Positions 1 to 64,000 of a stretch of 64,000 bases of DNA are shown piece after piece. Origin of the DNA: Rhodoferax sediminis (GTDB lineage Bacteria > Pseudomonadota > Gammaproteobacteria > Burkholderiales > Burkholderiaceae_C); the NCBI RefSeq assembly GCF_006970865.1, contig NZ_CP035503.1, forward strand, positions 1,253,001 to 1,317,000. Direction: 5' to 3'. The position numbers were made by a program, and so were the translations under genes. Position 1 is the stretch's first letter. Each line of letters starts with the position of its first letter. The notes under the pieces are model-generated. The model ran no database searches. It saw only the letters and a program-made list of their open reading frames with translations, and had not been told where the DNA came from.

Positions 1-243
1 CTTGATCGTGACGGGCACACCGTCGAGCGGCCCGCGTGCCTCGCCCCGCTGCCAGCGTGCCTGCGAGGCCCGCGCCTGCTCTAACGCCGCATCGGGCCGC
101 AGCAGGTACGTGGCATGCAGGTGCGGCTCCCAGCGGGCGATGTGCGCCAGCACCGCCTGCACGACTTCGACCGGCGACAGGCTGCGTTCGCGGTACGCGC
201 GGCCAAGCTCCTGTGCCGACAGGTCGTAGAGCCGCGCGTTCAC
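1..243 (-). CDS. Amidase signature family protein, N-terminal part (cut by window edge)
   Basis: The first 81 codons of a minus-strand gene are present; the rest lies outside the window. The translation ends in GPLDGVPVTIK, the hallmark of amidase-signature enzymes, in which the final Lys (residue 81) is the catalytic lysine of the Ser-cisSer-Lys triad. It begins with GTG at 243, whose bases overlap the TGA stop of the upstream substrate-binding protein (GTGA overlap), so the two are translationally coupled. Its place at the end of a peptide/amide importer operon suggests it hydrolyses the imported amide or peptide, but the substrate cannot be told. Alternatives in the family include indole-acetamide hydrolase and GatA-like proteins. 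Confidence 0.85.
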   Translation of the reverse strand, partial: MNARLYDLSAQELGRAYRERSLSPVEVVQAVLAHIARWEPHLHATYLLRPDAALEQARASQARWQRGEARGPLDGVPVTIK

Positions 244-1733
244 GACCAGCTCAGCGTCGAGAGGTCGTTCACGAAAATCGGCATGTCTTTCCACAGGCCC
301 TTCACACCCTTTTTCGCGATGGTCGGGAACTGCGGCTGGTAGAGGAAGCCGCAGGCCGCGTCCACGGCCAGCATCTTCTGCGCATCGCCCAGCAGCTTGT
401 TGCGCTCGGCGGTGTTCGCGGTGGTCTTGATCTTGTCGTAGAGCGTGTCGAAGGCCTTCGACTGGTAGCCCCAGTAGTAGTCGGGCTTGGCGAAGTTGCC
501 CAGGTCAAAGGGCTCGACGTGCGAGACGATGGTCAGGTCGTAGTTGTGGGGGCCGCCATAGGTGGAGCTCAGCCACTGCGCCCATTCGACGTTCTGCACC
601 TTGACCGTGATGCCCACCTTGGCGAGCTCGGCCACGATCACCTCGCCGCCCTGGCGCGCGTAGGGCGGCGGCGGCAATGTCATCGTGAGTTCGAGCGGCA
701 GCTTGACGCCCGCCTCGGCCAGCAGCTTTTTGGCCTTGCCGGGGTCGAAGGGGTTGATGCCGGTCGTGTCCACGTAGCCGGCCGCGCCAGGCACGTAGTG
801 GCTTCCGATCGGCACGCCGAAGCCGTCGGCCGCGCCCTCGATCACGGCCTTGCGGTCGATCGCAGCGAGGATCGCGCGGCGCACGCGCACATCGTCCAGC
901 GGCTTGTGCCGGTTGTTGATGGTCAGGATGGTCTTGGCGCGCGAGCCGCCGATGATCACCTGGAACTGCGGGTTGTTTTTGAATTGCGGCACCACGCGCG
1001 TGCCGATGCGCGGAAACGCGTCGACGTCGCCCGCCAGCAGCGCCGCGGCCTGCGCGGCCACGTCGGAGATGAAGCGGAACGTGACCTTCTTGAGTTTGGC
1101 CTGGCCGGGATTGCGGAACCCGTCCCACTTGACGAGGGTGAGCGACGAGCCCTTGGCCCAGCTGTCCAGCTTGTAGGGGCCGGTGCCGACCGGCTGGGTG
1201 GCGTTGGTGTCGGCGCTCTTGGGCTCGACGATCACGGCAGTCGCCTGGCCGAGCAGGAACGGCAGGTCGGGATCGATCTCCTTGTTGAGCAGGACCACGG
1301 TGTAGTCGTCAACCGGGCGAGTGCTCAGGTTCGCAAAGGTGCGCTTGTCCTTGTTGGTGCTCTTGTCGCCGCCGGCGCGGTCGAAGGAGAACTTGACGCT
1401 CTGGGCGTTGAACGGCTCGCCGTTCTGGAATTTCACGCCGCGGCGCAGCTTGAAGGTGTAGGTTTTGAGGTCGGGCGAGACTTCCCAGCTCTCCGCCAAG
1501 AGCGGTGTGACGCTGCCGTCGGCGTTGATTTTGGTCAGCGTCTCCAGGATGTTGTATTGCACGATCTCGGCAATCGCCGACGCCGCGCCGGCCGTCGGGT
1601 CCAGCCCCGGTGGTTCGAGCGACATGCCTATCACGATGGAATCCTTGCGGCCCTGCGCCAGCGCTGCGTGCGGCAGCGCGAGCGGCACGGTGGCAAGTGC
1701 GGCGGTGGTCAAAAGGGTACGGCGTTTCAACAT
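240..1733 (-). CDS. Peptide/nickel-type ABC transporter substrate-binding protein (SBP family 5)
   Basis: A 497-residue periplasmic solute-binding protein of the DppA/OppA class. I start it at the ATG at 1733, giving MLKRRTLLTTAALATVPLAL as a twin-basic export signal ending near ALAQ; a GGAG sits about 8 bases upstream. A longer frame reaches 1904 but has no signal-like start. The body shows typical SBP_bac_5 features (DPTAGAASAIAEIVQYNILE near the N terminus, GTGPYKLDSW, FNNGEPF-like FQNGEPFNAQSVKFSFDRA). It is the fifth gene of the importer operon and is coupled to the downstream amidase by a 4-base overlap. The ligand (dipeptide, oligopeptide, glutathione or other) cannot be inferred. Confidence 0.9.
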   Translation of the reverse strand: MLKRRTLLTTAALATVPLALPHAALAQGRKDSIVIGMSLEPPGLDPTAGAASAIAEIVQYNILETLTKINADGSVTPLLAESWEVSPDLKTYTFKLRRGVKFQNGEPFNAQSVKFSFDRAGGDKSTNKDKRTFANLSTRPVDDYTVVLLNKEIDPDLPFLLGQATAVIVEPKSADTNATQPVGTGPYKLDSWAKGSSLTLVKWDGFRNPGQAKLKKVTFRFISDVAAQAAALLAGDVDAFPRIGTRVVPQFKNNPQFQVIIGGSRAKTILTINNRHKPLDDVRVRRAILAAIDRKAVIEGAADGFGVPIGSHYVPGAAGYVDTTGINPFDPGKAKKLLAEAGVKLPLELTMTLPPPPYARQGGEVIVAELAKVGITVKVQNVEWAQWLSSTYGGPHNYDLTIVSHVEPFDLGNFAKPDYYWGYQSKAFDTLYDKIKTTANTAERNKLLGDAQKMLAVDAACGFLYQPQFPTIAKKGVKGLWKDMPIFVNDLSTLSWS

Positions 1734-1824
1734 GCTCAAGGCTCCAGGAAAATGCTTGGAAAAGTGGGACGAGAGACATAACCATACATCACGCGCAAGG
1801 GGCGCGCATGAGGGCAAGCCCCTG

Positions 1825-2708
1825 TCATGTGAGAGCGGCGGCCGGTTCGGCGCGCGGCACGGCCGCCAGCAGGGCCTGTGTGTAGGGGTGCTCGGCATGG
1901 GCAAACAGCCGCTGCGGCGTGCCGCGCTCGACGATCACGCCGCGATGCAGCACGCAGACCTCGTCGCACAGGTGGTTCACCACCGCGAGGTCGTGGCTGA
2001 TCAGCAGGTAGCTGATGCCGAACTGCTGCTGCAGGTCCTGCATCAGGTTGAGCACCTGGGCCTGCACCGAGACGTCGAGCGCGCTCACCGGCTCGTCGGC
2101 CACGATCAGCCTGGGCCGCGTGATCAGCGCGCGCGCGATCGCGATGCGCTGGCGCTGGCCGCCCGAGAATTCGTGCGGGTACTTGTCCATATCACTGGCG
2201 CGCAGGCCCACGGCCGCGAGCGATTCGCCGGCGCGCTCGCGCTGCTCGGTGCGGGTGGTTTCGTCCAGCGCCTCGAGCGGCTCGGCCACGATGCGCGCCA
2301 CGCTCTGGCGCGGGTCGAGGGAACCGTAAGGGTCCTGGAACACCATCTGCACGTCGCGCCGCGCTGCGCGCAGTTCGGCCTTGGTGAGCGCCTGCAGGTC
2401 GCGCCCGAGCAGCCGCACGCTGCCGGACGTCGGCACATCGAGCGCCATCACGAGCCGTGCGATGGTCGACTTGCCCGAGCCCGACTCGCCCACGATGCCC
2501 AGGCTGCGGCCCTGCTGCACGCTGAAGTTCACGCCGTTGAGCGCGCGTACCCGCGCCGGCGGCGAGAACAGCTTCTCGCGCGGCAGCGCATAGTGGCGCA
2601 CGAGGTCCCGGACCTCGAGCAGCGGCATGTCCTGAGAATTCGAATCAAATCGGCCTGTAGCCATTACTGTATCTACGCCAGCAGCTATGGAATTGATAGT
2701 ATCGGCGC

Positions 2709-2712
<4 letters not shown>
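1825..2712 (-). CDS. Peptide ABC transporter ATP-binding protein, DppF/OppF type
   Basis: A 295-residue cytoplasmic ATPase energising the importer. Visible motifs are Walker A GESGSGKST, the signature [15 protein letters not shown], Walker B LIVADEPVSALD and the switch His in LISHDLAVV, followed by the C-terminal oligopeptide/dipeptide region. The ATG at 2712 overlaps the TGA of the DppD-type gene (ATGA). The conserved domain really begins at MPLLEVRDL, about 28 residues in. The preceding stretch is mostly encoded by a copy of the dispersed repeat at 2643-2703 inserted in frame, so a later start at that Met is possible. Confidence 0.9.
2643..2703. repeat. Dispersed Comamonadaceae-type short repeat, copy in dppF 5' end
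   Basis: About 60 bases with the architecture CGGCCTGTAGCC ... GCAGCTATGGAATTGATAG, the same plan as the copies at 9926-9980, 34718-34774, 41291-41354, 61036-61095 and 62226-62282. It is read through in frame and encodes residues about 4-23 of the DppF-type ATPase. Confidence 0.6.
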
Positions 2713-3695
<983 letters not shown>

Positions 3696-3780
3696 GTCAG
3701 TGATCCGTTACGCGATTGCGTGACCCGCGGCGCATGAAGCCGGCGCAGCCGAGGCCAGGGACGCCGCGGAACCGGCTTTG

Positions 3781-3850
3781 CCGGGCCGCTGGCGTCGCCC
3801 CCTGCAAGGGGGGTGGCGAGAGCGACACGAAGTGCGCGAAGCCTGGGGGT
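3781..3850. repeat. Intergenic palindromic repeat (CCCCCTGCAAGGGGGG type)
   Basis: Within the 159-base gap between dppC and dppD lies GCCCCCTGCAAGGGGGGTGGC, followed by GAGCGACACGAAGTGCGCGAAGCCTGGGGG. The CCCCCT/AGGGGG arms form a short hairpin. I recall similar intergenic elements throughout Comamonadaceae genomes. It may act as a processing or stability element between the permease and ATPase cistrons. Confidence 0.5.
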
Positions 3851-3854
3851 GTGC

Positions 3855-4730
3855 TCATCTTATTCGTGCGAGGCGCGGATCCAGCAGGTCGCGCAGGCCA
3901 TCACCGAGGAGGTTAAGGCCCAGCACCGCCAGCGCGATCGCCATGCCGGGCCAAACCGCCAGCAGCGGAGCCTGGAACATCATGGTCTGCGCCTCGCTGA
4001 GCATGCGGCCCCACGAAGGCTGCGGCGGCTGCGTGCCAAGACCCAGGTAGGACAGGGCGGCCTCGGCCAAAATCGCAATCGCGAAGCGGATCGTGATCTG
4101 CACGATCAGCACCGCCGAGATATTCGGCAGCACGTGCTGCATCGTGATTGCGAACGGACCCTTGCCGCAGGCGCGTGCGGCCGCCACGTACTCGCGCGAC
4201 CAGATCGTGTTGGCCGAGGCGCGCGTGATGCGCGCGAAGGTCGGGATGTTGTAGATGCCGATCGCGACGATCGCGTTGACAATGCCGGCGCCGAACACCG
4301 CCGTCAGCATGATGGCCGAGAGGATCGCGGGAAAGGCCATCGAGAAGTCGGTAAACCGCATGATGGCTTCCTCGACCCAGCCGCGCCGCGCAGCAGCGAG
4401 CAGGCCGAGCGCCGTGCCGACCGTGAGGCCGATGCCGACCGCGATCACGCCCACCAGGATGGAAGCGCGTGCGCCCACCAGCAGCAGCGAGGTCACGTCG
4501 CGCCCATAGGCGTCGGTGCCGAGCCAATGGGCGTTTGAGGGCGGCTGGAGCTTGGCGGCCATATTCACGTCGTAGGGCGACCACGGCGTCCATACCAGCG
4601 ACAGCGCGGCGGCCAGCAGCAACAGCAGCGTCAATATGGCGCCGATCGCGAAGCTGCGATGCCCCAGCGCGCGGCGCCAGAAGCCGGGCACCTTCAGGGC
4701 AGCGGCGTTTGGGACGGTCTGGGCGCTCAT
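3855..4730 (-). CDS. Peptide ABC transporter permease, DppC/OppC type
   Basis: A 291-residue inner-membrane permease. The ATG at 4730 overlaps the dppB stop (ATGA); a longer frame running to 5477 is only an open-frame artefact across dppB. It has a long N-terminal first helix (AIGAILTLLLLLAAALSLVW), the DppC hallmark HWLGTDAYGRDVTSLLL, and the EAA-type loop EYVAAARACG...HVLPN that contacts the ATPases, plus about five further hydrophobic segments. Confidence 0.92.
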   Translation of the reverse strand: MSAQTVPNAAALKVPGFWRRALGHRSFAIGAILTLLLLLAAALSLVWTPWSPYDVNMAAKLQPPSNAHWLGTDAYGRDVTSLLLVGARASILVGVIAVGIGLTVGTALGLLAAARRGWVEEAIMRFTDFSMAFPAILSAIMLTAVFGAGIVNAIVAIGIYNIPTFARITRASANTIWSREYVAAARACGKGPFAITMQHVLPNISAVLIVQITIRFAIAILAEAALSYLGLGTQPPQPSWGRMLSEAQTMMFQAPLLAVWPGMAIALAVLGLNLLGDGLRDLLDPRLARIR

Positions 4731-5677
4731 ATGTCGGACGCCTTGATGCGCGGGTCGATCACGGCGTACAGGATATCGACCACAAAATTCACGATGACCA
4801 CCATCGCCGCCAGGAACATCACGCAGTTGCGCACCACGATCAGGTCGCGGTTGCCGATGGCCTGGAAGATCAGGCGTCCCAGGCCGGGCAGGTAGAACAC
4901 GTTCTCCACCACGATGGTGCCGGCCAGCAGTTCGGAGAACTGCATGCCCATGACCGTGACCACCGGGATCAGCGCGTTGCGCAGCACGTGGGTCCACAGC
5001 GCCGCACGCTGCGACACGCCCTTGGCGCGCGCCGTGCGTACGAAGTCCTCGCGCATCACCTCGAGCACCGCTGAGCGCGTGAAGCGCGCCAGGATTGCGG
5101 CCTGCACCACGGCGAGCGACAGCGCCGGCAGCAGCAGCGACTTGAGGCCCTGGAAGACGCCGTCGCCCCAACCGTCGAAGCCGCCGGCGGAGAACCATTG
5201 GAGCTTGACCGAGAACAGCAGGATCAACAGGATCGCGAACCAGAAATTCGGGATCGCAATGCCGACCTGGGTCAAACTCATCAGGCCGACGTCGCCGAGT
5301 TTGTTGTGGCGCGCCGCGGCGGTCACGCCGACCAGCAGCGCGAGCACAGTGGTGAACGCCATCGCCAGCAGCGCCAGCGGCACGGTGAGCGAGAGGCGCT
5401 CGCGGATCAGGTCCAGCACGGGTGTGCTGTAGGCATAGCTTTGGCCGAGGTCGCCCACCAGCAGCCCAGTGATCCAATGCCAGTAGCGTTCCAGCGCCGG
5501 GTGATTCAGGCCCAGCTTGATGGCCAGCGCCTGCACAGCCTCGGGCGCCGCGTCGGGGCCCATCAGCATTTGAGCGGCGTTGCCCGGCAGGATTTCCAGC
5601 ACTCCGAAAACCACGATGGACGCCCCCAGCAATGTGGCGATCAGCGTGATGAAGCGCTTGATGAGAAAGAGACTCAT
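4727..5677 (-). CDS. Peptide ABC transporter permease, DppB/OppB type
   Basis: A 316-residue permease and first gene of the importer operon (dppB-dppC-dppD-dppF-binding protein-amidase). It starts MSLFLIKRFITLIATLLGAS with the typical first helix and ILPGNAA motif, has DLGQSYAYSTPVLDLIRERL, and the EAA loop DFVRTARAKGVS...HVLRNALIPV. About six transmembrane segments are visible. It starts 80 bases from the divergent ferredoxin gene, so the operon promoter probably lies in 5678-5757. Confidence 0.92.
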   Translation of the reverse strand: MSLFLIKRFITLIATLLGASIVVFGVLEILPGNAAQMLMGPDAAPEAVQALAIKLGLNHPALERYWHWITGLLVGDLGQSYAYSTPVLDLIRERLSLTVPLALLAMAFTTVLALLVGVTAAARHNKLGDVGLMSLTQVGIAIPNFWFAILLILLFSVKLQWFSAGGFDGWGDGVFQGLKSLLLPALSLAVVQAAILARFTRSAVLEVMREDFVRTARAKGVSQRAALWTHVLRNALIPVVTVMGMQFSELLAGTIVVENVFYLPGLGRLIFQAIGNRDLIVVRNCVMFLAAMVVIVNFVVDILYAVIDPRIKASDI

Positions 5678-5679
5678 GA

Positions 5680-6030
<351 letters not shown>

Positions 6031-6042
6031 CCACTATTCCAG

Positions 6043-6648
6043 TCAATTCTCGGGCCGCGGTGGTTTGGGGCGCGGTGGCTTGCTGGTGTGCACGATCAGG
6101 GTCGCCTTTTCCATTTCGCCGGCGACCAGGTGCGGTACCGCCTTCAGGGTGCGGGTGATGCAGTCCTCGATGGCGACGCGCTCCTCCGGCGAGGGTTTTT
6201 TCAGAACCCAGTTGATGACCTCGGCTTTGACGCCGGGGTGCCCGATACCCAGGCGCAGGCGCCAGTAGTCGGCCGAGCCCAGTTGCGCATGGATATCGCG
6301 CAGGCCGTTGTGCCCCGCGTGGCTGCCGCCCAGTTTCAGCTTGACCTGACCGGGCACCAGATCCAGTTCGTCGTGCACCACCAGGATTTCGCCGGGCTGG
6401 ATCTTGAAGAAGCGCGCCAGCGCTGCGACAGACTTGCCGGACAGATTCATGAAGGTTTGCGGCTTCATGAGCCACAGGGACTGGCCATGCAGCGTGGTTC
6501 GCGCGAGCAGCGCGTGGCAGCTCTTCTCAGGGGCAAGCGAGACCTTGAGTTCGCGCGCCAGTGCATCGATCCACCAGAATCCGGCGTTGTGCCGCGTGGC
6601 CTCGTATTCGGGCCCCGGGTTGCCAAGGCCGACAAACAGTTTGATCAT
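6043..6648 (-). CDS. pth: Peptidyl-tRNA hydrolase
   Basis: A 201-residue enzyme that releases peptides from prematurely dropped peptidyl-tRNA. The residues known in the E. coli enzyme occur at the same numbers: Asn10 in GLGNPG, catalytic His20 in RHNAG, Asn68 in TFMNLSG, Asp93 in VVHDELDL and Asn114 in HAGHNGLRD. The C terminus is a Pro/Lys-rich tail. It follows rplY, the usual order in Betaproteobacteria, but a strong terminator hairpin separates the two. Confidence 0.97.
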
Positions 6649-6679
6649 GAAGCGCCATTATGAAGGTAGAGTCGCAAAA

Positions 6680-6707
6680 CAAACGGCCCACCGAAGTGGG
6701 CCGTTTG
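6680..6707 (-). terminator. Rho-independent terminator after rplY
   Basis: A perfect 12-base-pair stem, CAAACGGCCCAC / GTGGGCCGTTTG with a four-base loop. On the minus strand it is followed by a T-rich run (TTTTGC), so it should end rplY transcripts, with pth fed by read-through or its own promoter. Confidence 0.8.
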
Positions 6708-6724
6708 GGGCGAAGCCGCAGGCC

Positions 6725-7405
6725 TTATTTCTTGGCGGCCGGCGCTTTCGCGGCCGCAGCCGGAGCCTTCGCGGCAGCAGGGGCCGCAGCAGCATCCGCG
6801 GTCGCTGCGGGGGCAGCGGCTTCTTCCGGGGCAGCCTCTTCGGCACCCGCAACCATGACCACGGACACCACGACAGGGTTTTCCTTGCCGTGGGTCACAA
6901 CCGTCACGCCCTTGGGCAGCTTGATGTCATTGACGTGCAGCGACAGGCCCTTCTTCAGGCCGCTCAGGTCCACGCCAATGAACTCGGGCAGGTCGCCCGG
7001 CAGGCAGGAGACTTCGAGTTCGGAGATCACGTGGTTGAGCACGCAACTCTCGAGCTTGACGGCCTGCGATTCCTCGGCGCCGGTGAAGTGCAGCGGTACC
7101 TTCATGTGCAGCTTGGTGTTGGCATCCACACGCTGGAAATCGATATGCAGCACGAGTTGCTTGAACGGGTGCATTTGCACGTTGCGCAGCAGCACCTTGC
7201 TGGTCTGGCCATTCAGTTCCATGTCCAGCACGGTGGAATGGAAGGCCTCTTTCTTGATGGCATGCCACAGCGCATTGTGATCGAGTTCGATCATTTGCGG
7301 CTCACCGCTGCCACCGTAAACAATGCCGGGCGTCTTGCCGGTAATGCGGAGACGGCGGCTCGCACCCGTACCCTGCTTGGCGCGCTCAAAGGCGACGAAT
7401 TTCAT
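6725..7405 (-). CDS. rplY: 50S ribosomal protein L25 (CTC/TL5-type, with Ala-rich tail)
   Basis: A 226-residue, long-form L25 that binds 5S rRNA. Residues 1-95 form the L25 domain (start [20 protein letters not shown]) and 96-185 the C-terminal TL5/CTC beta domain. The last about 40 residues are a low-complexity Ala/Pro/Lys tail of repeated AAAKAPAA units, which is commonly variable. AGGAGT precedes the ATG. It lies between prs and pth as in many Proteobacteria. Confidence 0.95.
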
Positions 7406-7451
7406 AACTCACTCCTGTAAGAGTCCACCGCGACCAGTGTGACTCCGGTTG

Positions 7452-7475
7452 AAAAGGGTCTGCAGATTGCAGACC
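7452..7475 (-). terminator. Hairpin after prs, probable terminator or attenuator
   Basis: GGTCTGC/GCAGACC inverted repeat with a five-base loop (7457-7475), followed on the minus strand by CTTTTC. It lies 15 bases past the prs stop and 47 bases before the rplY start, so it may end prs transcripts or tune read-through into rplY. Confidence 0.5.
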
Positions 7476-7490
7476 TGCTTTTTGCCCCGA

Positions 7491-8465
7491 TCAGAAAAGG
7501 CTTTCCTGATCCGAGAACAAACTCGAGACCGAATCGCCCTTGGCAATGCGCTGGATCGTCTCGGCGATCAGCTGTGCCACGGACAATTGGCGAATTTTTT
7601 TGCACCCGCCGGCCGCTATGCTCAGGGGAATCGTGTCGGTGACCACCACTTCGTCCAGCGCCGGGCTGTTGCCAATGCGCTCGATGGCCGGGCCGGAAAA
7701 AATCGGATGGGTGCAATAGGCATAGACCTTTTTGGCACCGCGCTCCTTCAATACTTCGGCCGCCTTGACCAGGGTGCCGGCCGTGTCGATCATGTCGTCC
7801 ATGACCACGCAATTGCGGCCGTCGATCTCGCCGATCACGTGCATGACTTCGCTCACGTTGGCCTTGGGCCGGCGCTTGTCGATGATCGCCATGTCGCAAC
7901 CCAGCTGCTTGGCCAGCGCCCGGGCGCGAACCACGCCGCCCACATCGGGCGAGACCACGATCAGGTCCTCGTAGTTTTGCCGGCGCAAATCACCCAGCAG
8001 CACGGGCGAGGCATAAATGTTGTCGACCGGGATGTCGAAGAACCCCTGAATCTGGTCGGCGTGCAAATCCATGGTCAGCACGCGGGCCACGCCCACAGCC
8101 TGCAGCATGTTGGCCACCACCTTGGCGCTGATCGGCACGCGTGCCGAACGCGGGCGCCGATCCTGCCGGGCGTAGCCAAAATACGGAATCACCGCGCTGA
8201 TGCGTTCGGCCGATGCACGCTTGAGCGCATCCACCATGATCAGCAGCTCCATCAGGTTTTCGTTCGTCGGCGCACAGGTGGACTGCACCACAAAAACGTC
8301 GCGGGCGCGCACGTTCTGATTGATTTCCACGGTGACTTCGCCGTCGGAAAATCGTCCCACGCTGGCTGCACCGACCTTGATGCCAAGGTGATGCGCGATC
8401 TCGGCGGCCAGGCCAGGATTGGCGTTGCCCGTGAAAATCATGAAATCAGGGTGATAAACCTGCAT
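7491..8465 (-). CDS. prs: Ribose-phosphate pyrophosphokinase (PRPP synthetase)
   Basis: A 324-residue enzyme making PRPP from ribose 5-phosphate and ATP for nucleotide, His and Trp synthesis. It shows the class I features: FSDGE near residue 40, the pyrophosphate-binding [13 protein letters not shown] region, the HADQIQGFF loop, and the PRPP-binding loop [13 protein letters not shown]. It directly follows tRNA-Gln (46 bases), probably in one transcript with ispE, as is common in Betaproteobacteria. Confidence 0.97.
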
Positions 8466-8511
8466 GAGCGTCCCAGCGATCTAAGTTTTGTGCCTGTACG
8501 TCTAACGTATT

Positions 8512-8588
8512 TGGCAGGGGAGGAAGGATTCGAACCTTCGCATGCTGGAATCAAAATCCAGTGCCTTAACCAACTTGGCGACTCCCCT
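8512..8588 (-). tRNA. tRNA-Gln (anticodon UUG)
   Basis: A 77-base cloverleaf on the minus strand. The acceptor stem is AGGGGAG/CTCCCCT, the anticodon arm CTGGA-TTTTGAT-TCCAG gives anticodon TTG, the T arm contains GGTTCGAATCC, and CCA is encoded. It sits between ispE and prs. Confidence 0.97.
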
Positions 8589-8634
8589 ACACGGGTCGAT
8601 GGCTGCAGTCTTGAGAACTCCAGCCACCCACCGA

Positions 8635-9501
8635 TCAATCGTCGCTGGTTGCCCATCCCACCAGAGGATGAACAGCCAAATTGCTGCATGCCCGCACGTT
8701 CCAGTCCGCTGGCACTGATGCCAATCGCGCCTGGTCCGTTTCATGCCGCATTTGCGCAAACACCGCACTGCCTGAGCCTGTCATCCGCCCCTGCAATCCT
8801 TGCGCCGCAAGCCATTCGAGCGCTTGCGTCACATCAAGGCAGAGCCTCTGGGCAACCGGCTGCAAGTCGTTTTGGCCAAAGCCAAAGGGGTCCGCAGCAA
8901 AGCCTGAAATTATAGCAGTTCCGGTGTCGCGTTTGAGGTCGTGCGCTGCGAAAATCAGACGCGTTTCCAGTCCGGTCTGCGGTTTGACCACCGCAAACCG
9001 GGCAGCCGGCAGCTGGAATTCACCCTCAAGCGGCGTTATTTTCTCGCCGATCCCCTGCACCCAGGCGTTGTGCCCGCGCAAAAAAAACGGCACATCGGCA
9101 CCCAGTTGCAGGCCAATATGCTCCAGTTTTGATAGCGGAAGGTGAAGATTCCACAAGCGATTCAGGGCTAGAAGACAGGAAGCTGCGTCGGAGGAGCCGC
9201 CACCCATGCCGGCCTGGGCGGGTATCCGTTTGTCTACGCCCATGTGCACGCCGAGATGCGGGGCCGCCAGGGCTTGCAGCGCCCGCGCTGCGCGCACTGT
9301 CAGATCATCAGCGGGCAGGGCGGGGCCCAGGTCTTCGCGGCTGATGTGTCCGTCGGATCGCAATTCGAAGTTCAGCGCGTCGCACCAGTCAACCAGCATG
9401 AAAACCGATTGCAGCAGGTGGTAGCCGTCCGCCCGCCGCCCCGTGATGTGCAGAAAAAGATTGAGTTTGGCCGGGGCCGGAACGTCGTACAGCGCCTTCA
9501 T
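8635..9501 (-). CDS. ispE: 4-diphosphocytidyl-2-C-methyl-D-erythritol kinase
   Basis: A 288-residue GHMP kinase of the non-mevalonate (MEP) isoprenoid pathway. The N-terminal substrate motif PAPAKLNLFLHITGRRADGY and the ATP-binding glycine motif PAQAGMGGGSSDAASCL are clear, as is the late motif GRMTGSGSAVFA. It lies between lolB and tRNA-Gln, the conserved lolB-ispE-tRNA-prs order. A weak copy of the dispersed repeat (ATTATAGC) sits inside it near 8910. Confidence 0.96.
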   Translation of the reverse strand: MKALYDVPAPAKLNLFLHITGRRADGYHLLQSVFMLVDWCDALNFELRSDGHISREDLGPALPADDLTVRAARALQALAAPHLGVHMGVDKRIPAQAGMGGGSSDAASCLLALNRLWNLHLPLSKLEHIGLQLGADVPFFLRGHNAWVQGIGEKITPLEGEFQLPAARFAVVKPQTGLETRLIFAAHDLKRDTGTAIISGFAADPFGFGQNDLQPVAQRLCLDVTQALEWLAAQGLQGRMTGSGSAVFAQMRHETDQARLASVPADWNVRACSNLAVHPLVGWATSDD

Positions 9502-9522
9502 GGCGTGATTATCCCGGGGCGC

Positions 9523-10023
9523 TTATTTTTCCAGAGCCAGCCGCAGTTCGGCCGCGGGTGTGGGCGCCGAGCGCCGCGCTACCAGCCGCCCGCCGGCGAG
9601 TTGCGACAGGTCGGCCTGCCAGCCCGGCACGGGCGTGTTCACGCCTTGCAGCCAGTCGAACAGCGCTGCCACGGGAATTGCCGCGCCGATCGCATGGCGG
9701 ACCAGTTCATCCAGCGAACCGAAATTGCGGGTCTGGTCGTTCGAGCGCAAGGTGGCGGAGCCCGGCGCCCAGGCCAGCACGGCCAGCGTGCTGCCCAGCG
9801 GGTTGTACAGGGCCAGTTCGCCGGTCTCGGCGTTGCCCTTGAGCTCGAAACCCGCCGAAAAGGACTGCGCCTGATCGGCGTCAACATTGAGTGCCAGGCG
9901 GCCACTCCAGAATGAGTTATTTTGACTGTTTTGGTCTGTAGCCCTTATCGGGCTTGCGCATCCAGCTATAAGAAATAGAGCAACCACGAGCAGCCAGCGC
10001 CCTGGCTGGAAGCGCCACCTCAC
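9523..10023 (-). CDS. lolB: Outer-membrane lipoprotein LolB, short form
   Basis: LolB receives lipoproteins from LolA and inserts them in the outer membrane. I choose the GTG at 10023, which overlaps the TGA of the TPR gene (GTGA), giving 166 residues; the frame extends further upstream only inside that gene. A lipoprotein signal (WLLVVALFLIAGC, Cys22) is followed by an Asn/Gln/Ser linker and the LolB domain (SGRLALNVD, ALYNPLGS, GWQADLSQ). It is shorter than the roughly 200 residues usual for the family. The signal end and linker (residues about 15-33) coincide with a dispersed repeat. Confidence 0.85.
   Translation of the reverse strand: MRWRFQPGRWLLVVALFLIAGCASPIRATDQNSQNNSFWSGRLALNVDADQAQSFSAGFELKGNAETGELALYNPLGSTLAVLAWAPGSATLRSNDQTRNFGSLDELVRHAIGAAIPVAALFDWLQGVNTPVPGWQADLSQLAGGRLVARRSAPTPAAELRLALEK
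9926..9980. repeat. Dispersed short repeat, copy inside lolB
   Basis: Contains GGTCTGTAGCCCTTAT and CCAGCTATAAGAAATAG, the two ends shared with the other copies. It is read in frame through the lipobox and linker of LolB. Confidence 0.6.
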
Positions 10024-11777
10024 AGTTTCACGCGCAGGCGCTTGAGCGTGGCCTGCAGTGTTTCGTTGTTGGCATCGGCAAGCTGCCCCTGCTTCCAGAC
10101 GGAGAGGGCGCGCTCGCGCTGCCCCAGGCTCCACAGGACTTCACCCAGATGGGCCGCGATTTCGGTATCGGGTCTGGTCTTGTAGGCACCCTCCAGAAGG
10201 CGCGCGGCCTCTTCCTTGTTGCCCATGCGAAATTCGACCCAGCCCAGGCTGTCGATGATGAAGGGGTCGCTGGGCGCGTATTCCAGCGCCTTTTGAATCA
10301 GCTGCTTGGCCTCGGGCAGGCGCTCGCCGCGATCGGCCAGCGAATAACCCAGGGCGTTGTAGGCCTGAGGGTCGTCCGGTTTGAGGGCGATGAGCTGGCG
10401 CAGCAGCCGTTCCATATCGGCCGCATGGTTCAGCTTTTCCGCCAGCATGGCCTGGTCATAGATCAGGCCGGTGTCCTGGGGGGCCTGTGCCGAGGCGGTC
10501 CCGAGCAAATCGTAGGCGGCCTTGTATTTCTTGTTGTCGCGCAGCAATTGCACCTCGGCCATGAGTTTCGCTCTGGCGTCGTCGGGCGTGCGCTCGGGTG
10601 TGCTGCGGATCAGCGCGAGCCCATCGTCGAGTTTGCCCTGCCTGGCCAGAATCGACGCGCGCTGGCTTTGCACGCTGACCAGATCCTGTGAATTGTCAAT
10701 CCGGTCGAGCCAGGCCTGAGCCGCCGGATAGTCGCTGCGCTTCTCGGCGATCTGCGATAGCGACAGGTAGGCCGGCACCAGGCCGCGCTCGCGGTCTTCG
10801 CCCTGCTTTTGTGCCTTGATCAAATCCACGTAATGCTTCAGGGAGGCTTCGGCGGCGCTGCTCTGCTTGTCCTGTTCCTGCAGCGCGCCCTGGACCAGCC
10901 AGGCTTGCGCAAAATCGGGCTGCGAGGTGGTCAGGATCTGCAATTGCTGGCCGGCCTCAGGGTAGCGCTGGGCATCGAGCAGCACGCGCACGTAGGCCAT
11001 GCGCACCTCGGGCGCGGGGGTGCCCTCGTCGAGATATTTGCGCACGATGGGCTCGGCCGGCGGCACTTTGGAGCCCATCATCTCAAGGGCCAGCAGGGCG
11101 GGGCCTTCAGACTTCGGGTCCAGGGCCTGCCCGCGGCGTGCCGCATCCAGTGCGCCTGCCGTGTCGTCGGCCGCGAGCCGCATGCTGCCAACCGTCGTCC
11201 AGGCCGCGGCCCCCGTTGCCGGCTGGGCCAGCTCGTCGGCCAACGCCTTTTCCACCACGCTGGCGGCCAATTTTTTGTCGGACGCGCGCGCATAGATGCG
11301 TGGAATGGCCGATATGGCAGCGTTGCGCTTGTCCGGGGTGGCCATTGCAATCTCGGCCTTGAGCGGCGCCGTGCTGTCGTCGATGCGGTTCAGCGCAACC
11401 AGGATCTGCAGCACCAGCCGGTTGGCCTGGCGCGACCGGGGCTGGGCCTGTTTCCAGGCGCGGGCCGCCTGTAGCGCCGATTCGCCGGAGCGGGCCTGCA
11501 GGGCAATGTTCACGGCGCGCTGGTACAGCGCCGCATCGTTGGTTTTGCGTGCAGCGTCGAGGATCAGGGAGTAGCCCGCCCCAGGCTCGCCCTCTTCGAC
11601 CTTGATATCTCCCAGCAGAAGCTGGTAAAACAGATTTGCGTCCATCGCCGAGTTGACGGGCGGCGGCGCAGGGGTGTTGTCCGCGGGGCTTTCGGCCCGC
11701 GCCGCCAGGGCGATTGCCGCCAGTGCGGCTAGTACGAGATGGCGTGCAAGGCAGTTAAATCGCTTCATCCGAACCAT
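10020..11777 (-). CDS. Exported tetratricopeptide-repeat protein
   Basis: A 585-residue protein with an N-terminal signal (LARHLVLAALAAIALAARA) and then almost entirely TPR-like helical repeats, best seen at the C terminus (DDPQAYNALGYSLADRGERL, DPFIIDSLGWVEFRMGN, DTEIAAHLGEVLWSLGQRER). It is transcribed just before lolB and is coupled to it by overlap, which suggests a role in envelope biogenesis. The start may instead be the Met at codon 4 (MKRFN). TPR proteins bind partner proteins; no enzyme motif is seen and the specific role is unknown. Confidence 0.8.
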   Translation of the reverse strand: MVRMKRFNCLARHLVLAALAAIALAARAESPADNTPAPPPVNSAMDANLFYQLLLGDIKVEEGEPGAGYSLILDAARKTNDAALYQRAVNIALQARSGESALQAARAWKQAQPRSRQANRLVLQILVALNRIDDSTAPLKAEIAMATPDKRNAAISAIPRIYARASDKKLAASVVEKALADELAQPATGAAAWTTVGSMRLAADDTAGALDAARRGQALDPKSEGPALLALEMMGSKVPPAEPIVRKYLDEGTPAPEVRMAYVRVLLDAQRYPEAGQQLQILTTSQPDFAQAWLVQGALQEQDKQSSAAEASLKHYVDLIKAQKQGEDRERGLVPAYLSLSQIAEKRSDYPAAQAWLDRIDNSQDLVSVQSQRASILARQGKLDDGLALIRSTPERTPDDARAKLMAEVQLLRDNKKYKAAYDLLGTASAQAPQDTGLIYDQAMLAEKLNHAADMERLLRQLIALKPDDPQAYNALGYSLADRGERLPEAKQLIQKALEYAPSDPFIIDSLGWVEFRMGNKEEAARLLEGAYKTRPDTEIAAHLGEVLWSLGQRERALSVWKQGQLADANNETLQATLKRLRVKL

Positions 11778-11808
11778 AATAATCCAAGCTTGTTAATTCT
11801 TCGTATCC

Positions 11809-12624
11809 ATGCCTGAACTACCCGAGGTCGAGGTCACCCGGCTGAGCTTTGCCGATCGAATTGCGGGCGCGCGCATCGATGGCGCGCGCCTGGGCAAGCC
11901 ACTGCGCTGGGCGCTGGGTTGTGACCCGTCCCAGCTCGCCGGGCGAACCGTGCGCGGCGTGCGCCGCAGGGGGAAATATTTGCTGCTCGACCTGGATCAT
12001 GGCTTGTTGCTGCTGCATCTGGGCATGTCGGGCAGCCTGAGCTTCGCTGCCAGCCAGCCGCCGGCGGGCGTTCACGACCACTTTGATCTGCTGACGAGCC
12101 GGGGCGTGCTGCGCCTGCACGATCCGCGCCGGTTTGGCGCCGTGGTGTATGCCGAGGATCAAGCCGCGCCGGTGGCGGCCCGGTTGCTGGGCAAACTCGG
12201 CATGGAGCCGCTGGGCCCCGATTTCGGCCTGCAGGCGTTCCATGCGGGGCTGAAGCGGCACCAAGCGGCGGTCAAGCAGATCCTGCTGGCCGGCGAGGTG
12301 GTGGTGGGCGTGGGCAACATCTACGCCTGCGAGGCGCTGTTCCTGGCCGGAATCCGTCCCACCGTGCGGGGCGCGCGCATCAGCAGGCCCCAGGCGGCCC
12401 GTTTGCATGTCGCGATACGCGATGTACTGGCGCGAGCCGTCCAAAAGGGAGGCAGCACGCTGCGTGATTTTTCCAATGCGCAGGGTGAGAGCGGCTACTT
12501 CCAGCTGGAGGCCATGGTGTATGACCGCGCCGGTCAGCCGTGCCGGGTGTGCGGTGCCGGTATCAAATTGCTGCGCCAGGGCCAGCGCTCCACCTATTTT
12601 TGCCCGGCCTGCCAGAGGTACTGA
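11809..12624 (+). CDS. mutM: Formamidopyrimidine-DNA glycosylase
   Basis: A 271-residue base-excision repair enzyme that removes 8-oxoguanine. After Met the catalytic [10 protein letters not shown] sequence is intact (Pro1 nucleophile, Glu2), the helix-two-turn-helix region [12 protein letters not shown] is present, and the C-terminal zinc finger is CRVCGAG ... YFCPACQ. Divergent from the TPR gene, and followed by a dynamin-like GTPase and mutY, its partner in the GO oxidised-guanine system. Confidence 0.97.
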
Positions 12625-12675
12625 GGCCGCCGGCCCGCGTCAATGCTATAACTCAAAGCTAGGCAGGGAGACACA

Positions 12676-14637
12676 GTGCGCAATTCCTTCGGTGACCAGT
12701 TCGATCAACATGGTACGTGGCGGCGTGATTTTGCCCTGCGCCTGAAACTTCTGGCCGAATGGATGAAGGATCATGAATTGATGGACGCGGCCATCGAAGA
12801 GCGCTTGCACCAGATCGAAGGCCGGATGCGCACCGACAAGGTCATGGTCGCCTTCGTGGGCGAGTTTTCGCGCGGCAAGTCGGAGTTGATCAACGCGATT
12901 TTCTTTGCCGGCTACAAACGGCGCATCATGCCGGCCAGCGCAGGGCGCACCACGATGTGCCCGACCGAGCTGGGTTACGACGCCGACGTTCCGCCCTGTT
13001 TGCGCTTGCTGCCGATCGAGACACGGCTGCAGCCGAAAGCGTTGACGGAGTGGCGCGCCGTGCCCGAGAAATGGACGCGTATCGACCTCGATGTGAACAA
13101 CCCGGCCGAGCTTGCTCAGGCCCTCGAAAAAGTGGCGGAGGTGCGCATCGTCAGCCGCGAAGAGGCGCGGGCATTGGGCTTTTGGCACGACATGACGCCC
13201 GAAGACAATCCGCCGGTGGACACCTGCGGCCTGGTGGAAGTACCCCGCTGGCGCCATGCCCTGGTAAATATGGCGCATCCTTTGCTCAAGCAGGGACTTG
13301 TGATTCTCGACACACCGGGTCTCAACGCCATCGGCGCCGAGCCCGAATTGACCGTGAGCCTGATCCCGCAGGCGCAGGCGGTTGTTTTCATCCTGGCGGC
13401 CGATACCGGTGTGACCAAATCCGACATGGCCATCTGGCGCGAGCACCTGGTCACCGACAGTGAAAATGCCGATGCGCGGCTGGTCGTCCTCAACAAAATC
13501 GACACCTTGTGGGACGAGCTCAGCACCCCTGCCCGGGTGCGCGAGCAGATCGGGCGCCAGTGCGCCGCAACGGCCGAGCTACTGGGTATTTCCGCAGAGC
13601 AGGTTTTTCCCGTCTCCGCGCAAAAGGGTCTTTTGGCCAAGGTGACCGACGATGCGGCGCTGCTGCGAGAGAGCCGGCTGCCGGCACTGGAGGCGGCGCT
13701 GGGCGTGGGGCTTCTGGGCCGGCGCCAGGGTCTCCTGCGCTCCGAGATGTCTGCCGGTATTGCCGACTTGCGCGCGCAAGCCGGCCGGGTGATGCAGATT
13801 CGCCGCCGCGACCTTGCCGAGCAGGCCCTGGAGCTCAAGGGCCTGCGCGGCAAGAACGCAGCGGTGATCAATCACATGCGGGCGCGAGTCCACCAGGAAC
13901 AGATCGAGTTCGATGTGAGTGGGGCCAAGATCCATGCGATTCGGTCGGTTCACCTCAAGCTGCTGCGGGAGTTGTTCACAATTCTCGGGGCGTCCACGCT
14001 GAAGGCGGAATTGGGTGATCTGAACCGGGCGCTGCGCCAGCGGGGCATCAAGCTGGGCGCCAAAAAAGCCTACAACCAGACTTTTCAGCGGCTTCGTGAG
14101 GGGCTGGGCCGGGCCCAGGCGACGGGCATTGAAATCCAGACCATGTTCGTTGCGATCTTCCGCCAGTTGAATGCGGAGCACGGGTTTTCGCTGCAGCCGC
14201 CCAAGGAGCCGGACCTGCTGCGCTTCGAGCGCGATCTTGAACTGGTTGAGCGCAGCCACCTGCAATACCTGGGCGTTTCCAACGCGCTCAAGCTGGCGAC
14301 GCCCGATTTTTCGGATCGCCTGGTGCGGGCACTGGCAACGCGCTTGCGGGCGGTCTATGAATCCGCGCTGAGCGAGGTGGAGCTGTGGAACAAGTCGGCC
14401 GCGGCCCAGCTCGATGTGCAGCTGCGTGAACGTCGCCGCAATTTCGGCCATCGCCTGGAAGCCATCGAGCGCATCCAGCAGGCGGCCACGGGGCTGGACG
14501 AGCGCATTGCAGACATTGTCCAGCAGGAGGCGGCGCTCAACCAGCTCGATGCCAGGCTGCTGGTGTTGACGGAGCGCCTGCTTGATGTGCCGCAATCCAG
14601 CGAACCGGTGGTTTTCGCCGCTCTCAAAACGGCATGA
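12676..14637 (+). CDS. Dynamin-like large GTPase
   Basis: A 653-residue protein starting with GTG behind GGCAGGGAG. The GTPase domain has G1 GEFSRGKS (62-69), a G2 Thr in GRTT (90-93), G3 DTPG (212-215) and G4 NKID (273-276). The rest is helical with coiled-coil potential (about 370-400 and 560-640), as in bacterial dynamin-like proteins that remodel membranes. No clear transmembrane helix is visible. Its stop overlaps the mutY start (ATGA), and it sits between mutM and mutY, so it is co-expressed with oxidised-guanine repair. Its physiological role is not known to me. Confidence 0.85.
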   Translation: MRNSFGDQFDQHGTWRRDFALRLKLLAEWMKDHELMDAAIEERLHQIEGRMRTDKVMVAFVGEFSRGKSELINAIFFAGYKRRIMPASAGRTTMCPTELGYDADVPPCLRLLPIETRLQPKALTEWRAVPEKWTRIDLDVNNPAELAQALEKVAEVRIVSREEARALGFWHDMTPEDNPPVDTCGLVEVPRWRHALVNMAHPLLKQGLVILDTPGLNAIGAEPELTVSLIPQAQAVVFILAADTGVTKSDMAIWREHLVTDSENADARLVVLNKIDTLWDELSTPARVREQIGRQCAATAELLGISAEQVFPVSAQKGLLAKVTDDAALLRESRLPALEAALGVGLLGRRQGLLRSEMSAGIADLRAQAGRVMQIRRRDLAEQALELKGLRGKNAAVINHMRARVHQEQIEFDVSGAKIHAIRSVHLKLLRELFTILGASTLKAELGDLNRALRQRGIKLGAKKAYNQTFQRLREGLGRAQATGIEIQTMFVAIFRQLNAEHGFSLQPPKEPDLLRFERDLELVERSHLQYLGVSNALKLATPDFSDRLVRALATRLRAVYESALSEVELWNKSAAAQLDVQLRERRRNFGHRLEAIERIQQAATGLDERIADIVQQEAALNQLDARLLVLTERLLDVPQSSEPVVFAALKTA

Positions 14638-15677
14638 CCGCCGGCCCGCAGGAGTTTGCCGCCCGCGTGGTGGGCTGGCAAAAGACGCATGGCCGCCGCG
14701 GCCTGCCGTGGCAGGACACACGGGACCCTTATCGGGTCTGGCTCTCGGAAATCATGCTGCAGCAGACGCAGGTGGCTACCGTCCTCGATTATTTCCCCCG
14801 TTTCCTGCGACGCTTCCCTGACGTGAAGGCGCTTGCCGGGGCCAGCCTGGACGACGTGCTGGCGCTGTGGAGCGGCCTCGGCTATTACAGCCGCGCGCGC
14901 AACCTGCACCGCTGTGCCGTAGCCGTAGTGACGCAGCATGGCGGCGAGTTTCCGCCCAGTGCGCAGCAGCTGCAAACCCTGCCGGGCATCGGGCGCTCGA
15001 CAGCGGGTGCGATCGCGGCGTTTTGTTTTGGCGAGCGGGTCGCCATTCTGGACGGCAATGTGAAGCGTGTCCTGACCCGTGTCTTGGGGTTTGGTGCCGA
15101 TCTGGCCGTGGCCACCAACGAGCGCGCCCTATGGGATCAGGCTACCGCCTTGTTGCCGCGTCACTCACTGGCGCAGGCCATGCCGCGCTATACCCAGGGC
15201 CTGATGGATCTCGGGGCCACCATTTGCCTGGCGCGCAATCCGGGCTGCCTGATCTGCCCGCTGCGCGAGCTTTGCGCCGCGCAGCAACAGGGCGAGCCGG
15301 AAAATTATCCCGTCAAGACCCGCAAGCTCAAGCGCAGCGCGCAATCGCTCTGGCTGCTGCGGGCGCACGCGGCCGATGGCGCCGTCTGGCTGGCGAAGCG
15401 GCCGACACCGGGCGTCTGGGCCGGCTTGTACTGCCTGCCCGTGTTCGACAGCCGCGAGGCGCTGCAGATGCAATTGCCAGTGCGATTTCGGGCGCGGCTG
15501 CAGGACGCGCCGGCGTTCACCCATGTTTTGACGCACAAGGACTTGCACCTGCATCCGGTAACGGTGCAATTGCCAGTCAGTGCAAAGACGGGCCTTGAGG
15601 GAGCCTGGTTTGCCGCAGATCAGTGGCCCGGCTTGGGGCTGCCCGCGCCGATTCGCAAGCTGTTGAGTCAGGGTTGA
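14634..15677 (+). CDS. mutY: A/G-specific adenine DNA glycosylase
   Basis: A 347-residue glycosylase that removes adenine opposite 8-oxoguanine. Seen are LPWQDTRDPYRVWLSEIMLQ (catalytic Glu in SEIMLQQT), the helix-hairpin-helix LPGIGRSTAGAI with the catalytic Asp in ILDGNVKRV, the [4Fe-4S] loop C-x6-C-x2-C-x5-C (CLARNPGCLICPLRELC) and a C-terminal NUDIX-like 8-oxoG recognition domain. Coupled to the preceding GTPase gene by a 4-base overlap. Confidence 0.97.
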   Translation: MTAGPQEFAARVVGWQKTHGRRGLPWQDTRDPYRVWLSEIMLQQTQVATVLDYFPRFLRRFPDVKALAGASLDDVLALWSGLGYYSRARNLHRCAVAVVTQHGGEFPPSAQQLQTLPGIGRSTAGAIAAFCFGERVAILDGNVKRVLTRVLGFGADLAVATNERALWDQATALLPRHSLAQAMPRYTQGLMDLGATICLARNPGCLICPLRELCAAQQQGEPENYPVKTRKLKRSAQSLWLLRAHAADGAVWLAKRPTPGVWAGLYCLPVFDSREALQMQLPVRFRARLQDAPAFTHVLTHKDLHLHPVTVQLPVSAKTGLEGAWFAADQWPGLGLPAPIRKLLSQG

Positions 15678-15702
15678 GTCGGGCCTGGGGCGGGCTCAAC
15701 CC
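15671..15702. terminator. Hairpin spanning convergent mutY and rapZ stops
   Basis: GGGTTGAG and CTCAACCC form an eight-base-pair stem over the last codons of both convergent genes. There is no T run, so it may be a weak bidirectional terminator or simply a sequence coincidence. Confidence 0.3.
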
Positions 15703-16610
15703 ACATCCAGCTCGCGGTGGCGCCTCAGGGTGGTCCATTGGCTGGCAAAGATGTCGGCCAGTTGCTCGACCAGGTAGACCGAGCGATGCTGGCCGCCGGT
15801 GCAGCCAATGGCCACGGTGACGTAGCTGCGATGGTCGCGCGCTAGGGCACCCAGCCAGGCGTCCAGAAAGTGCTGGATGTCGCCGAGCATCTGGGTCACC
15901 TCGGCTTGCTGGCGCAGGTAGGCGGCGACCGGCTCGTCGCGCCCGGTCAGCGCGCGCAGCGCCGACTCGTAGTGGGGGTTGGGCAGCATGCGCACGTCGA
16001 ACACATAGTCGGCATCCACCGGAATGCCGCGCTTGAAGGCAAACGACTCGAACACCAGCGTGAGCTGGCTGGCAGGCGCCGAAATCAGCGATTTGACGTA
16101 GCCCTGCAACTGGGCCGAGCGGATTATGCTGGTATCGATCACATGCGCCTGTTCGCGCAAATCCGACAGCAGTTCACGCTCGAGCTCGATGGCCTCGACC
16201 AGCGCGCGCTTGCGGTCTTCCGTATTGCTGCCCGCGGTCTGGCGCGTCAGCGGGTGCATGCGCCGGGTCTCCGAAAAGCGGCGCACCAGCGTATCCGTGG
16301 TGGCGTCCAGAAACAGGGGCTTGATTTGTACGCCGTGCCGGCGCAGTTCGGCCAGTTGTTTGGGCACCAGCGGCAGCGAGGCCGCACTGCGCACGTCCAT
16401 GGCGATGGCGACCCGGCCGGCGCGGTGCTGCTGCTCCAGGGCGACAAAGGCCTGCAACAGTTCAGGGGGAAGGTTGTCCACGCAGTAGTAGCCGGCGTCT
16501 TCCAGCGCATGCAGCGCGACAGACTTGCCCGAGCCCGACATGCCGGTGATGAGAACGACCTCCGCGCTGCGCGCCGCGGTATCCGCCTCGGGAGCAGCCT
16601 TGCGGCTCAT
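15696..16610 (-). CDS. rapZ: RNase adapter / nucleotide-binding protein RapZ (YvcJ family)
   Basis: A 304-residue P-loop protein. In enterobacteria RapZ guides RNase E to the GlmZ small RNA; elsewhere it binds nucleotide and UDP-sugar signals. The Walker A GMSGSGKS is at residues 23-30, and the C-terminal hallmark [14 protein letters not shown] is present. It follows recN, separated only by a 20-codon mini-ORF that looks like a duplicated copy of rapZ's own first codons. Confidence 0.93.
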
Positions 16611-16669
16611 AAGGCAACCTGCGCGCGACGCGCTGCGGTATTCGCCTTGGGAGCGGCCAGGCGGCTCAT
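16607..16669 (-). CDS. 20-codon mini-ORF, tandem duplicate of the rapZ start
   Basis: Between recN and rapZ an open frame encodes 20 residues beginning [20 protein letters not shown]. It matches the first 20 residues of RapZ ([20 protein letters not shown]) at 14 of 20 positions, and at 46 of 60 bases. Its ATG overlaps the recN stop (ATGA) and its TGA overlaps the rapZ ATG (ATGA), so all three frames are chained. The copies are 59 bases apart, so the first cannot be an N-terminal extension of rapZ. It may be a coupling leader peptide or a decaying duplication. Confidence 0.5.
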
Positions 16670-18336
16670 GGCCTGAGCCCGGTTTTGGTCACGCTGGTCT
16701 CGAGCATTTCCTTGGCGTGAGCCAGCGTGGTGCTGGACAGGCGTTCGCCGCCCAGCATGCGTGCCACCTCGGCCACGCGCCGCTCGCCGTTGACCGGTGC
16801 CACGGTACTGAGCGTGCCGGTTGCATCCTGCTGCTTGGCGACCACCAGATGATGGTCGGCGCACGCTGCCACTTGCGGCAGATGCGTGACGGCCAGCACT
16901 TGCCGGTCGCGCCCGAGCTGCTTCATGAGGCGTCCTACCGTCTCGGCCACGGCTCCCCCGACCCCGGCATCCACTTCGTCGAAGATCAGGGTCTGGGCGG
17001 TCCCGAGCTGGCTGGTGGTCACGGCAATCGCCAGCGCGATCCGTGACAGCTCGCCACCCGAGGCCACCTTGCCCACCGGGCGCGGCGTGCTGCCGGCGTG
17101 ACCCGCGACCAGGAACACCACTTCTTCCAGGCCGCTTTGCATCGGGCGTTCGACCTTTTGCAGCGCCACCTCGAACACGCCTCCTTGCATGCCCAGGCCC
17201 TGCATGACCTGGGTAATGGCCTTGGCCAGCCGGGGGGCCGCCCTGCCGCGGGCTTTGGACAGGCTGTGGGCCTCGGCCCTGTAGGCGGCTCCCGCTTTTT
17301 GTTCGGCCGCCTCCAGCGCCGCCAGATCCGAGGCGGCATTTAGTGTGGCCAGCTCTTCCTTCCACGATGCCAGCACACCGGGGAGTTCTTCCGGCAGGCG
17401 CTTGTAGCGCCGCGACAGCGACAGCCACGAGGATATGCGCTCGTCGAGTTCGGCCAGGCGTTGCGGATCCAGATCGGTCTTGCGCAAATACGCATGCAGC
17501 GAGTGCGCGGCATCCTGTGCCTGCGCCAAACTGGACGCCAAAACCTCTGCAAGCCCTTGAAAATCCTTCTCGACATGCTCCTGATTCTGTAGCGATGTGT
17601 GCGACCGCGCGAGCCTTGCGAGCGCGCCGACGTCGTCGTCCTCCAGTGCACTCAGCGCCGTTTGCGCGGCATCCAGCAAGGCTTGCGCGTGCGATAGACG
17701 GGTGTGGCTGGTGTTGAGTTCGTCCCACTCATCAAAGCCCGGGGCGAGCTTGTCCACTTCGCCGATTTGCCAGGCCAGGCGCTCACTCTCGCGCTGCAGG
17801 CTGTTCTGGGCGGCGCGCGCGTCTGCCAGCGATTTTTGCGCATCGCGCCAGGCGCCCCAGAGTTTGCTCACCGGCTCGCTGCTGATGCCCGCATAGGCGT
17901 CGAGCAGGCCGCGTACCGAATCGGGCCGCGTCAGGCTTTGCCAGGCGTGCTGACCATGGATGTCGAGCAGCCGCTCGCCAATGTCGCGCAACTGTGTGGC
18001 GGTTGCCGGGCTGCCATTGATCCAGGCGCGGCTCTTGCCCTGGGCGTCGACCGTGCGGCGCAACAGCAGGGTGTCCGACAGGTCAAAGCCCGACTCAATC
18101 AGCCAGTCGTTCAGGTTTGGTGCGGCATCGAACTCGGCGCAGACATCGGTACGGCTGGCGCCCTCGCGCACCACGCCGGCATCGGCCCGCGTGCCCAGCG
18201 CCAGTTGCAGCGCACCGATCAGGATGGATTTGCCGGCCCCGGTCTCGCCGGTGAGCACCGTGAAACCATCGGCCAGATCCAGCTCCAGTTCATGCACGAT
18301 GACGAAGTCGCGCAGGGTCAGGCGTTTGAGGGCCAC
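16666..18336 (-). CDS. recN: DNA repair protein RecN
   Basis: A 556-residue SMC-like ATPase for double-strand break repair. It has Walker A GETGAGKS (29-36), a central coiled-coil region, the signature [14 protein letters not shown] and Walker [16 protein letters not shown] start at 18336 with GAAGGAG upstream, only two bases beyond the nadK stop. The nadK-recN order is common in Proteobacteria. Confidence 0.96.
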
Positions 18337-18338
18337 GT

Positions 18339-19235
18339 TCAGGAAACTCCTTCGTTCCAGTGGAGCTTTTTGCGCAGCGTGTCAAAGTAGCTCCATCCTT
18401 TGGGATGCAAAAAACGCACACGGTGCTGCGAGCGCTGCACGATGATGCGGTCGCCGCGCAGCAAAGAGGCCAGCGACTGCATGTCGAAGTTGGCGCTGGC
18501 CTCTCGGCTCGCTACTATTTCAATAGCAACCTCCGTTTGATCAGCAAGGACTATGGGTCGATTCGATAGATTATGCGGAGCGATGGGAACCAGCAGCCAG
18601 CCGGGGATAGAGGGATGCAGCAAGGGGCCACCCGCCGACAGGGCGTAGGCCGTGGAGCCGGTGGGTGTGGCGATGATCAGCCCGTCTGCGCGCTGGTTCG
18701 CCACGAAATGGCCGTCCACCTCGACCCGGAGTTCCATCATGCCCGAGGTGCCTCCGCGATTGACCACGACGTCGTTCATGGCCAGGGCATCGAAGACGCA
18801 GCGCCCGTCTCGCATGACCCGGGCATGGATCAGGCTGCGGTGGTCTTCCTCGTACTCGCCGCGCAGCATGGGGGTGAGCGCGGTCTGGTAATTTTCCAGC
18901 GGGATGTCGGTGATAAAACCCAGTCGCCCCTGGTTGATGCCGATCAATGGGACGCCGTAACAAGCCAGGCGCCGGCCGATGCCCAGCATGGTGCCGTCGC
19001 CGCCAACCACCAGACCCAGATCGCACTCGGAGCCGATCGCCGCGGCGTCAAGTACCGGATACTGGCTCAGGCCAGTACTGGCAGCCGTGTCGCGCTCCAG
19101 GGCGACGTCGCAACCCTGTTTGCCCAGGTAATGGGCAATATCATCCAGCACTTGGCGCGAAGATGCGGTCAGAATGCCAGAGCCAGAACCCTGGTATTTG
19201 CCGATCAGCGCCACATGGCGGAATTTTGATTTCAT
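18339..19235 (-). CDS. nadK: NAD kinase
   Basis: A 298-residue enzyme phosphorylating NAD to NADP. The GGDGT motif ([14 protein letters not shown]) and the NE/D-rich motif around the [12 protein letters not shown] segment are present, as is [14 protein letters not shown]. Residues about 221-242 are encoded by a dispersed repeat, at a surface position between conserved blocks, without breaking the frame. Divergent from hrcA with only 28 bases between starts. Confidence 0.95.
18508..18571. repeat. Dispersed short repeat, copy inside nadK
   Basis: GCTACTATTTCAATAGCAAC at one end and a degenerate AAGGACTATGGGTCGATTCG at the other, which is the same plan as the other copies in reverse orientation. 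Read in frame. Confidence 0.45.
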
Positions 19236-19263
19236 TTGTAAATTACAACATTAAAATGACCAA

Positions 19264-20268
19264 ATGCTCGACGATCGCGCCAAGTTGTTGTTGAAAGCTC
19301 TGGTCGAGCGCTATATAGCCGACGGGCAGCCTGTCGGCTCACGCACGTTGTCCAGGGCATCGGGCCTGGATTTGTCGCCCGCGACCATCCGCAACGTGAT
19401 GTCGGACTTGGAAGAGCTGGGGCTGATTGCCAGTCCGCATACCTCGGCCGGCCGCATTCCGACCGCGCGCGGCTATCGCCTGTTCGTGGACACCATGCTG
19501 ACGGCCCAGCACGGGCCCCTGTCTGCGCCGAGCCTGGCGCAGGATCAGCCCCAGAAGGTGATTACCAACGCGGCCCAGTTGTTGTCCAACCTGTCGCATT
19601 TTGTGGGCGTGGTGATGGCGCCGCGCCGCACCTCGGTGTTCCGTCACATCGAATTTTTAAGACTGTCCGACCGGCGCTTCCTCGTCATCATCGTGTCGCC
19701 TGACGGCGATGTGCAAAACCGGGTGATCTTCACCGAAGTGGACTACACCCAGTCCCAATTGCTCGAAGCTGCCAATTATTTAAACACCCATTGCGCGGGC
19801 CTGGCCATCGAGCAGGTGCGCGAGCGGCTGCAGCAGGAGGTGGAAAAGCTTCGCGGCGAAATCGCCACGCTGATGCAGGCGGCCGTCACCATCAGTTCGG
19901 AGGCTTTGACCGAGTCGCAGGACGAAGTGGTGATTTCGGGTGAGCGCAACCTGCTGGCCGTCAGCGATTTCTCGAGTGACATGGGGCAGCTGCGTCGTGC
20001 CTTCGAGCTGTTCGAGCAAAAAACCCAGTTGATGCGCCTGCTCGACATCTCCAGCCGGGCCGAGGGCGTGCGGATCTACATTGGCGGCGAGAGCCAGGTC
20101 GTACCGTTCGAGGAGCTGTCGATTGTCAGTGCCCCCTACGAGGTAGACGGGCAAATTGTCGGTACGCTGGGCGTGATCGGTCCGACCCGCATGCCCTACG
20201 ACCGCATGATCCAGATTGTGGATATCACGTCCAAGCTGGTGAGCAACGCGCTGAGTCACCACAAGTAG
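19264..20268 (+). CDS. hrcA: Heat-inducible transcription repressor HrcA
   Basis: A 334-residue repressor of groESL and dnaKJ-type heat-shock operons; it binds CIRCE elements. The N-terminal winged helix ([20 protein letters not shown], then [20 protein letters not shown] and [14 protein letters not shown]) and the C-terminal GAF-like dimerisation domain (IYIGGESQ) are typical. No CIRCE inverted repeat is seen in the short promoter region it shares with nadK. Confidence 0.96.
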
Positions 20269-20291
20269 CCTCTTACAATCGGAACTGGTTT

Positions 20292-20368
20292 GGGGCGTTA
20301 GCTCAGTTGGTCAGAGCAGAGGACTCATAATCCTTTGGTCGTTGGTTCGAGCCCAACACGCCCTACCA
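20292..20368 (+). tRNA. tRNA-Met (elongator, anticodon CAU)
   Basis: A 77-base cloverleaf. The acceptor is GGGGCGT/ACGCCCT, the D arm GCTCAG, the anticodon arm GAGGA-CTCATAA-TCCTT-like with CAT, the T arm GTTGG-TTCGAGC-CCAAC, and CCA is encoded. It is elongator Met and not initiator because pair 1-72 is formed and the D-arm is standard. tRNA-Ile2 with a lysidine-modified CAU is a minor alternative. Confidence 0.92.
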
Positions 20369-20393
20369 AATCCCCACTGTCTCAATTCGTGGT

Positions 20394-21734
20394 CTATCCC
20401 GCTCCGGAGGCGATACCGTGCTTTTCCATGAGGCGGTACAGCGTCATGCGCGAAATGCCCAGTTCGCGCGCGGCGTGCGTGACGTTGCGTCCGACCCGGT
20501 TGAAGGTAATGGAGATTGCGTCGCGCTCGGCGATGGTCCGGGCGGTATCCAGGCCGATGCTGCTCTGACCCTCTTCAACGGTTAACCCGAGGTCTAGCGG
20601 CGTGATCATGCGCCGATCGGTCATCACCACAGCGCGCTGCACGCGGTTGAACAATTCCCGCACGTTGCCTGGCCAGTCGTAGGCCATCATGGCGGCGATG
20701 GCCTGCTTGCTGAAGCCTTCAACACGGGTTTTCTTGTCTGCCGTACAGCGCCGATAGAAGTGCTGGGCCAGCATGGGCACGTCGCCCTTGCGTTCGCGTA
20801 GCGCGGGCACCGCAAGGGTCAGCACGTTCAACCGGTAAAACAGATCTTCGCGGAAGTGGCCCGACGACACCGCTTCGGCCAGGTCCACGTGCGAGGCCGC
20901 TACAACTCGCGCGTCCACCTGCAAGGTGCGCGTGGCACCGACGCGATTGATGGTTTTTTCCTGCAGAAAGCGCAAGAGGTTGGTCTGCAATTCGCGCGGC
21001 AGATCGCCGATTTCGTCAAGAAAAATGGTTCCGCCGTTCGCCATTTCAATCAACCCGCGCTTTTCTGTGGACGCACCGGTAAACGAGCCGCGCTCGTGCC
21101 CGAACAGTTCGGAGTGAATCAGGCTCGGCGAAATGGCCCCGCAATTGACTGCGATGAACGGCCCGCTTGCGCGCGGTGAACATTGATGAATGGCCTGTGC
21201 CGCGAGTTCCTTGCCGCTACCGCTTTCTCCACCGATCAATACTGGCGCATTGGTGACGGCCACTTTCTTGATCTGCGAGCGCAACAAATCGATGGCAGCG
21301 CTTTGCCCGACCATGCCCATGTGCTCGATGCAGCGCTGTTGCAGGTCATGACCCTCTCGCAAGGTAGCGCGGCCGTAGGCATGTCCCAATGTCCGGGCCA
21401 GATAGCCCAGGTCCACGGGATGCGTGTGGTAGTCGAAAAAGCAGTCGAGAATCAGGCCGCGAAAGGCTGGCGACTCAAGCGATTGCGGTGGGAAAACGCC
21501 AACCCACTCGGATGACTTTGATGCCTTCAGGCACGCCTCAATCCTGGCGATGAGATCAGGGGCTGGCTGATTGAGCACCAGGACGCACACCAGGAAGTGG
21601 TTGCTCCCGAGAATCTGGCGGGCCGTCCCCAAATCGGTGGCCGAAACGACTTCCCAATCCTGGCCGCGCAGGTGCTCTTCTACTGCGGACGGCCCGTTAC
21701 CCAGTGTCAAACACAATATCTTTCGTGATTGCAT
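20394..21734 (-). CDS. VpsR-like sigma-54-dependent transcriptional activator
   Basis: A 446-residue enhancer-binding protein. Residues 1-125 form a degenerate receiver-like domain that ends FFDYHTHPVDLGYLARTLGH, which I associate with the VpsR family; the position of the phosphoacceptor strand reads VLVLNQ, with no obvious Asp. The AAA+ domain has Walker A GGESGSGKE (168-175), the sigma-54 loop GSFTGA (216-221, a GAFTGA variant) and Walker B TIFLDEIG. A Fis-type helix-turn-helix closes the protein (NVTHAARELGISRMTLYRLM). It starts ten bases after the barrel gene, so they form one operon. The likely target is the sigma-54 promoter at 23906. Confidence 0.9.
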   Translation of the reverse strand: MQSRKILCLTLGNGPSAVEEHLRGQDWEVVSATDLGTARQILGSNHFLVCVLVLNQPAPDLIARIEACLKASKSSEWVGVFPPQSLESPAFRGLILDCFFDYHTHPVDLGYLARTLGHAYGRATLREGHDLQQRCIEHMGMVGQSAAIDLLRSQIKKVAVTNAPVLIGGESGSGKELAAQAIHQCSPRASGPFIAVNCGAISPSLIHSELFGHERGSFTGASTEKRGLIEMANGGTIFLDEIGDLPRELQTNLLRFLQEKTINRVGATRTLQVDARVVAASHVDLAEAVSSGHFREDLFYRLNVLTLAVPALRERKGDVPMLAQHFYRRCTADKKTRVEGFSKQAIAAMMAYDWPGNVRELFNRVQRAVVMTDRRMITPLDLGLTVEEGQSSIGLDTARTIAERDAISITFNRVGRNVTHAARELGISRMTLYRLMEKHGIASGAG

Positions 21735-21744
21735 GGTGCTATTT

Positions 21745-23082
21745 CTAGAACGACAAAGGTATCCTGAGGTTCAGCGTCAGGTCCGGTGTATCGCGCGTCA
21801 AGCCCGCGCCGACCGTGAAATTCAGGGTGGTCTTGTCGCTGTAGCGATAAGAGAAGCCGAACAGCAGTTTTGCCAGCACAACCCGGACCGACCCCGTGAC
21901 CGGGGCGCCGTTTTGCAGCGTGCGTCCGACGGAGTTCAGGTCAACGCCGACGCTGAAGGCCGTTCTATCGTTGAGCGCCAGACCCATGCCAAAGTTGGCG
22001 CCAATGATGTCTCCGGCCTTCACGGTTCCGAGGAATTCTTGTTGCCCACCGAGCACCGTCAAACTCACGTTGTTGCGCGCGAAGTTGTGTGCATAGCTGA
22101 AGGTTCCGAAAAACACGGCAGGGTCCGACTGGAACAGCCAGGTCAGCGCCGGCTGCAGCAGATAGAAGCCCGAGCCCGTCGGTTGCGTGGTCGGCAAGCC
22201 GGTGCCGCCGGGATTGCCGACGCAACTGGTCAGGCAGTCGGTCACGACCTCGAACGGATCCTTGCCGGTCCGGGATTTAAAGCGAAGCGAGCCGATCAGG
22301 TAGGGCTTGGTGGCGCTGCCTTCGTTCAATTGATAGCGCGCGGTCACCTCGACGTCGCCGATCGCCTTGCCACTGCTGTTGAACACGCTGTCGGTAGCCG
22401 ACCCTGTGTTGAGTTCCCGGCCCACCGATGAATCGGAACGATATACATAGGGGATCTTGGCTTCCACCTCCATGCGGTTGGTCAGGCCATAGCGGCCGGT
22501 CAACGCACCCGTGAGGATGCTGTCCTTGACCTGCTGCACGTCAATCAGCCCGATCACCAGCGCCGGGATGATGGTGTAACCGATCAGCGCAACCCGGTTA
22601 TTCGATGAATAGCTGTACTCCAGTGACGGCTCAAACACGAATTTGCCCTTGGGCGTCAGAATGCCGGGCTGCTCGAACAGCCGCGGAACCTCGACTGGCG
22701 CCTGCGACTCCTGGCTCGGTGCCGCGCCGACCTGCACCGGATGCTGCTCCGTGTCCGTCGGATTTTGCTCAGCTTGTGCATTGGGGGCTGCCTGCTCTGC
22801 GTTCTCCCCCTGCGCCGTTTCGCCGGGCTGGGTGTCCCTGGCCTGCTGCCTCAATGCGCGCCGCAAGGCCTGGTATTTCTTCTCTTGCTCGGTCGTTATT
22901 CGCTTCAACGTCTCGATTTGCCGACCCTGCTCGGTCAACTGCTGTTGCAGCGATTCGATCTGCGCGCCCGAACTCTCCGGTGACGCTGACGGGCTTTGCG
23001 CCTGTACGGCTGCGCTTGATAACGCCAAGGTTGAATAAGCGAGCAAGGCAGCAGGCCTGTGCCGCAGACTTTTATTGTTCAT
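21745..23082 (-). CDS. FapF-like outer-membrane barrel with N-terminal coiled coil (putative fibre exporter)
   Basis: A 445-residue exported protein. Signal peptide 1-28 (ending AVQAQ), a coiled coil at about 38-85 (IESLQQQLTEQGRQIETLKR), an acidic Gln/Glu/Pro linker to about 135, then an outer-membrane barrel with alternating beta strands (FVFEPSLEYSYSSNNRVALI, DVEVTARYQLNEGS, AFSVGVDLNSVGRTL) ending in Phe. This layout of coiled coil then barrel is that of FapF, the amyloid-secretion pore of Pseudomonas. AGGAGG precedes the ATG. It is divergent from a secreted Gly-rich protein and a C39-like protease. Alternative: another outer-membrane porin or transporter. Confidence 0.75.
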   Translation of the reverse strand: MNNKSLRHRPAALLAYSTLALSSAAVQAQSPSASPESSGAQIESLQQQLTEQGRQIETLKRITTEQEKKYQALRRALRQQARDTQPGETAQGENAEQAAPNAQAEQNPTDTEQHPVQVGAAPSQESQAPVEVPRLFEQPGILTPKGKFVFEPSLEYSYSSNNRVALIGYTIIPALVIGLIDVQQVKDSILTGALTGRYGLTNRMEVEAKIPYVYRSDSSVGRELNTGSATDSVFNSSGKAIGDVEVTARYQLNEGSATKPYLIGSLRFKSRTGKDPFEVVTDCLTSCVGNPGGTGLPTTQPTGSGFYLLQPALTWLFQSDPAVFFGTFSYAHNFARNNVSLTVLGGQQEFLGTVKAGDIIGANFGMGLALNDRTAFSVGVDLNSVGRTLQNGAPVTGSVRVVLAKLLFGFSYRYSDKTTLNFTVGAGLTRDTPDLTLNLRIPLSF

Positions 23083-23122
23083 GGCGAACCTCCTGTGCGC
23101 AGACTACATGGCCCGGTGCATT

Positions 23123-23150
23123 GCGCCATCCCCTGAACAGGGGATGGTGC
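23123..23150. promoter_or_regulatory. Long inverted repeat upstream of the barrel gene
   Basis: GCGCCATCCCCTG-AA-CAGGGGATGGTGC, arms of 13 bases with a single G-T pair, 41 bases before the barrel start codon. It could be an operator or a hairpin in the 5' leader. On the same strand just upstream (about 23175-23161) TGGCACG matches a sigma-54 -24 box, but its -12 (CGGGG) is poor. Confidence 0.5.
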
Positions 23151-23905
23151 GGAAGGCGCCCCGAATCCGTGCCACCTGCGCGTGAACCGTTGCGGGGTAC
23201 GCGGCGTGACCGGACATGTACCGCGCTTTCATCTTGAATAGGGGGTGCTATCACTTCAAGAGCAATTTGCGAGAACTTTGCGCCTCGTTTTCACCCGTTT
23301 ATTCATCTCAGGTCATCAATGCGCTGGTTTGCGCAGGCAGGGTCGGCCCGGCGATTCAGTGTGATTGGGGCCAATGGTTCCGCGGTAGTTGGAGTTTTGC
23401 CAAATTTCCTGATGCGTAAGCGGTTTTGAAACTTGCATCCAAACGTAAATACGGTGTGCCACCATCGCATCTGAGCGCGGATTTCATGGCTGGCTCTGTT
23501 CCCGGTCATTGGAATCAGCTGTACTCGATCCCCCCTTGTCACAAGATTGATGCAATGTTTGTCTGTGCCCGAAAATCGGGTCCAAAGTGGGTCGTATGGC
23601 ACCTGGCAAAGGCATGCGCACATGCGCCGCCGCAACCCTCCATGTAAAACGCGATTTGAGGCGTCACAGAGCCGATACAGTTTGCGTGCTCCATCTTTCT
23701 GGCTGGATCGCTTGATCCCGATTCATTCCATCGGTGATCGCAACACCAGCAGCCATGAGAGCAAAAAAGACTGTCAAGAAGGCGTGACACTCCGCCGAAA
23801 AAAGCTCGCTCTTTCATGCTGCAGGCGCTGTCGTGTTGCGCAATGCCATAGCAAGTAGTCGTTTTCTCTTGATGGATAGAGGGTGGTGGGCATTCGTGCC
23901 GCATC

Positions 23906-23921
23906 TGGCACGAATTATGCG
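23906..23921 (+). promoter_or_regulatory. Sigma-54 promoter of the Gly-rich protein operon
   Basis: TGGCACGAATTATGCG matches the consensus TGGCACG-N4-TTGCW with a perfect -24 box and correct spacing to the -12 GC. The start site should fall near 23932, leaving a 60-base leader before the ATG at 23993. The -24 box is one arm of a perfect inverted repeat, ATTCGTGCC-N6-GGCACGAAT (23892-23915), so another protein could compete with sigma-54 here. Confidence 0.75.
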
Positions 23922-23992
23922 GAAGCCCCGTTGGGTGGCACCTAGCGCGACTCAAACCGTAACTTCAACATTTAACTTCAAGGAGAGACCGT

Positions 23993-25225
<1,233 letters not shown>

Positions 25226-25312
25226 GCACGGGCGAGTCACCCATCAGCCGTGGCGCACCTCGCAAGAGGGGCTCCACGGCTGGGTGGCGAGTTCAATAAA
25301 AGGGGAGTCATC

Positions 25313-25663
25313 ATGCGTCCAATGAGCTATTCCTTGCTCTTCCTTGCGGCATTGCCATCCCTGACGTCGACGCCTGCGGCAGCGCAGACTTCGGCGAGTG
25401 TTGGCGCGTCAAGCGCTGTCAGTTTTGGCTATCCGGTCAGTGCCAATGCTTTGGCAAGCCATCGCGGCGGCGACCTCACGATCACCGACACGAAACTGTC
25501 GGGCGTGACGGCAGACAACTCGGCCAACCAGGTGGTGACGGGTACGAATGCGATCGGCGGTGGCTCGTTTTCCAATCTGAGTGGCATTCCGGTGGTGATC
25601 CAGAACACGGGTGCCAACGTCCTGATCCAGAATGCGGTCACCCTGAATCTGCAGATGAAATAA
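25313..25663 (+). CDS. Small secreted protein with RGG motif, fibre-cluster component
   Basis: A 116-residue protein. The start is the ATG at 25313, behind AGGGGAG, giving a signal peptide to about residue 25 (LLFLAALPSLTSTPAAAQ). The mature part has SANALASHRGG (43-53), then a segment ending in Asn/Gln repeats VVIQNTGANVLIQNAVTLNL. I do not know a named family. The SxxxLxxxRGG stretch matches that of the 223-residue protein two genes on, and resembles a double-glycine leader. It sits between the Gly-rich protein and the C39-like protease, 12 bases before the latter. Confidence 0.7.
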   Translation: MRPMSYSLLFLAALPSLTSTPAAAQTSASVGASSAVSFGYPVSANALASHRGGDLTITDTKLSGVTADNSANQVVTGTNAIGGGSFSNLSGIPVVIQNTGANVLIQNAVTLNLQMK

Positions 25664-25675
25664 CAGGAGAACGCC

Positions 25676-26359
25676 ATGCGTCTCTTCTTGTTGACCGCCC
25701 TGATGGCGGGTGTGTGTCATGCGCAGGCCCCGGCACCGCGGATTGAGTTGCCGAGCATGGGTGGCGGCGATTATGCGATGCCGGTCACCAGCATCAAACA
25801 GGCGCGTCAGGCAAGCACGCTGCTGCAGCAATACGATTTCAGCTGTGGTTCGGCCGCGGTTGCGACGCTGCTGACCTACCAATACGGCTACCCGATTACC
25901 GAGCGCGCGGTATTCGATGAAATGTATGCGCACGGCGATCAGGCCAAGATCCGGCGGGAGGGTTTCTCGTTGCTGGACATGAAGAACTTCCTGGCGGCCC
26001 ATGGCTTCGAGGCGGACGGCTTCAATCAGCCGCTGGACAAGCTCAATGAAGCGCGTGTTCCGGCGATTGTGCTGATCAACCAGCACGGTTACCACCATTT
26101 CGTGGTCGTCAAGGGGCTGCAGGCGGACCGGGTGCTGATCGGCGATCCTGCGAATGGCACGCGAGTCGTGCCGCGTGCAGCGTTCGAGGCCAGTTGGGAA
26201 AGCCATCTGCTGTTTGTTATCCACAACCGGATGGACACTGCCAGGTTCAATCTCGCGGTGGACTGGCATGTGGCACCTCGCTCGCCGCTGGCCTCCGGCA
26301 TTGATAGAGCCGGGTTGGGCGGCATTACTTTGCCCAAGCTCGGCCCGGGAGACTTCTGA
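25676..26359 (+). CDS. Periplasmic C39-like cysteine protease (FapD-like)
   Basis: A 227-residue protein with a signal peptide (LFLLTALMAGVCHAQ), so it acts outside the cytoplasm, unlike the C39 domains fused to bacteriocin exporters. The papain-like catalytic elements are seen: oxyanion Gln52 and Cys57 in QQYDFSCGSAA, His141 in GYHHFVVVKG and Asp157 in LIGDPANGT. FapD of Pseudomonas fap operons is a protein of this kind. It is flanked by two secreted proteins with RGG double-glycine motifs, its likely substrates. CAGGAG precedes the ATG. Confidence 0.85.
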   Translation: MRLFLLTALMAGVCHAQAPAPRIELPSMGGGDYAMPVTSIKQARQASTLLQQYDFSCGSAAVATLLTYQYGYPITERAVFDEMYAHGDQAKIRREGFSLLDMKNFLAAHGFEADGFNQPLDKLNEARVPAIVLINQHGYHHFVVVKGLQADRVLIGDPANGTRVVPRAAFEASWESHLLFVIHNRMDTARFNLAVDWHVAPRSPLASGIDRAGLGGITLPKLGPGDF

Positions 26360-27030
26360 TGAAATACTTGCATTCTCTTTCGTGCCGCGCCGGCACATGG
26401 CTGTGTGCACTGGCTGGCGCGTGCTGCGTGTTTGGTGGCGGTCACGCCATTGCGGCGCAAGCCACGTCGAAGCCGGCGCGGGGTGGAGAGGTATGGCTCG
26501 CTGCCAGCAACAAGACGCTGGACGGGATGCGTGGCGGCTTTGACATCGGCGCCGGCCTGACGGTGTCGTTTGGCGTTGTGCGCTCCATTGCCATCAACGG
26601 CAATCTGCTCGTCACCACATCGTTCAATATTGCCGACCTGAGCAAAATTACGCCGGCGCAGGCGGCATTCATCAATCAGCAGGTGGGCACCCTGAACCTG
26701 ATACAAAACGGGCCGGGCAATACTGTTCAACCTGCCGCCACGCCTGCCACCGTCGCTACAGCTACGGGCCCAGTGTCTCCAGGTTCTCCAGCCCCGGGTT
26801 CTGCGAACTCTGCATCTCCGACTTCTGTCACCCTGGGCACCGCTACCTTGAGTACCGCTCCTTTCAATGGCGCGGCGTTCGGCACGTTTATCCAAAATAC
26901 CTTGAACAACCAGAACATACAGAACCAGACCGTGATCAATGCAAGCACCAATAGCTTGAGTATGTTGAAGGGGATGAATTGGCTCAACACCTTGAATAGC
27001 GCACTGTCGAGCGCGTTTGGAAGTCGGTAA
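26359..27030 (+). CDS. Secreted protein with double-glycine-like motif and IQN repeats
   Basis: A 223-residue exported protein whose ATG overlaps the protease stop (TGATG). The signal region (residues 8-34) is followed by SNKTLDGMRGG (50-60), which matches the bacteriocin double-glycine pattern LSxxELxxIxGG at S-11, L-7, M-4 and GG. Next comes LTVSFGVVRSIAINGNLLVT, a Pro/Ala/Thr-rich linker (120-160), and an Asn/Gln-rich C-terminal part FIQNTLNNQNIQNQTVINAS. I know no characterised family. It may be a processed minor fibre component or nucleator. Confidence 0.7.
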   Translation: MKYLHSLSCRAGTWLCALAGACCVFGGGHAIAAQATSKPARGGEVWLAASNKTLDGMRGGFDIGAGLTVSFGVVRSIAINGNLLVTTSFNIADLSKITPAQAAFINQQVGTLNLIQNGPGNTVQPAATPATVATATGPVSPGSPAPGSANSASPTSVTLGTATLSTAPFNGAAFGTFIQNTLNNQNIQNQTVINASTNSLSMLKGMNWLNTLNSALSSAFGSR

Positions 27031-27042
27031 GGAAGGGGACTG

Positions 27043-27072
27043 TTCGAATTCGGGCTTGGGCCATGCTACAAT
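27043..27072 (+). promoter_or_regulatory. Probable promoter of tRNA-Arg
   Basis: A TACAAT -10 box at 27067-27072 lies 11 bases before the tRNA, with TTCGAA as a weak -35 at 18-base spacing. Confidence 0.4.
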
Positions 27073-27082
27073 TTGCGGCTAC

Positions 27083-27159
27083 GCGGCTGTAGCTCAGTTG
27101 GATAGAGTACTTGGCTACGAACCAAGGGGTCGTGGGTTCAATTCCTGCCAGCCGCACCA
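27083..27159 (+). tRNA. tRNA-Arg (anticodon ACG)
   Basis: A 77-base cloverleaf: acceptor GCGGCTG/CAGCCGC, anticodon arm CTTGG-CTACGAA-CCAAG with ACG (read as ICG), T arm GGGTTCAATTCC, and encoded CCA. Followed by a clear terminator. Confidence 0.97.
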
Positions 27160-27165
27160 AACGAC

Positions 27166-27196
27166 AAGCCCGCAATCCCTGGATTGCGGGCTTTTT
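27166..27196 (+). terminator. Rho-independent terminator of tRNA-Arg
   Basis: AGCCCGCAATCC/GGATTGCGGGCT perfect inverted repeat followed by TTTTT, seven bases after the tRNA. Confidence 0.85.
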
Positions 27197-27215
27197 CATT
27201 GGTTGTGAAGTCACC

Positions 27216-27773
27216 ATGAACAAGGCCTTTACCAAAGAGACCGATGCGGATGACGATGACGCCGACCTGTCGCCGGCGCCATTGCCTGCGGGCGGGAAAA
27301 ACTACATCACGCCCGCGGGATTTGCCCGGTTGCGCGCCGAATTGCTGGACCTGATGGACAGTGAGCGCCCTAAAGTGGTCGAGGCTGTGCATTGGGCGGC
27401 CCGCAACGGGGACCGCTCGGAAAATGGCGACTACCTGTACGGCAAGAAGCGCCTGCGCGAAATCGACCGCCGCATCCGTTTCCTGACGAAACGGCTGGAG
27501 ATTGCCGAGGTCACCGACCCGAGCGTCCATCACGGCAGTGACCAGATTTTTTTCGGCGCCACCGTCACTTATGCCGATGCCTCCGGCCAGGAGCGCACCG
27601 TGACCATTTTGGGCGTTGACGAAGCAGATAGCGCGAAGAGCCAGGTGAGCTGGATTGCGCCGATCGCCAGGGCGCTCTTGAGAGCGCACGAGGGGGACGC
27701 CGTGAAGCTGATGACGCCGGCGGGGGCGCAGGAAATCGAGGTGCTCGCGGTGGCCTATCCGCCAGCGGCGTGA
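27216..27773 (+). CDS. greB: Transcription elongation factor GreB
   Basis: A 185-residue factor that stimulates transcript cleavage in backtracked RNA polymerase. I use the ATG at 27216 because the frame upstream runs through the tRNA. After an acidic N-terminal tail (DADDDDADL), the coiled-coil tip with its acidic residues (GDRSENGDYLYGKKRLREIDRRI) and the C-terminal FKBP-like domain are clear. GDRSENGDYLYGKK with this length favours GreB over GreA. Convergent with spoT. Confidence 0.93.
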   Translation: MNKAFTKETDADDDDADLSPAPLPAGGKNYITPAGFARLRAELLDLMDSERPKVVEAVHWAARNGDRSENGDYLYGKKRLREIDRRIRFLTKRLEIAEVTDPSVHHGSDQIFFGATVTYADASGQERTVTILGVDEADSAKSQVSWIAPIARALLRAHEGDAVKLMTPAGAQEIEVLAVAYPPAA

Positions 27774-27790
27774 GGAAGGAAGGGCACCTG

Positions 27791-30064
27791 TCAAGCGGCC
27801 GGTGCCGCCCGCACGACCTTCAAAACCGACGGTGTGCGCTTCAAGTTGCGCAGCACGGAGTCCAGGTGTGCCCGGTCGCGCACGGCAATGACAAACCGCA
27901 AATCGGTGGCGTCCTGTGCAATCTCGTCGCTCATGTCGATATGGGTGATGTCTGCTTCCGCCGCCGCCAGAGCCGCCGCAACCCGGGCCAGGACGCCCTT
28001 GCCATTGTGTACCGTGGTGACGATGCAGGTTTCAAACGTGCGCACGGGCTCGTCGGACCACCCCACGGTGATGAAACGCTCACTGTCCTTGTGCTGCAGC
28101 CGCCTGGCGACCGCGCAGTCGCTGGTATGCACCACGAGGCCCTCGCCACGTCCAAGATAGCCGACGATCTCGTCGCCGGGTACGGGTCTGCAACACAGGG
28201 CGAACTGTACCGACGCGTTCTCGCTGCCGTCGAGCGTGACGGCGCCCTGCGACACATGATCATGGGCCGTGTAGCGCTCGCGCGTCATCAGCACGGCATT
28301 GGGTTTTTCGCCGCTCTCGCTGAGCAGGGTCATCAGGCGCTTGGCAACGATGCTGGCGATCCTTTTGCCCAGGCCCAGATCGGTCAGGAGTTCTTCGCGG
28401 TTGCGGCTGCCCGTAAAGCGCAGCAGTTTGTCCCAGATGGCTTGATGCGCCGCATCGTTGTCGGGCAGTTTTTCCATGCCTTCCGCCCGCAGCGCCTGGG
28501 TGAGCAGTTTTTCTCCCAGCCCCTGTGATTCGGCATAAGCGAGTGTCTTGAGGTGGTGCCGGATCTTGGAGCGCGCCCGGCCGGTGCGCACGAAGCCCAG
28601 CCATGCCGGATTGGGTGCCGATACGGGGGCCGTGATGATTTCGATCACATCGCCATTTTTCAGCTCGGTGCGCAGCGGCACCTGCTCGCCATTGATCTTG
28701 GCCGCTACCGTGCGGTCGCCCACATTGCTGTGGATGGAGTAGGCAAAATCGACCACTGTGGCACCGCGGGGCAGTGCCATGATCTGGCTTCGGGGCGTGA
28801 AAACGTAAACCGCATCCGGAAACAGGTCGACCTTGACGTGATCCCAGAACTCGGCCGCATCGTGGGTCTCGTACTGGATCTCGAGCAGCGACTGCAGCCA
28901 TTTGGAACCCATGCGGTCGCCCGTGCCGTCGCCCGGCTCGCTTGCCTTGTACAGCCAATGCGCCGCGATGCCCGACTCCGCCACCACATTCATCCCCTCC
29001 GTGCGCAACTGGAACTCGACGTTGACGCCCGAGGGGCCGACCAGCGTGGTGTGCAGCGACTGGTAGCCGTTGACTTTGGCAATGGCGATGTGGTCCTTGA
29101 ATTTGCCAGGGACCGGCTTGTACAGCTGGTGCAGAACGCCCAGGGCTTTGTAGCAATCCGGAATGTCGGACAGGATCACCCGAAAGCCGTAGATATCGGT
29201 GACCTGCGCAAAGCTCAGATGCTTGTCGTTCATCTTGCTGTAGATCGAATACAGGCTCTTTTCCCGCCCCGAGATGCGCACCTGCATGCCGGCGGCGCTA
29301 AATACGGCCTCGACGTCCCGCTGCACCTTCTGGATCAGGTCGCGCCGGCGGCTGCGCGCCTTGGCCACGGCCTTGGACAGTACGCTGTAGCGCCAGGGCC
29401 GCAAATGGCTGAACGACAGGTCCTGCAGTTCGCGGTAGGTCTGGTTCAGGCCCAGCCGGTGCGCGATGGGGGCATAAATATCGAGCGTTTCCGACGAGAT
29501 GCGGCCCCATTTTTCCCGCGGCACATCCGACAGGGTGCGCATGTTGTGGGTGCGGTCGGCCAGCTTGATCAGAATGACGCGCACATCGCGGGCCATGGCC
29601 AGCAGCATCTTGCGGAACGACTCGGCCTGGTTTTCCTCGCGGGTCGTGAACTGCAGCTTTTCAAGCTTGGTCAAGCCATCGACCAGTTCGGCGACCGGCG
29701 CGCCAAAACGCTCGATCAGGTCCGGTTTGGTGATGCCGCAATCTTCCATCGCATCGTGCAGCAGTGCCGCCATCAGGGCTTGGGCGTCAAGCTTCCATTC
29801 GGCGCATTGGGCGGCGACGGCGATCGGGTGGGTGATATAGGGCTCGCCATTGTTGCGAAGCTGCCCCAGATGGGCCTGGTCGGCGTAGCGGTACGCCAGC
29901 CGTACCTGCTCCGCCTCGGACGGCTCCAGGTAGTCGAGTTTGGCCGTGAGCGCGGCAAAGCTGGCCGCGGCCGCGTTGGCCGCAGCCACGCTGGCCTCGC
30001 TGGGGTTCAGGCCAGTCGAGGCCCTGCCGCTTCCGGCAGGAGTGAGGTTAAGCACGGCGCCCAT
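27791..30064 (-). CDS. spoT: Bifunctional (p)ppGpp synthetase/hydrolase
   Basis: A 757-residue RelA/SpoT homologue controlling the stringent response. The N-terminal HD hydrolase domain is intact (HPIAVAA, ALLHDAMEDCG, KLADRTHNMRT), so it should degrade ppGpp. The synthetase domain (GREKSLYSIYSKM, VEFQLRT), TGS domain (VYVFTPRSQIMALPRGATVV) and C-terminal ACT domain follow. It lies downstream of rpoZ, the usual order, but with a terminator hairpin between. Confidence 0.95.
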   Translation of the reverse strand: MGAVLNLTPAGSGRASTGLNPSEASVAAANAAAASFAALTAKLDYLEPSEAEQVRLAYRYADQAHLGQLRNNGEPYITHPIAVAAQCAEWKLDAQALMAALLHDAMEDCGITKPDLIERFGAPVAELVDGLTKLEKLQFTTREENQAESFRKMLLAMARDVRVILIKLADRTHNMRTLSDVPREKWGRISSETLDIYAPIAHRLGLNQTYRELQDLSFSHLRPWRYSVLSKAVAKARSRRRDLIQKVQRDVEAVFSAAGMQVRISGREKSLYSIYSKMNDKHLSFAQVTDIYGFRVILSDIPDCYKALGVLHQLYKPVPGKFKDHIAIAKVNGYQSLHTTLVGPSGVNVEFQLRTEGMNVVAESGIAAHWLYKASEPGDGTGDRMGSKWLQSLLEIQYETHDAAEFWDHVKVDLFPDAVYVFTPRSQIMALPRGATVVDFAYSIHSNVGDRTVAAKINGEQVPLRTELKNGDVIEIITAPVSAPNPAWLGFVRTGRARSKIRHHLKTLAYAESQGLGEKLLTQALRAEGMEKLPDNDAAHQAIWDKLLRFTGSRNREELLTDLGLGKRIASIVAKRLMTLLSESGEKPNAVLMTRERYTAHDHVSQGAVTLDGSENASVQFALCCRPVPGDEIVGYLGRGEGLVVHTSDCAVARRLQHKDSERFITVGWSDEPVRTFETCIVTTVHNGKGVLARVAAALAAAEADITHIDMSDEIAQDATDLRFVIAVRDRAHLDSVLRNLKRTPSVLKVVRAAPAA

Positions 30065-30107
30065 CCTCTAAATGTAGCGCGGAGCCAATATTTGCGTGAT
30101 GGGGCCA

Positions 30108-30138
30108 TAAAAAAAGCACCGGATTGCGGTGCTTTTTC
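30108..30138 (-). terminator. Terminator between rpoZ and spoT
   Basis: AGCACC/GGTGCT stem with flanking A and T runs, followed on the minus strand by seven T. It should end much rpoZ transcription; the T run on the plus strand makes it potentially bidirectional. Confidence 0.7.
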
Positions 30139-30158
30139 GGGATGAGGCGGGAGCCCAA

Positions 30159-30362
30159 TCAGTTGGGTACTTTCTTGAGCATTTCAAGCCCGATCTTGCC
30201 CGCGGCGATCTCGCGCAGGGCGGTCACGCCCGGCTTGTTCTTGCTCTCGATTTTCGCGGCGTGTCCCTGGCTCAGCATGCGGGCGCGGTAGGTGGCCGCC
30301 AGCACCAGCTGGAAACGGTTCGGGATTTGCAGCAGGCAATCTTCAACGGTGATACGGGCCAT
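30159..30362 (-). CDS. rpoZ: RNA polymerase omega subunit
   Basis: A 67-residue subunit that helps assemble RNA polymerase and binds ppGpp. The start is the ATG at 30362 ([20 protein letters not shown]), with CCGGAG upstream. The core motif [10 protein letters not shown] and the Lys/Glu-rich end are as expected. It follows gmk, the standard gmk-rpoZ-spoT order. Confidence 0.96.
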
Positions 30363-30378
30363 GAAGTTCTCCGGTAAT

Positions 30379-30999
30379 CTAGGCAATGTGCAGTGTCTGG
30401 AACGTGTCGGCCCGGGCGCGGCGCTGGGCCGAGAATTTGAGCCGTTGCGCGTGGACAATCGCTTTCAGATCGAAAAGCGCCCGCTCGAACAACTCGTTGA
30501 TTATAACGAAGTCGAACTCGTGGGCCTGCGCCACTTCGAGCTCGGCGTTCTTCAGGCGCAATTCGATCGCCTCGGGCGAATCTTCGCCGCGGCGCTCCAG
30601 CCGGGACCGCAGCTCGTCCCAGCTGGGAGGAAGGATGAAAATCAGCACGGCGTTGGCAAAGGTCTTCTTGATCTGCAGCGCCCCCTGGAAATCAATTTCA
30701 AGAATCACATCGGCGCCCTGTGCGATGCGCTCTTCGATGGCTTTCTTGGAAGTGCCATAGCGAAAGCCGTGCACGTTCGCCCACTCCACGAAAGCGCTGC
30801 CCAAAATCATGGCGTCGAATTCCTGCTGGGACACGAAGAAGTATTCGCGGCCGTGCTTTTCCTGGCCGCGTGGCGCCCGCGTGGTGTGCGACACCGAGGG
30901 TTGGACCCGCGCGTCGAGTTCCATCAGGGCCTTGACGAGACTGGATTTTCCGGCGCCACTGGGGGCCGCGACAACGAATAAATTACCTGGATAGTCCAT
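30379..30999 (-). CDS. gmk: Guanylate kinase
   Basis: A 206-residue enzyme converting GMP to GDP. P-loop [10 protein letters not shown], the GMP-binding [11 protein letters not shown] and REYFFVS segments, and EIDFQGALQ are all present. First gene of gmk-rpoZ-spoT. Confidence 0.96.
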
Positions 31000-31035
31000 A
31001 GATGGTGTAGGTAGTGTGCTATGAATATGGTAGCG

Positions 31036-31953
31036 TCACTCGATATTTTGAACCTGCTCGCGCATTTGCTCGATCAACACCTTCATGTCCACCGAAATGT
31101 GGGTCAGCTCCAGCGCCGCCGATTTCGAGCCCAGCGTGTTGGCCTCACGGTGCAGTTCCTGAATCAGGAAATCCAGCCGCTTGCCGACCTCGCCGCCCTT
31201 TGTCAGAAGGCGCTCGATCTCATCCAGATGCGAGGCCAGGCGGGTCAATTCCTCGGCGACGTCGATGCGAATGGCAAAGGCGGTGGCCTCGGTCAGGGCG
31301 CGGTCCTGCGCCGCTTCGGGCAGGGCGGTGCCGTCGGTGAGTGCCATGGCGTCCCGCCAGCGTTGCAGGAACCGGTTGCGCTGCTGCTCGACCACCAGCG
31401 GCACCAGCGGCCCGGCTTGCCGGGTCAACTCGCGCAGTTGGGCCAGATGCCCGAGCAGCATGGTCGCAAGGCGCGCACCTTCGCGCTCGCGGGCGGCCAG
31501 CAAGGCTTGCAGGGTGGTGCCCGCCAGCGCCATCAAGCCCTGGCTCCAGTCGCAATCGGCCCGGCCTTCGGGTGCTGACAGGCGGATGACATCGGCCACG
31601 CTGAGCGGCGGCGCATCGGGCAGCCAGGCCTGGATGCTGTCCTGCAGGGCATTCAGGCGCTGCAGCAGCCGTGGGGACGGGTCGGGCAGGGGGCTGGCGG
31701 CGGCGCTCTCCAGCGCCGCGCGAACCTCGACCTTGCCTCGCTTGAGCTGGGCGCTCAACAGCTCGCGCAGGGCCGGCTCGTGTGGGCGAAGCTCCTCGGG
31801 CAGGCGAAAAGTCAGGTCCAGAAAACGGCTGTTGACGGAGCGGATTTCGAGCCCGATGCGCATGGGCGCCGGGCCTTTCGAGTCCGGCTCGGGGCTGGTT
31901 GCGGCCGCGCTGTGCTGGGCACTGGCATAGCCGGTCATGCTGTAAACTGGCAT
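31036..31953 (-). CDS. YicC/YloC family endoribonuclease
   Basis: A 305-residue protein of the YicC family, whose E. coli member is a ribonuclease that affects small-RNA turnover. The start MPVYSMTGYASAQ matches the family hallmark SMTGYA; a longer frame upstream overlaps the divergent kinase gene. The C terminus has the conserved LDFLIQELHREANTLGSKS. It directly precedes gmk, a common order. Confidence 0.92.
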   Translation of the reverse strand: MPVYSMTGYASAQHSAAATSPEPDSKGPAPMRIGLEIRSVNSRFLDLTFRLPEELRPHEPALRELLSAQLKRGKVEVRAALESAAASPLPDPSPRLLQRLNALQDSIQAWLPDAPPLSVADVIRLSAPEGRADCDWSQGLMALAGTTLQALLAAREREGARLATMLLGHLAQLRELTRQAGPLVPLVVEQQRNRFLQRWRDAMALTDGTALPEAAQDRALTEATAFAIRIDVAEELTRLASHLDEIERLLTKGGEVGKRLDFLIQELHREANTLGSKSAALELTHISVDMKVLIEQMREQVQNIE

Positions 31954-32041
31954 TGATAGACGGTAGTTGGTGGTCGTTGCGTGATCGCTGAGAATAACCG
32001 GATTCCCATGCAGCCTGTCACAGGCCAACCCGCCCCGAATT

Positions 32042-33049
32042 ATGTCAAAGGTCAAACCAGCTCCGTTGCCGCCCGATACCATGATTGGCGGCTACCGCGT
32101 GGTGCGCAAGGTCTCGGCCGGTGGCTTTGGCCTGGTTTACCTGGCCGTTGACAACGAAGGCCAGCAGGTCGCCGTCAAGGAATACCTGCCGTCTTCGCTC
32201 GCCACCCGCGGCCCCGGCGAATTGCTGCCGCAGGTGCAGCCCGAAAAACTGTCGCTGTACCGGCTCGGCCTCAAGAGTTTTTTCGAAGAGGGGCGCGCCC
32301 TGGCGCAGATCTCCCACGCCTCCGTGGTGAGCGTGCTCAATTTCTTCCGGGAAAACGAGACGGTCTACATGGTGATGAACTACCTGGAGGGGGCGACCCT
32401 GCAGGACTTCATCATTGCCGCGCGCGAGCTCAAGAAGCAAAAGGTGTTCCGCGAATCCACCATCCGCTCGCTGTTCGACGAAATCCTGCGCGGCCTGCGC
32501 ATCGTGCACCAGCACAAGATGCTGCACCTGGACATCAAGCCGGCCAATGTGTTCATTACCGATGACAACCGGGCCGTGATGATCGACTTCGGCGCCGCGC
32601 GCGAAGTGCTGTCCAAGGAAGGCAACTTCATCCGCCCGATGTACACCCCGGGTTTTGCCGCGCCCGAAATGTACCGCCGCGATTCCTCCATGGGGCCCTG
32701 GACCGACATCTACGCCATCGGCGCCTGCATTTACGCCTGCATGCAGGGCTACCCGCCCAATGATGCGCCGCAGCGGCTGGAAAAGGACCGGCTCGGGCTG
32801 GCGCTGTCGCGCCTGCGCGGCGTGTATTCGGACAACCTCATCGAGGTGGTGGAGTGGTGCATGTCGCTCGATCCGCTGTCGCGCCCACAGTCGGTTTTTG
32901 CCCTGCAAAAAGAGCTGAGCCGGGAGGGCGAGCGGCGCTATACCAAGCTGACGGTCGGGGAAAAAGTGCGGCTGCAGTTTGACAACGTGATCACGGACAC
33001 CAAGAAGAACCTGCGCAATGTGACGATCTTTGGCGCCAAGACGAAATGA
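32042..33049 (+). CDS. Eukaryotic-type Ser/Thr protein kinase
   Basis: A 335-residue soluble kinase. The glycine loop SAGGFGLVYLA (25-35), ATP Lys46 in VAVKEYLP, catalytic loop HLDIKPANV (Asp164), DFG at 182-184 and PGFAAPE are present. The catalytic loop has HLD where most kinases have HRD, so it may lack the usual Arg for activation-loop control. No transmembrane segment or sensor domain is seen. Its stop overlaps the PP2C phosphatase start (ATGA), forming a kinase-phosphatase switch. Substrates are unknown. Confidence 0.93.
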   Translation: MSKVKPAPLPPDTMIGGYRVVRKVSAGGFGLVYLAVDNEGQQVAVKEYLPSSLATRGPGELLPQVQPEKLSLYRLGLKSFFEEGRALAQISHASVVSVLNFFRENETVYMVMNYLEGATLQDFIIAARELKKQKVFRESTIRSLFDEILRGLRIVHQHKMLHLDIKPANVFITDDNRAVMIDFGAAREVLSKEGNFIRPMYTPGFAAPEMYRRDSSMGPWTDIYAIGACIYACMQGYPPNDAPQRLEKDRLGLALSRLRGVYSDNLIEVVEWCMSLDPLSRPQSVFALQKELSREGERRYTKLTVGEKVRLQFDNVITDTKKNLRNVTIFGAKTK

Positions 33050-33948
33050 AGTTTTCGGTCTTTCAGGTCAGTCGCAGGGGCGGGCGCGAAAAAAACGAAG
33101 ACCGCATGGGGTATTGCTACACCCGCGAGTCCGGTCTTTTTGTGCTGGCCGACGGCATGGGCGGCCATCCCGAGGGCGAGGTCGCTTCCCAGCTTGCGCT
33201 GCAGATCGTGTCGGCGCTGTACCAGAAGGAGGCACGCCCCATCGTCAAGGATGTGCCCGCGTTTCTGGCCTCGGCGTTGATGGCGGCACATCATCAAATC
33301 CTGCGCTACGCCAGTGAAAAAGGCATGCTCGACACACCGCGCACGACGTTGGTGGCGGCCATCGTGCAGGGCACCAGTGCTACCTGGATTCACTGCGGCG
33401 ACTCGCGCCTGTACGTGGCGCGCGACGGCGAGTTGCTGACCCGCACGCGGGATCACTCCTATATCGAACATAAAAACGCGAGTGCGAGCAAACTCACCGC
33501 GATGAACCGGAACATCCTGTTCACCTGCCTCGGCTCCCCGACCAAACCGAGGTTCGACGTCACCGGGCCCATCACGCTGCAGCAGGGCGACAAGATCATG
33601 CTCTGCTCGGACGGCCTGTGGGGCACGCTCAGCGACGCTGAAATCGTGCGCCAGCTGAGCCAGCAGCCCGTGTCCGAGGCGGTGCCCGAACTGGTGGAGC
33701 GCGCCCTGCGCAGCGGCGGCGCCCGCAGCGACAATGTGACCGCGATCGCGCTGGAGTGGGAAACGCCGGATGTGTTCGAGTCCACGCGCGGCATTTCCAC
33801 CGACAGCATCCACGACGGCGTGTTTGCCTCCACCATCCAGGCGGGTCTGCTCGACCTCGCGGCGGTAGATCTCGACGATGCCGCGATCGAGCGCTCCATT
33901 GCCGAGATCAACGAAGCCATCCGGCGCTCCGCGGCCCGCAAGACCTGA
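33046..33948 (+). CDS. PP2C-family Ser/Thr protein phosphatase
   Basis: A 300-residue metal-dependent phosphatase, overlapping the kinase gene by four bases. Metal-binding motifs are seen: NEDR near residue 17, LADGMGGH, HCGDSRLY, CSDGLWG and RSDNVTAIA. The C-terminal 60 residues extend beyond the PP2C core and look helical (DLDDAAIERSIAEINEAIRR). It should reverse the action of the upstream kinase. Followed by rph 53 bases on. Confidence 0.93.
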   Translation: MKFSVFQVSRRGGREKNEDRMGYCYTRESGLFVLADGMGGHPEGEVASQLALQIVSALYQKEARPIVKDVPAFLASALMAAHHQILRYASEKGMLDTPRTTLVAAIVQGTSATWIHCGDSRLYVARDGELLTRTRDHSYIEHKNASASKLTAMNRNILFTCLGSPTKPRFDVTGPITLQQGDKIMLCSDGLWGTLSDAEIVRQLSQQPVSEAVPELVERALRSGGARSDNVTAIALEWETPDVFESTRGISTDSIHDGVFASTIQAGLLDLAAVDLDDAAIERSIAEINEAIRRSAARKT

Positions 33949-34001
33949 ATCCTGCGGGTGGTGTTTTCCAGACTTTCGCCTTAACTTCTCCACACTGAAC
34001 C

Positions 34002-34733
34002 ATGAGTCAATTTCAACGAAGCGGCGCGCGCGCCGCAGACCAGCTGCGTCCCGTGCGCATCACGCGCAACTACACGATTCATGCCGAGGGCTCGGTGCTG
34101 ATCGAGTTCGGCAATACCAAAGTCTTGTGCACCGCTTCGGTCGAGGAAAAAGTGCCGGGCCACAAAAAGGGCAGCGGCGAAGGCTGGGTCACGGCCGAGT
34201 ACGGCATGCTGCCGCGCGCCACCCACACGCGCAGCGACCGCGAGGCGGCGCGCGGCAAGCAGAGCGGGCGCACGCAGGAAATCCAGCGCCTGATCGGGCG
34301 CTCGATGCGCGCGGTGTTCGACTTGAAAAAACTCGGCGAGCGCACGATCTACCTGGATTGCGACGTGCTGCAGGCCGACGGCGGCACGCGCACGGCGGCA
34401 ATCACCGGCGCCTTCGTGGCCGCACAGGATGCCGTCAATCAACTGATGGCGCAAGGCAAACTCAGCGCCTCGCCGATCCTGGACCATGTGGCCGCCATCT
34501 CGGTCGGCATCGTGCAGGGCACGCCGCTGCTGGATCTGGAGTACACCGAGGATTCCGCCTGCGACACCGACATGAATGTGGTGATGACCGGCGCCGGGCA
34601 TTATGTGGAAGTGCAGGGCACGGCCGAGGGCGCCGCCTTCTCGCGCCAGGAAATGGATGCGCTGCTCGCGCTGGCCGACAAGGGCATCCACGATCTGGTG
34701 CTGATGCAAAAGCAGGCACTATCAGAAGAGTAG
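34002..34733 (+). CDS. rph: Ribonuclease PH
   Basis: A 243-residue phosphorolytic 3'-5' exonuclease that trims tRNA 3' ends. [24 protein letters not shown] sequence ([16 protein letters not shown]), [12 protein letters not shown] and [11 protein letters not shown] are all typical. rdgB follows after 39 bases that hold a dispersed repeat. Confidence 0.96.
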
Positions 34734-34774
34734 CTGACGGCCCTTGTTCCATAAGGGCTACGGCCTGATTTCAT
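34718..34774. repeat. Dispersed short repeat between rph and rdgB
   Basis: GTAGCTGACGGCCCTTGTTCCATAAGGGCTACGGCC. This copy makes an internal hairpin from CCCTT and AAGGG and ends five bases before the rdgB ATG. It supplies the last codons and stop of rph. Confidence 0.55.
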
Positions 34775-35381
34775 GAAAATTGTTCTCGCATCCAACAACC
34801 CGGGCAAGCTGGCCGAATTGCAGGCCATGCTGGCGCCCCTCGGGATGGCGTTGATCCGCCAGGCCGAGCTGGGCATTGCCGAGGCCGAGGAGCCGTTTCG
34901 CACCTTCGTGGAGAACGCGCTTGCCAAGGCCCGCCACGCCGCGCAGCACAGCGGACTGCCCGCGCTGGCCGACGACGCGGGCCTGTGCGTCGATGCCTTT
35001 GGCGGCCTGCCCGGCGTGGACACCGCGTTTTACGCGACGCAGTTTGGCTATGCCAAGGGCGACGGCAACAATGTGCGCGCCTTGCTGGAGCAAATGAAGG
35101 ATCTGGACAACCGCCGCGCGGCGCTGGTCAGCACGCTGGTGGCCGTGCGCTCGCCGCAGGACCCGGAGCCGCTGATCGCGGTCGGGCGCGTGGTCGGCGA
35201 GATCGCGCGCGAACCGGTGGGCAGCAACGGCTTCGGGTTCGACCCCGTGATGTTCATTCCGGCATTCGGCAAGACGTTTGCGCAACTGCCCGTCGAGGTC
35301 AAGAATGCCCACAGCCATCGCGGGCAGGCGGCGCGCGACATGCTGCGCCTGATGCGCGAACGCTGGTTGCCGACATCATGA
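34773..35381 (+). CDS. rdgB: Non-canonical purine NTP pyrophosphatase (dITP/XTP)
   Basis: A 202-residue HAM1-family house-cleaning enzyme that hydrolyses dITP, XTP and similar. KIVLASNNPGKLAEL at the N terminus, LADDAGLCVDAFGGLPGV in the centre and SNGFGFDPVMF are diagnostic. It lies between rph and hemW, a widespread order. Confidence 0.96.
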   Translation: MKIVLASNNPGKLAELQAMLAPLGMALIRQAELGIAEAEEPFRTFVENALAKARHAAQHSGLPALADDAGLCVDAFGGLPGVDTAFYATQFGYAKGDGNNVRALLEQMKDLDNRRAALVSTLVAVRSPQDPEPLIAVGRVVGEIAREPVGSNGFGFDPVMFIPAFGKTFAQLPVEVKNAHSHRGQAARDMLRLMRERWLPTS

Positions 35382-35399
35382 GCCGTCAGGATTGATCGG

Positions 35400-36587
35400 A
35401 TGAAGGACATTCAGCATTACATGCGGCCCGGTACCTTGCAACTGTTCACATTGCCGCCGCTGGCACTGTACGTGCACCTGCCCTGGTGCATCCGCAAGTG
35501 CCCGTATTGCGATTTCAATTCGCACGAAATGAAGCCGGGCGAGATGCCCGAGCAGCGCTACCTCGATGCGCTGGTGGCCGATCTGGAGGCCGCGCTGCCG
35601 CTGATCTGGGGCCGCACGATTCACAGTGTGTTCATCGGCGGCGGCACGCCGAGCCTGTTCTCGCCGCGGGCGATCGACCGGCTGCTGGGCGACATCCGGG
35701 CGCGACTGCGGCTGGAGGCCAACTGCGAGATCACGCTGGAGGCCAATCCGGGCACCTTCGAGAAGGACCGCTTCAAGGCGTTTCGCGGCGCGGGCGTCAC
35801 GCGTCTGTCGGTGGGCGTGCAGAGCTTCAACGATGCGCATCTGAAGGCGCTGGGCCGGGTGCACGATCGGGCCCAGGCGCTCGCCGCCGTCGAAGAGGCA
35901 GCGGCCTCGTTCGACACCTTCAACCTCGACATCATGTATGCGCTGCCCGGCCAGACGCTACAAGATGTAGAGCAGGATATCCAGACTGCGCTTGGGCTGG
36001 AACCTCCTCACATCTCGATCTACCACCTGACGATCGAACCCAACACCTATTTCGCCAAATTCCCGCCGGTCGTGCCAGAGGATGATCTGGCCTACGCCAT
36101 GCTGGACCGCATCACGGAGCTGACCACCGCGGCCGGGCTTGAGCGCTACGAGGTCTCGGCCTACGCTCGTCCTGGCCACCGCTGCGCGCACAACCTGAAC
36201 TATTGGCAGTTTGGCGACTATCTGGGCATTGGCGCGGGCGCCCACAGCAAGCTGAGTTTTGCGCACCGCATCGTGCGCCAGGTACGCTTTCGCGAGCCCA
36301 GGTTGTACATGGATAACGCGCTGGTCGGGCAGGCCGTGGCGCAGGACGAGGAGGTCGGCCGCGCCGAGCTGCCGTTCGAGTTCATGCTGAATGCGCTGCG
36401 TCTGAAGGACGGGTTCGAGCTCTCCCGGTTTTCCGAGCGCACCGGCCTGGCGCTTACCGCCATCAAGCAAGGACTCGTCGAGGCAGAACAGAAGGGGCTG
36501 ATCGAGCGCGACTTTGTCAGCGTCAAGCCGACCGTGCGCGGCTTCGATTTCTTGAGCGACCTGCAGGCGATGTTCCTGGCTGCATAG
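35400..36587 (+). CDS. hemW: Heme chaperone HemW (radical SAM)
   Basis: A 395-residue radical SAM protein. The cluster motif is C-x3-C-x2-C followed by Asp-Phe (CIRKCPYCDFN). Lack of the fourth Cys found in HemN, together with the shorter length, marks it as HemW, which traffics heme, and not coproporphyrinogen III dehydrogenase. The GGGTPSL and VSAYARPGHRCAHNLNYW segments are family hallmarks. AGGA lies about ten bases upstream of the ATG. Confidence 0.93.
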   Translation: MKDIQHYMRPGTLQLFTLPPLALYVHLPWCIRKCPYCDFNSHEMKPGEMPEQRYLDALVADLEAALPLIWGRTIHSVFIGGGTPSLFSPRAIDRLLGDIRARLRLEANCEITLEANPGTFEKDRFKAFRGAGVTRLSVGVQSFNDAHLKALGRVHDRAQALAAVEEAAASFDTFNLDIMYALPGQTLQDVEQDIQTALGLEPPHISIYHLTIEPNTYFAKFPPVVPEDDLAYAMLDRITELTTAAGLERYEVSAYARPGHRCAHNLNYWQFGDYLGIGAGAHSKLSFAHRIVRQVRFREPRLYMDNALVGQAVAQDEEVGRAELPFEFMLNALRLKDGFELSRFSERTGLALTAIKQGLVEAEQKGLIERDFVSVKPTVRGFDFLSDLQAMFLAA

Positions 36588-36618
36588 AAAAGCCCGGGCA
36601 GTCTCTGTCCAGGCTTTT
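36588..36618. terminator. Bidirectional terminator between hemW and argF
   Basis: AAAAGCC/GGCTTTT plus an inner GGGCA/TGTCC arm, with one mismatch between and a five-base loop. The A run on the left and T run on the right suit both convergent genes. Confidence 0.65.
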
Positions 36619-36642
36619 ATGGGGGGGCGCGGGAGGCGGCGC

Positions 36643-37560
36643 TCAAACTGGATCGACGCGTCCCAGCAGCAAATACTCCATCAGCGCCTTTTGCGCGTGC
36701 ATGCGGTTCTCGGCCTCGTCCCACACGACCGACTGCGGGCCGTCGATCACGTCGGCCTCGACCTCTTCGCCGCGGTGCGCGGGCAGGCAGTGCATGAACA
36801 GCGCATCGGGCTTGGCGGCACGCATCATGTCAAGGTCCACGCACCAGTCGTTGAAGGCCCTTTTGCGTGCCTCGTTCTCGGCCTCGAAGCCCATGCTGGT
36901 CCAGACGTCGGTGGTGACCAGGTCGGCCCCGGCGCAGGCGTCCATCGGGTTCTGGAAGACCTTGTAGCTGTCGGTGGAGCGCAGGCCGGCCACCGACTGA
37001 TCCACCTCGTAGCCGCTGGGTGTGCTCACATGCACGGTGAAGCCCAGGATCTCGGCCGCCTGCAGCCAGGTGTTGGCCATGTTGTTACCGTCGCCGACCC
37101 AGGCCACCGTCTTGCCTTTGATGGAGCCCCGGTGCTCGATGTACGTGAAGATGTCGGCCAGGATCTGGCAGGGGTGGAACTCGTTGGTCAGGCCGTTGAT
37201 GACGGGCACGCGCGAGTGCGCGGCAAAGCGCTCGATCTTGGTCTGCTCATAGGTGCGGATCATCACCAGGTCCACCATGCGGCTGATCACCTTGGCGCTG
37301 TCTTCGATCGGCTCGGCGCGGCCCAGCTGGCTGCCTTCGGTGGTGAGGTTGACCACTGTGCCGCCCAGTTGGTACATGCCGGCCTCGAAGCTCACGCGGG
37401 TGCGGGTCGAGGCCTTCTCGAAAATCATGACCAGCGTGCGGTCAATCAGCGGCTGGTGCTTTTCGTAGGCCTTGAATTTTTTCTTGATCAGGGCTGCGCG
37501 TTCAAACAGGTAGGCGTAGTCGCCCGCGCCGAGGTCGGAAAATTGCAGGTAGTGCTTCAT
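36643..37560 (-). CDS. argF: Ornithine carbamoyltransferase
   Basis: A 305-residue enzyme making citrulline from ornithine and carbamoyl phosphate in arginine synthesis. Carbamoyl-phosphate site EKASTRTRVSFE and ornithine site FMHCLPAHRGEE are present. The start is the ATG at 37560, overlapping the argD stop (ATGA); the frame runs further only into argD. Confidence 0.97.
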   Translation of the reverse strand: MKHYLQFSDLGAGDYAYLFERAALIKKKFKAYEKHQPLIDRTLVMIFEKASTRTRVSFEAGMYQLGGTVVNLTTEGSQLGRAEPIEDSAKVISRMVDLVMIRTYEQTKIERFAAHSRVPVINGLTNEFHPCQILADIFTYIEHRGSIKGKTVAWVGDGNNMANTWLQAAEILGFTVHVSTPSGYEVDQSVAGLRSTDSYKVFQNPMDACAGADLVTTDVWTSMGFEAENEARKRAFNDWCVDLDMMRAAKPDALFMHCLPAHRGEEVEADVIDGPQSVVWDEAENRMHAQKALMEYLLLGRVDPV

Positions 37561-38783
37561 GGCGTCTCCGCCAGCAGTTGCTTGATGAGCGGGCACAGGA
37601 TGGCCACCACTTCGTCCGCCTCCGCCGGGGTCATGATCAAGGGCGGCACCAGGCGGATCACGCTGTCGGCCGTGACGCTGATCAACAGCCCCTTGTCGGC
37701 GCAGCGCTTGACCAGCTCGCCACAGGGCCTGGCCAGCTCGATGCCGAGCATCAGTCCCATGCCGCGGATTTCCTTGACGCCCGCCGGATCTTTCAGCTCG
37801 GCGGCCAGCTCGCGGGTCAGCGCGGCTCGCAGGTGGGCGCCGACCTTGACAGCGTTTTGCAGCAGGCCGTCTTCTTCCATGATGCGGATGGTCTCCACCC
37901 CGGCGCGCATCGCCAGCGGGTTGCCGCCGAAGGTGGTGCCATGGTTGCCCGGCTGGAAAATGTTGGCGGCTTTCGGGCCGGCCACCACCGCGCCGATCGG
38001 CACGCCCGAGCCCAGGCCCTTGGCCAGCGGCATCACGTCGGGCTTGATGCCGGCCCACTGGTGCGCGAACCACTTGCCGGTGCGGCCCATGCCGCACTGC
38101 ACCTCGTCGATCATCAGCAGCCAGTCGCGTTCGTCGCACAGCTGGCGCACCTGCTGCAGGTACTCGATGCGCATCGGGTTGATGCCGCCTTCGCCCTGGA
38201 TGGTCTCAAAGAACACCGCCACCACGTTCGGGTTGCCGGCGGTGGCGGCCTTGAGCGCCTCGATGTCGTTCAGCGGCACGCGAATGAAGCCTTCCACCAG
38301 CGGGCCGAAGCCCTTTTGCACTTTCTCGTTGCCGGTGGCCGACAGCGTCGCGATGCTGCGGCCATGGAAGGCGTGCTCGTAGACCACGATCTCGGGCCGC
38401 TCGATGCCCTTGTCGTGGCCAAACTTGCGCGCCAGCTTGAGCGCCGCCTCGTTCGCCTCGAGACCGGTGGAGCAGAAAAACACATTGGTCAGGCCCGACA
38501 GCTCCACCAGCTTCGCCGCCAGCTTTTCCTGGTTGGGCACATGGTAGTAGTTGGAGCTGTGGATGATCTTGCTGATCTGGTCCTGCAGCGCGGGCACCAG
38601 CCGGGGGTGGTTGTGGCCCAGCGTGTTGACCGCAATGCCGCCCAGCGCATCGAGGTAGGGCTTGCCGTTGATGTCCCAGACGCGGCAACCGTGCCCATGC
38701 GACAGCGCAATCGGCACCCGGGCGTAGGTGTTCATGGTGTGCGGGGAGGCGGCTTCGAGAAACGGGGGCACGGCAGCGTTCAT
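37557..38783 (-). CDS. argD: Acetylornithine aminotransferase
   Basis: A 408-residue PLP-dependent class III aminotransferase of arginine synthesis. I start at the ATG at 38783 because GGAG lies eight bases upstream; an in-frame GTG three codons earlier is too close to that site. HAFHGRS, FFETIQGEGGI, LLMIDEVQCGMGRTG and the PLP lysine region PLAKGLGSGVPIGA are seen. First gene of argD-argF. Confidence 0.93.
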   Translation of the reverse strand: MNAAVPPFLEAASPHTMNTYARVPIALSHGHGCRVWDINGKPYLDALGGIAVNTLGHNHPRLVPALQDQISKIIHSSNYYHVPNQEKLAAKLVELSGLTNVFFCSTGLEANEAALKLARKFGHDKGIERPEIVVYEHAFHGRSIATLSATGNEKVQKGFGPLVEGFIRVPLNDIEALKAATAGNPNVVAVFFETIQGEGGINPMRIEYLQQVRQLCDERDWLLMIDEVQCGMGRTGKWFAHQWAGIKPDVMPLAKGLGSGVPIGAVVAGPKAANIFQPGNHGTTFGGNPLAMRAGVETIRIMEEDGLLQNAVKVGAHLRAALTRELAAELKDPAGVKEIRGMGLMLGIELARPCGELVKRCADKGLLISVTADSVIRLVPPLIMTPAEADEVVAILCPLIKQLLAETP

Positions 38784-38935
38784 GTGATTCACTCCAGAGG
38801 GATTCCAAAACAGAACGGCCCAACGAGGAGTTGAGCCGTTGAAGCACGATTTTAGGCGCAGAGACTATTTTGTTTTTTGACCATTGCGCATCACTGTGAT
38901 GCGGCGGGCGGCCTCGGTTCAAGTCTTATATAAGA

Positions 38936-38941
38936 TACAAT
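38936..38941 (+). promoter_or_regulatory. -10 box for the DUF3579 gene
   Basis: TACAAT within AAGATACAATAA, about 40 bases before the start codon. No good -35 hexamer is seen. The 193-base gap from 38784 also contains AT-rich sequence likely to hold the argD promoter. Confidence 0.4.
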
Positions 38942-38976
38942 AATTGTGCAGTGCAGCAAGGAGTGATCCTCCGGAA

Positions 38977-39321
38977 ATGCCGCTGTTCAACAGCCTTTGT
39001 CCGATGGCCACCAGTCCCACCAAAGAAGTCTTTATCCAGGGTATCACTCGCGATGGCAAGACCTTTCGTCCCAGCGACTGGGCCGAGCGGCTGGCCGGCG
39101 TCATGAGTCCGTTTCGCCCTGGCGGGGCCAAGGCGGGCAGTCACCTCAGCTACTCGCCCTGGTGCTTTCCGACGACGCTGGGCGGTGTGAAGTGCGTGGT
39201 CGTGAACCGCGCCTTGCGCGACTACGATGTGATGGCCTGGGACTTCTGCCTGAACTTCGCCAGGGACAATGATTTGCAGACGATCGAGGCTTGTCTGCTG
39301 CCCGATCCGTCCAAAGCCTGA
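38977..39321 (+). CDS. DUF3579 family protein
   Basis: A 114-residue cytoplasmic protein. KEVFIQGITRDGKTFRPSDW is the family hallmark I recall from Betaproteobacteria, followed by AERLAGVMSPFRPGG and YSPWCFPTTLGGVKCVVVNR. Its function is unknown. The start could also be the Met at 39004 (MATSPTKEVFIQG), which would fit the conserved domain better but has no clear ribosome site. Convergent with rpsT. Confidence 0.75.
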   Translation: MPLFNSLCPMATSPTKEVFIQGITRDGKTFRPSDWAERLAGVMSPFRPGGAKAGSHLSYSPWCFPTTLGGVKCVVVNRALRDYDVMAWDFCLNFARDNDLQTIEACLLPDPSKA

Positions 39322-39331
39322 GCCCAAAAAC

Positions 39332-39359
39332 AGGAAAGCCGTCTCTCGACGGCTTTCCT
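39332..39359 (-). terminator. Terminator after rpsT
   Basis: AGGAAAGCCGTC/GACGGCTTTCCT, 12 base pairs with a four-base loop, with five T following on the minus strand. It could also serve the convergent DUF3579 gene. Confidence 0.75.
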
Positions 39360-39424
39360 GCTCTTTGCTGGCAGCGCACCCCACAAAACGGCGGACTGAA
39401 ATCAGTCCGGGCGGTTTGCCTTGT

Positions 39425-39724
39425 TCAGGCGGCGGTGGCCAGGGCTTTCACCTTGGTGCTCAGGCGGCTCTTGTCGCGAGCGGCCTTGTTCTTGTGGAAG
39501 ATGCCCTTGTCGGCCACGGTGTCCACCACGGCCTGCATCTTGCCAAACAGCTCGGTGGCCTTGGCTTTGTCCCCGGCAAGAACGGCTTTTTCGACGTTTT
39601 TCACCGCGGTGCGGTATTTGGAACGCAGCGAGGTGTTCGCGGCGTTGATCTTGACGTCCTGGCGGACGCGTTTGCGGCCCGACGCGAGGCGCGGGTTCTT
39701 CTTTTTGGGTTTGGCTGAGGCCAT
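39425..39724 (-). CDS. rpsT: 30S ribosomal protein S20
   Basis: A 99-residue basic protein that binds 16S rRNA. It starts [20 protein letters not shown]; the conserved [17 protein letters not shown] and [16 protein letters not shown] segments are present. Divergent from murJ as in many Betaproteobacteria. Confidence 0.97.
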
Positions 39725-39840
39725 GAGTCAGTTCCTTGTGTGTTAGAGGATGTTGCCAGCAAAGCCCTCAATTGTAGCAGTGCCGACGATTTTGGCTCCC
39801 GGGCGCCGGTTGGCCGCGGCGCCCCAGCTACACTCGCCCG

Positions 39841-41400
39841 GTGTCTTTGCTCAAGTCTGCTTCCACTGTCTCCCTGCTGACCCTGGCTTCGCGCGTGACC
39901 GGCCTGGTGCGCGATGTGCTGTTTGCATCGGTGTACGGGGTCAGTCCGATGACGGACGCGTTCTATGTGGCCTTTCGCATTCCCAACCTGTTTCGCCGGG
40001 TTTTTGGCGAGGGGGCGTTCAGCCAGGCCTTTGTGCCGGTGCTGTCGGCCTGCAAGGCCGAGCATGGCGATGCCGGCGCGCATGCGCTGATCGATCATGT
40101 CGCCACGCTCCTGACATGGGTGCTGCTGCTGGTGTGTGCGGCCGGCGTGGCGGGTGCGCCCGTGCTGGTCTGGGCCCTGGCCAGTGGCTTTGAGCAGCAA
40201 GGGTTCGACGCAACGGTGGTCATGACGCGCTGGATGTTCCCTTACATCGGCTTCATGTCCCTCGTGGCGCTGGCGGGTGGCATCCTGAACACCTGGCGCA
40301 AGTTTGCAGTGCCGGCGGTGTCGCCGGTGTTGCTGAACGTGGCCCTGATCCTGGCCATCGTAGTGGCCAGCCCGCTGTTCAAGCGCCATGGCATAGAGCC
40401 GATCTATTCCCAATGCGTGGGCGTGATACTGGGCGGTGTCCTGCAGCTGGGGGTGCAATGGGTCGCACTCAAGCGCCTGGGCATGCTGCCCCGCCTAGGG
40501 CGCAGCGTGGCGGCCATGAAGGCCGCCTGGGCCGACCCCGGCACCCGCAAGGTCCTGCGCCTGATGGGTCCGGCGCTGCTGGGCGTGAGCGTGGCGCAGA
40601 TATCGCTGCTGATCAACACCCAGATCGCCTCGCACCTGGCACCTGGCAGCGTGACCTGGATCACCAATGCCGACCGGCTCATGGAGTTTCCCACGGCCAT
40701 GCTGGGCGTCGCGCTGGGCGTGGTGCTGATGCCGCAACTGGCGGCGGCCCGGGCCAGCCGCAACGACCTTGAGTATTCGGCCATGCTGGACTGGGGCCTG
40801 CGCCTGGTGGTTCTGCTGTCGGTTCCCTGCGCCGTCGGCTTGCTGCTGTTTGCCAAGCCGCTGGTGGCGACGCTGTTTGACTACCGGGCCTTCACCGCAC
40901 TGGACGTCGGGCGCACCGCTGCCGCCCTGATGAATTACGGCGTGGGACTGCTCGGCATTGTGGCCATCAAGATACTCGCGCCCGGCTTCTATGCGCGCCA
41001 GGACACCGCCACGCCCATGCGCATTGCGGCGTGCGTGCTGGTGTTCGTCCAGGTGCTCAATTATTTCCTGGTGCCGTCGCTGCAGCATGCGGCGCTGACG
41101 CTGTCGATCAGCATCGGCGCGCTGGTCAATGCGCTGTGGCTGCTGGCGGTCCTGGTGCGGCGCGGCAGCTACCGGCCGTTGCCGGGCTGGGGCATGTATT
41201 TGATGCAGGTGATTGCGGCCAGCGCCTTGCTCGCCGTGTTCTTGATGTGGGGCGCCAGCGCTTTCGACTGGACCGGGTTGCGTGCCGAAAAATTCAAGAG
41301 AATTTGGCTGCTAGCCCTTATGTTGTCTTCCTCTAGTGCTATTTATTTTGTAGCTCTGTGGGGCGCCGGCTTGAGAGTCCGCAAACTCCTGCGGCATTGA
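39841..41400 (+). CDS. murJ: Lipid II flippase MurJ
   Basis: A 519-residue inner-membrane protein of the MOP superfamily that flips lipid II for peptidoglycan synthesis, with about 14 hydrophobic segments. It starts with GTG at 39841 (MSLLKSASTVSLLTLASRVT). FRIPNLFRRVFGEGAFSQAFVPV is diagnostic. Residues about 483-505, in the last helix (RIWLLALMLSSSSAIYFVAL), are encoded by a dispersed repeat that still gives a hydrophobic stretch. Confidence 0.96.
   Translation: MSLLKSASTVSLLTLASRVTGLVRDVLFASVYGVSPMTDAFYVAFRIPNLFRRVFGEGAFSQAFVPVLSACKAEHGDAGAHALIDHVATLLTWVLLLVCAAGVAGAPVLVWALASGFEQQGFDATVVMTRWMFPYIGFMSLVALAGGILNTWRKFAVPAVSPVLLNVALILAIVVASPLFKRHGIEPIYSQCVGVILGGVLQLGVQWVALKRLGMLPRLGRSVAAMKAAWADPGTRKVLRLMGPALLGVSVAQISLLINTQIASHLAPGSVTWITNADRLMEFPTAMLGVALGVVLMPQLAAARASRNDLEYSAMLDWGLRLVVLLSVPCAVGLLLFAKPLVATLFDYRAFTALDVGRTAAALMNYGVGLLGIVAIKILAPGFYARQDTATPMRIAACVLVFVQVLNYFLVPSLQHAALTLSISIGALVNALWLLAVLVRRGSYRPLPGWGMYLMQVIAASALLAVFLMWGASAFDWTGLRAEKFKRIWLLALMLSSSSAIYFVALWGAGLRVRKLLRH
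41291..41354. repeat. Dispersed short repeat, copy at the murJ 3' end
   Basis: GGCTGCTAGCCCTTATG and AGTGCTATTTATTTTGTAGC. It is translated in frame and forms part of a transmembrane helix. Confidence 0.6.
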
Positions 41401-41552
41401 GGGGCGAATGCCGCAGGGCCGCGGGTTATCACGAACAAGACGTGAATGGATTTTCGGGGAAAATAAAATCAATGTAACAACGGCTGCGCTGACCCCTTGT
41501 GCAATCGGTCTGCCAGCCTTGCCTCGTTGGCATTCACAGGCGAAGAATAACC

Positions 41553-42563
41553 ATGACTGATGAACGGTTGCTGGACTTGTACCGGCTGATGCGGCGTATC
41601 CGCGCCTTTGAAGATGCCGCCGAAATTGCCAGCCAGGGCGGGGTCGCCGCTTGGGGTCTGGCCGCCTCCTCCAAGCCCGCGCTGGTGCGCGGCCCCCTGC
41701 ATTTGTCCACGGGCCAGGAAGCGGTAGCGGCAGGGGTTTGCATCAGCCTGCAAAAAGAAGACCTGCTGACCTCCACGCACCGTGGCCATGGCCACACGCT
41801 GGCCAAGGGCGCGAATAGCAGCCGCATGATGTGCGAGTTGTTCGGCCGCGCCACGGGCTACAACAAGGGCAAGGGCGGCTCCATGCACATCGCCGATTTT
41901 TCGGTGGGCATGCTGGGCGCGAACGGCGTGGTGGCGGCCGGCATCCCGATCGCCACGGGCGCGGCGCATGCGCTCAAGATTCGCAGGCAGCCCCACATCG
42001 TGGCCTGCTTTTTTGGCGACGGCGCCGCCAACCGCGGGCCGTTTCTGGAGGGGCTGAACTGGGCGCAGGTCTACCGGTTGCCCGTGTTGTTCGTCTGTGA
42101 AGACAACCGCATTTCCGCCACCACGCCCACGGACACCATGACGGCAGGCGAGGGCGTGTCGGCGCGTGCCAGGGCGCTGGCGATTCCATCGCTCAAGGTG
42201 GATGGCAATGACGTGGAAGCCGTGGACCAGGCCGCCGCGCGGTTGATCGCGGAAGTCCGCGGCGGTGGCGGCCCGCGCTTTTTGCACGCGGTGACCTATC
42301 GTTTCAAAGGGCATGTCTCGGTCGATCCCGGCACCTACCGGAACCCCGAAGAAGTCGCGGCGGCCAAGCTCGCCGGCCCGCTGCGGCTCGCTGCCGGCAA
42401 GCTGATCGCGCGCGGCGTGAGCCAGGCGGTGATCGAGCGGATCGACAGTGAGGCCCAGGCCGAAATCGAACACGCGCTGCAGGTCGCCGAGGCGGCGCCC
42501 TGGCCCGAGGCCAGCGCGGCCTACGAGGACATCCTCAATACCGGCGCGGGGATATGGCAATGA
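41553..42563 (+). CDS. TPP-dependent 2-oxo acid / acetoin dehydrogenase E1, alpha subunit
   Basis: A 336-residue subunit starting at the ATG at 41553. The TPP motif GDGAANRGPFLEGLNWAQVY with the following NR/N and the phosphorylation-loop-like GKGGSMHIAD are typical of E1 alpha proteins (pyruvate, acetoin or branched-chain types); THRGHGHTLAKGA is most like AcoA. It overlaps the beta subunit. No E2 or E3 gene is nearby, so it may share them or work as an E1-only oxidoreductase. It heads an operon with an SDR and a TRAP transporter. Confidence 0.88.
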   Translation: MTDERLLDLYRLMRRIRAFEDAAEIASQGGVAAWGLAASSKPALVRGPLHLSTGQEAVAAGVCISLQKEDLLTSTHRGHGHTLAKGANSSRMMCELFGRATGYNKGKGGSMHIADFSVGMLGANGVVAAGIPIATGAAHALKIRRQPHIVACFFGDGAANRGPFLEGLNWAQVYRLPVLFVCEDNRISATTPTDTMTAGEGVSARARALAIPSLKVDGNDVEAVDQAAARLIAEVRGGGGPRFLHAVTYRFKGHVSVDPGTYRNPEEVAAAKLAGPLRLAAGKLIARGVSQAVIERIDSEAQAEIEHALQVAEAAPWPEASAAYEDILNTGAGIWQ

Positions 42564-43528
42564 GCGAAAAAATGACCTATGCCCAGGCCGCGTGCCTTGC
42601 GCTGCAGGAGGCGATGCGCGCCGACCCCCGTGTCGTGGCGCTGGGCGAAGACCTGGGGCGCGGCGGCGTGTTCGGCCAGTACCGCGGCCTGCCGCAGGAG
42701 TTCGGCCCCGAGCGCATCATCGACACGCCGATTTCGGAAGCCAACATCATGGGTGCGGCGGTGGGCATGGCACTGGCCGGTTTGCGCCCGGTGGTGGAGA
42801 TGCGCGTGATCGATTTCGCGCTCTGTGCGATGGACGAGATCGTCAACCAGGCCGCCAAGAACCGCTACATGTTTGGCGGGCAGGGACGTGTGCCGCTGGT
42901 CGCGCGCATGCCGATCGGCATCTGGTCGGCCTCGGCTGCGCAGCATTCGCAGTCGCTGGAGGCGTGGTTCACGCACATGCCCGGCCTGGTCGTGGTGACG
43001 CCCGCGACGCCGCAGGACAACTACGGTTTGCTCAAGGCCTCGCTGGCCTCGGGCGACCCCGTGATCTATATGGAGCACAAGGAGTTGTGGGGACTGGAGG
43101 GCGAGGTGACTGCTGGCAAGGAGGTTCCGCTGGGGCAGGCCAGGCGTCTGGCCCAGGGCCACGACCTGACCATTGTGACCTGGTCGCGCGGCGTCGGCGT
43201 CACCCTGCAGGCGCTGGCGTTGCCGGCGCTGGCAGGCATCCGTGCGGACGTCATCGACCTGCGCACCTTGTGGCCCTGGGACAAGGATGCGGTGTACCAA
43301 TCGGTCGCCAAGACCGGGCGTTTGCTGGTGGTGCACGAGGCGGTCCAGGCATCGGGTTTTGGGGCCGAAATTGCGGCGAGCGCGGCGCAGGAGACCGGCT
43401 GCCGGGTCCGCCGCCTGGGCGCGCCGCGCATTCCTGTGGGTTATGCCCAGGTGCTCGAAAACGAGGCGCGCCTGACCCCTGAAAAAATCGCCGGCGCCGT
43501 GCATGCGCTGCTGGCCCAACTTCACTGA
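42554..43528 (+). CDS. TPP-dependent 2-oxo acid / acetoin dehydrogenase E1, beta subunit
   Basis: A 324-residue partner of the alpha subunit. ALGEDLGRGGVFGQYRGL, DTPISEANIMGAAVGMAL and KEVPLGQARRLAQGHDLTIV are typical. The ATG at 42554 lies inside the alpha gene; the Met two codons on (42560) overlaps the alpha stop as ATGA and is an equally good start. Substrate specificity cannot be decided from sequence alone. Confidence 0.88.
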   Translation: MAMSEKMTYAQAACLALQEAMRADPRVVALGEDLGRGGVFGQYRGLPQEFGPERIIDTPISEANIMGAAVGMALAGLRPVVEMRVIDFALCAMDEIVNQAAKNRYMFGGQGRVPLVARMPIGIWSASAAQHSQSLEAWFTHMPGLVVVTPATPQDNYGLLKASLASGDPVIYMEHKELWGLEGEVTAGKEVPLGQARRLAQGHDLTIVTWSRGVGVTLQALALPALAGIRADVIDLRTLWPWDKDAVYQSVAKTGRLLVVHEAVQASGFGAEIAASAAQETGCRVRRLGAPRIPVGYAQVLENEARLTPEKIAGAVHALLAQLH

Positions 43529-43540
43529 AGGAGCACCCTC

Positions 43541-44287
43541 ATGGCTGACAGGCGCAAGGCGATCGTCACGGGGGCGGCCAGTGGCATCGGCGCTGCGACG
43601 CTGCTGGAGCTGGCACGCACGGGTTACGACGTCGTGGGCTTGGACATCAACGTAGCCGGCGTGCTGCAGGTGGCGCAGCGCGCCGGCGTCCTCGGCGTGC
43701 GCAGTCTGGGGCTGGGGGTCGATGTCGCCGACGAGGCTGCCCTGGTGGCCGCGTTTGCCCGGGCCTGCGAATGGCTGGGCGGCCTCGATGCCCTCACGAC
43801 CTGCGCCGGCGTGGCGGACACGACGCCATTCATGGACATCACGGTGGACACGTTTCGCGAGGTGTACGCCGTCAACGTCATTGGCACCTTTGTGTGTCTG
43901 CGCGAAGCGGCCCGCTACATGCAGCCCGGCGGGCGCATCTGCACCGTGGCCAGTGTGGCCGGGCTGCGCGGCGGCGGCCTCTCGGGCACCGCGGCTTACG
44001 CCGCCAGCAAGGGCGGTGTGCTGGCCCTGACCAAGAACGCCGCGCGGGCGCTTGCCGACAAGGGAATCAGCGTGAACACCGTCGCGCCTGGTGCGACACT
44101 CACGCCGATGATCGAAGAGGCCTGGAAGAACGAGGCGCACCGCAAGCGTGTCGAGGGCATGGCGGTCCAAAACCGGACCGCGGCGCCCGAGGAAATCGCC
44201 AAGAGCATTGTCTTCCTGCTGTCGCCCGACGCCTCGATCGTGACCGGCGCGACACTGGTGGCCGATGGCGGTCTGGTCATGTACTAG
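43541..44287 (+). CDS. Short-chain dehydrogenase/reductase
   Basis: A 248-residue classical SDR. Cofactor motif TGAASGIG near residue 11, active-site Ser in TVASVAGL, YAASK catalytic Tyr-Lys, and VADGGLVMY at the C terminus. Asp at the end of the second strand (VVGLDIN) favours NAD over NADP. GAAGGAG precedes the ATG by eight bases, 12 bases after the E1 beta stop. It probably oxidises an alcohol to the keto substrate of the E1 enzyme. Confidence 0.88.
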   Translation: MADRRKAIVTGAASGIGAATLLELARTGYDVVGLDINVAGVLQVAQRAGVLGVRSLGLGVDVADEAALVAAFARACEWLGGLDALTTCAGVADTTPFMDITVDTFREVYAVNVIGTFVCLREAARYMQPGGRICTVASVAGLRGGGLSGTAAYAASKGGVLALTKNAARALADKGISVNTVAPGATLTPMIEEAWKNEAHRKRVEGMAVQNRTAAPEEIAKSIVFLLSPDASIVTGATLVADGGLVMY

Positions 44288-44331
44288 ACTGTTTGTTCAC
44301 ATAGTACTTTCATCAAAAATACACAGGAGAC

Positions 44332-45375
44332 ATGACCGTGACTGGATCATCCAACCCAACCATCACCATCCCGCGCCGTACCTTTATCCAGGGCGCCGCC
44401 GGCATCGGGGCGCTGGCCTGCATCGGGCAACCGGTCTTCGCGCAGACCGCCGAATTTACGCTGAAGTGGGCCAACAATATCCCGGCAACGCATCCATCGA
44501 CCATTCGCATTCGCGAGGCGGCCGACGCGATCAAAAAAGAGACCAATGGCCGGGTCGATATTCAGGTGTTCCCCAACAACCAGCTGGGGGGCGACACCGA
44601 CATGCTGTCGCAGGTGCGCTCGGGAGCCATCGATATCTTTCCTCTGTCCGGCCTGATTCTGCAGACGCTGGTGCCGGTGGCTGGCATCAATGGCCTGGCC
44701 TTCGCCTTCAAGGACTATCCAACGGTCTGGGCCGCCATGGACGGCGATCTGGGTACGTACATCCGTGGGGCCATCGACAAGGTCAATCTACACACCTTCG
44801 ACAAGTGCCTGGACAATGGCTACCGCAACATCACCACATCGACCAAGCCGATCAACACGGCGGCCGACCTCAAGGGATTCAAGATCCGGGTGCCCGTGAG
44901 CCCCCTGTGGACGTCGATGTTCAAGGCCTTCGGCGCCGCGCCCACGGGCATCAACTTCAGCGAGGTGTACTCGGCGCTGCAGACCAAGGTCGTGGAAGGC
45001 CAGGAGAACCCGCTGGCCATCATTGAGATTGCCAAGCTCTATGAAGTGCAAAAATACTGCTCGATGACGCGCCACATGTGGGACGGCCAGTGGATTCTGG
45101 CCAACGGGAAACGCTGGAACTCGCTGCCCAGGGACATCCAGGCCGTGATCAACAAAAATGTCGCCCTGGCCGTGGAGAAGCAGCGCGACGACATCCGCCG
45201 GCTCGACAACAGCGTGGAGGCCCAGCTCAAGGCCAAGGGCATGATTTTCAACGACCCCGATCCCAAGTCATTCCGCGAGACCTTGTCCAAGGCCGGCTTC
45301 TATCAGGATTGGCGCAAGAAATTCGGTGATGAGGCGATGTCCAAACTGGAAAAATACTCCGGCAAGCTGGCCTGA
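44332..45375 (+). CDS. TRAP transporter substrate-binding protein (DctP family)
   Basis: A 347-residue periplasmic binding protein. The export signal IPRRTFIQGAAGIGAL has twin arginines (Tat-like), ending at VFAQ. TRAP hallmarks: LKWANNIPATHPSTIR, VFPNNQLGGDTDMLSQVRSG, the substrate carboxylate region GFKIRVPVSPLW and the conserved EGQENPLA. The ligand is probably an organic acid or keto acid consumed by the linked dehydrogenases. Confidence 0.92.
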   Translation: MTVTGSSNPTITIPRRTFIQGAAGIGALACIGQPVFAQTAEFTLKWANNIPATHPSTIRIREAADAIKKETNGRVDIQVFPNNQLGGDTDMLSQVRSGAIDIFPLSGLILQTLVPVAGINGLAFAFKDYPTVWAAMDGDLGTYIRGAIDKVNLHTFDKCLDNGYRNITTSTKPINTAADLKGFKIRVPVSPLWTSMFKAFGAAPTGINFSEVYSALQTKVVEGQENPLAIIEIAKLYEVQKYCSMTRHMWDGQWILANGKRWNSLPRDIQAVINKNVALAVEKQRDDIRRLDNSVEAQLKAKGMIFNDPDPKSFRETLSKAGFYQDWRKKFGDEAMSKLEKYSGKLA

Positions 45376-45393
45376 ACCGCCCGCGATGGTTCG

Positions 45394-45435
45394 CAGGCCC
45401 GCCCTGGCTTCCACGCCACGCGGGCCTGATTTTTT
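45394..45435 (+). terminator. Terminator/attenuator between dctP and dctQM
   Basis: CAGGCCCGC/GCGGGCCTG stem with a 17-base loop and a run of six T, lying in the 69-base gap inside the TRAP operon. It should reduce expression of the membrane subunits relative to the binding protein. Confidence 0.65.
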
Positions 45436-45444
45436 GGGCTCTCC

Positions 45445-47304
45445 ATGAATACCTCCGACGACATCCTGACCCGCAGCACCCCGCGACCCCTGGCGTTTTT
45501 CGACAGGGCCATGGTTTTCGTGACGGAAGTCCCCGCGGCGATCCTCGTCGTCCTGGAAACCGTGATCCTGTTCGCCGGTGTGGTTTCGCGCTACATCTTC
45601 GATGCCCCTTTGACGTGGACGGACGAGCTGGCCTCCATCCTGTTCCTGTGGCTGGCGATGCTCGGCGCCGTGATTGCGCTGCGGCGCGGCGAACACATGC
45701 GCCTGGCCACGTTCCTGAACTGGATGTCGCCCGCGCGCCGGGCCTGGGTCGAAACGCTGGGCACCTGTACGGTCGTTTTGTTCGTGGCGATGCTGTTGTT
45801 GCCGTCCTACGATCATATTGTCGACCAATGGATCGTCACGACGCCCGCGCTGGAGTGGCACGACGGCGCTCGTGTGGCCGCCATTGGTGTCGGCGCCGTG
45901 CTCATGCTGGCCATTGCGCTGGCGCGCCTGCTGGAGCGCTCCAGCGCGGCGGAGGTGGTGAGCTGCGTCGTTCTGATCGCCGCCCTGGCGGGGGCGCTGT
46001 GGTTTCTGAAGCCTGTGCTCATGACCCTGGGCAACATCAATTTACTGATTTTTTTCGTGGGCCTGGTGGGCCTGTGCGTCGCGTTGGGCGTGCCCATCGC
46101 CTTTTCATTCGGTATCGCCACGATAGGCTACCTGGTGCTCACGACCACGGCGCCCCTCACCATCGTGGTGAACCGCATGGACGAGGGCATGTCGCACATC
46201 ATTTTGCTGGCGGTGCCGCTGTTTGTGTTCCTGGGGGCACTGATCGAGATGACGGGCCTGGCCCGGGCCATGGTGGATTTTCTGGCCTCGCTGCTCGGTC
46301 ATGTGCGCGGCGGCTTGCAGTATGTCCTGCTCGGCGCGATGTACCTGGTCTCGGGGATATCGGGCTCCAAGGCGGCCGATATGGCGGCCATCGCGCCGGC
46401 GCTGTTTCCCGAGATGAAAAGGCGCGGGGCGCAAGAAGGGGAACTGGTGGCGCTGCTGTCGGCCTCCGGCGCCATGAGCGAGACCATCCCGCCCAGCCTG
46501 GTCCTGATCACCATCGGCGCGGTGACGGGCGTATCCATCTCCGCGCTCTTCACCGGCGGCTTGCTGCCGGCCCTGGTCGGCATGCTGGCGCTGGGCATCC
46601 TGATCTACTTCCAGATGCGGCATGAAGACATGAGCGGCGTCCCGCGCGCCACGTGGGGCCAGATCGGCAAGCTGTTTCTGATCTCGCTGCCCGCGCTGGC
46701 GCTGCCGTTCGTGATCCGCACCGTGGTGGTCGAGGGGGTGGCCACTGCCACCGAGGTCTCCACCGTTGGCGTGGTCTACACCCTGCTGGCCGGCATCTTC
46801 ATTTACCGCCAGTTCGACTGGGGACGCCTGTACCCGATCCTGGTGGGGACGGCGTCCCTGTCCGGAGCCATTTTGCTCATCATCGGTTGCGCCACCGCCA
46901 TGGCCTGGGCGCTCACGCAGTCGGGCTTTTCGCGCTCGCTGGTCGAGTTGATGACCAACGTGCCGGGCGGCAAGACAGGCTTTCTGCTGATTTCGGCATT
47001 GATGTTCACGATTCTGGGCAGCGTGCTCGAAGGCATTCCGGCCATCGTGCTGTTCGGCCCCCTGCTGTTTCCGGTCGCACGCGCCGTGGGCGTGCACGAG
47101 GTCCACTACGCCATGGTGGCGGTCTTTGCCATGGGGCTGGGCCTCTTTGCGCCACCTTTTGGCGTGGGTTTCTATGCCGCCTGCGCGATCGGCAAGGTCG
47201 AGCCCGACAAGGCGTTTTCGCGCGTCTGGCCGTATCTGGGTGTGTTGTTCATCGCGCTGTTGATCATTGTTGCCATCCCGTGGCTATCGATCGGCTTTTT
47301 ATAA
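45445..47304 (+). CDS. TRAP transporter fused permease (DctQ-DctM)
   Basis: A 619-residue membrane protein that fuses the small and large TRAP permeases. Residues 1-190 are DctQ-like with four hydrophobic segments and SRYIFDAPLTWTDELASILF; residues about 200-619 are DctM-like with about 12 segments, including GISGSKAADMAAIAPALFP and SGAMSETIPPSLVLITIG. Works with the DctP protein upstream as a sodium-driven organic acid importer. Confidence 0.92.
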   Translation: MNTSDDILTRSTPRPLAFFDRAMVFVTEVPAAILVVLETVILFAGVVSRYIFDAPLTWTDELASILFLWLAMLGAVIALRRGEHMRLATFLNWMSPARRAWVETLGTCTVVLFVAMLLLPSYDHIVDQWIVTTPALEWHDGARVAAIGVGAVLMLAIALARLLERSSAAEVVSCVVLIAALAGALWFLKPVLMTLGNINLLIFFVGLVGLCVALGVPIAFSFGIATIGYLVLTTTAPLTIVVNRMDEGMSHIILLAVPLFVFLGALIEMTGLARAMVDFLASLLGHVRGGLQYVLLGAMYLVSGISGSKAADMAAIAPALFPEMKRRGAQEGELVALLSASGAMSETIPPSLVLITIGAVTGVSISALFTGGLLPALVGMLALGILIYFQMRHEDMSGVPRATWGQIGKLFLISLPALALPFVIRTVVVEGVATATEVSTVGVVYTLLAGIFIYRQFDWGRLYPILVGTASLSGAILLIIGCATAMAWALTQSGFSRSLVELMTNVPGGKTGFLLISALMFTILGSVLEGIPAIVLFGPLLFPVARAVGVHEVHYAMVAVFAMGLGLFAPPFGVGFYAACAIGKVEPDKAFSRVWPYLGVLFIALLIIVAIPWLSIGFL

Positions 47305-47431
47305 GCCGATGGGTTGCAACGAAATGCAACGTTTTGGCTTTCTGCAGGTGCAATGCATGGCACCATCTTGACGCGAATCGGCGCCACCGTTACAACGATG
47401 ATGCGTCGAACAATTTCACGAATACGGCATC

Positions 47432-48298
47432 ATGAAAATCAGTCTGAGGGCGCCCACGCCGCTGGAATTCTTCACCGCCCTGGTGCAGTCTGACGAGCAC
47501 TTTCCCCTGCTGGAGGCTGCTGCCAGCCTGGCGCAGGACGAATACCCCGAGCTTGATGTGCAGCAGGTGCTGGGCGAGGTGGACCAGTTGCTGGCCCGGC
47601 TCAAGCGCCGTATTCCGCCCGATGCCGCTCCGCTGCAATGCCTGCGGGTGTTGAACCAGTTTTTCTTTCGCGACCTCGGTTTTGGCGGCAACGTCAATGA
47701 CTATTACGACCCCGACAACAGCTACCTGAATGCCGTGTTGCGCACTCGCCGCGGCATCCCGATCTCGCTCGCCGTGCTGTGGATGGAACTGGCCCACGGG
47801 CTGGGCCTGAGCGCGCGCGGCGTGGGCTTTCCGGGGCACTTTATGGTCAAGGTGAATCTGCCCAAGGGCCAGGTGGTGATCGACCCGTTCAGTGGCCAGT
47901 CGCTCAGTCGCGAAGAACTGTCGGAGCGGCTCGAGCCCTACCAGCGGCGCAGCGGGCTGGTGGAAGATTTCGAGGCGCCGATCGGCCTGTACCTGCAGGC
48001 CACACCGCCGCGCGACATCATTGCCCGCATGCTGCGCAACCTCAAGGAGATCCACAAGACCCAGCAGGACTGGCAGCGCTTGATCGCGGTACAGGACCGG
48101 CTGATCATCCTGCTGCCGCAGGCGTGGGGCGAGTACCGCGACCGGGGCCTGGCCCATGCGTCACTGGGCAACGCGGCGCAGGCGGTGCTCGATCTTGAAA
48201 ATTACCTCGTGCACGCCGAGGAAGCGTTTGATATCGATGCCATGGCCGACCGCGTGGCCGAGCTTCGGCGCGCCAAAAACGGATCTGCGCCTGGCTAG
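47432..48298 (+). CDS. SirB1 family transglutaminase-like/TPR protein
   Basis: A 288-residue cytoplasmic protein. The transglutaminase-like core shows NYYYDPDNSYLNAVL-like NDYYDPDNSYLNAV, RRGIPISLAVLWMELAHGLG and GVGFPGHFMVKV, and the C-terminal half has TPR-like helices (DRLIILLPQAWGEYRDRG, AQAVLDLENYL). The family is widespread (SirB1/YchA) but its biochemical function is not established. Convergent with purM. Confidence 0.88.
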   Translation: MKISLRAPTPLEFFTALVQSDEHFPLLEAAASLAQDEYPELDVQQVLGEVDQLLARLKRRIPPDAAPLQCLRVLNQFFFRDLGFGGNVNDYYDPDNSYLNAVLRTRRGIPISLAVLWMELAHGLGLSARGVGFPGHFMVKVNLPKGQVVIDPFSGQSLSREELSERLEPYQRRSGLVEDFEAPIGLYLQATPPRDIIARMLRNLKEIHKTQQDWQRLIAVQDRLIILLPQAWGEYRDRGLAHASLGNAAQAVLDLENYLVHAEEAFDIDAMADRVAELRRAKNGSAPG

Positions 48299-48319
48299 CG
48301 GCCAGCCGCCGGCAAGGAG

Positions 48320-49375
48320 TTAGCTGACGACGACCGCGTCTGCTGCGCCGCGCGGCGCGATGGCGCCAATCTCGAACACCGTCTCCCCGGCGTCGCGCAG
48401 CGTCTGCGCCGTGGCTGCAGCGTGGGCGGCGTCAATCACCACCACCATGCCGATGCCGTTGTTGAACGTGCGGTTCATCTCGTGATCATCAATGCCCGCG
48501 GTTTTTTGCAGCCACGCAAACAGCTCGGTTTGCGGCCAGCTGCCCTGGCGCAGATGCGCCGCCATGCCTTCGGGCAGGACGCGCGGGATGTTCTCCAGCA
48601 GGCCGCCACCCGTGATATGCGCCAGGGCCTTGATCGGATGCGCCGCCAGCGCCGCCAGCACGCTCTTGACATAGAGCCGCGTCGGCGCCATTACGGCCTG
48701 CTTGAAGGGTTGGCCGTCCAGTGTGGCGGGGAGCTGGCCGCTAGCACGCTCAATGCATTTGCGCACCAGGCTGAAACCGTTGGAATGCACGCCGCTGGAG
48801 CCCAGACCCAGCACCACGTCGCCTGGCTGGATGTCCTGGCCGGTCAGGATTTTTGACTTTTCCACCGCGCCGACGGCAAAGCCGGCCAGGTCGTACTCGC
48901 CCGCGGGGTACATGCCGGGCATCTCGGCAGTTTCGCCGCCAATCAGCGCGCAGCCAGAGAGCTCGCAGCCACGCGCGATACCGCCGACCACGCTGGCCGC
49001 CGTGTCCACATCCAGCTTGCCGCAGGCAAAGTAGTCCAGAAAAAACAGTGGCTCGGCGCCCTGTACCAGCACGTCGTTGACGCTCATGGCCACCAGGTCG
49101 ATGCCCACGGTGTCGTGCATGGCCCACTCGAACGCCAGCTTGAGCTTGGTGCCGACGCCGTCGGTGCCGGACACCAGCACCGGCTCCCTATAGCGCTTGG
49201 GCACCTCGAACAGCGCCCCAAAGCCGCCGATACCGGCCAGAACGCCTTCACGCAGGGTCTTTTTGGCCAGCGGTTTGATGCGCTCCACCAGCGCGTCGCC
49301 CGCGTCAATGTCGACGCCGGCGTCTTTGTATGAAAGGGGGGCTAAACCCGAAGAGGAGGGGGCAGATGAGCTCAT
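48320..49375 (-). CDS. purM: Phosphoribosylformylglycinamidine cyclo-ligase (AIR synthetase)
   Basis: A 351-residue purine-biosynthesis enzyme. [20 protein letters not shown] at the N terminus, [26 protein letters not shown] and [18 protein letters not shown] are diagnostic. Divergent from the AI-2E family permease gene. Confidence 0.97.
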
Positions 49376-49491
49376 TGAAGGTGGCCAGACGGGTTTGCGT
49401 GCATAGCCCTATAGAATTTGTCCTGATTTTAAGGGCTCACCCCGCGCGCCGATATTTCTGCGCGGGCCCACGTCTTTCAATAACCGCCCGC

Positions 49492-50562
49492 ATGCAATTC
49501 ACGTCTGTTCAAAAACGCGCCGCTGCCTGGATCGCCATCGCCATCCTGGTTTTGCTGGCGCTGTGGCAACTGGGTCCCGTGCTCACCCCCTTTGTGGTCG
49601 CGGCGGTACTGGCCTATGCGCTGACGCCCCTGGTGAACAGGCTGGACCGGCTCGGGCACGGGCGTATGCCGCGCGTCCTGGCGGTCCTGCTGGTGGAGCT
49701 GGTATTTATCGTGGCGCTGCTCGGCCTGTTGCTGCTGGTGGTGCCGATTCTGGCCAAGGAGTTGCCGCTGATGCGCGACCAGGTGCCGGTGCTGCTGGAC
49801 CGGCTGAGCGGATGGATCGAGCCGCTGCTGGCCCAGTTCGGTGTCAAGGTCTCGCTGGATGTGGCCAGCATCAAGGGCCTGATGCTTCAGTACCTCAATG
49901 GCAATGTGGAGGAAACGCTCGGCTCGCTGCTCTCGTCGCTCAAGCTGGGCGGCAGCGTGGCGCTGGCGGTGGTGGGCAATGCAGTGCTGATTCCGGTGGC
50001 GCTGTTTTACCTGCTGATGGACTGGGACCGGTTTGTTGGCCGCATCGTGGAGCTGGTGCCGCCGCATCTGCGCGAGGCTTTCGACAGCTTCACGACCGAG
50101 TCGGATACCGTGCTGGGCCAGTACCTGCGCGGCCAGTTGCTGGTGATGCTGATGCTGGCCGTGTATTACAGCGTGGGCCTGTCCCTGTTCGGGCTGGATC
50201 TGGCCATGCCCATCGGTATCTTCACCGGGCTGGCGGTGTTCGTGCCCTACCTCGGCTTCGGCTTGGGGCTGGTACTCGCCACGCTGGCCGGACTGCTGCA
50301 ATTCGCCTCGATCAAGGCCCTGGTGATGGTGGCCGCGGTGTATGGCCTGGGTCAACTGGTGGAGAGCTTCTTCCTGACGCCGCGGCTGGTCGGCGAGCGG
50401 ATCGGCCTGCATCCGCTGGCAGTCATTTTTGCCCTGCTCGCGTTTGGCCAGCTGTTCGGTTTTGTCGGCGTGCTGGTGGCCTTGCCCGCCAGCGCGGTGC
50501 TGCTGGTCGGCGTCCGGCGTGTGCGTGCGAGCTACCTCGCGAGCAAGCTGTACCAGGGCTGA
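49492..50562 (+). CDS. AI-2E family transporter (PerM-like permease)
   Basis: A 356-residue inner-membrane protein with about eight hydrophobic segments. I start it at the ATG at 49492 (MQFTSVQKRAAAWIAIAILV); the longer frame begins inside purM. GLDLAMPIGIFTGLAVFVPYLG and PRLVGERIGLHPLAVIFALL are family hallmarks. Members export or import various small molecules, and only a few have been linked to AI-2. The purM-perM-hda arrangement is common in Betaproteobacteria. Confidence 0.9.
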   Translation: MQFTSVQKRAAAWIAIAILVLLALWQLGPVLTPFVVAAVLAYALTPLVNRLDRLGHGRMPRVLAVLLVELVFIVALLGLLLLVVPILAKELPLMRDQVPVLLDRLSGWIEPLLAQFGVKVSLDVASIKGLMLQYLNGNVEETLGSLLSSLKLGGSVALAVVGNAVLIPVALFYLLMDWDRFVGRIVELVPPHLREAFDSFTTESDTVLGQYLRGQLLVMLMLAVYYSVGLSLFGLDLAMPIGIFTGLAVFVPYLGFGLGLVLATLAGLLQFASIKALVMVAAVYGLGQLVESFFLTPRLVGERIGLHPLAVIFALLAFGQLFGFVGVLVALPASAVLLVGVRRVRASYLASKLYQG

Positions 50563-50581
50563 GGCCGGGTGGACATCACCG

Positions 50582-51277
50582 ATGAAGCAGATCGCTCTTG
50601 ATATCGGACTGGCCAGCGGCCCCACGTTCGCCAGCTTTTTTGTCGGCCCCAACGAGGCGGCGCTCAGGCACCTGCAACTGTGGGCCGGCAATCCGACGCG
50701 CTCGCCAGTTCCCACCTACCTGTGGGGCCCCAGCGGCAGCGGCAAGACGCATTTACTCAAAAGCGTGCGCGAGGCGCTGCGCGAACAGGGCGCCGGCGGC
50801 ACCAGCGTGGGCTGGCTCGATGCGTCCGTGGCGGAACCACCCGAGTTCAATGAGAACTGGGTCGCCGTGCTGCTCGACGACGTGCATCTGTACACCGCGG
50901 TGCAGCAGCATGCGGCGTTCAACTGGTTCGTCAACGCCATGAGTTCGCGCGATGGCCATCCGCGCTGGGTACTGGCGGCGGGCGAGATGCCGCCCGCGGA
51001 CTTGAAGCTGCGCGAGGACCTGCGCTCGCGCCTGGGGTGGGGCCATGTGTTCCAGTTGCAGGTGCTCAGCGAGCCCGAGCGGCGCGCCGTGCTGCGCCAG
51101 CAGGCCGATGCGCGCGGCGTGTTTCTGGGCGACGAGGTGATGGACTTCATGCTCACGCGTTTCAGCCGTGACCTGGGCAGCCTGGTGCAGTTGCTCGACC
51201 TGATCGACGGCTATTCGCTGCAGACCCAGCGGGCCGTCACCATTCCGCTGATCAAGTCGATGCTGGACAACGTGTGA
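50582..51277 (+). CDS. hda: DnaA regulatory inactivator Hda
   Basis: A 231-residue DnaA-like AAA+ protein that, with the sliding clamp, stimulates ATP hydrolysis by DnaA to prevent re-initiation. An N-terminal clamp-binding-like QIALDI, Walker A GPSGSGKTHL, Walker B LLDDVHLY and the C-terminal SRDLGSLVQLLDLID are present. It lacks the DnaA DNA-binding domain. Start at the ATG at 50582, 20 bases after the permease stop. Confidence 0.93.
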   Translation: MKQIALDIGLASGPTFASFFVGPNEAALRHLQLWAGNPTRSPVPTYLWGPSGSGKTHLLKSVREALREQGAGGTSVGWLDASVAEPPEFNENWVAVLLDDVHLYTAVQQHAAFNWFVNAMSSRDGHPRWVLAAGEMPPADLKLREDLRSRLGWGHVFQLQVLSEPERRAVLRQQADARGVFLGDEVMDFMLTRFSRDLGSLVQLLDLIDGYSLQTQRAVTIPLIKSMLDNV

Positions 51278-51302
51278 GCCTGGATCAATACAATTGCAGC
51301 CT

Positions 51303-51974
51303 GTGAACCTCACCCTTTTCGATCTCGACCACACGCTGCTGCCGATTGACTCCGACTATGCGTGGGGGCAGTTCACCATCGAGATCGGCTGGACCGACCC
51401 GGTCGAATTTGCGCGCAAGAACGACGCGTTCTACGCCCAGTACCAGGCCGGCACGCTTGACGTGCACGACTATGTGCGCTTTGCCATCGATGCCGTGCGG
51501 CGCCAGGGTGCTACGAATTCAATAGCTGCTCACGCCCGCTTCATGCGGGATGTGGTGCAGAAGAACCTCAAGCCAGAGGCGCTTGCGCTGGTCGCGCAGC
51601 ATCAGCGCGCGGGCGACGAAGTGCTGGTCGTCACCGCTACCAACGAGTTCGTGACGCGCCCCATTGCCGACGTCTTCGGCGTCAAGGAGTTGATTGCGGT
51701 GCAACTCGAGCGCGGGCCGGACGGCTGGTTCAACGGCGAGATCCGCGGCGTGCCCTCGTTTCGAGGCGGCAAGGTGACGCGCATGGAACAATGGCTGGCC
51801 GCACGCCAACTCGGCTGGGCCGACGTGGACAGCACTTTTTACTCCGATTCCATCAACGATCTGCCACTGCTGGAGAAGGTGCGCCACCCCATAGCGACCA
51901 ATCCGGATGACCGCCTGCGTCCCCTCGCCAGCGAGCGCGGATGGCGCATACTGGACCTGTTTTCCAAATCATGA
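51303..51974 (+). CDS. HAD superfamily phosphatase (subfamily IB, SerB-like)
   Basis: About 223 residues. The nucleophile motif DLDHTLLPIDSDY, motif II Thr/Ser in VVTATNEF, Lys in GGKVTR and motif IV YSDSINDLPLL are all present. I prefer the GTG at 51303 (MNLTLFDLDHTL); a TTG three codons earlier is also possible. Similar proteins are annotated as phosphoserine phosphatase-like or histidinol-phosphatase. A dispersed-repeat fragment at 51509 encodes ATNSIAAHA in frame. Its stop overlaps pcnB. Confidence 0.88.
   Translation: MNLTLFDLDHTLLPIDSDYAWGQFTIEIGWTDPVEFARKNDAFYAQYQAGTLDVHDYVRFAIDAVRRQGATNSIAAHARFMRDVVQKNLKPEALALVAQHQRAGDEVLVVTATNEFVTRPIADVFGVKELIAVQLERGPDGWFNGEIRGVPSFRGGKVTRMEQWLAARQLGWADVDSTFYSDSINDLPLLEKVRHPIATNPDDRLRPLASERGWRILDLFSKS
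51509..51535. repeat. Partial dispersed repeat inside the HAD gene
   Basis: GCTACGAATTCAATAGCTGCTCACGC matches one half of the dispersed repeat (the GCTAT-AATT-ATAGC end), read in frame as ATNSIAAHA. Confidence 0.5.
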
Positions 51975-53581
51975 TTAAAAAATTTATCGACAGACTGCTG
52001 GGCAAAGACCCGGCCAAATCCACCGCCGCCAAGGCCAAAAAGCCCGATTTCGGCAAACGCGTGGAAGTCAGCCAGGCGGTGCATGGCATCGACCCCAAGC
52101 TGGTGGATGAACGCGCGCTCAATGTCGTGAGCACCTTGCAGCAGGCGGGTTTCGAGGCCTATATCGTGGGTGGCGCCGTGCGCGATCTGCTGCTGGGCCT
52201 GCGCCCCAAGGACTTCGATGTGGCCACCAACGCCACGCCCGAACAGGTCAAGGGCCTGTTTCGCCGCGCCTTCATCATCGGGCGGCGTTTTCGCATCGTC
52301 CACGTGGTGTACGGGCGCGGGCGCGAGCATGAGGTGATCGAGGTTTCCACGTTCCGCGCCTACCTCGACAACGCCGCCGCCGAGCAGGTGGCCGGCAACG
52401 AAAAGACCAGCAGGAGCGAGCTCGCCGGCATGAAGCATGCCGTGGATTCGACCGGCCGCGTGCTGCGCGACAACGTATGGGGCCCGCAGGAAGAAGACGC
52501 GGTGCGGCGTGACTTCACCATCAACGCCATGTACTACGACCCGAGAAACCAGGTCGTGGTCGACTACCACGGCGGCATCAAGGACGCCAAGAAGCTGGTG
52601 CTGCGCATGATTGGCGACCCGGCCACGCGCTACCGCGAGGATCCGGTGCGCATCATCCGCGCGGTGCGCTTTGCAGCCAAGCTCGCGCCGCTGGGCTTCA
52701 AGCTCGATCCCAAAACGGCGCAGCCGCTGGTCAAATCCGAGGCCCTGCTGGCCGACGTGCCGCAGAGCCGCCTGTTCGACGAAATGCTCAAGCTGCTGCA
52801 GACCGGCCATGCGCTGGCCACGATCGAACAGCTCAAGCTGCTGGGCCTGGCGCATGGCATCTACCCGCTGCTCGACGTGGTGGTCGAACGTGCGGACCAG
52901 CCCTTTGTGAAGGCTGCGCTGCAGGACACTGACCGGCGCGTCGGCGAGGGCAAACCGGTGGCGCCCAGCTTCCTGCTCTCGTGCGTGTTGTGGGCCGATG
53001 TGCGCGATGGCTGGCGCCAGCGCACGGAAGGGCGCCAGCGGCAACCTTCCTTCCCGGCGCTGCAGGACGCGATCGACGACGTGTTCAACGCGCGCATCGG
53101 CGATGTGTCGGGCCGCGGCAAGCTGGCCGGCGACATGCGCGAGATATGGATGATGCAGCCGCGCTTCGAAAAGCGCACCGGCAGCACGCCCTACAGCCTG
53201 GTGGACCAGCCGCGCTTTCGCGCCGCGTTCGACTTCATGCGCCTGCGCGCCGATGTCGGCGAAATCGACGAGGCGCTGGCCGCGTGGTGGCAGGAGTTCA
53301 GCATGGCCAACGACGACGAGCGCGAAGGCCTGCTCGAGCAGGCCCGGCAGGAGCGGCAGCCCGTACGCCAGCGCGTACGGGTGGCCAAGCCTGCTTCCCC
53401 CGCGTCGTCCAGCGTGGCCGATGAGGCCCGCCCGCCTGCCCGCGCCGAGGCGGGCGACAATATTGGTGGTGATGATGCCGGCGATGCCGGCACGCCGGAC
53501 GCCCCGAAAAAACGGCGCCGCCGGCGTCACTCGGGAGCTACAAAAAACGTAGCTACTCCCGCAGACGACACAAGGGCTTGA
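51971..53581 (+). CDS. pcnB: Poly(A) polymerase I
   Basis: A 536-residue enzyme adding 3' poly(A) tails that speed RNA decay. The nucleotidyltransferase core (YIVGGAVRDLLLGLRPKDFD, VATNAT) and the RNA-binding RRDFTINAMYYD and RYREDPVRIIRAVRFAAKL motifs are clear. The C-terminal 90 residues are low complexity with a basic KKRRRRRH patch, as usual in PAP I, and end with codons from a dispersed-repeat half-copy. The ATG at 51971 overlaps the HAD stop; folK follows, the classical pcnB-folK pair. Confidence 0.95.
   Translation: MIKKFIDRLLGKDPAKSTAAKAKKPDFGKRVEVSQAVHGIDPKLVDERALNVVSTLQQAGFEAYIVGGAVRDLLLGLRPKDFDVATNATPEQVKGLFRRAFIIGRRFRIVHVVYGRGREHEVIEVSTFRAYLDNAAAEQVAGNEKTSRSELAGMKHAVDSTGRVLRDNVWGPQEEDAVRRDFTINAMYYDPRNQVVVDYHGGIKDAKKLVLRMIGDPATRYREDPVRIIRAVRFAAKLAPLGFKLDPKTAQPLVKSEALLADVPQSRLFDEMLKLLQTGHALATIEQLKLLGLAHGIYPLLDVVVERADQPFVKAALQDTDRRVGEGKPVAPSFLLSCVLWADVRDGWRQRTEGRQRQPSFPALQDAIDDVFNARIGDVSGRGKLAGDMREIWMMQPRFEKRTGSTPYSLVDQPRFRAAFDFMRLRADVGEIDEALAAWWQEFSMANDDEREGLLEQARQERQPVRQRVRVAKPASPASSSVADEARPPARAEAGDNIGGDDAGDAGTPDAPKKRRRRRHSGATKNVATPADDTRA
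53532..53561. repeat. Partial dispersed repeat at the pcnB 3' end
   Basis: GGGAGCTACAAAAAACGTAGCTACTCCC is a near-perfect palindrome with the GTAGCTAC element of the dispersed repeat, read in frame near the pcnB C terminus. Confidence 0.4.
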
Positions 53582-53593
53582 GGCCTCTTTCTC

Positions 53594-54061
53594 TTGAAGA
53601 CGGAGCGTGTCACCGCCTACATTGCCCTGGGCGCGAATCTGGGTGATGCCGTGGCCACGATCAGCGGGGCCATGAACGCGCTGGCGACCTTGCCGGACAC
53701 CCAGCTCACCCGCCGCTCGTCGCTCTACCGCACGGCGCCGATCGATGCCGGCGGCCCGGATTACATCAATGCCGTGGTAGAGGTTTCCACTGCCTTGCCC
53801 GCACCCCTGCTGCTGCTGCAGCTCCAGCGCCTGGAGCAGGGCGCCGGGCGTGAACGTTCTTACCGCAATGCCCCGCGTACGCTGGACCTCGATCTGCTGC
53901 TGTACGGCGAGGCGCAGCTGCAAGGCCCGGCGCTGACGATTCCGCACCCGCGCATGGCGGCTCGCGCCTTTGTCCTGGTGCCGCTGGCAGAAATTGCGCC
54001 GCAGCGCGTGAGCGCCGCGCAGTTGCGCCGTGTCAGCACGCAAACCATTCGGCGCTTGTGA
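53594..54061 (+). CDS. folK: HPPK (6-hydroxymethyl-dihydropterin pyrophosphokinase)
   Basis: A 155-residue folate-pathway enzyme. YIALGANLGDA, SSLYRTAPI, DYINAVVEV and RTLDLDLLLYG with IPHPRMAARAFVLVPLAEIAP are diagnostic. The only plausible start in frame is the TTG at 53594; no ATG or GTG lies before the conserved region. The 171 bases after it (54062-54232) hold no gene I can support. Confidence 0.93.
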   Translation: MKTERVTAYIALGANLGDAVATISGAMNALATLPDTQLTRRSSLYRTAPIDAGGPDYINAVVEVSTALPAPLLLLQLQRLEQGAGRERSYRNAPRTLDLDLLLYGEAQLQGPALTIPHPRMAARAFVLVPLAEIAPQRVSAAQLRRVSTQTIRRL

Positions 54062-54232
54062 AATCCCTGATTCTCCCCACAGCCCCATGTGCCGCAGTGC
54101 CAGGGCGGGCGTTTTGTGCCGGGGCGTTTTGCACCGGATCGAGCGCCTCGCGCAAGGCAGCGATAGAGCGGCGGTTAAACTCTCGCGGGTCACAGAGCGC
54201 CACATTTCCGGCCGATATTCCAGGATAGAACC

Positions 54233-54880
54233 ATGCTGTTTGCAAAGTTGCTGCCGCGCGAAGGTAATTTTTTCGAGATGTTCAACCAGCATGCCGACCG
54301 GATCGTGGAGGCCGCTCACGCCTTTGCGAAACTGGTGGCCAACTACAGCGACCTGCATCTGCGCGAGAAGTACAACCAGGACGTGGACAACGCCGAGCGC
54401 GCCGCCGACCGTGTGACACACGAGGTCAACAAGGCCCTGCACAAGACCTTCATCACGCCGATCGACCGCGAGCAGATCCACTCGCTGATCAACACCATGG
54501 ACGATGTGGCCGACTTGATCCAGGACTCGGCGGAGACCATGGCGCTGTACGACGTGCACCACATGACCGAGGAGATCACGCGCCTGACCGATCTGAGTGT
54601 CAAGTGCTGCGAGCGTGTGCGCGATGCCGTCAAGCTGCTCGACAAGATTTCCGAATCCGGCAACGCCGAGGCGGCTTTGAAAACCTGCGAGGAAATCGAC
54701 CGGCTCGAGTCTGACGCCGACCGCGTGATGCGCTCGGCCATGAGCAAGCTGTTTCGCGAGGAGCCCGATGTGCGCGAGGTGCTCAAGCTCAAGGCCATCT
54801 ACGAGCTGCTGGAAACCATCACCGACAAGTGCGAGGACGTCGCCAACATGATCGAGGGCATCGTCCTCGAGAATTCCTGA
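54233..54880 (+). CDS. PhoU-like DUF47 protein, Pit accessory
   Basis: A 215-residue all-helical protein of the DUF47/TIGR00153 family. FAKLLPREGNFFEMFNQHAD at the N terminus and DVDNAERAADRVTHEVNKALHKTFITP are typical, with acidic metal-binding helices like PhoU. It is 13 bases upstream of the phosphate permease and probably regulates it. Confidence 0.9.
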   Translation: MLFAKLLPREGNFFEMFNQHADRIVEAAHAFAKLVANYSDLHLREKYNQDVDNAERAADRVTHEVNKALHKTFITPIDREQIHSLINTMDDVADLIQDSAETMALYDVHHMTEEITRLTDLSVKCCERVRDAVKLLDKISESGNAEAALKTCEEIDRLESDADRVMRSAMSKLFREEPDVREVLKLKAIYELLETITDKCEDVANMIEGIVLENS

Positions 54881-54893
54881 GCCGGGACCGCAC

Positions 54894-55904
54894 ATGGCGA
54901 CGGTTCAGGTGGCGGTGTGGGTGGTTGTGCTGCTGGTGGTGATGGCGCTCGTCTTTGACTTCCTGAACGGATTTCACGATGCGGCCAATGCCATTGCCAC
55001 CGTGGTCTCGACCGGGGTGCTCAAGCCGAGTCAGGCCGTGGTGTTCGCGGCTTTTTTCAACTTTGTGGCTCTCTTTGTTTTTCACCTGAGCGTGGCGGCT
55101 ACGGTGGGCAAAGGCATTGCCGATCCGGGCGTGGTGGATGTGCACGTGGTGTTCGGAGCCTTGATCGGCGCCATCTGCTGGAACCTGATTACCTGGTACT
55201 ACGGCATTCCCAGCAGTTCCTCGCATGCCTTGATTGGTGGCATCGTGGGTGCGGTTATCGCCAAGGCCGGGACCGGCTCGCTGGTCAGCTCGGGTATCGG
55301 GAAAACCGTGCTGTTCATTTTTGTCTCGCCGCTGCTCGGATTTTTGCTGGGCTCCCTGATGATGGTGGCGGTCGCCTGGACGTTCCGGCGCGCCACACCG
55401 TCCAGAGTGGACCGGTGGTTCCGGCGCGCGCAGCTGTTCTCTGCCGGGGCTTACAGCCTGGGCCACGGCGGCAACGATGCGCAAAAAACCATTGGCATCA
55501 TCTGGATGCTGCTGATTGCCACAGGCCACGCGGCGGCGTCGGACAGCTCGCCACCGTTCTGGACCATTGCGAGCTGCTACACGGCCATCGCGGCCGGCAC
55601 CATGTTCGGTGGCTGGCGCATCGTCAAGACCATGGGGCAAAAAATCACCAAGCTCAAGCCCGTGGGCGGCTTTTGTGCCGAAACGGGCGGTGCCCTGACG
55701 CTGTTCCTGGCCACTTTGCTGGGAATTCCGGTCTCCACCACGCACACCATCACGGGCGCGATCGTGGGTGTCGGCGCCACCCGGCGTGCCAGCGCCGTGC
55801 GCTGGGGCGTGGCGGGCAATATCGTCTGGGCCTGGATCTTCACCATTCCGGCCAGCGCCTTTGTCGCGGCCGTCGCCTGGTGGGTCAGCTGGCGCCTGTT
55901 CTGA
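54894..55904 (+). CDS. Low-affinity inorganic phosphate transporter (Pit)
   Basis: A 336-residue membrane protein with about ten hydrophobic segments. The two inverted repeats carry the family signatures FLNGFHDAANAIATVVSTGV and SLGHGGNDAQKTIGIIWML, and GIPSSSSHALIGGI and GIPVSTTHTITGAI occur in each half. It imports phosphate as a metal-phosphate complex driven by protons. Confidence 0.93.
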   Translation: MATVQVAVWVVVLLVVMALVFDFLNGFHDAANAIATVVSTGVLKPSQAVVFAAFFNFVALFVFHLSVAATVGKGIADPGVVDVHVVFGALIGAICWNLITWYYGIPSSSSHALIGGIVGAVIAKAGTGSLVSSGIGKTVLFIFVSPLLGFLLGSLMMVAVAWTFRRATPSRVDRWFRRAQLFSAGAYSLGHGGNDAQKTIGIIWMLLIATGHAAASDSSPPFWTIASCYTAIAAGTMFGGWRIVKTMGQKITKLKPVGGFCAETGGALTLFLATLLGIPVSTTHTITGAIVGVGATRRASAVRWGVAGNIVWAWIFTIPASAFVAAVAWWVSWRLF

Positions 55905-55914
55905 CCGGTCCCCG

Positions 55915-56361
55915 CTACTGGCTGATTTTGTGCGCTTCCGCGATCTGGTATTCGAAATAGTGCTGGAAGCTGAACACAATACTCGCCATCAGCACACTGG
56001 TGCCGATCAGCAGCGACAGCACAATGGCCCCGATGGTGAACCAGTTGGTGTGTCCGGGCGCTGCATCTTCGGCGGCCGCCGCGTTGAATTTGGCGTTCCA
56101 TTTCTCGGGCGTCATGAGGCCGAAGACAATTGCGGTCAGCGCGCAGCCGGCGATGGTGAAGCCGACAAACGGAATCAACACCCAGCTCCACTGGTCGTCC
56201 AGCCCGAACTGCCGCGCACGTTCGATGCCGTACAGGCCGAGCACGGTCGGAAGCGGCAGCAGCCAGCCCATCAGGTCGCGCAGGCCGTGCAGATAAAAGC
56301 GGTGCAGGCCCAAAGGGCCGCCCAGGAATGCCAGCCACGCGGCGATGGTTTTGTTTTTCAT
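55915..56361 (-). CDS. TM2-like small membrane protein
   Basis: A 148-residue protein with about four hydrophobic segments. AAWLAFLGGPLGLHRFYLHG resembles the TM2 domain motif (GxxGxHRFYLG). The C-terminal half carries one long helix and an amphipathic end. No function is assigned. Its ATG overlaps the stop of the GNAT gene (ATGA), so the two are co-translated. Convergent with pit. Confidence 0.7.
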   Translation of the reverse strand: MKNKTIAAWLAFLGGPLGLHRFYLHGLRDLMGWLLPLPTVLGLYGIERARQFGLDDQWSWVLIPFVGFTIAGCALTAIVFGLMTPEKWNAKFNAAAAEDAAPGHTNWFTIGAIVLSLLIGTSVLMASIVFSFQHYFEYQIAEAHKISQ

Positions 56362-56927
56362 AGGGCGGGATTATGGCGGGTCTGATTTTCCTGCTCGTCG
56401 GGTGGCCGGGAATCCCCCACACCCAGCGCCTTTTCCATCAGGACGACATCGAGCCAGTGGTCGAACTTCCAGCCGCACGACTTGATCACACCGACGTGCG
56501 CGAAGCCCGCAGAGCGATGCACGCCGATGGAGCCCGCATTGGCCGAGTCGCCAATCACGGCAATCAGCTTGCGCACGCCCGCGCTTTCTGCCTGCGCTGC
56601 CAGTTCCGCCAGCAGGGCGCGGCCGAGCCCCTGGCCGTGACTGCCGGGGGCCAGGTAGATCGAGTCCTCGGCCGAGAAGCGGTAGGCGGGGCGCGGCTTG
56701 AACCAGTTGCAATAGGCGAAGCCAATGACCTGGCCCGCTTGCTCCGCCACCAGGTAGGGCAGGCCCCTGGCCAGCACATCGGCGCGTCGGGCGGTCATGT
56801 CGGCCTCGGTGGGCGGGTCGATCTCGAAGGTGCCGGTGCCGTGCAGCACGTGATGGGTGTAAATGGCCGTGGTGGCGGCGACATCGTCGCTGCGGCTGGG
56901 GCGGATCAGGCAGGAGGTGGGAGGCAT
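56358..56927 (-). CDS. GNAT acetyltransferase, phosphinothricin/methionine-sulfoximine type
   Basis: A 189-residue acetyltransferase. I use the ATG at 56927 (MPPTSCLIRPSRSDD). The acetyl-CoA loop HGQGLGRALL and the family region IYTHHVLHGTGTFEIDPPT resemble the Pat/Bar/YncA group that acetylates methionine sulfoximine and related amines. The actual substrate is unknown. It is divergent from rpsP. Confidence 0.85.
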   Translation of the reverse strand: MPPTSCLIRPSRSDDVAATTAIYTHHVLHGTGTFEIDPPTEADMTARRADVLARGLPYLVAEQAGQVIGFAYCNWFKPRPAYRFSAEDSIYLAPGSHGQGLGRALLAELAAQAESAGVRKLIAVIGDSANAGSIGVHRSAGFAHVGVIKSCGWKFDHWLDVVLMEKALGVGDSRPPDEQENQTRHNPAL

Positions 56928-56942
56928 AAGAGTCAAAAACGA

Positions 56943-56948
56943 TATAAT
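56943..56948 (+). promoter_or_regulatory. -10 box of the rpsP operon
   Basis: A perfect TATAAT, 124 bases before the rpsP ATG, leaving a long leader for this ribosomal-protein operon. No matching -35 is obvious. Confidence 0.45.
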
Positions 56949-57071
56949 GGAGGGCTTTTCAGCGTGTGACTGGCCGGGTGGCCATGTTGCGTGTCTCAAC
57001 GCCGGAATATTTGGCTGCTAAACGGTTGCTCAGGGCTTGAGAGCCATTTCAATCGTTCCCAAGGATAAATC

Positions 57072-57323
57072 ATGGTTGTCATTCGTCTTTCACGCGGCGG
57101 CTCCAAAGCCCGCCCGTTTTTCAACATCGTCGTGGCCGACAAGCGCACGCGCCGCGATGGCAGCTTCATCGAGCGTATCGGTTTTTATAACCCGATCGCC
57201 AAAGACCACGAGGAAAGCATCCGCATTGCGCAGGATCGCCTGACCTACTGGACGGGCGTGGGCGCGCAGGCTTCTCCCACGGTGGATCGCCTGGTCAACC
57301 AGGCCGCCAAGAAGGCCGCGTAA
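57072..57323 (+). CDS. rpsP: 30S ribosomal protein S16
   Basis: An 83-residue protein, [20 protein letters not shown], then [14 protein letters not shown]; both typical. First gene of the rpsP-rimM-trmD-rplS cluster. AAGGA precedes the ATG. Confidence 0.97.
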
Positions 57324-57361
57324 GCCGGCCGGCTTGCGCGACAGCCGCTGCGGTTCATTGC

Positions 57362-57925
57362 ATGCTGCCCGGCCTGGAACCCGCTGAATTACCAGCGGAC
57401 GCCATCGAAGTCGGGCGCATCCTGGACGCCTGGGGCATCAAGGGCTGGTTCAAGGTCCTGCCCCACAGCGCTTCGCCCGAGGCGCTTTTTTCTTCCAAAC
57501 GCTGGTACCTGCTGCCCTCCGAGAAAGTTGCGAAAACCTTTACCGGTACCGCCTTGCTGCGCGTGCGCGAGGCCAAGGAGCACTCTGGCACCATCGTGGC
57601 CAGCGCCAGGGAAGTCGACGACCGCGAGGGCGCCGAGGCGCTCAAGGGGGCGCGCATCTTCGTGCCGCGCTCGAGTTTTCCCACCGCCAACAAAGACGAG
57701 TACTATTGGGTCGACCTGATTGGCCTGGACGTGCTCAACCGCGAAGGCGTGGCGCTGGGGCAGGTGACGGAGCTGCTCTCCACCGGCGCGCAGACCGTGC
57801 TGGTGATCGGCTACACGCAGGACGGCAAGGCACAAGAACGGATGGTGCCGTTCGTGTCGGCCTACGTCGATAACGTGGATCTGCCGGCGCGGCGCATCAC
57901 CGTCGACTGGCAGCCGGATTACTAA
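57362..57925 (+). CDS. rimM: Ribosome maturation factor RimM
   Basis: A 187-residue 16S rRNA-processing factor that binds S19. The N-terminal RimM domain (IEVGRILDAWGIKGWFKVLP) and C-terminal PRC barrel (YYWVDLIGLDVLNREGVALG) are clear. Lies between rpsP and trmD. Confidence 0.96.
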   Translation: MLPGLEPAELPADAIEVGRILDAWGIKGWFKVLPHSASPEALFSSKRWYLLPSEKVAKTFTGTALLRVREAKEHSGTIVASAREVDDREGAEALKGARIFVPRSSFPTANKDEYYWVDLIGLDVLNREGVALGQVTELLSTGAQTVLVIGYTQDGKAQERMVPFVSAYVDNVDLPARRITVDWQPDY

Positions 57926-57941
57926 AATTCAACATCGCGCC

Positions 57942-58688
57942 ATGCGCTTCGATGTCATCACGCTGTTTCCCGAGCTGTTTGCGCCTTTCGTGGCCAGCGG
58001 TGTGACGCGCCGCGCCTACGAATCCGGACAGATCGAACTGCGGTTGTGGAGTCCGCGCGATTTCGCCGAGGGCAACTACCGCCGCGTGGACGACCGCCCG
58101 TTTGGCGGCGGCCCCGGCATGGTGATGCTGGCGCAGCCGCTGGCGCAGTGCCTGCAGGCGATCCGGGCCGAGCGCGGCGCTGCCGCCCCGGTGGTGCTGT
58201 TCTCGCCCGTGGGGCCGCCACTCGATCACGCGGGCGTGGCGCGCTGGTCCACCAGCACCGGCGCGGTGCTGGTGTGCGGACGCTACGAGGGCATCGACCA
58301 GCGCTTCATCGACGCGCATGTGGATGTGCAGATCAGCCTGGGCGACTTTGTGCTGTCGGGCGGCGAGATCGCGGCCATCGCGCTGCTGGACGCCGTGGCG
58401 CGGCTGCAGCCCGGCGTGCTCCACGACGAGGGCAGCCACCAGTTCGACAGCTTCAACCCCGAACTCGACGGCCTGCTCGATTGCCCCCACTACACGCGGC
58501 CCGAAGAGTGGGCGGGCCGCAAGGTGCCACAGGCGCTGATGTCGGGCCACCATGGACAGATCGAGCGCTGGCGGCGCGACCGGCGCCTTGAAATCACCGC
58601 CCGGCAGCGCCCGGACCTGATCGAGGCGGCCCGCGCCGCGGGGCGGCTGGACCTGCGGGATGAAGCCTTTCTGGCGGGGACGCCTTAG
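57942..58688 (+). CDS. trmD: tRNA (guanine-37-N1)-methyltransferase
   Basis: A 248-residue SPOUT methyltransferase. MRFDVITLFPELFAPF, RPFGGGPGMVMLAQPL, CGRYEGIDQRFID and SLGDFVLSGGEIAAI contain the trefoil-knot SAM site. It methylates G37 to prevent frameshifting. Confidence 0.97.
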   Translation: MRFDVITLFPELFAPFVASGVTRRAYESGQIELRLWSPRDFAEGNYRRVDDRPFGGGPGMVMLAQPLAQCLQAIRAERGAAAPVVLFSPVGPPLDHAGVARWSTSTGAVLVCGRYEGIDQRFIDAHVDVQISLGDFVLSGGEIAAIALLDAVARLQPGVLHDEGSHQFDSFNPELDGLLDCPHYTRPEEWAGRKVPQALMSGHHGQIERWRRDRRLEITARQRPDLIEAARAAGRLDLRDEAFLAGTP

Positions 58689-58720
58689 TCGCAAGCTTAA
58701 GGCCGGCGGCTTTATATTGC

Positions 58721-58726
58721 TATAAT
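58721..58726 (+). promoter_or_regulatory. -10 box upstream of rplS
   Basis: A perfect TATAAT within TTGCTATAATTAAAGG, 103 bases before the rplS ATG. It suggests rplS has its own promoter as well as operon read-through. Confidence 0.45.
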
Positions 58727-58828
58727 TAAAGGCTTTTCGATCCTCTGGCCGGCCGCTTTGACGCATATTGCCCAGCAAATGCCGACAAGCCTTCCAGTGC
58801 AGCGCGGCCACGATCGAGTGAGGAAACC

Positions 58829-59215
58829 ATGAACCTGATTGAAACTCTAGAGCAGGAAGAGATTGCCCGTCTGGGCAAGAAGATCCCCGCATTTTCCCCC
58901 GGCGACACGGTCATCGTGAGCGTCAAAGTGGTCGAAGGCACCCGCAAGCGTGTGCAGGCCTATGAAGGCGTGGTGATCGCCAAGCGCAATCGCGGCCTGA
59001 ACAGCGGCTTCACGGTGCGCAAGATCTCCAGCGGCGAAGGCGTCGAGCGCACCTTCCAGACCTACAGCCCCCTGATTGCCGGTATCGAAGTCAAGCGCCG
59101 CGGCGACGTGCGCCGCGCCAAGCTGTACTACCTGCGCGAACGCAGCGGCAAGTCGGCGCGCATCAAGGAAAAGCTTCCGTCCCGGGCCAAGGCCGCCGCT
59201 GCTGCTGCCGTCTAA
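58829..59215 (+). CDS. rplS: 50S ribosomal protein L19
   Basis: A 128-residue protein with [40 protein letters not shown] and [19 protein letters not shown], all standard, and an Ala-rich tail. Followed by a strong terminator, ending the cluster. Confidence 0.97.
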
Positions 59216-59234
59216 AGCCAGCTTCCCCGCACAA

Positions 59235-59271
59235 GAGGCCGCTGCAGCATTTGCTGGTAGCGGCCTTTTTT
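59235..59271 (+). terminator. Rho-independent terminator after rplS
   Basis: AGGCCGCT/AGCGGCCT stem extended by partial pairing, followed by TTTTTT, 20 bases after the stop. Confidence 0.8.
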
Positions 59272-59310
59272 ATTTCTCAAGGCCTGCACCACTTGTCCTC
59301 CACGCCCTTC

Positions 59311-59991
59311 ATGCCGCTCTCGGGGCTGCCGAATTTCGATCCGCGCCGGATTCCCGTGGACCGCATCGACACCGGCCTGCCCGCCGTGGGCCGCGAGCGG
59401 CTGCAGCCCGATGCCCTGCAGCAGCGCTTTGCCCATCCGCCGCGCTGGCAGCCGGAAGTGGCGGTGGAAAAGAAATTCACCGACCGCCTGCCGGCGCATG
59501 CCTCGGTGCTGCTGGCCGTGGTCATGCGTGACCAGCCCACGGTGCTGTTGACCGAGCGCACGGCACACCTGTCCACCCATTCGGGGCAGATCGCGTTTCC
59601 GGGCGGCAAGGTCGATGACACCGATGCCGATGCCGCCGCCACGGCGCTGCGCGAGGCGCACGAGGAGGTAGGCCTGGACGAGCGCAACATCGAGGTCATC
59701 GGCACCCTGCCGATCTACGTCACCGGCAGCGCCTTCATCATTACGCCCGTGGTGGCGCTGGTGCGCCCGGGCTTTGTGCTGCATCCCAATCCGGACGAAG
59801 TGGCCGATGCGTTCGAGGTGCCGCTGGAGTTTCTGATGAACCCGGCGAATCACCACCTGCAGGCTTTCGAGTGGGAAGGGACGCGCCGCGAGTGGTTCTC
59901 GATGCCTTACCAGGACCACGGCAAGGAGCGCTTTATCTGGGGCGCCACAGCCGGCATGCTGCGCAACTTTTACCGCTTCCTGTCGGCTTGA
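59311..59991 (+). CDS. NUDIX hydrolase, CoA pyrophosphatase type
   Basis: A 226-residue enzyme, start at the ATG at 59311. The Nudix box is GGKVDDTDADAAATALREAHEEVGL-type (Gly at 114, catalytic REAHEEVG), and the flanking LSTHSGQIAFPGGK is the UPF0035 motif of CoA pyrophosphatases. It probably hydrolyses CoA or derivatives. Confidence 0.9.
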   Translation: MPLSGLPNFDPRRIPVDRIDTGLPAVGRERLQPDALQQRFAHPPRWQPEVAVEKKFTDRLPAHASVLLAVVMRDQPTVLLTERTAHLSTHSGQIAFPGGKVDDTDADAAATALREAHEEVGLDERNIEVIGTLPIYVTGSAFIITPVVALVRPGFVLHPNPDEVADAFEVPLEFLMNPANHHLQAFEWEGTRREWFSMPYQDHGKERFIWGATAGMLRNFYRFLSA

Positions 59992-60041
59992 ACGGCAGGG
60001 CTGGATCGCGAATCGCCATCGCCGCTCGTTATGATGCGTCC

Positions 60042-61028
60042 ATGAGTTTCTTCGCCATTTTGTTCGCCTTGCTGATCGAGCAGGTTCGTCCATTGGCGCC
60101 TGGCAATCCGTTTCACACCGGTTTGCGCCGATGGGCGCGCTGGGTCAGCCGCAATTTCGACGCGGGCAAGCCGCACCATGGCTGGGTCGCCTGGAGCCTG
60201 GCCACCGTGCTGCCCTCGCTGCTGACGCTGGGCGTCCACTGGCTGCTGGTGTGGGGCCTGGGCTGGCCCTTTGCCGTGTTGTGGCATGTGGCGGTGCTCT
60301 ACGTCACGCTCGGTTTTCGCCAGTTCAGCCACCATTTCACCGATATCCGGGACGCGCTGGACGAGGGCGATGAAACGCAGGCCCGCGCCGTGCTGGCGCG
60401 ATGGCAGCAGGTCGATGCAGCCGACCTGCCGCGCAGCGAGATCGTGCGCCACGTGATCGAATATTCGGTGCTGGCGGCGCACCGCCATGTGTTTGGTGTG
60501 CTGGCCTGGTATTCGGTGCTGGCGGCCTTTGGCCTGGGTCCGACCGGTGCCGTGTTCTACCGCATGAGCGAATTCGTGTCGCGCTACTGGAAATACAAGA
60601 GCAATGCCCAGAACCAGCTCGCCAGCCCCGCCTTGCAAGGCGCGGCGGCCAGCGCCTGGATGGTGGTGGACTGGCTGCCGGCGCGCCTCACGGCACTGAG
60701 TTTTGCCGTGGTTGGCAGCTTTGAAGAAGCCATCGACGGCTGGCGCAACTATGCCCAGCGCTTCCCCAGCGACAACGATGGCGTGATCCTTGCGGCCACC
60801 GCCGGCGCGGTCAATGTGCGGCTCGGCGGCGAGGCCTTGAGGGCCTCGTTTGCGCAAGCGCCAAACCCGGGCTTCGAGGCCACGGCCGACCAGCAGGACA
60901 GCATCTCGACCCCCGGGCGCGAGCCGGAAGTGGCGCACCTGCGCAGCATCGTGGGACTGGTCTGGCGCTCGGTCGTGATGTGGATGGTGCTGCTTGCGCT
61001 GCTAACGATGGCACGGCTGCTCGGCTGA
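60042..61028 (+). CDS. CobD/CbiB family membrane protein
   Basis: A 328-residue protein with four or five hydrophobic segments. [11 protein letters not shown] and the spread of helices resemble CobD/CbiB (adenosylcobinamide-phosphate synthase) and AmpE. No other cobalamin gene is near, so this copy may have a different function. Start at the ATG at 60042. It sits between the NUDIX gene and hisC. Confidence 0.7.
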
Positions 61029-61035
61029 TATTCGA

Positions 61036-61095
61036 CGTTTTTGAGTCAAAACACTCCGTAGCCCTTATGGGGTATTCGGTACCTGCTATAAATTC
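61036..61095. repeat. Dispersed short repeat upstream of hisC
   Basis: CTCCGTAGCCCTTATGGGG and ACCTGCTATAAATTCTGG. A full intergenic copy that ends in the hisC ribosome-binding site (GGAG). Confidence 0.65.
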
Positions 61096-61105
61096 TGGAG
61101 CAAAT

Positions 61106-62188
61106 GTGAACCCGGAAGAAACCTTCTGGAGTCCCGCCATCCGCGGCCTCGTGCCCTATGTGCCGGGCGAGCAGCCGAAAATTCCCAACCTGGTCAAGCT
61201 CAACACCAACGAGAACCCGTACCCGCCGTCGCCGCGCGTGGTGCAGGCCATCGCCGCGGCCGCGCGCCAGGACCTGCAGCTGTACCCGGACCCGCGCGCC
61301 ACGGCGCTGCGCGAGGCGGTGGCGGCGCATCACGGCATCCACGCAGATCAGGTGTTTGCGGGCAACGGCTCGGACGAGGTGCTGGCGCACGCGTTCTTCG
61401 CCTTCTTCCGCCACGACCGTCCGCTCTTGATGCCCGACGTCACCTACAGCTTCTACCAGGTGTTTTGCGGCCTGTATGGCATCGCCTTCGAGGCCGTGCC
61501 GCTGAACGCGCAGATGCAGATCCAGGTGGCGGATTACGCGCGCGCCGATCCGCTCGCGGTGGGCGGCGTAGTGATCGCCAATCCCAACGCGCCCACCGGC
61601 TGCGCCTTGCCGCTCGCGGCGATCGAGCAGCTGCTGCAAAGCCAGCCGCGGCGCGTGGTGCTGGTGGACGAGGCCTATGTGGACTTTGGCGGCGACAGCG
61701 CCATCCAGCTGATCGGGCGGTATCCAAACCTGCTGGTGATGCACACGCTGTCCAAGTCGCGTTCGCTGGCGGGCCTGCGCGTGGGTTTCGCGGTGGGGCA
61801 GCGGCACCTGATCGAGGCGCTGGAGCGCGTAAAGGACAGCTTCAACTCCTACCCTTTGGGCCGCCTGGCGCTGGCCGGCGCCGTGGCGGCCTATGAGGAC
61901 CACGCGCATTTCGAGCAGACCCGAACTGCCGTGATGCACAGCCGTGAAGGTTTGACGCTGGCGCTCGAAGACCTGGGTTTCGAGGTGCTGCCCTCCAGGG
62001 CCAATTTTATGTTGGTGCGGCATCCACGTCGTGACGCCGCGCTGCTGGCCGCCGCGCTGCGTGAGCGCGGTATCCTGGTGCGGCACTTCAAGCTGCCGCG
62101 CGTGGCGCAGTACCTGCGCATCAGTGTTGGCACGCCGCAGCAATGCGAGGCGCTGGTGCAGGCGCTGGGCGAGATCTTGGCGGCCTGA
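61106..62188 (+). CDS. hisC: Histidinol-phosphate aminotransferase
   Basis: A 360-residue PLP enzyme of histidine synthesis. It starts with GTG at 61106, behind TCTGGAGCAAAT; the ATG two bases earlier is out of frame and hits a stop at once. [44 protein letters not shown] and PLP lysine [15 protein letters not shown] are seen. It stands apart from other his genes, so it may be a second copy serving aromatic amino acids also. Confidence 0.92.
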
Positions 62189-62190
62189 GC

Positions 62191-63138
62191 TCAGTACTTC
62201 GACTGGCTCAGTTCGGCAAACAGGTCACTATATATTTTATAGCGCCTCTCGCTGACTCCATCAGGGCTAGCGGTTGATTTTACCGCGGCGATCACGCCGC
62301 AACCCGGTTCGTGCAGATGCGTGCAGTTGTAAAACTTGCAGTTCGCCACCAGCGGTTTGAGGTCCGGCATGAACGCGGCCAGGTGCATGGCGTCGATGTG
62401 GTGCAAGCCGAATTCCTGGAAGCCGGGGGAGTCGATCAAGGCAGTGGTTCTGGCCTCGTCAACCCAGTACCAGGTCGTGCTGGTGGTGGTGTGCTTGCCC
62501 GAACTGAGCGCCTGGGAAATCTCGCCGGTGAGCGCCGCCGCGCCGGGCACCAGCAGGTTGATGAGCGTGCTCTTGCCCGCGCCCGAGGGGCCGAGCACCA
62601 GCGTGGTCTTGCCCTTGAGGTGGTCGAGCAGTGTTGACGTCGCCGCCTGTGCCGGGGGTTGGCTTGAGCCCGCCAAAGCCCTGGGCTTGAGCGCCAGCGG
62701 CAGCACGTTGTAGCCCATGCGCCGGTAGGGCGCGAGGCGGCTCCAGGTGCGCTCGAAGGGCTCCTTCAAATCGCTCTTGTTCAGCGCGATCAGGGGCGTG
62801 ATGCGCTCGGCCTCGGCGGCGATCAGCGCACGCGACAACTGGCTCTCGGAGAACTCCGGCTCGGCCGCGATCAGGATCAGGACCTGGTCCAGGTTGGCGG
62901 CGAAGGACTTGGTGCGGATTTCGTCCTGGCGATAAAACAGGTTGCGCCGCTCCTCGATCTTTTCGATCGTGCCTTCGTCCTGCGAGGCCTGCCAAAGCAC
63001 CCGATCGCCCACCACGGCCTGGCTTTTCTTGCCGCGCGGATGGCAGATCAGGCGCCGGCCGTCGGGCGTTTCCACCAAAAAATGCCGGCCATGGCCGGCG
63101 ACCACCAGTCCGCTGTGGGGCGCCGCGGCGTCGCTCAA
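62191..63138 (-). CDS. rsgA: Ribosome small-subunit-dependent GTPase A
   Basis: A 315-residue circularly permuted GTPase for 30S maturation. An OB fold (15-75) precedes G4 LNKSD, G1 [11 protein letters not shown]3 DSPG, and the zinc site [16 protein letters not shown]. Residues about 285-304, at the C terminus ([20 protein letters not shown]), are encoded by a dispersed repeat. Convergent with hisC two bases away. Confidence 0.95.
62226..62282. repeat. Dispersed short repeat, copy at the rsgA 3' end
   Basis: In reverse orientation: CCGCTAGCCCTGATGG and GGCGCTATAAAATATATAG. Read in frame through the last codons of rsgA. Confidence 0.6.
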
Positions 63139-63494
63139 GGCGAGGCCTTGGCGGCCGGCGCGCCCAAGAGCGCGTCGATCTGCGCCGCGCAGTCGAAGTC
63201 GGTCACCGAGATGCCGCCCACGTCGTGCGTGTTGAAGCGCACCACGCAGCGGTTGTAATGCACCGACAGATCGGGGTGATGGTCCTGCGCGTTGGCGATG
63301 AAGGCCACGGCGTTCACGAACGAGATGGTCTCGTAGTAATTGGCAAAGGTGTAGGTCTTCTCGATCGCCACGGCCGCGCCGTCGCCGCTGAGCTTCCAGC
63401 CTTCCAATGCGGCCAGGCGGGCTATTATTTCCGTAGCGCTCAGTGCGCGCCGGGTCTGGGCGCTCCAGTCTTTCTTTGTCAACATTGTGCTCAT
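63135..63494 (-). CDS. 4a-hydroxytetrahydrobiopterin dehydratase
   Basis: A 119-residue pterin-4a-carbinolamine dehydratase (PhhB/PCD). [20 protein letters not shown] contains the active-site His residues, followed by [15 protein letters not shown]. It recycles the biopterin cofactor of phenylalanine hydroxylase or acts in pterin metabolism. Its ATG overlaps the M48 protease stop and its stop overlaps the rsgA start. Confidence 0.93.
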
Positions 63495-64000
63495 GCAGTG
63501 ACTCCAGGGGTCATCCGCGCCAGGCGTTCGGACGCGGGCGGGTGGGAATAGTAGAACTTCACGAACAGGGGATCGGGGGTCAGCGTGGAGGCGTTGTCTT
63601 CATAGAGCTTGAGCAGGGCCGCCGACAGGTCCTGGCCGCTGGTCTGGGCCACGGCATAGGCGTCGGCCTCGAACTCGTGCTTGCGCGAGAGTTGTGCAAA
63701 CAACGGGGAGACAAAGATGGAGAACACCGGCGCCGCCAACGCGAACAGCAGCAGCGCCAAGGCGTCGTTGGGCGCAGCCATGTTGGGGCTCACGCCCAGG
63801 CCGGTGTAGAACCAGACGCGCGTGGAGAGCCAGCCCAGCAGCGCAAAGCCGGCCAGGCTGAGGGCAAACATGCCGACGATCCGCTTGATGATGTGCTTGT
63901 GCTTGAAGTGGCCCAGCTCGTGCGCCAGCACCGCGTCCACCTCGCCGGGCGAGAGCTTGGCCAGCAGCGTGTCGTAAAACACCACGCGCTTGGAGGCGCC
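63491..64000 (-). CDS. M48 family metalloprotease, C-terminal part (cut by window edge)
   Basis: The final 169 residues of a minus-strand gene whose start is outside the window. The zinc motif [11 protein letters not shown] and the downstream third ligand in EFEADAYA are present, between two or three hydrophobic helices ([35 protein letters not shown]). It is an inner-membrane protease like Ste24/CAAX endopeptidase or HtpX. Its stop overlaps the pterin dehydratase start (ATGA). Confidence 0.9.

Follow-up and report, generated by a model that had tools for sequence, protein, structure and literature searches.

What kind of secretion system is encoded by a divergent six-gene island of Rhodoferax sediminis, and what would it export? 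The island lies in the window, by which we mean the whole stretch of 64,000 nucleotides that was analysed. An earlier note, made from the sequence, had described two divergent gene groups separated by a 910-base gap. All six genes and the gap (23083-23992) were confirmed, and the features are given below in window positions.

20292..20368, + strand: tRNA-Met (CAT), left boundary (ARAGORN)
20394..27030: whole island, six genes in two divergent groups
20394..21734, - strand: VpsR-type sigma-54 enhancer-binding regulator with VpsR domain, AAA+ domain, Fis-type HTH and GSFTGA loop
21745..23082, - strand: fapF homologue, N-terminal periplasmic region and outer-membrane barrel with PTG gate motif
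23083..23992: divergent regulatory region of 910 bases between the barrel gene and the Gly-rich gene
23906..23921, + strand: predicted sigma-54 (-24/-12) site, TGGCAC-N5-ATGC, 71 bases upstream of the start codon of the Gly-rich gene
23993..25225, + strand: Gly/Asn/Ser-rich secreted protein, proposed main fibre subunit in FapC-like position
25085..25222, + strand: conserved C-terminal repeat of the Gly-rich subunit (consensus of 66 sequences)
25313..25663, + strand: p4, small secreted protein, proposed as minor or nucleating subunit; it has a putative double-glycine-type leader and a single C-terminal repeat
25436..25471, + strand: putative p4 leader, positions -12 to -1, ending RGG
25676..26359, + strand: fapD homologue, C39 cysteine peptidase that has an N-terminal export signal of its own
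26359..27030, + strand: p6, secreted protein in FapE position with putative double-glycine-type leader
26503..26538, + strand: putative p6 leader, positions -12 to -1, RGG followed by Phe
27083..27159, + strand: tRNA-Arg (ACG), right boundary (ARAGORN)

For p4, the program-made list of open reading frames has a longer GTG start at 25250. The tRNA flanks were considered as a mark of an integrated island. This reading was dropped because both tRNAs recur in L001, L003 and L004, 3 of the 16 relatives scanned; L019 has the tRNA-Met alone.

The barrel and the protease resemble FapF and FapD

Profile searches aligned the barrel with FapF and not with an unrelated transporter family (E=8.9e-35 for the solved FapF; E=1e-46 for NF058560, where the 159.6 bits lie under the curated cut-off of 700 of that model). 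The protease matched the FapD model NF058616 (E=1.6e-37; 128.9 bits, under the curated cut-off of 330) and PF03412 (E=6.8e-22), and nothing else in the genome matches the FapD model. The proposed FapF-like barrel and FapD-like C39 protease are thus both supported, and these identities, like that of the regulator, exceed chance expectation. Of the FapF proteins, 79 of 85 variants and 21 of 23 canonical ones have the PTG-type gate. In the FapD homologue of the window, the catalytic residues are the Cys in DFSCGS, the His in HHFVV and the Asp in GDP. Patterns for the catalytic Cys, His and Asp were present in 72 of 73 variant FapD, the exception (L147) being an open reading frame without the N-terminal part, and in 25 of 26 canonical FapD, where the exception (L114) is a short open reading frame in a seemingly interrupted locus. 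In trees that took in 44 of the 98 barrels and 46 of the 89 proteases, long branches part the barrel and the protease of the island from canonical Fap.

The coiled coil proposed for the barrel protein is putative. The FapF model covers residues 49-445, including the region in question, and the window barrel scored 5 of 8 in a crude count of heptads, under the shuffled-variant mean of 5.80 (means of 6.16 for the variants and 6.22 for canonical FapF).

The main subunit is glycine-rich and has a single conserved repeat

As had been suggested, the main subunit is unlike FapB and FapC. Neither Pfam nor NCBIfam models matched the Gly-rich protein at E<=1, and the profile of its C-terminus gave nothing significant against FapC (0.23) or FapB (0.041). 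We therefore rejected it as a FapC homologue and term it the positional counterpart of FapC. It consists of a Gly/Asn/Ser linker and one conserved C-terminal repeat, and its open reading frame ranges from 306 to 1105 residues across relatives (upper bounds). FapB and FapC are each recognised by three imperfect repeats, which are reported as almost universal (PMC12822426). The repeat of the Gly-rich subunit is shared with the C-terminus of p4 (profile E=2.3e-6, probability 89%, reversed control 0.097). The C-terminus of p4 also has a weak likeness to the FapB repeats (0.003 vs 0.24 reversed); the window p4 matched the FapB model at E=0.095 only, and 0 of 39 p4 matched FapB or any other Fap model at E<=0.01.

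p4 and p6 carry putative double-glycine leaders

According to PMC5557850, FapD works in the periplasm and FapC is secreted only if the FapD Cys is intact; FapE alone among the Fap proteins is completely processed at the N-terminus, and FapF was proposed as a further target. The same 2017 text called the FapD target unclear and described the Fap proteins as being without canonical C39 sequences. C39 leaders bind via hydrophobic residues at -12, -7 and -4 and end in Gly-Gly (PMC6363468, PMC6959990).

Both p4 and p6 seem to harbour a segment of this kind. Of 71 p6 proteins, two (L058 and L071) have no N-terminus, and the remaining 69 all end the leader in RGG. At the other leader positions of these 69 we found L/M at -7 in all (a hydrophobic -7 was set by the filter, together with G at -2 and G/K/R at -1), V/A/L at -12 in 68 and M/L/V/A at -4 in 61. 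Among 74 p4, nine of which were missed by a first motif filter before all were recounted, the leader ends in RGG in 61, SGG in four, RGK in three, RGR in two and SGK in one, with three unresolved; GG thus occurs in 65 of 74, and Tyr is the commonest residue at -4. When aligned free of any motif filter, L, R, G and G are invariant in 51/51 p6 and 39/39 p4. A loose C39 pattern, which asks for L/I/V/M at -12 as well as at -4, is present in just 44/69 p6 and 19/65 p4, E(-8) is kept in neither, and a loose motif with RG[GKR] was also found in 12 of 1744 background open reading frames. Upstream of the motif, the nearest helix runs from -10 to -4 in either protein (residues 51-57 of p6 and 44-50 of p4) in low-confidence AlphaFold models whose mean pLDDT (48 for p6, 51.5 for p4) was too weak for fold searches. 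The same stretch is helical in the PCAT1-bound leader (PMC6959990).

FapE proteins of other Fap loci have the same segment. In all 28 FapE matches of two unfiltered sets (16 and 12), the segment ends in R-G-[K/R], with L/V/I at -12 in 28, E at -8 in 22, L/M at -7 in 28 and L/M/I at -4 in 27. C39 peptidases rarely meet K or R at -1, since small residues suit their pocket best. Among 25 FapE preselected for R-G-[K/R], the strict pattern L...[ED]L....G was present in 9 of 12 of the Pseudomonadaceae type and in 3 of 13 others. The p6 profile matched that of FapE (E=6.8e-6, probability 85%, reversed control 0.21) over 29 columns only, namely the leader and an FG segment, with no match between the remaining cores (0.029 vs 0.15 reversed). 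None of the 51 p6 matched NF058559 (FapE) or any Fap model at E<=0.01. Calling the accessory proteins unfamiliar nevertheless goes too far: p6 stands in the FapE position and shares the leader-plus-FG segment of FapE, and p4 combines a similar leader with the repeat of the main subunit. Judged by sequence, the Sec signal of both seems to be followed by a leader of the double-glycine (C39) type, which suggests what FapD cuts.

We also looked at FapA. The p4 profile aligned with it over 15 leader columns only (E=1.7e-3 vs 0.74 reversed). The FapA chaperone is often absent from known Fap systems. Seven FapA from canonical loci (LWD[E/S] filter) have an L-S-D-x-x-L-like motif, mostly with G-R/K, and six of the Pseudomonadaceae type have a degenerate form ending in S-G. 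FapA as a cleaved target was left out, as the motifs are degenerate in part and FapA is unprocessed in published mass spectra. The identifier PF27023 listed for P0185 did not come up again when this protein was scanned with Pfam, and it was not used.

The four core genes co-occur in related genomes

Among the best 80 of 143 barrel relatives, fapF, fapD, p4 and p6 occur together in 64, so that the neighbouring genes do co-occur among near relatives, to which this choice of loci restricts the statement. In 13 of the 16 incomplete loci the contig ends by the genes, and two (L020 and L070) lie at the edge of the examined stretch. L027 has fapF without companions in the 7.9 kb before it and the 5.9 kb after it, up to the contig end. 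The order p4-fapD-p6 on one strand was found in all 66 complete loci. The suggested restriction to Burkholderiales did not hold: Lysobacter, Dyella and Frateuria also have the system, and looser forms were found in plasmid-collection records of Photobacterium, Vibrio and Croceicoccus.

A conserved sigma-54 site precedes the glycine-rich gene

The regulator is a VpsR-like activator, as proposed (E=7.8e-13 for PF20161 VpsR; E=1.8e-68 for PF00158). A close homologue (E<1e-90) lies inside the examined stretch in 38 of the 66 complete loci, and its loop reads GAFTGA in 24 and GSFTGA in 14 of these. The genome contains rpoN (E=1.8e-129). The sigma-54 match at 23906-23921 has two mismatches and taken alone is not significant, with 29 matches in the window vs 47.8 expected; we credit it because a site is conserved upstream of the Gly-rich gene across loci. 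Testing was possible for 56 of 66 Gly-rich genes; in the others the start was not recognised or the DNA upstream was too short. A site with at most two mismatches was found in 53 of the 56 and one with three mismatches in the other three; with simple letter shuffles as control, the observed score was equalled in 0 to 12% of cases per locus.

Upstream of fapF, a site with at most two mismatches was found in only 2 of 46 loci with fapF on the opposite strand (L001 and L044; this group includes tail-to-tail arrangements, e.g. in Ralstonia, besides divergent ones) and in 0 of 24 with fapF on the same strand. The best match upstream of the window fapF has five mismatches, and a sigma-54 site for fapF was rejected. 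The idea that the island has its own sigma-54 control thus stands for the Gly-rich operon, which the site is predicted to serve, and falls for fapF.

Proposed mechanism and alternatives

With FapF and FapD homology, a sigma-54 site before the subunit operon and co-occurring genes, the Fap-like parts list has been borne out. The island is probably a divergent Fap-type secretion system whose cargo is a Fap-like surface fibre or matrix protein, unusual in being rich in glycine. It looks distantly related to the biofilm-fibre system Fap of Pseudomonas, and this relative, with its glycine-rich main subunit, is apparently undescribed. Transcription would start from the sigma-54 promoter before the Gly-rich gene, a VpsR-type sigma-54 activator being encoded nearby in many genomes. 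All proteins would reach the periplasm by Sec, where FapD may cleave p4 and p6 after RGG. This cleavage would license FapF for exporting the Gly-rich subunit and p4, which we infer to assemble into a fibre outside the cell via their common C-terminal repeat, the Gly/Asn/Ser linker forming the exposed, variable part. p6 might act as cap or anchor, as proposed for FapE.

We consider it unlikely that this is an ordinary Fap system poorly matched by the models, with a Gly-rich protein that is FapC with long linkers and degenerate repeats and with p4 as an ordinary FapB. The shared transporter and protease families, the similar gene order and the weak likeness of the p4 C-terminus to FapB repeats would fit such a reading, as would the great variation known for FapC linkers (PMC3792158). 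However, the barrel and the protease sit on long branches away from canonical Fap, the subunit matches neither FapC nor FapB and has one conserved repeat instead of three, and p4 bears a putative C39-type leader. Quite improbable, in our judgement, is a non-fibre role. In that case p4 and p6 would themselves be the cargo of the FapF/C39 module, small secreted proteins that are processed and serve as signal, antimicrobial or adhesin, while the Gly-rich protein would belong to the matrix in soluble or loosely bound form. Double-glycine leaders are indeed typical of exported bacteriocins and signalling peptides (PMC6363468), and p4 downstream of RGG is only 63 residues long. On the other hand, p4 and the Gly-rich subunit share a repeat and the exporter belongs to the FapF family, which points to co-assembly.

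Returning to the Fap-type fibre system, a broader proposal seems to us evenly balanced between right and wrong: Fap-type systems in general might work 'Sec first, C39 second'. FapE-type proteins would travel via Sec with a second, bacteriocin-like leader, which free FapD would recognise and remove in the periplasm, licensing fibre export via FapF. The Burkholderiales/Xanthomonadales branch would keep the true Gly-Gly on two proteins and build a glycine-rich fibre that is not based on three FapC repeats. If true, the subunit design of Fap is not fixed, and FapD does have a target that can be recognised.

The putative Gly-Gly leaders of two proteins and the FapE segment with G-K/R name where to seek cleavage, here and in Pseudomonas, which makes the question of the FapD target directly testable. 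Surveys requiring FapB/C repeats (PMC12822426, PMC12392863) are expected to miss this branch because its subunits match no FapB/FapC model, and it may therefore be too narrow to regard Fap as a fixed system. Our literature search, which covered few subscription papers, found no account of this branch or of a C39 leader in FapE. For biofilms and biomaterials, too, a secreted glycine-rich subunit that varies in length and has its own exporter would be of interest.

Comparison with known systems

The closest likeness is to Fap of Pseudomonas (fapABCDEF), a functional amyloid system. Both have a FapF-family barrel and a FapD C39 peptidase, subunit genes before fapD, and after it a gene in the FapE position (p6 here) whose product has a putative C39-like leader. 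Control by an enhancer-binding protein, predicted for the island, is known from the Fap system of P. fluorescens PF07, where the protein is BrfA (PMC13101488). In contrast to Pseudomonas Fap, nothing matches FapB/FapC, the Gly/Asn/Ser-rich subunit has one C-terminal repeat, the putative leaders end in a true GG, one of them on the repeat-bearing p4, fapF lies on the opposite strand, and the FapF and FapD homologues score under the model cut-offs given above.

The 'putative pilus' system Fil of Acinetobacter is also similar, with the FilC model matching the barrel (E=9.8e-11) and the FilB model the protease (E=1.5e-32), but both matches are weaker than those of the Fap models. Beyond FilB and FilC, no Fil model matched the six window proteins, and the p4 and p6 profiles found nothing in the Fil stretch L149. 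With the C39 peptidase-containing ABC transporters PCAT1, LahT and ComA, the island shares the C39 catalytic residues and, putatively, leaders that are hydrophobic at -12 and -7, often at -4, and end in Gly-Gly. Unlike in these transporters, the peptidase of the island has no ABC transporter domain and is exported as a protein of its own; the substrates proposed for it would first pass through Sec.

Gene content and family matches

The six open reading frames placed at 20394..27030 by an earlier note, made from the sequence alone, were all found there, flanked by tRNA-Met and tRNA-Arg. Its family assignments were likewise upheld. The barrel matched solved FapF over residues 125-444 (E=8.9e-35) and the FapF model over residues 49-445 (1e-46, under the model's cut-off); its coiled coil is presumed from this family match. 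The C39 protease matched PF03412 (6.8e-22), and its best NCBIfam model was FapD (1.6e-37), followed by FilB (1.5e-32). In the VpsR-like activator, a sigma-54 activator domain accompanies a VpsR domain and a Fis-type HTH, and the protein has the loop sequence GSFTGA. Neither the Gly-rich protein nor p4 (the small secreted protein encoded between the Gly-rich gene and fapD) nor p6 (the secreted protein encoded after fapD) reached a curated Fap family, p4 of the window matching FapB only at E=0.095. The genome, a single 4.39-Mb contig, gave one match each for FapF, the FapD model, p6 and rpoN, and none for FapB.

Conservation and hosts

A barrel search of GTDB contigs yielded 143 relatives, and among the best 80, which were studied, the closest barrels came from Polaromonas sp. 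C04 (92%), a Burkholderiaceae MAG (89%) and a Rhodoferax MAG (85%). In the co-occurrence check, fapF, fapD, p4 and p6 occurred together in 64 of these best 80, and in 69 of 87 sources including the window and six plasmid-collection stretches. To these 64 of the 80, the window and C. metallidurans were added to make the 66 complete loci of later counts; in all of them p4, fapD and p6 lay on one strand in this order (66/66). Of the 74 loci that have p4, 68 show an ORF rich in Gly/Asn/Ser/Thr/Ala immediately upstream of it; two outliers among the 68, L147 and L148, were left out of further use. Where fapF and fapD shared a strand (24 tested loci), the order was subunit, p4, fapD, p6, fapF, p6 holding the place of FapE in canonical, Pseudomonas-like Fap.

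Hosts within Burkholderiales included Comamonadaceae, Burkholderiaceae, Oxalobacteraceae and Sphaerotilaceae. The supposed restriction to this order failed, as Lysobacter, Dyella and Frateuria are also hosts. In an even draw of 300 Burkholderiales genomes, the window's own included, at least 25 had p6 at E<=0.001, counting the p6 match alone.

Several individual loci showed further features. Undibacterium terreum (L020 917-5318) and Massilia sp. 9I (L078 1274-5856) each have two Gly-rich subunit genes. Variovorax paradoxus ISL-79 has an extra fapF (L027 7878-9320) besides its complete locus L010, with no fapD, p4 or p6 around it in the 15.2-kb stretch. On the Croceicoccus marinus (Alphaproteobacteria) plasmid pCME4A9I (L148 5729-9993), relatives of p4 and p6 are present and the order is hypothetical-hypothetical-C39-hypothetical-transporter, as elsewhere. 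A Vibrio plasmid (L147 7791-9885) has a gene for a FapF-like transporter near a tyrosine recombinase gene. One canonical fap locus of genome G322 (L114 4858-6488) seems interrupted, with a short fapD ORF and then a transposase-like ORF.

Separation from canonical Fap

For the trees, 44 barrels were taken out of 98 and 46 proteases out of 89; the canonical loci among them came from same-class genomes. A branch of 2.41 (support 99/100) split variant, that is present-kind, from canonical barrels, and one of 1.79 (100/100) split the proteases. The 28 variant barrels formed a single group (97/98); the variant proteases needed two changes on the tree, and one origin is conceivable for them. The long branch put the barrels of Photobacterium, Vibrio and Croceicoccus on the same side as the variants; their proteases branched between both kinds with weak support. 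By these trees, the present kind is a branch separate from canonical Fap. We found no description of it in the literature searched, a scope that excluded most subscription journals.

The main subunit was indeed unlike FapB and FapC, as claimed before: the Gly-rich C-terminus had no significant match to either (FapC 0.23, FapB 0.041). In this protein a conserved N-terminal module is followed by a long Gly/Asn/Ser linker and a single conserved C-terminal repeat, AGtFnMSN.MtSVGQsAAGiM.a.QNSG..SLvQQSVNVQANL (consensus of 66 sequences), whereas canonical FapB and FapC are reported to have three repeats each with almost no exceptions, and Fap is called evolutionarily fixed in the accessible parts of two papers (PMC12822426, PMC12392863). 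The p4 C-terminus, GsFaN.sG.P.VIQNsGaNVLIQNA, matched the Gly-rich repeat (E=2.3e-6, reversed 0.097) and FapB weakly (0.003, reversed 0.24). Because the two repeats match mutually and the Gly-rich C-terminus lacks a significant FapC/FapB match, the pair resembles a major and a minor subunit sharing a motif, not demonstrable FapC and FapB.

Regulation

All 56 testable loci had, at most 260 bases upstream of the Gly-rich start codon, a -24/-12 site whose GG and GC were in register, with no (11), one (25), two (17, including the window) or three (3) mismatches to TGGCAC-N5-TTGCW; its distance to the start was 62-116 bases in every testable locus except L003. Upstream of fapF, sites with at most two mismatches occurred in 2/46 opposite-strand and 0/24 same-strand loci. 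The suggested sigma-54 control thus has a conserved site before the Gly-rich gene; fapF is largely without one. A close regulator homologue lay inside the fetched stretch in 38 of the 66 complete loci; none was seen in those of Ralstonia, Cupriavidus, Pandoraea, Lysobacter, Dyella and Frateuria. In Polaromonas sp. C04 (L001 10689-13601), about 2.9 kb with a 452-residue ORF inside separate the regulator from tRNA-Met, against 25 bases in the window. P. fluorescens fap is described as driven by BrfA, a c-di-GMP-sensing enhancer-binding protein (PMC13101488, in part); that the window regulator binds c-di-GMP is a guess.

Leaders of p6 and p4

Past its Sec-type N-terminus, p6 carries the segment V-S-x-x-x-L-D-x-M-R-G-G-F. 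Counting back from the proposed cut after RGG, p6 sequences with an N-terminus (n=69) had R-G-G in 69, V/A/L at -12 in 68 and F next after R-G-G in 68; the filter did no more than fix -2 as G, limit -1 to G/K/R and require -7 to be hydrophobic. In filter-free alignments, W, L, R, G, G and F were constant in 51/51 p6, and L, R, G and G in 39/39 p4. The p4 triplets (74 rows) were RGG 61, SGG 4, RGK 3, RGR 2 and SGK 1, three rows having no assigned triplet. As background, a loose motif form with RG[GKR] occurred in 12/1744 ORFs. The C39 leader consensus, L(-12)xxxE(-8)L(-7)xxxxG(-2)G(-1), with -4 likewise in the hydrophobic groove, is taken from parts of PMC6959990 and PMC6363468. Unlike this consensus, p6 and p4 do not conserve E(-8), and L/I/V/M at both -12 and -4 was seen in 44/69 p6 and 19/65 p4, which argues against a close C39-leader fit.

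Computation established gene content, leaders, promoter and homology; from these we infer a pathway in which after Sec export FapD would cut the leaders off p4 and p6 in the periplasm, with export via FapF and assembly outside the cell to follow. Regulation through the -24/-12 site is likewise predicted, and the product may be amyloid.

Comparison with FapE and the target of FapD

According to the accessible text of a 2017 study (PMC5557850), FapD works in the periplasm, its Cys is essential for FapC secretion, FapE alone among Fap proteins undergoes complete N-terminal processing, its first ~70 residues yielding no peptides, and the FapF linker may be processed too. The same text terms the FapD target unclear and canonical C39 sequences absent from Fap proteins; a December 2025 review, as far as accessible, has FapD still only 'thought to' process FapE and FapF (PMC12822426). 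The present branch has a canonical C39 ending in both the FapE-position protein and p4.

Six Massilia loci (L053, L056, L057, L060, L069, L078) pair a p4 leader ending RGK, RGR or SGK with an RGG p6, and since they do, one peptidase may serve both forms; the small residues usual in the C39 pocket speak against this. These mixed-ending loci are a natural test of peptidase acceptance. In L046, another Massilia locus, the p4 and p6 leaders alike end RGG.

Every FapE match of two lists (16 + 12), used with no motif filter, had R-G-[K/R], L/V/I at -12 and L/M at -7 (28 of 28); 22 had E at -8 and 27 had L/M/I at -4. In the 12 Pseudomonadaceae-type FapE the segment ended at about residue 40 (39-43). 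The p6 and FapE profiles matched over 29 columns comprising the leader segment and the FG after it (E=6.8e-6, reversed 0.21), and comparison of their cores gave no match (0.029 vs 0.15 reversed). Canonical FapE therefore has a segment as in p6, but ending R-G-[K/R], and because FapE aligns with the canonical leader endings of the present branch, R-G-[K/R] is likely its cut or docking site.
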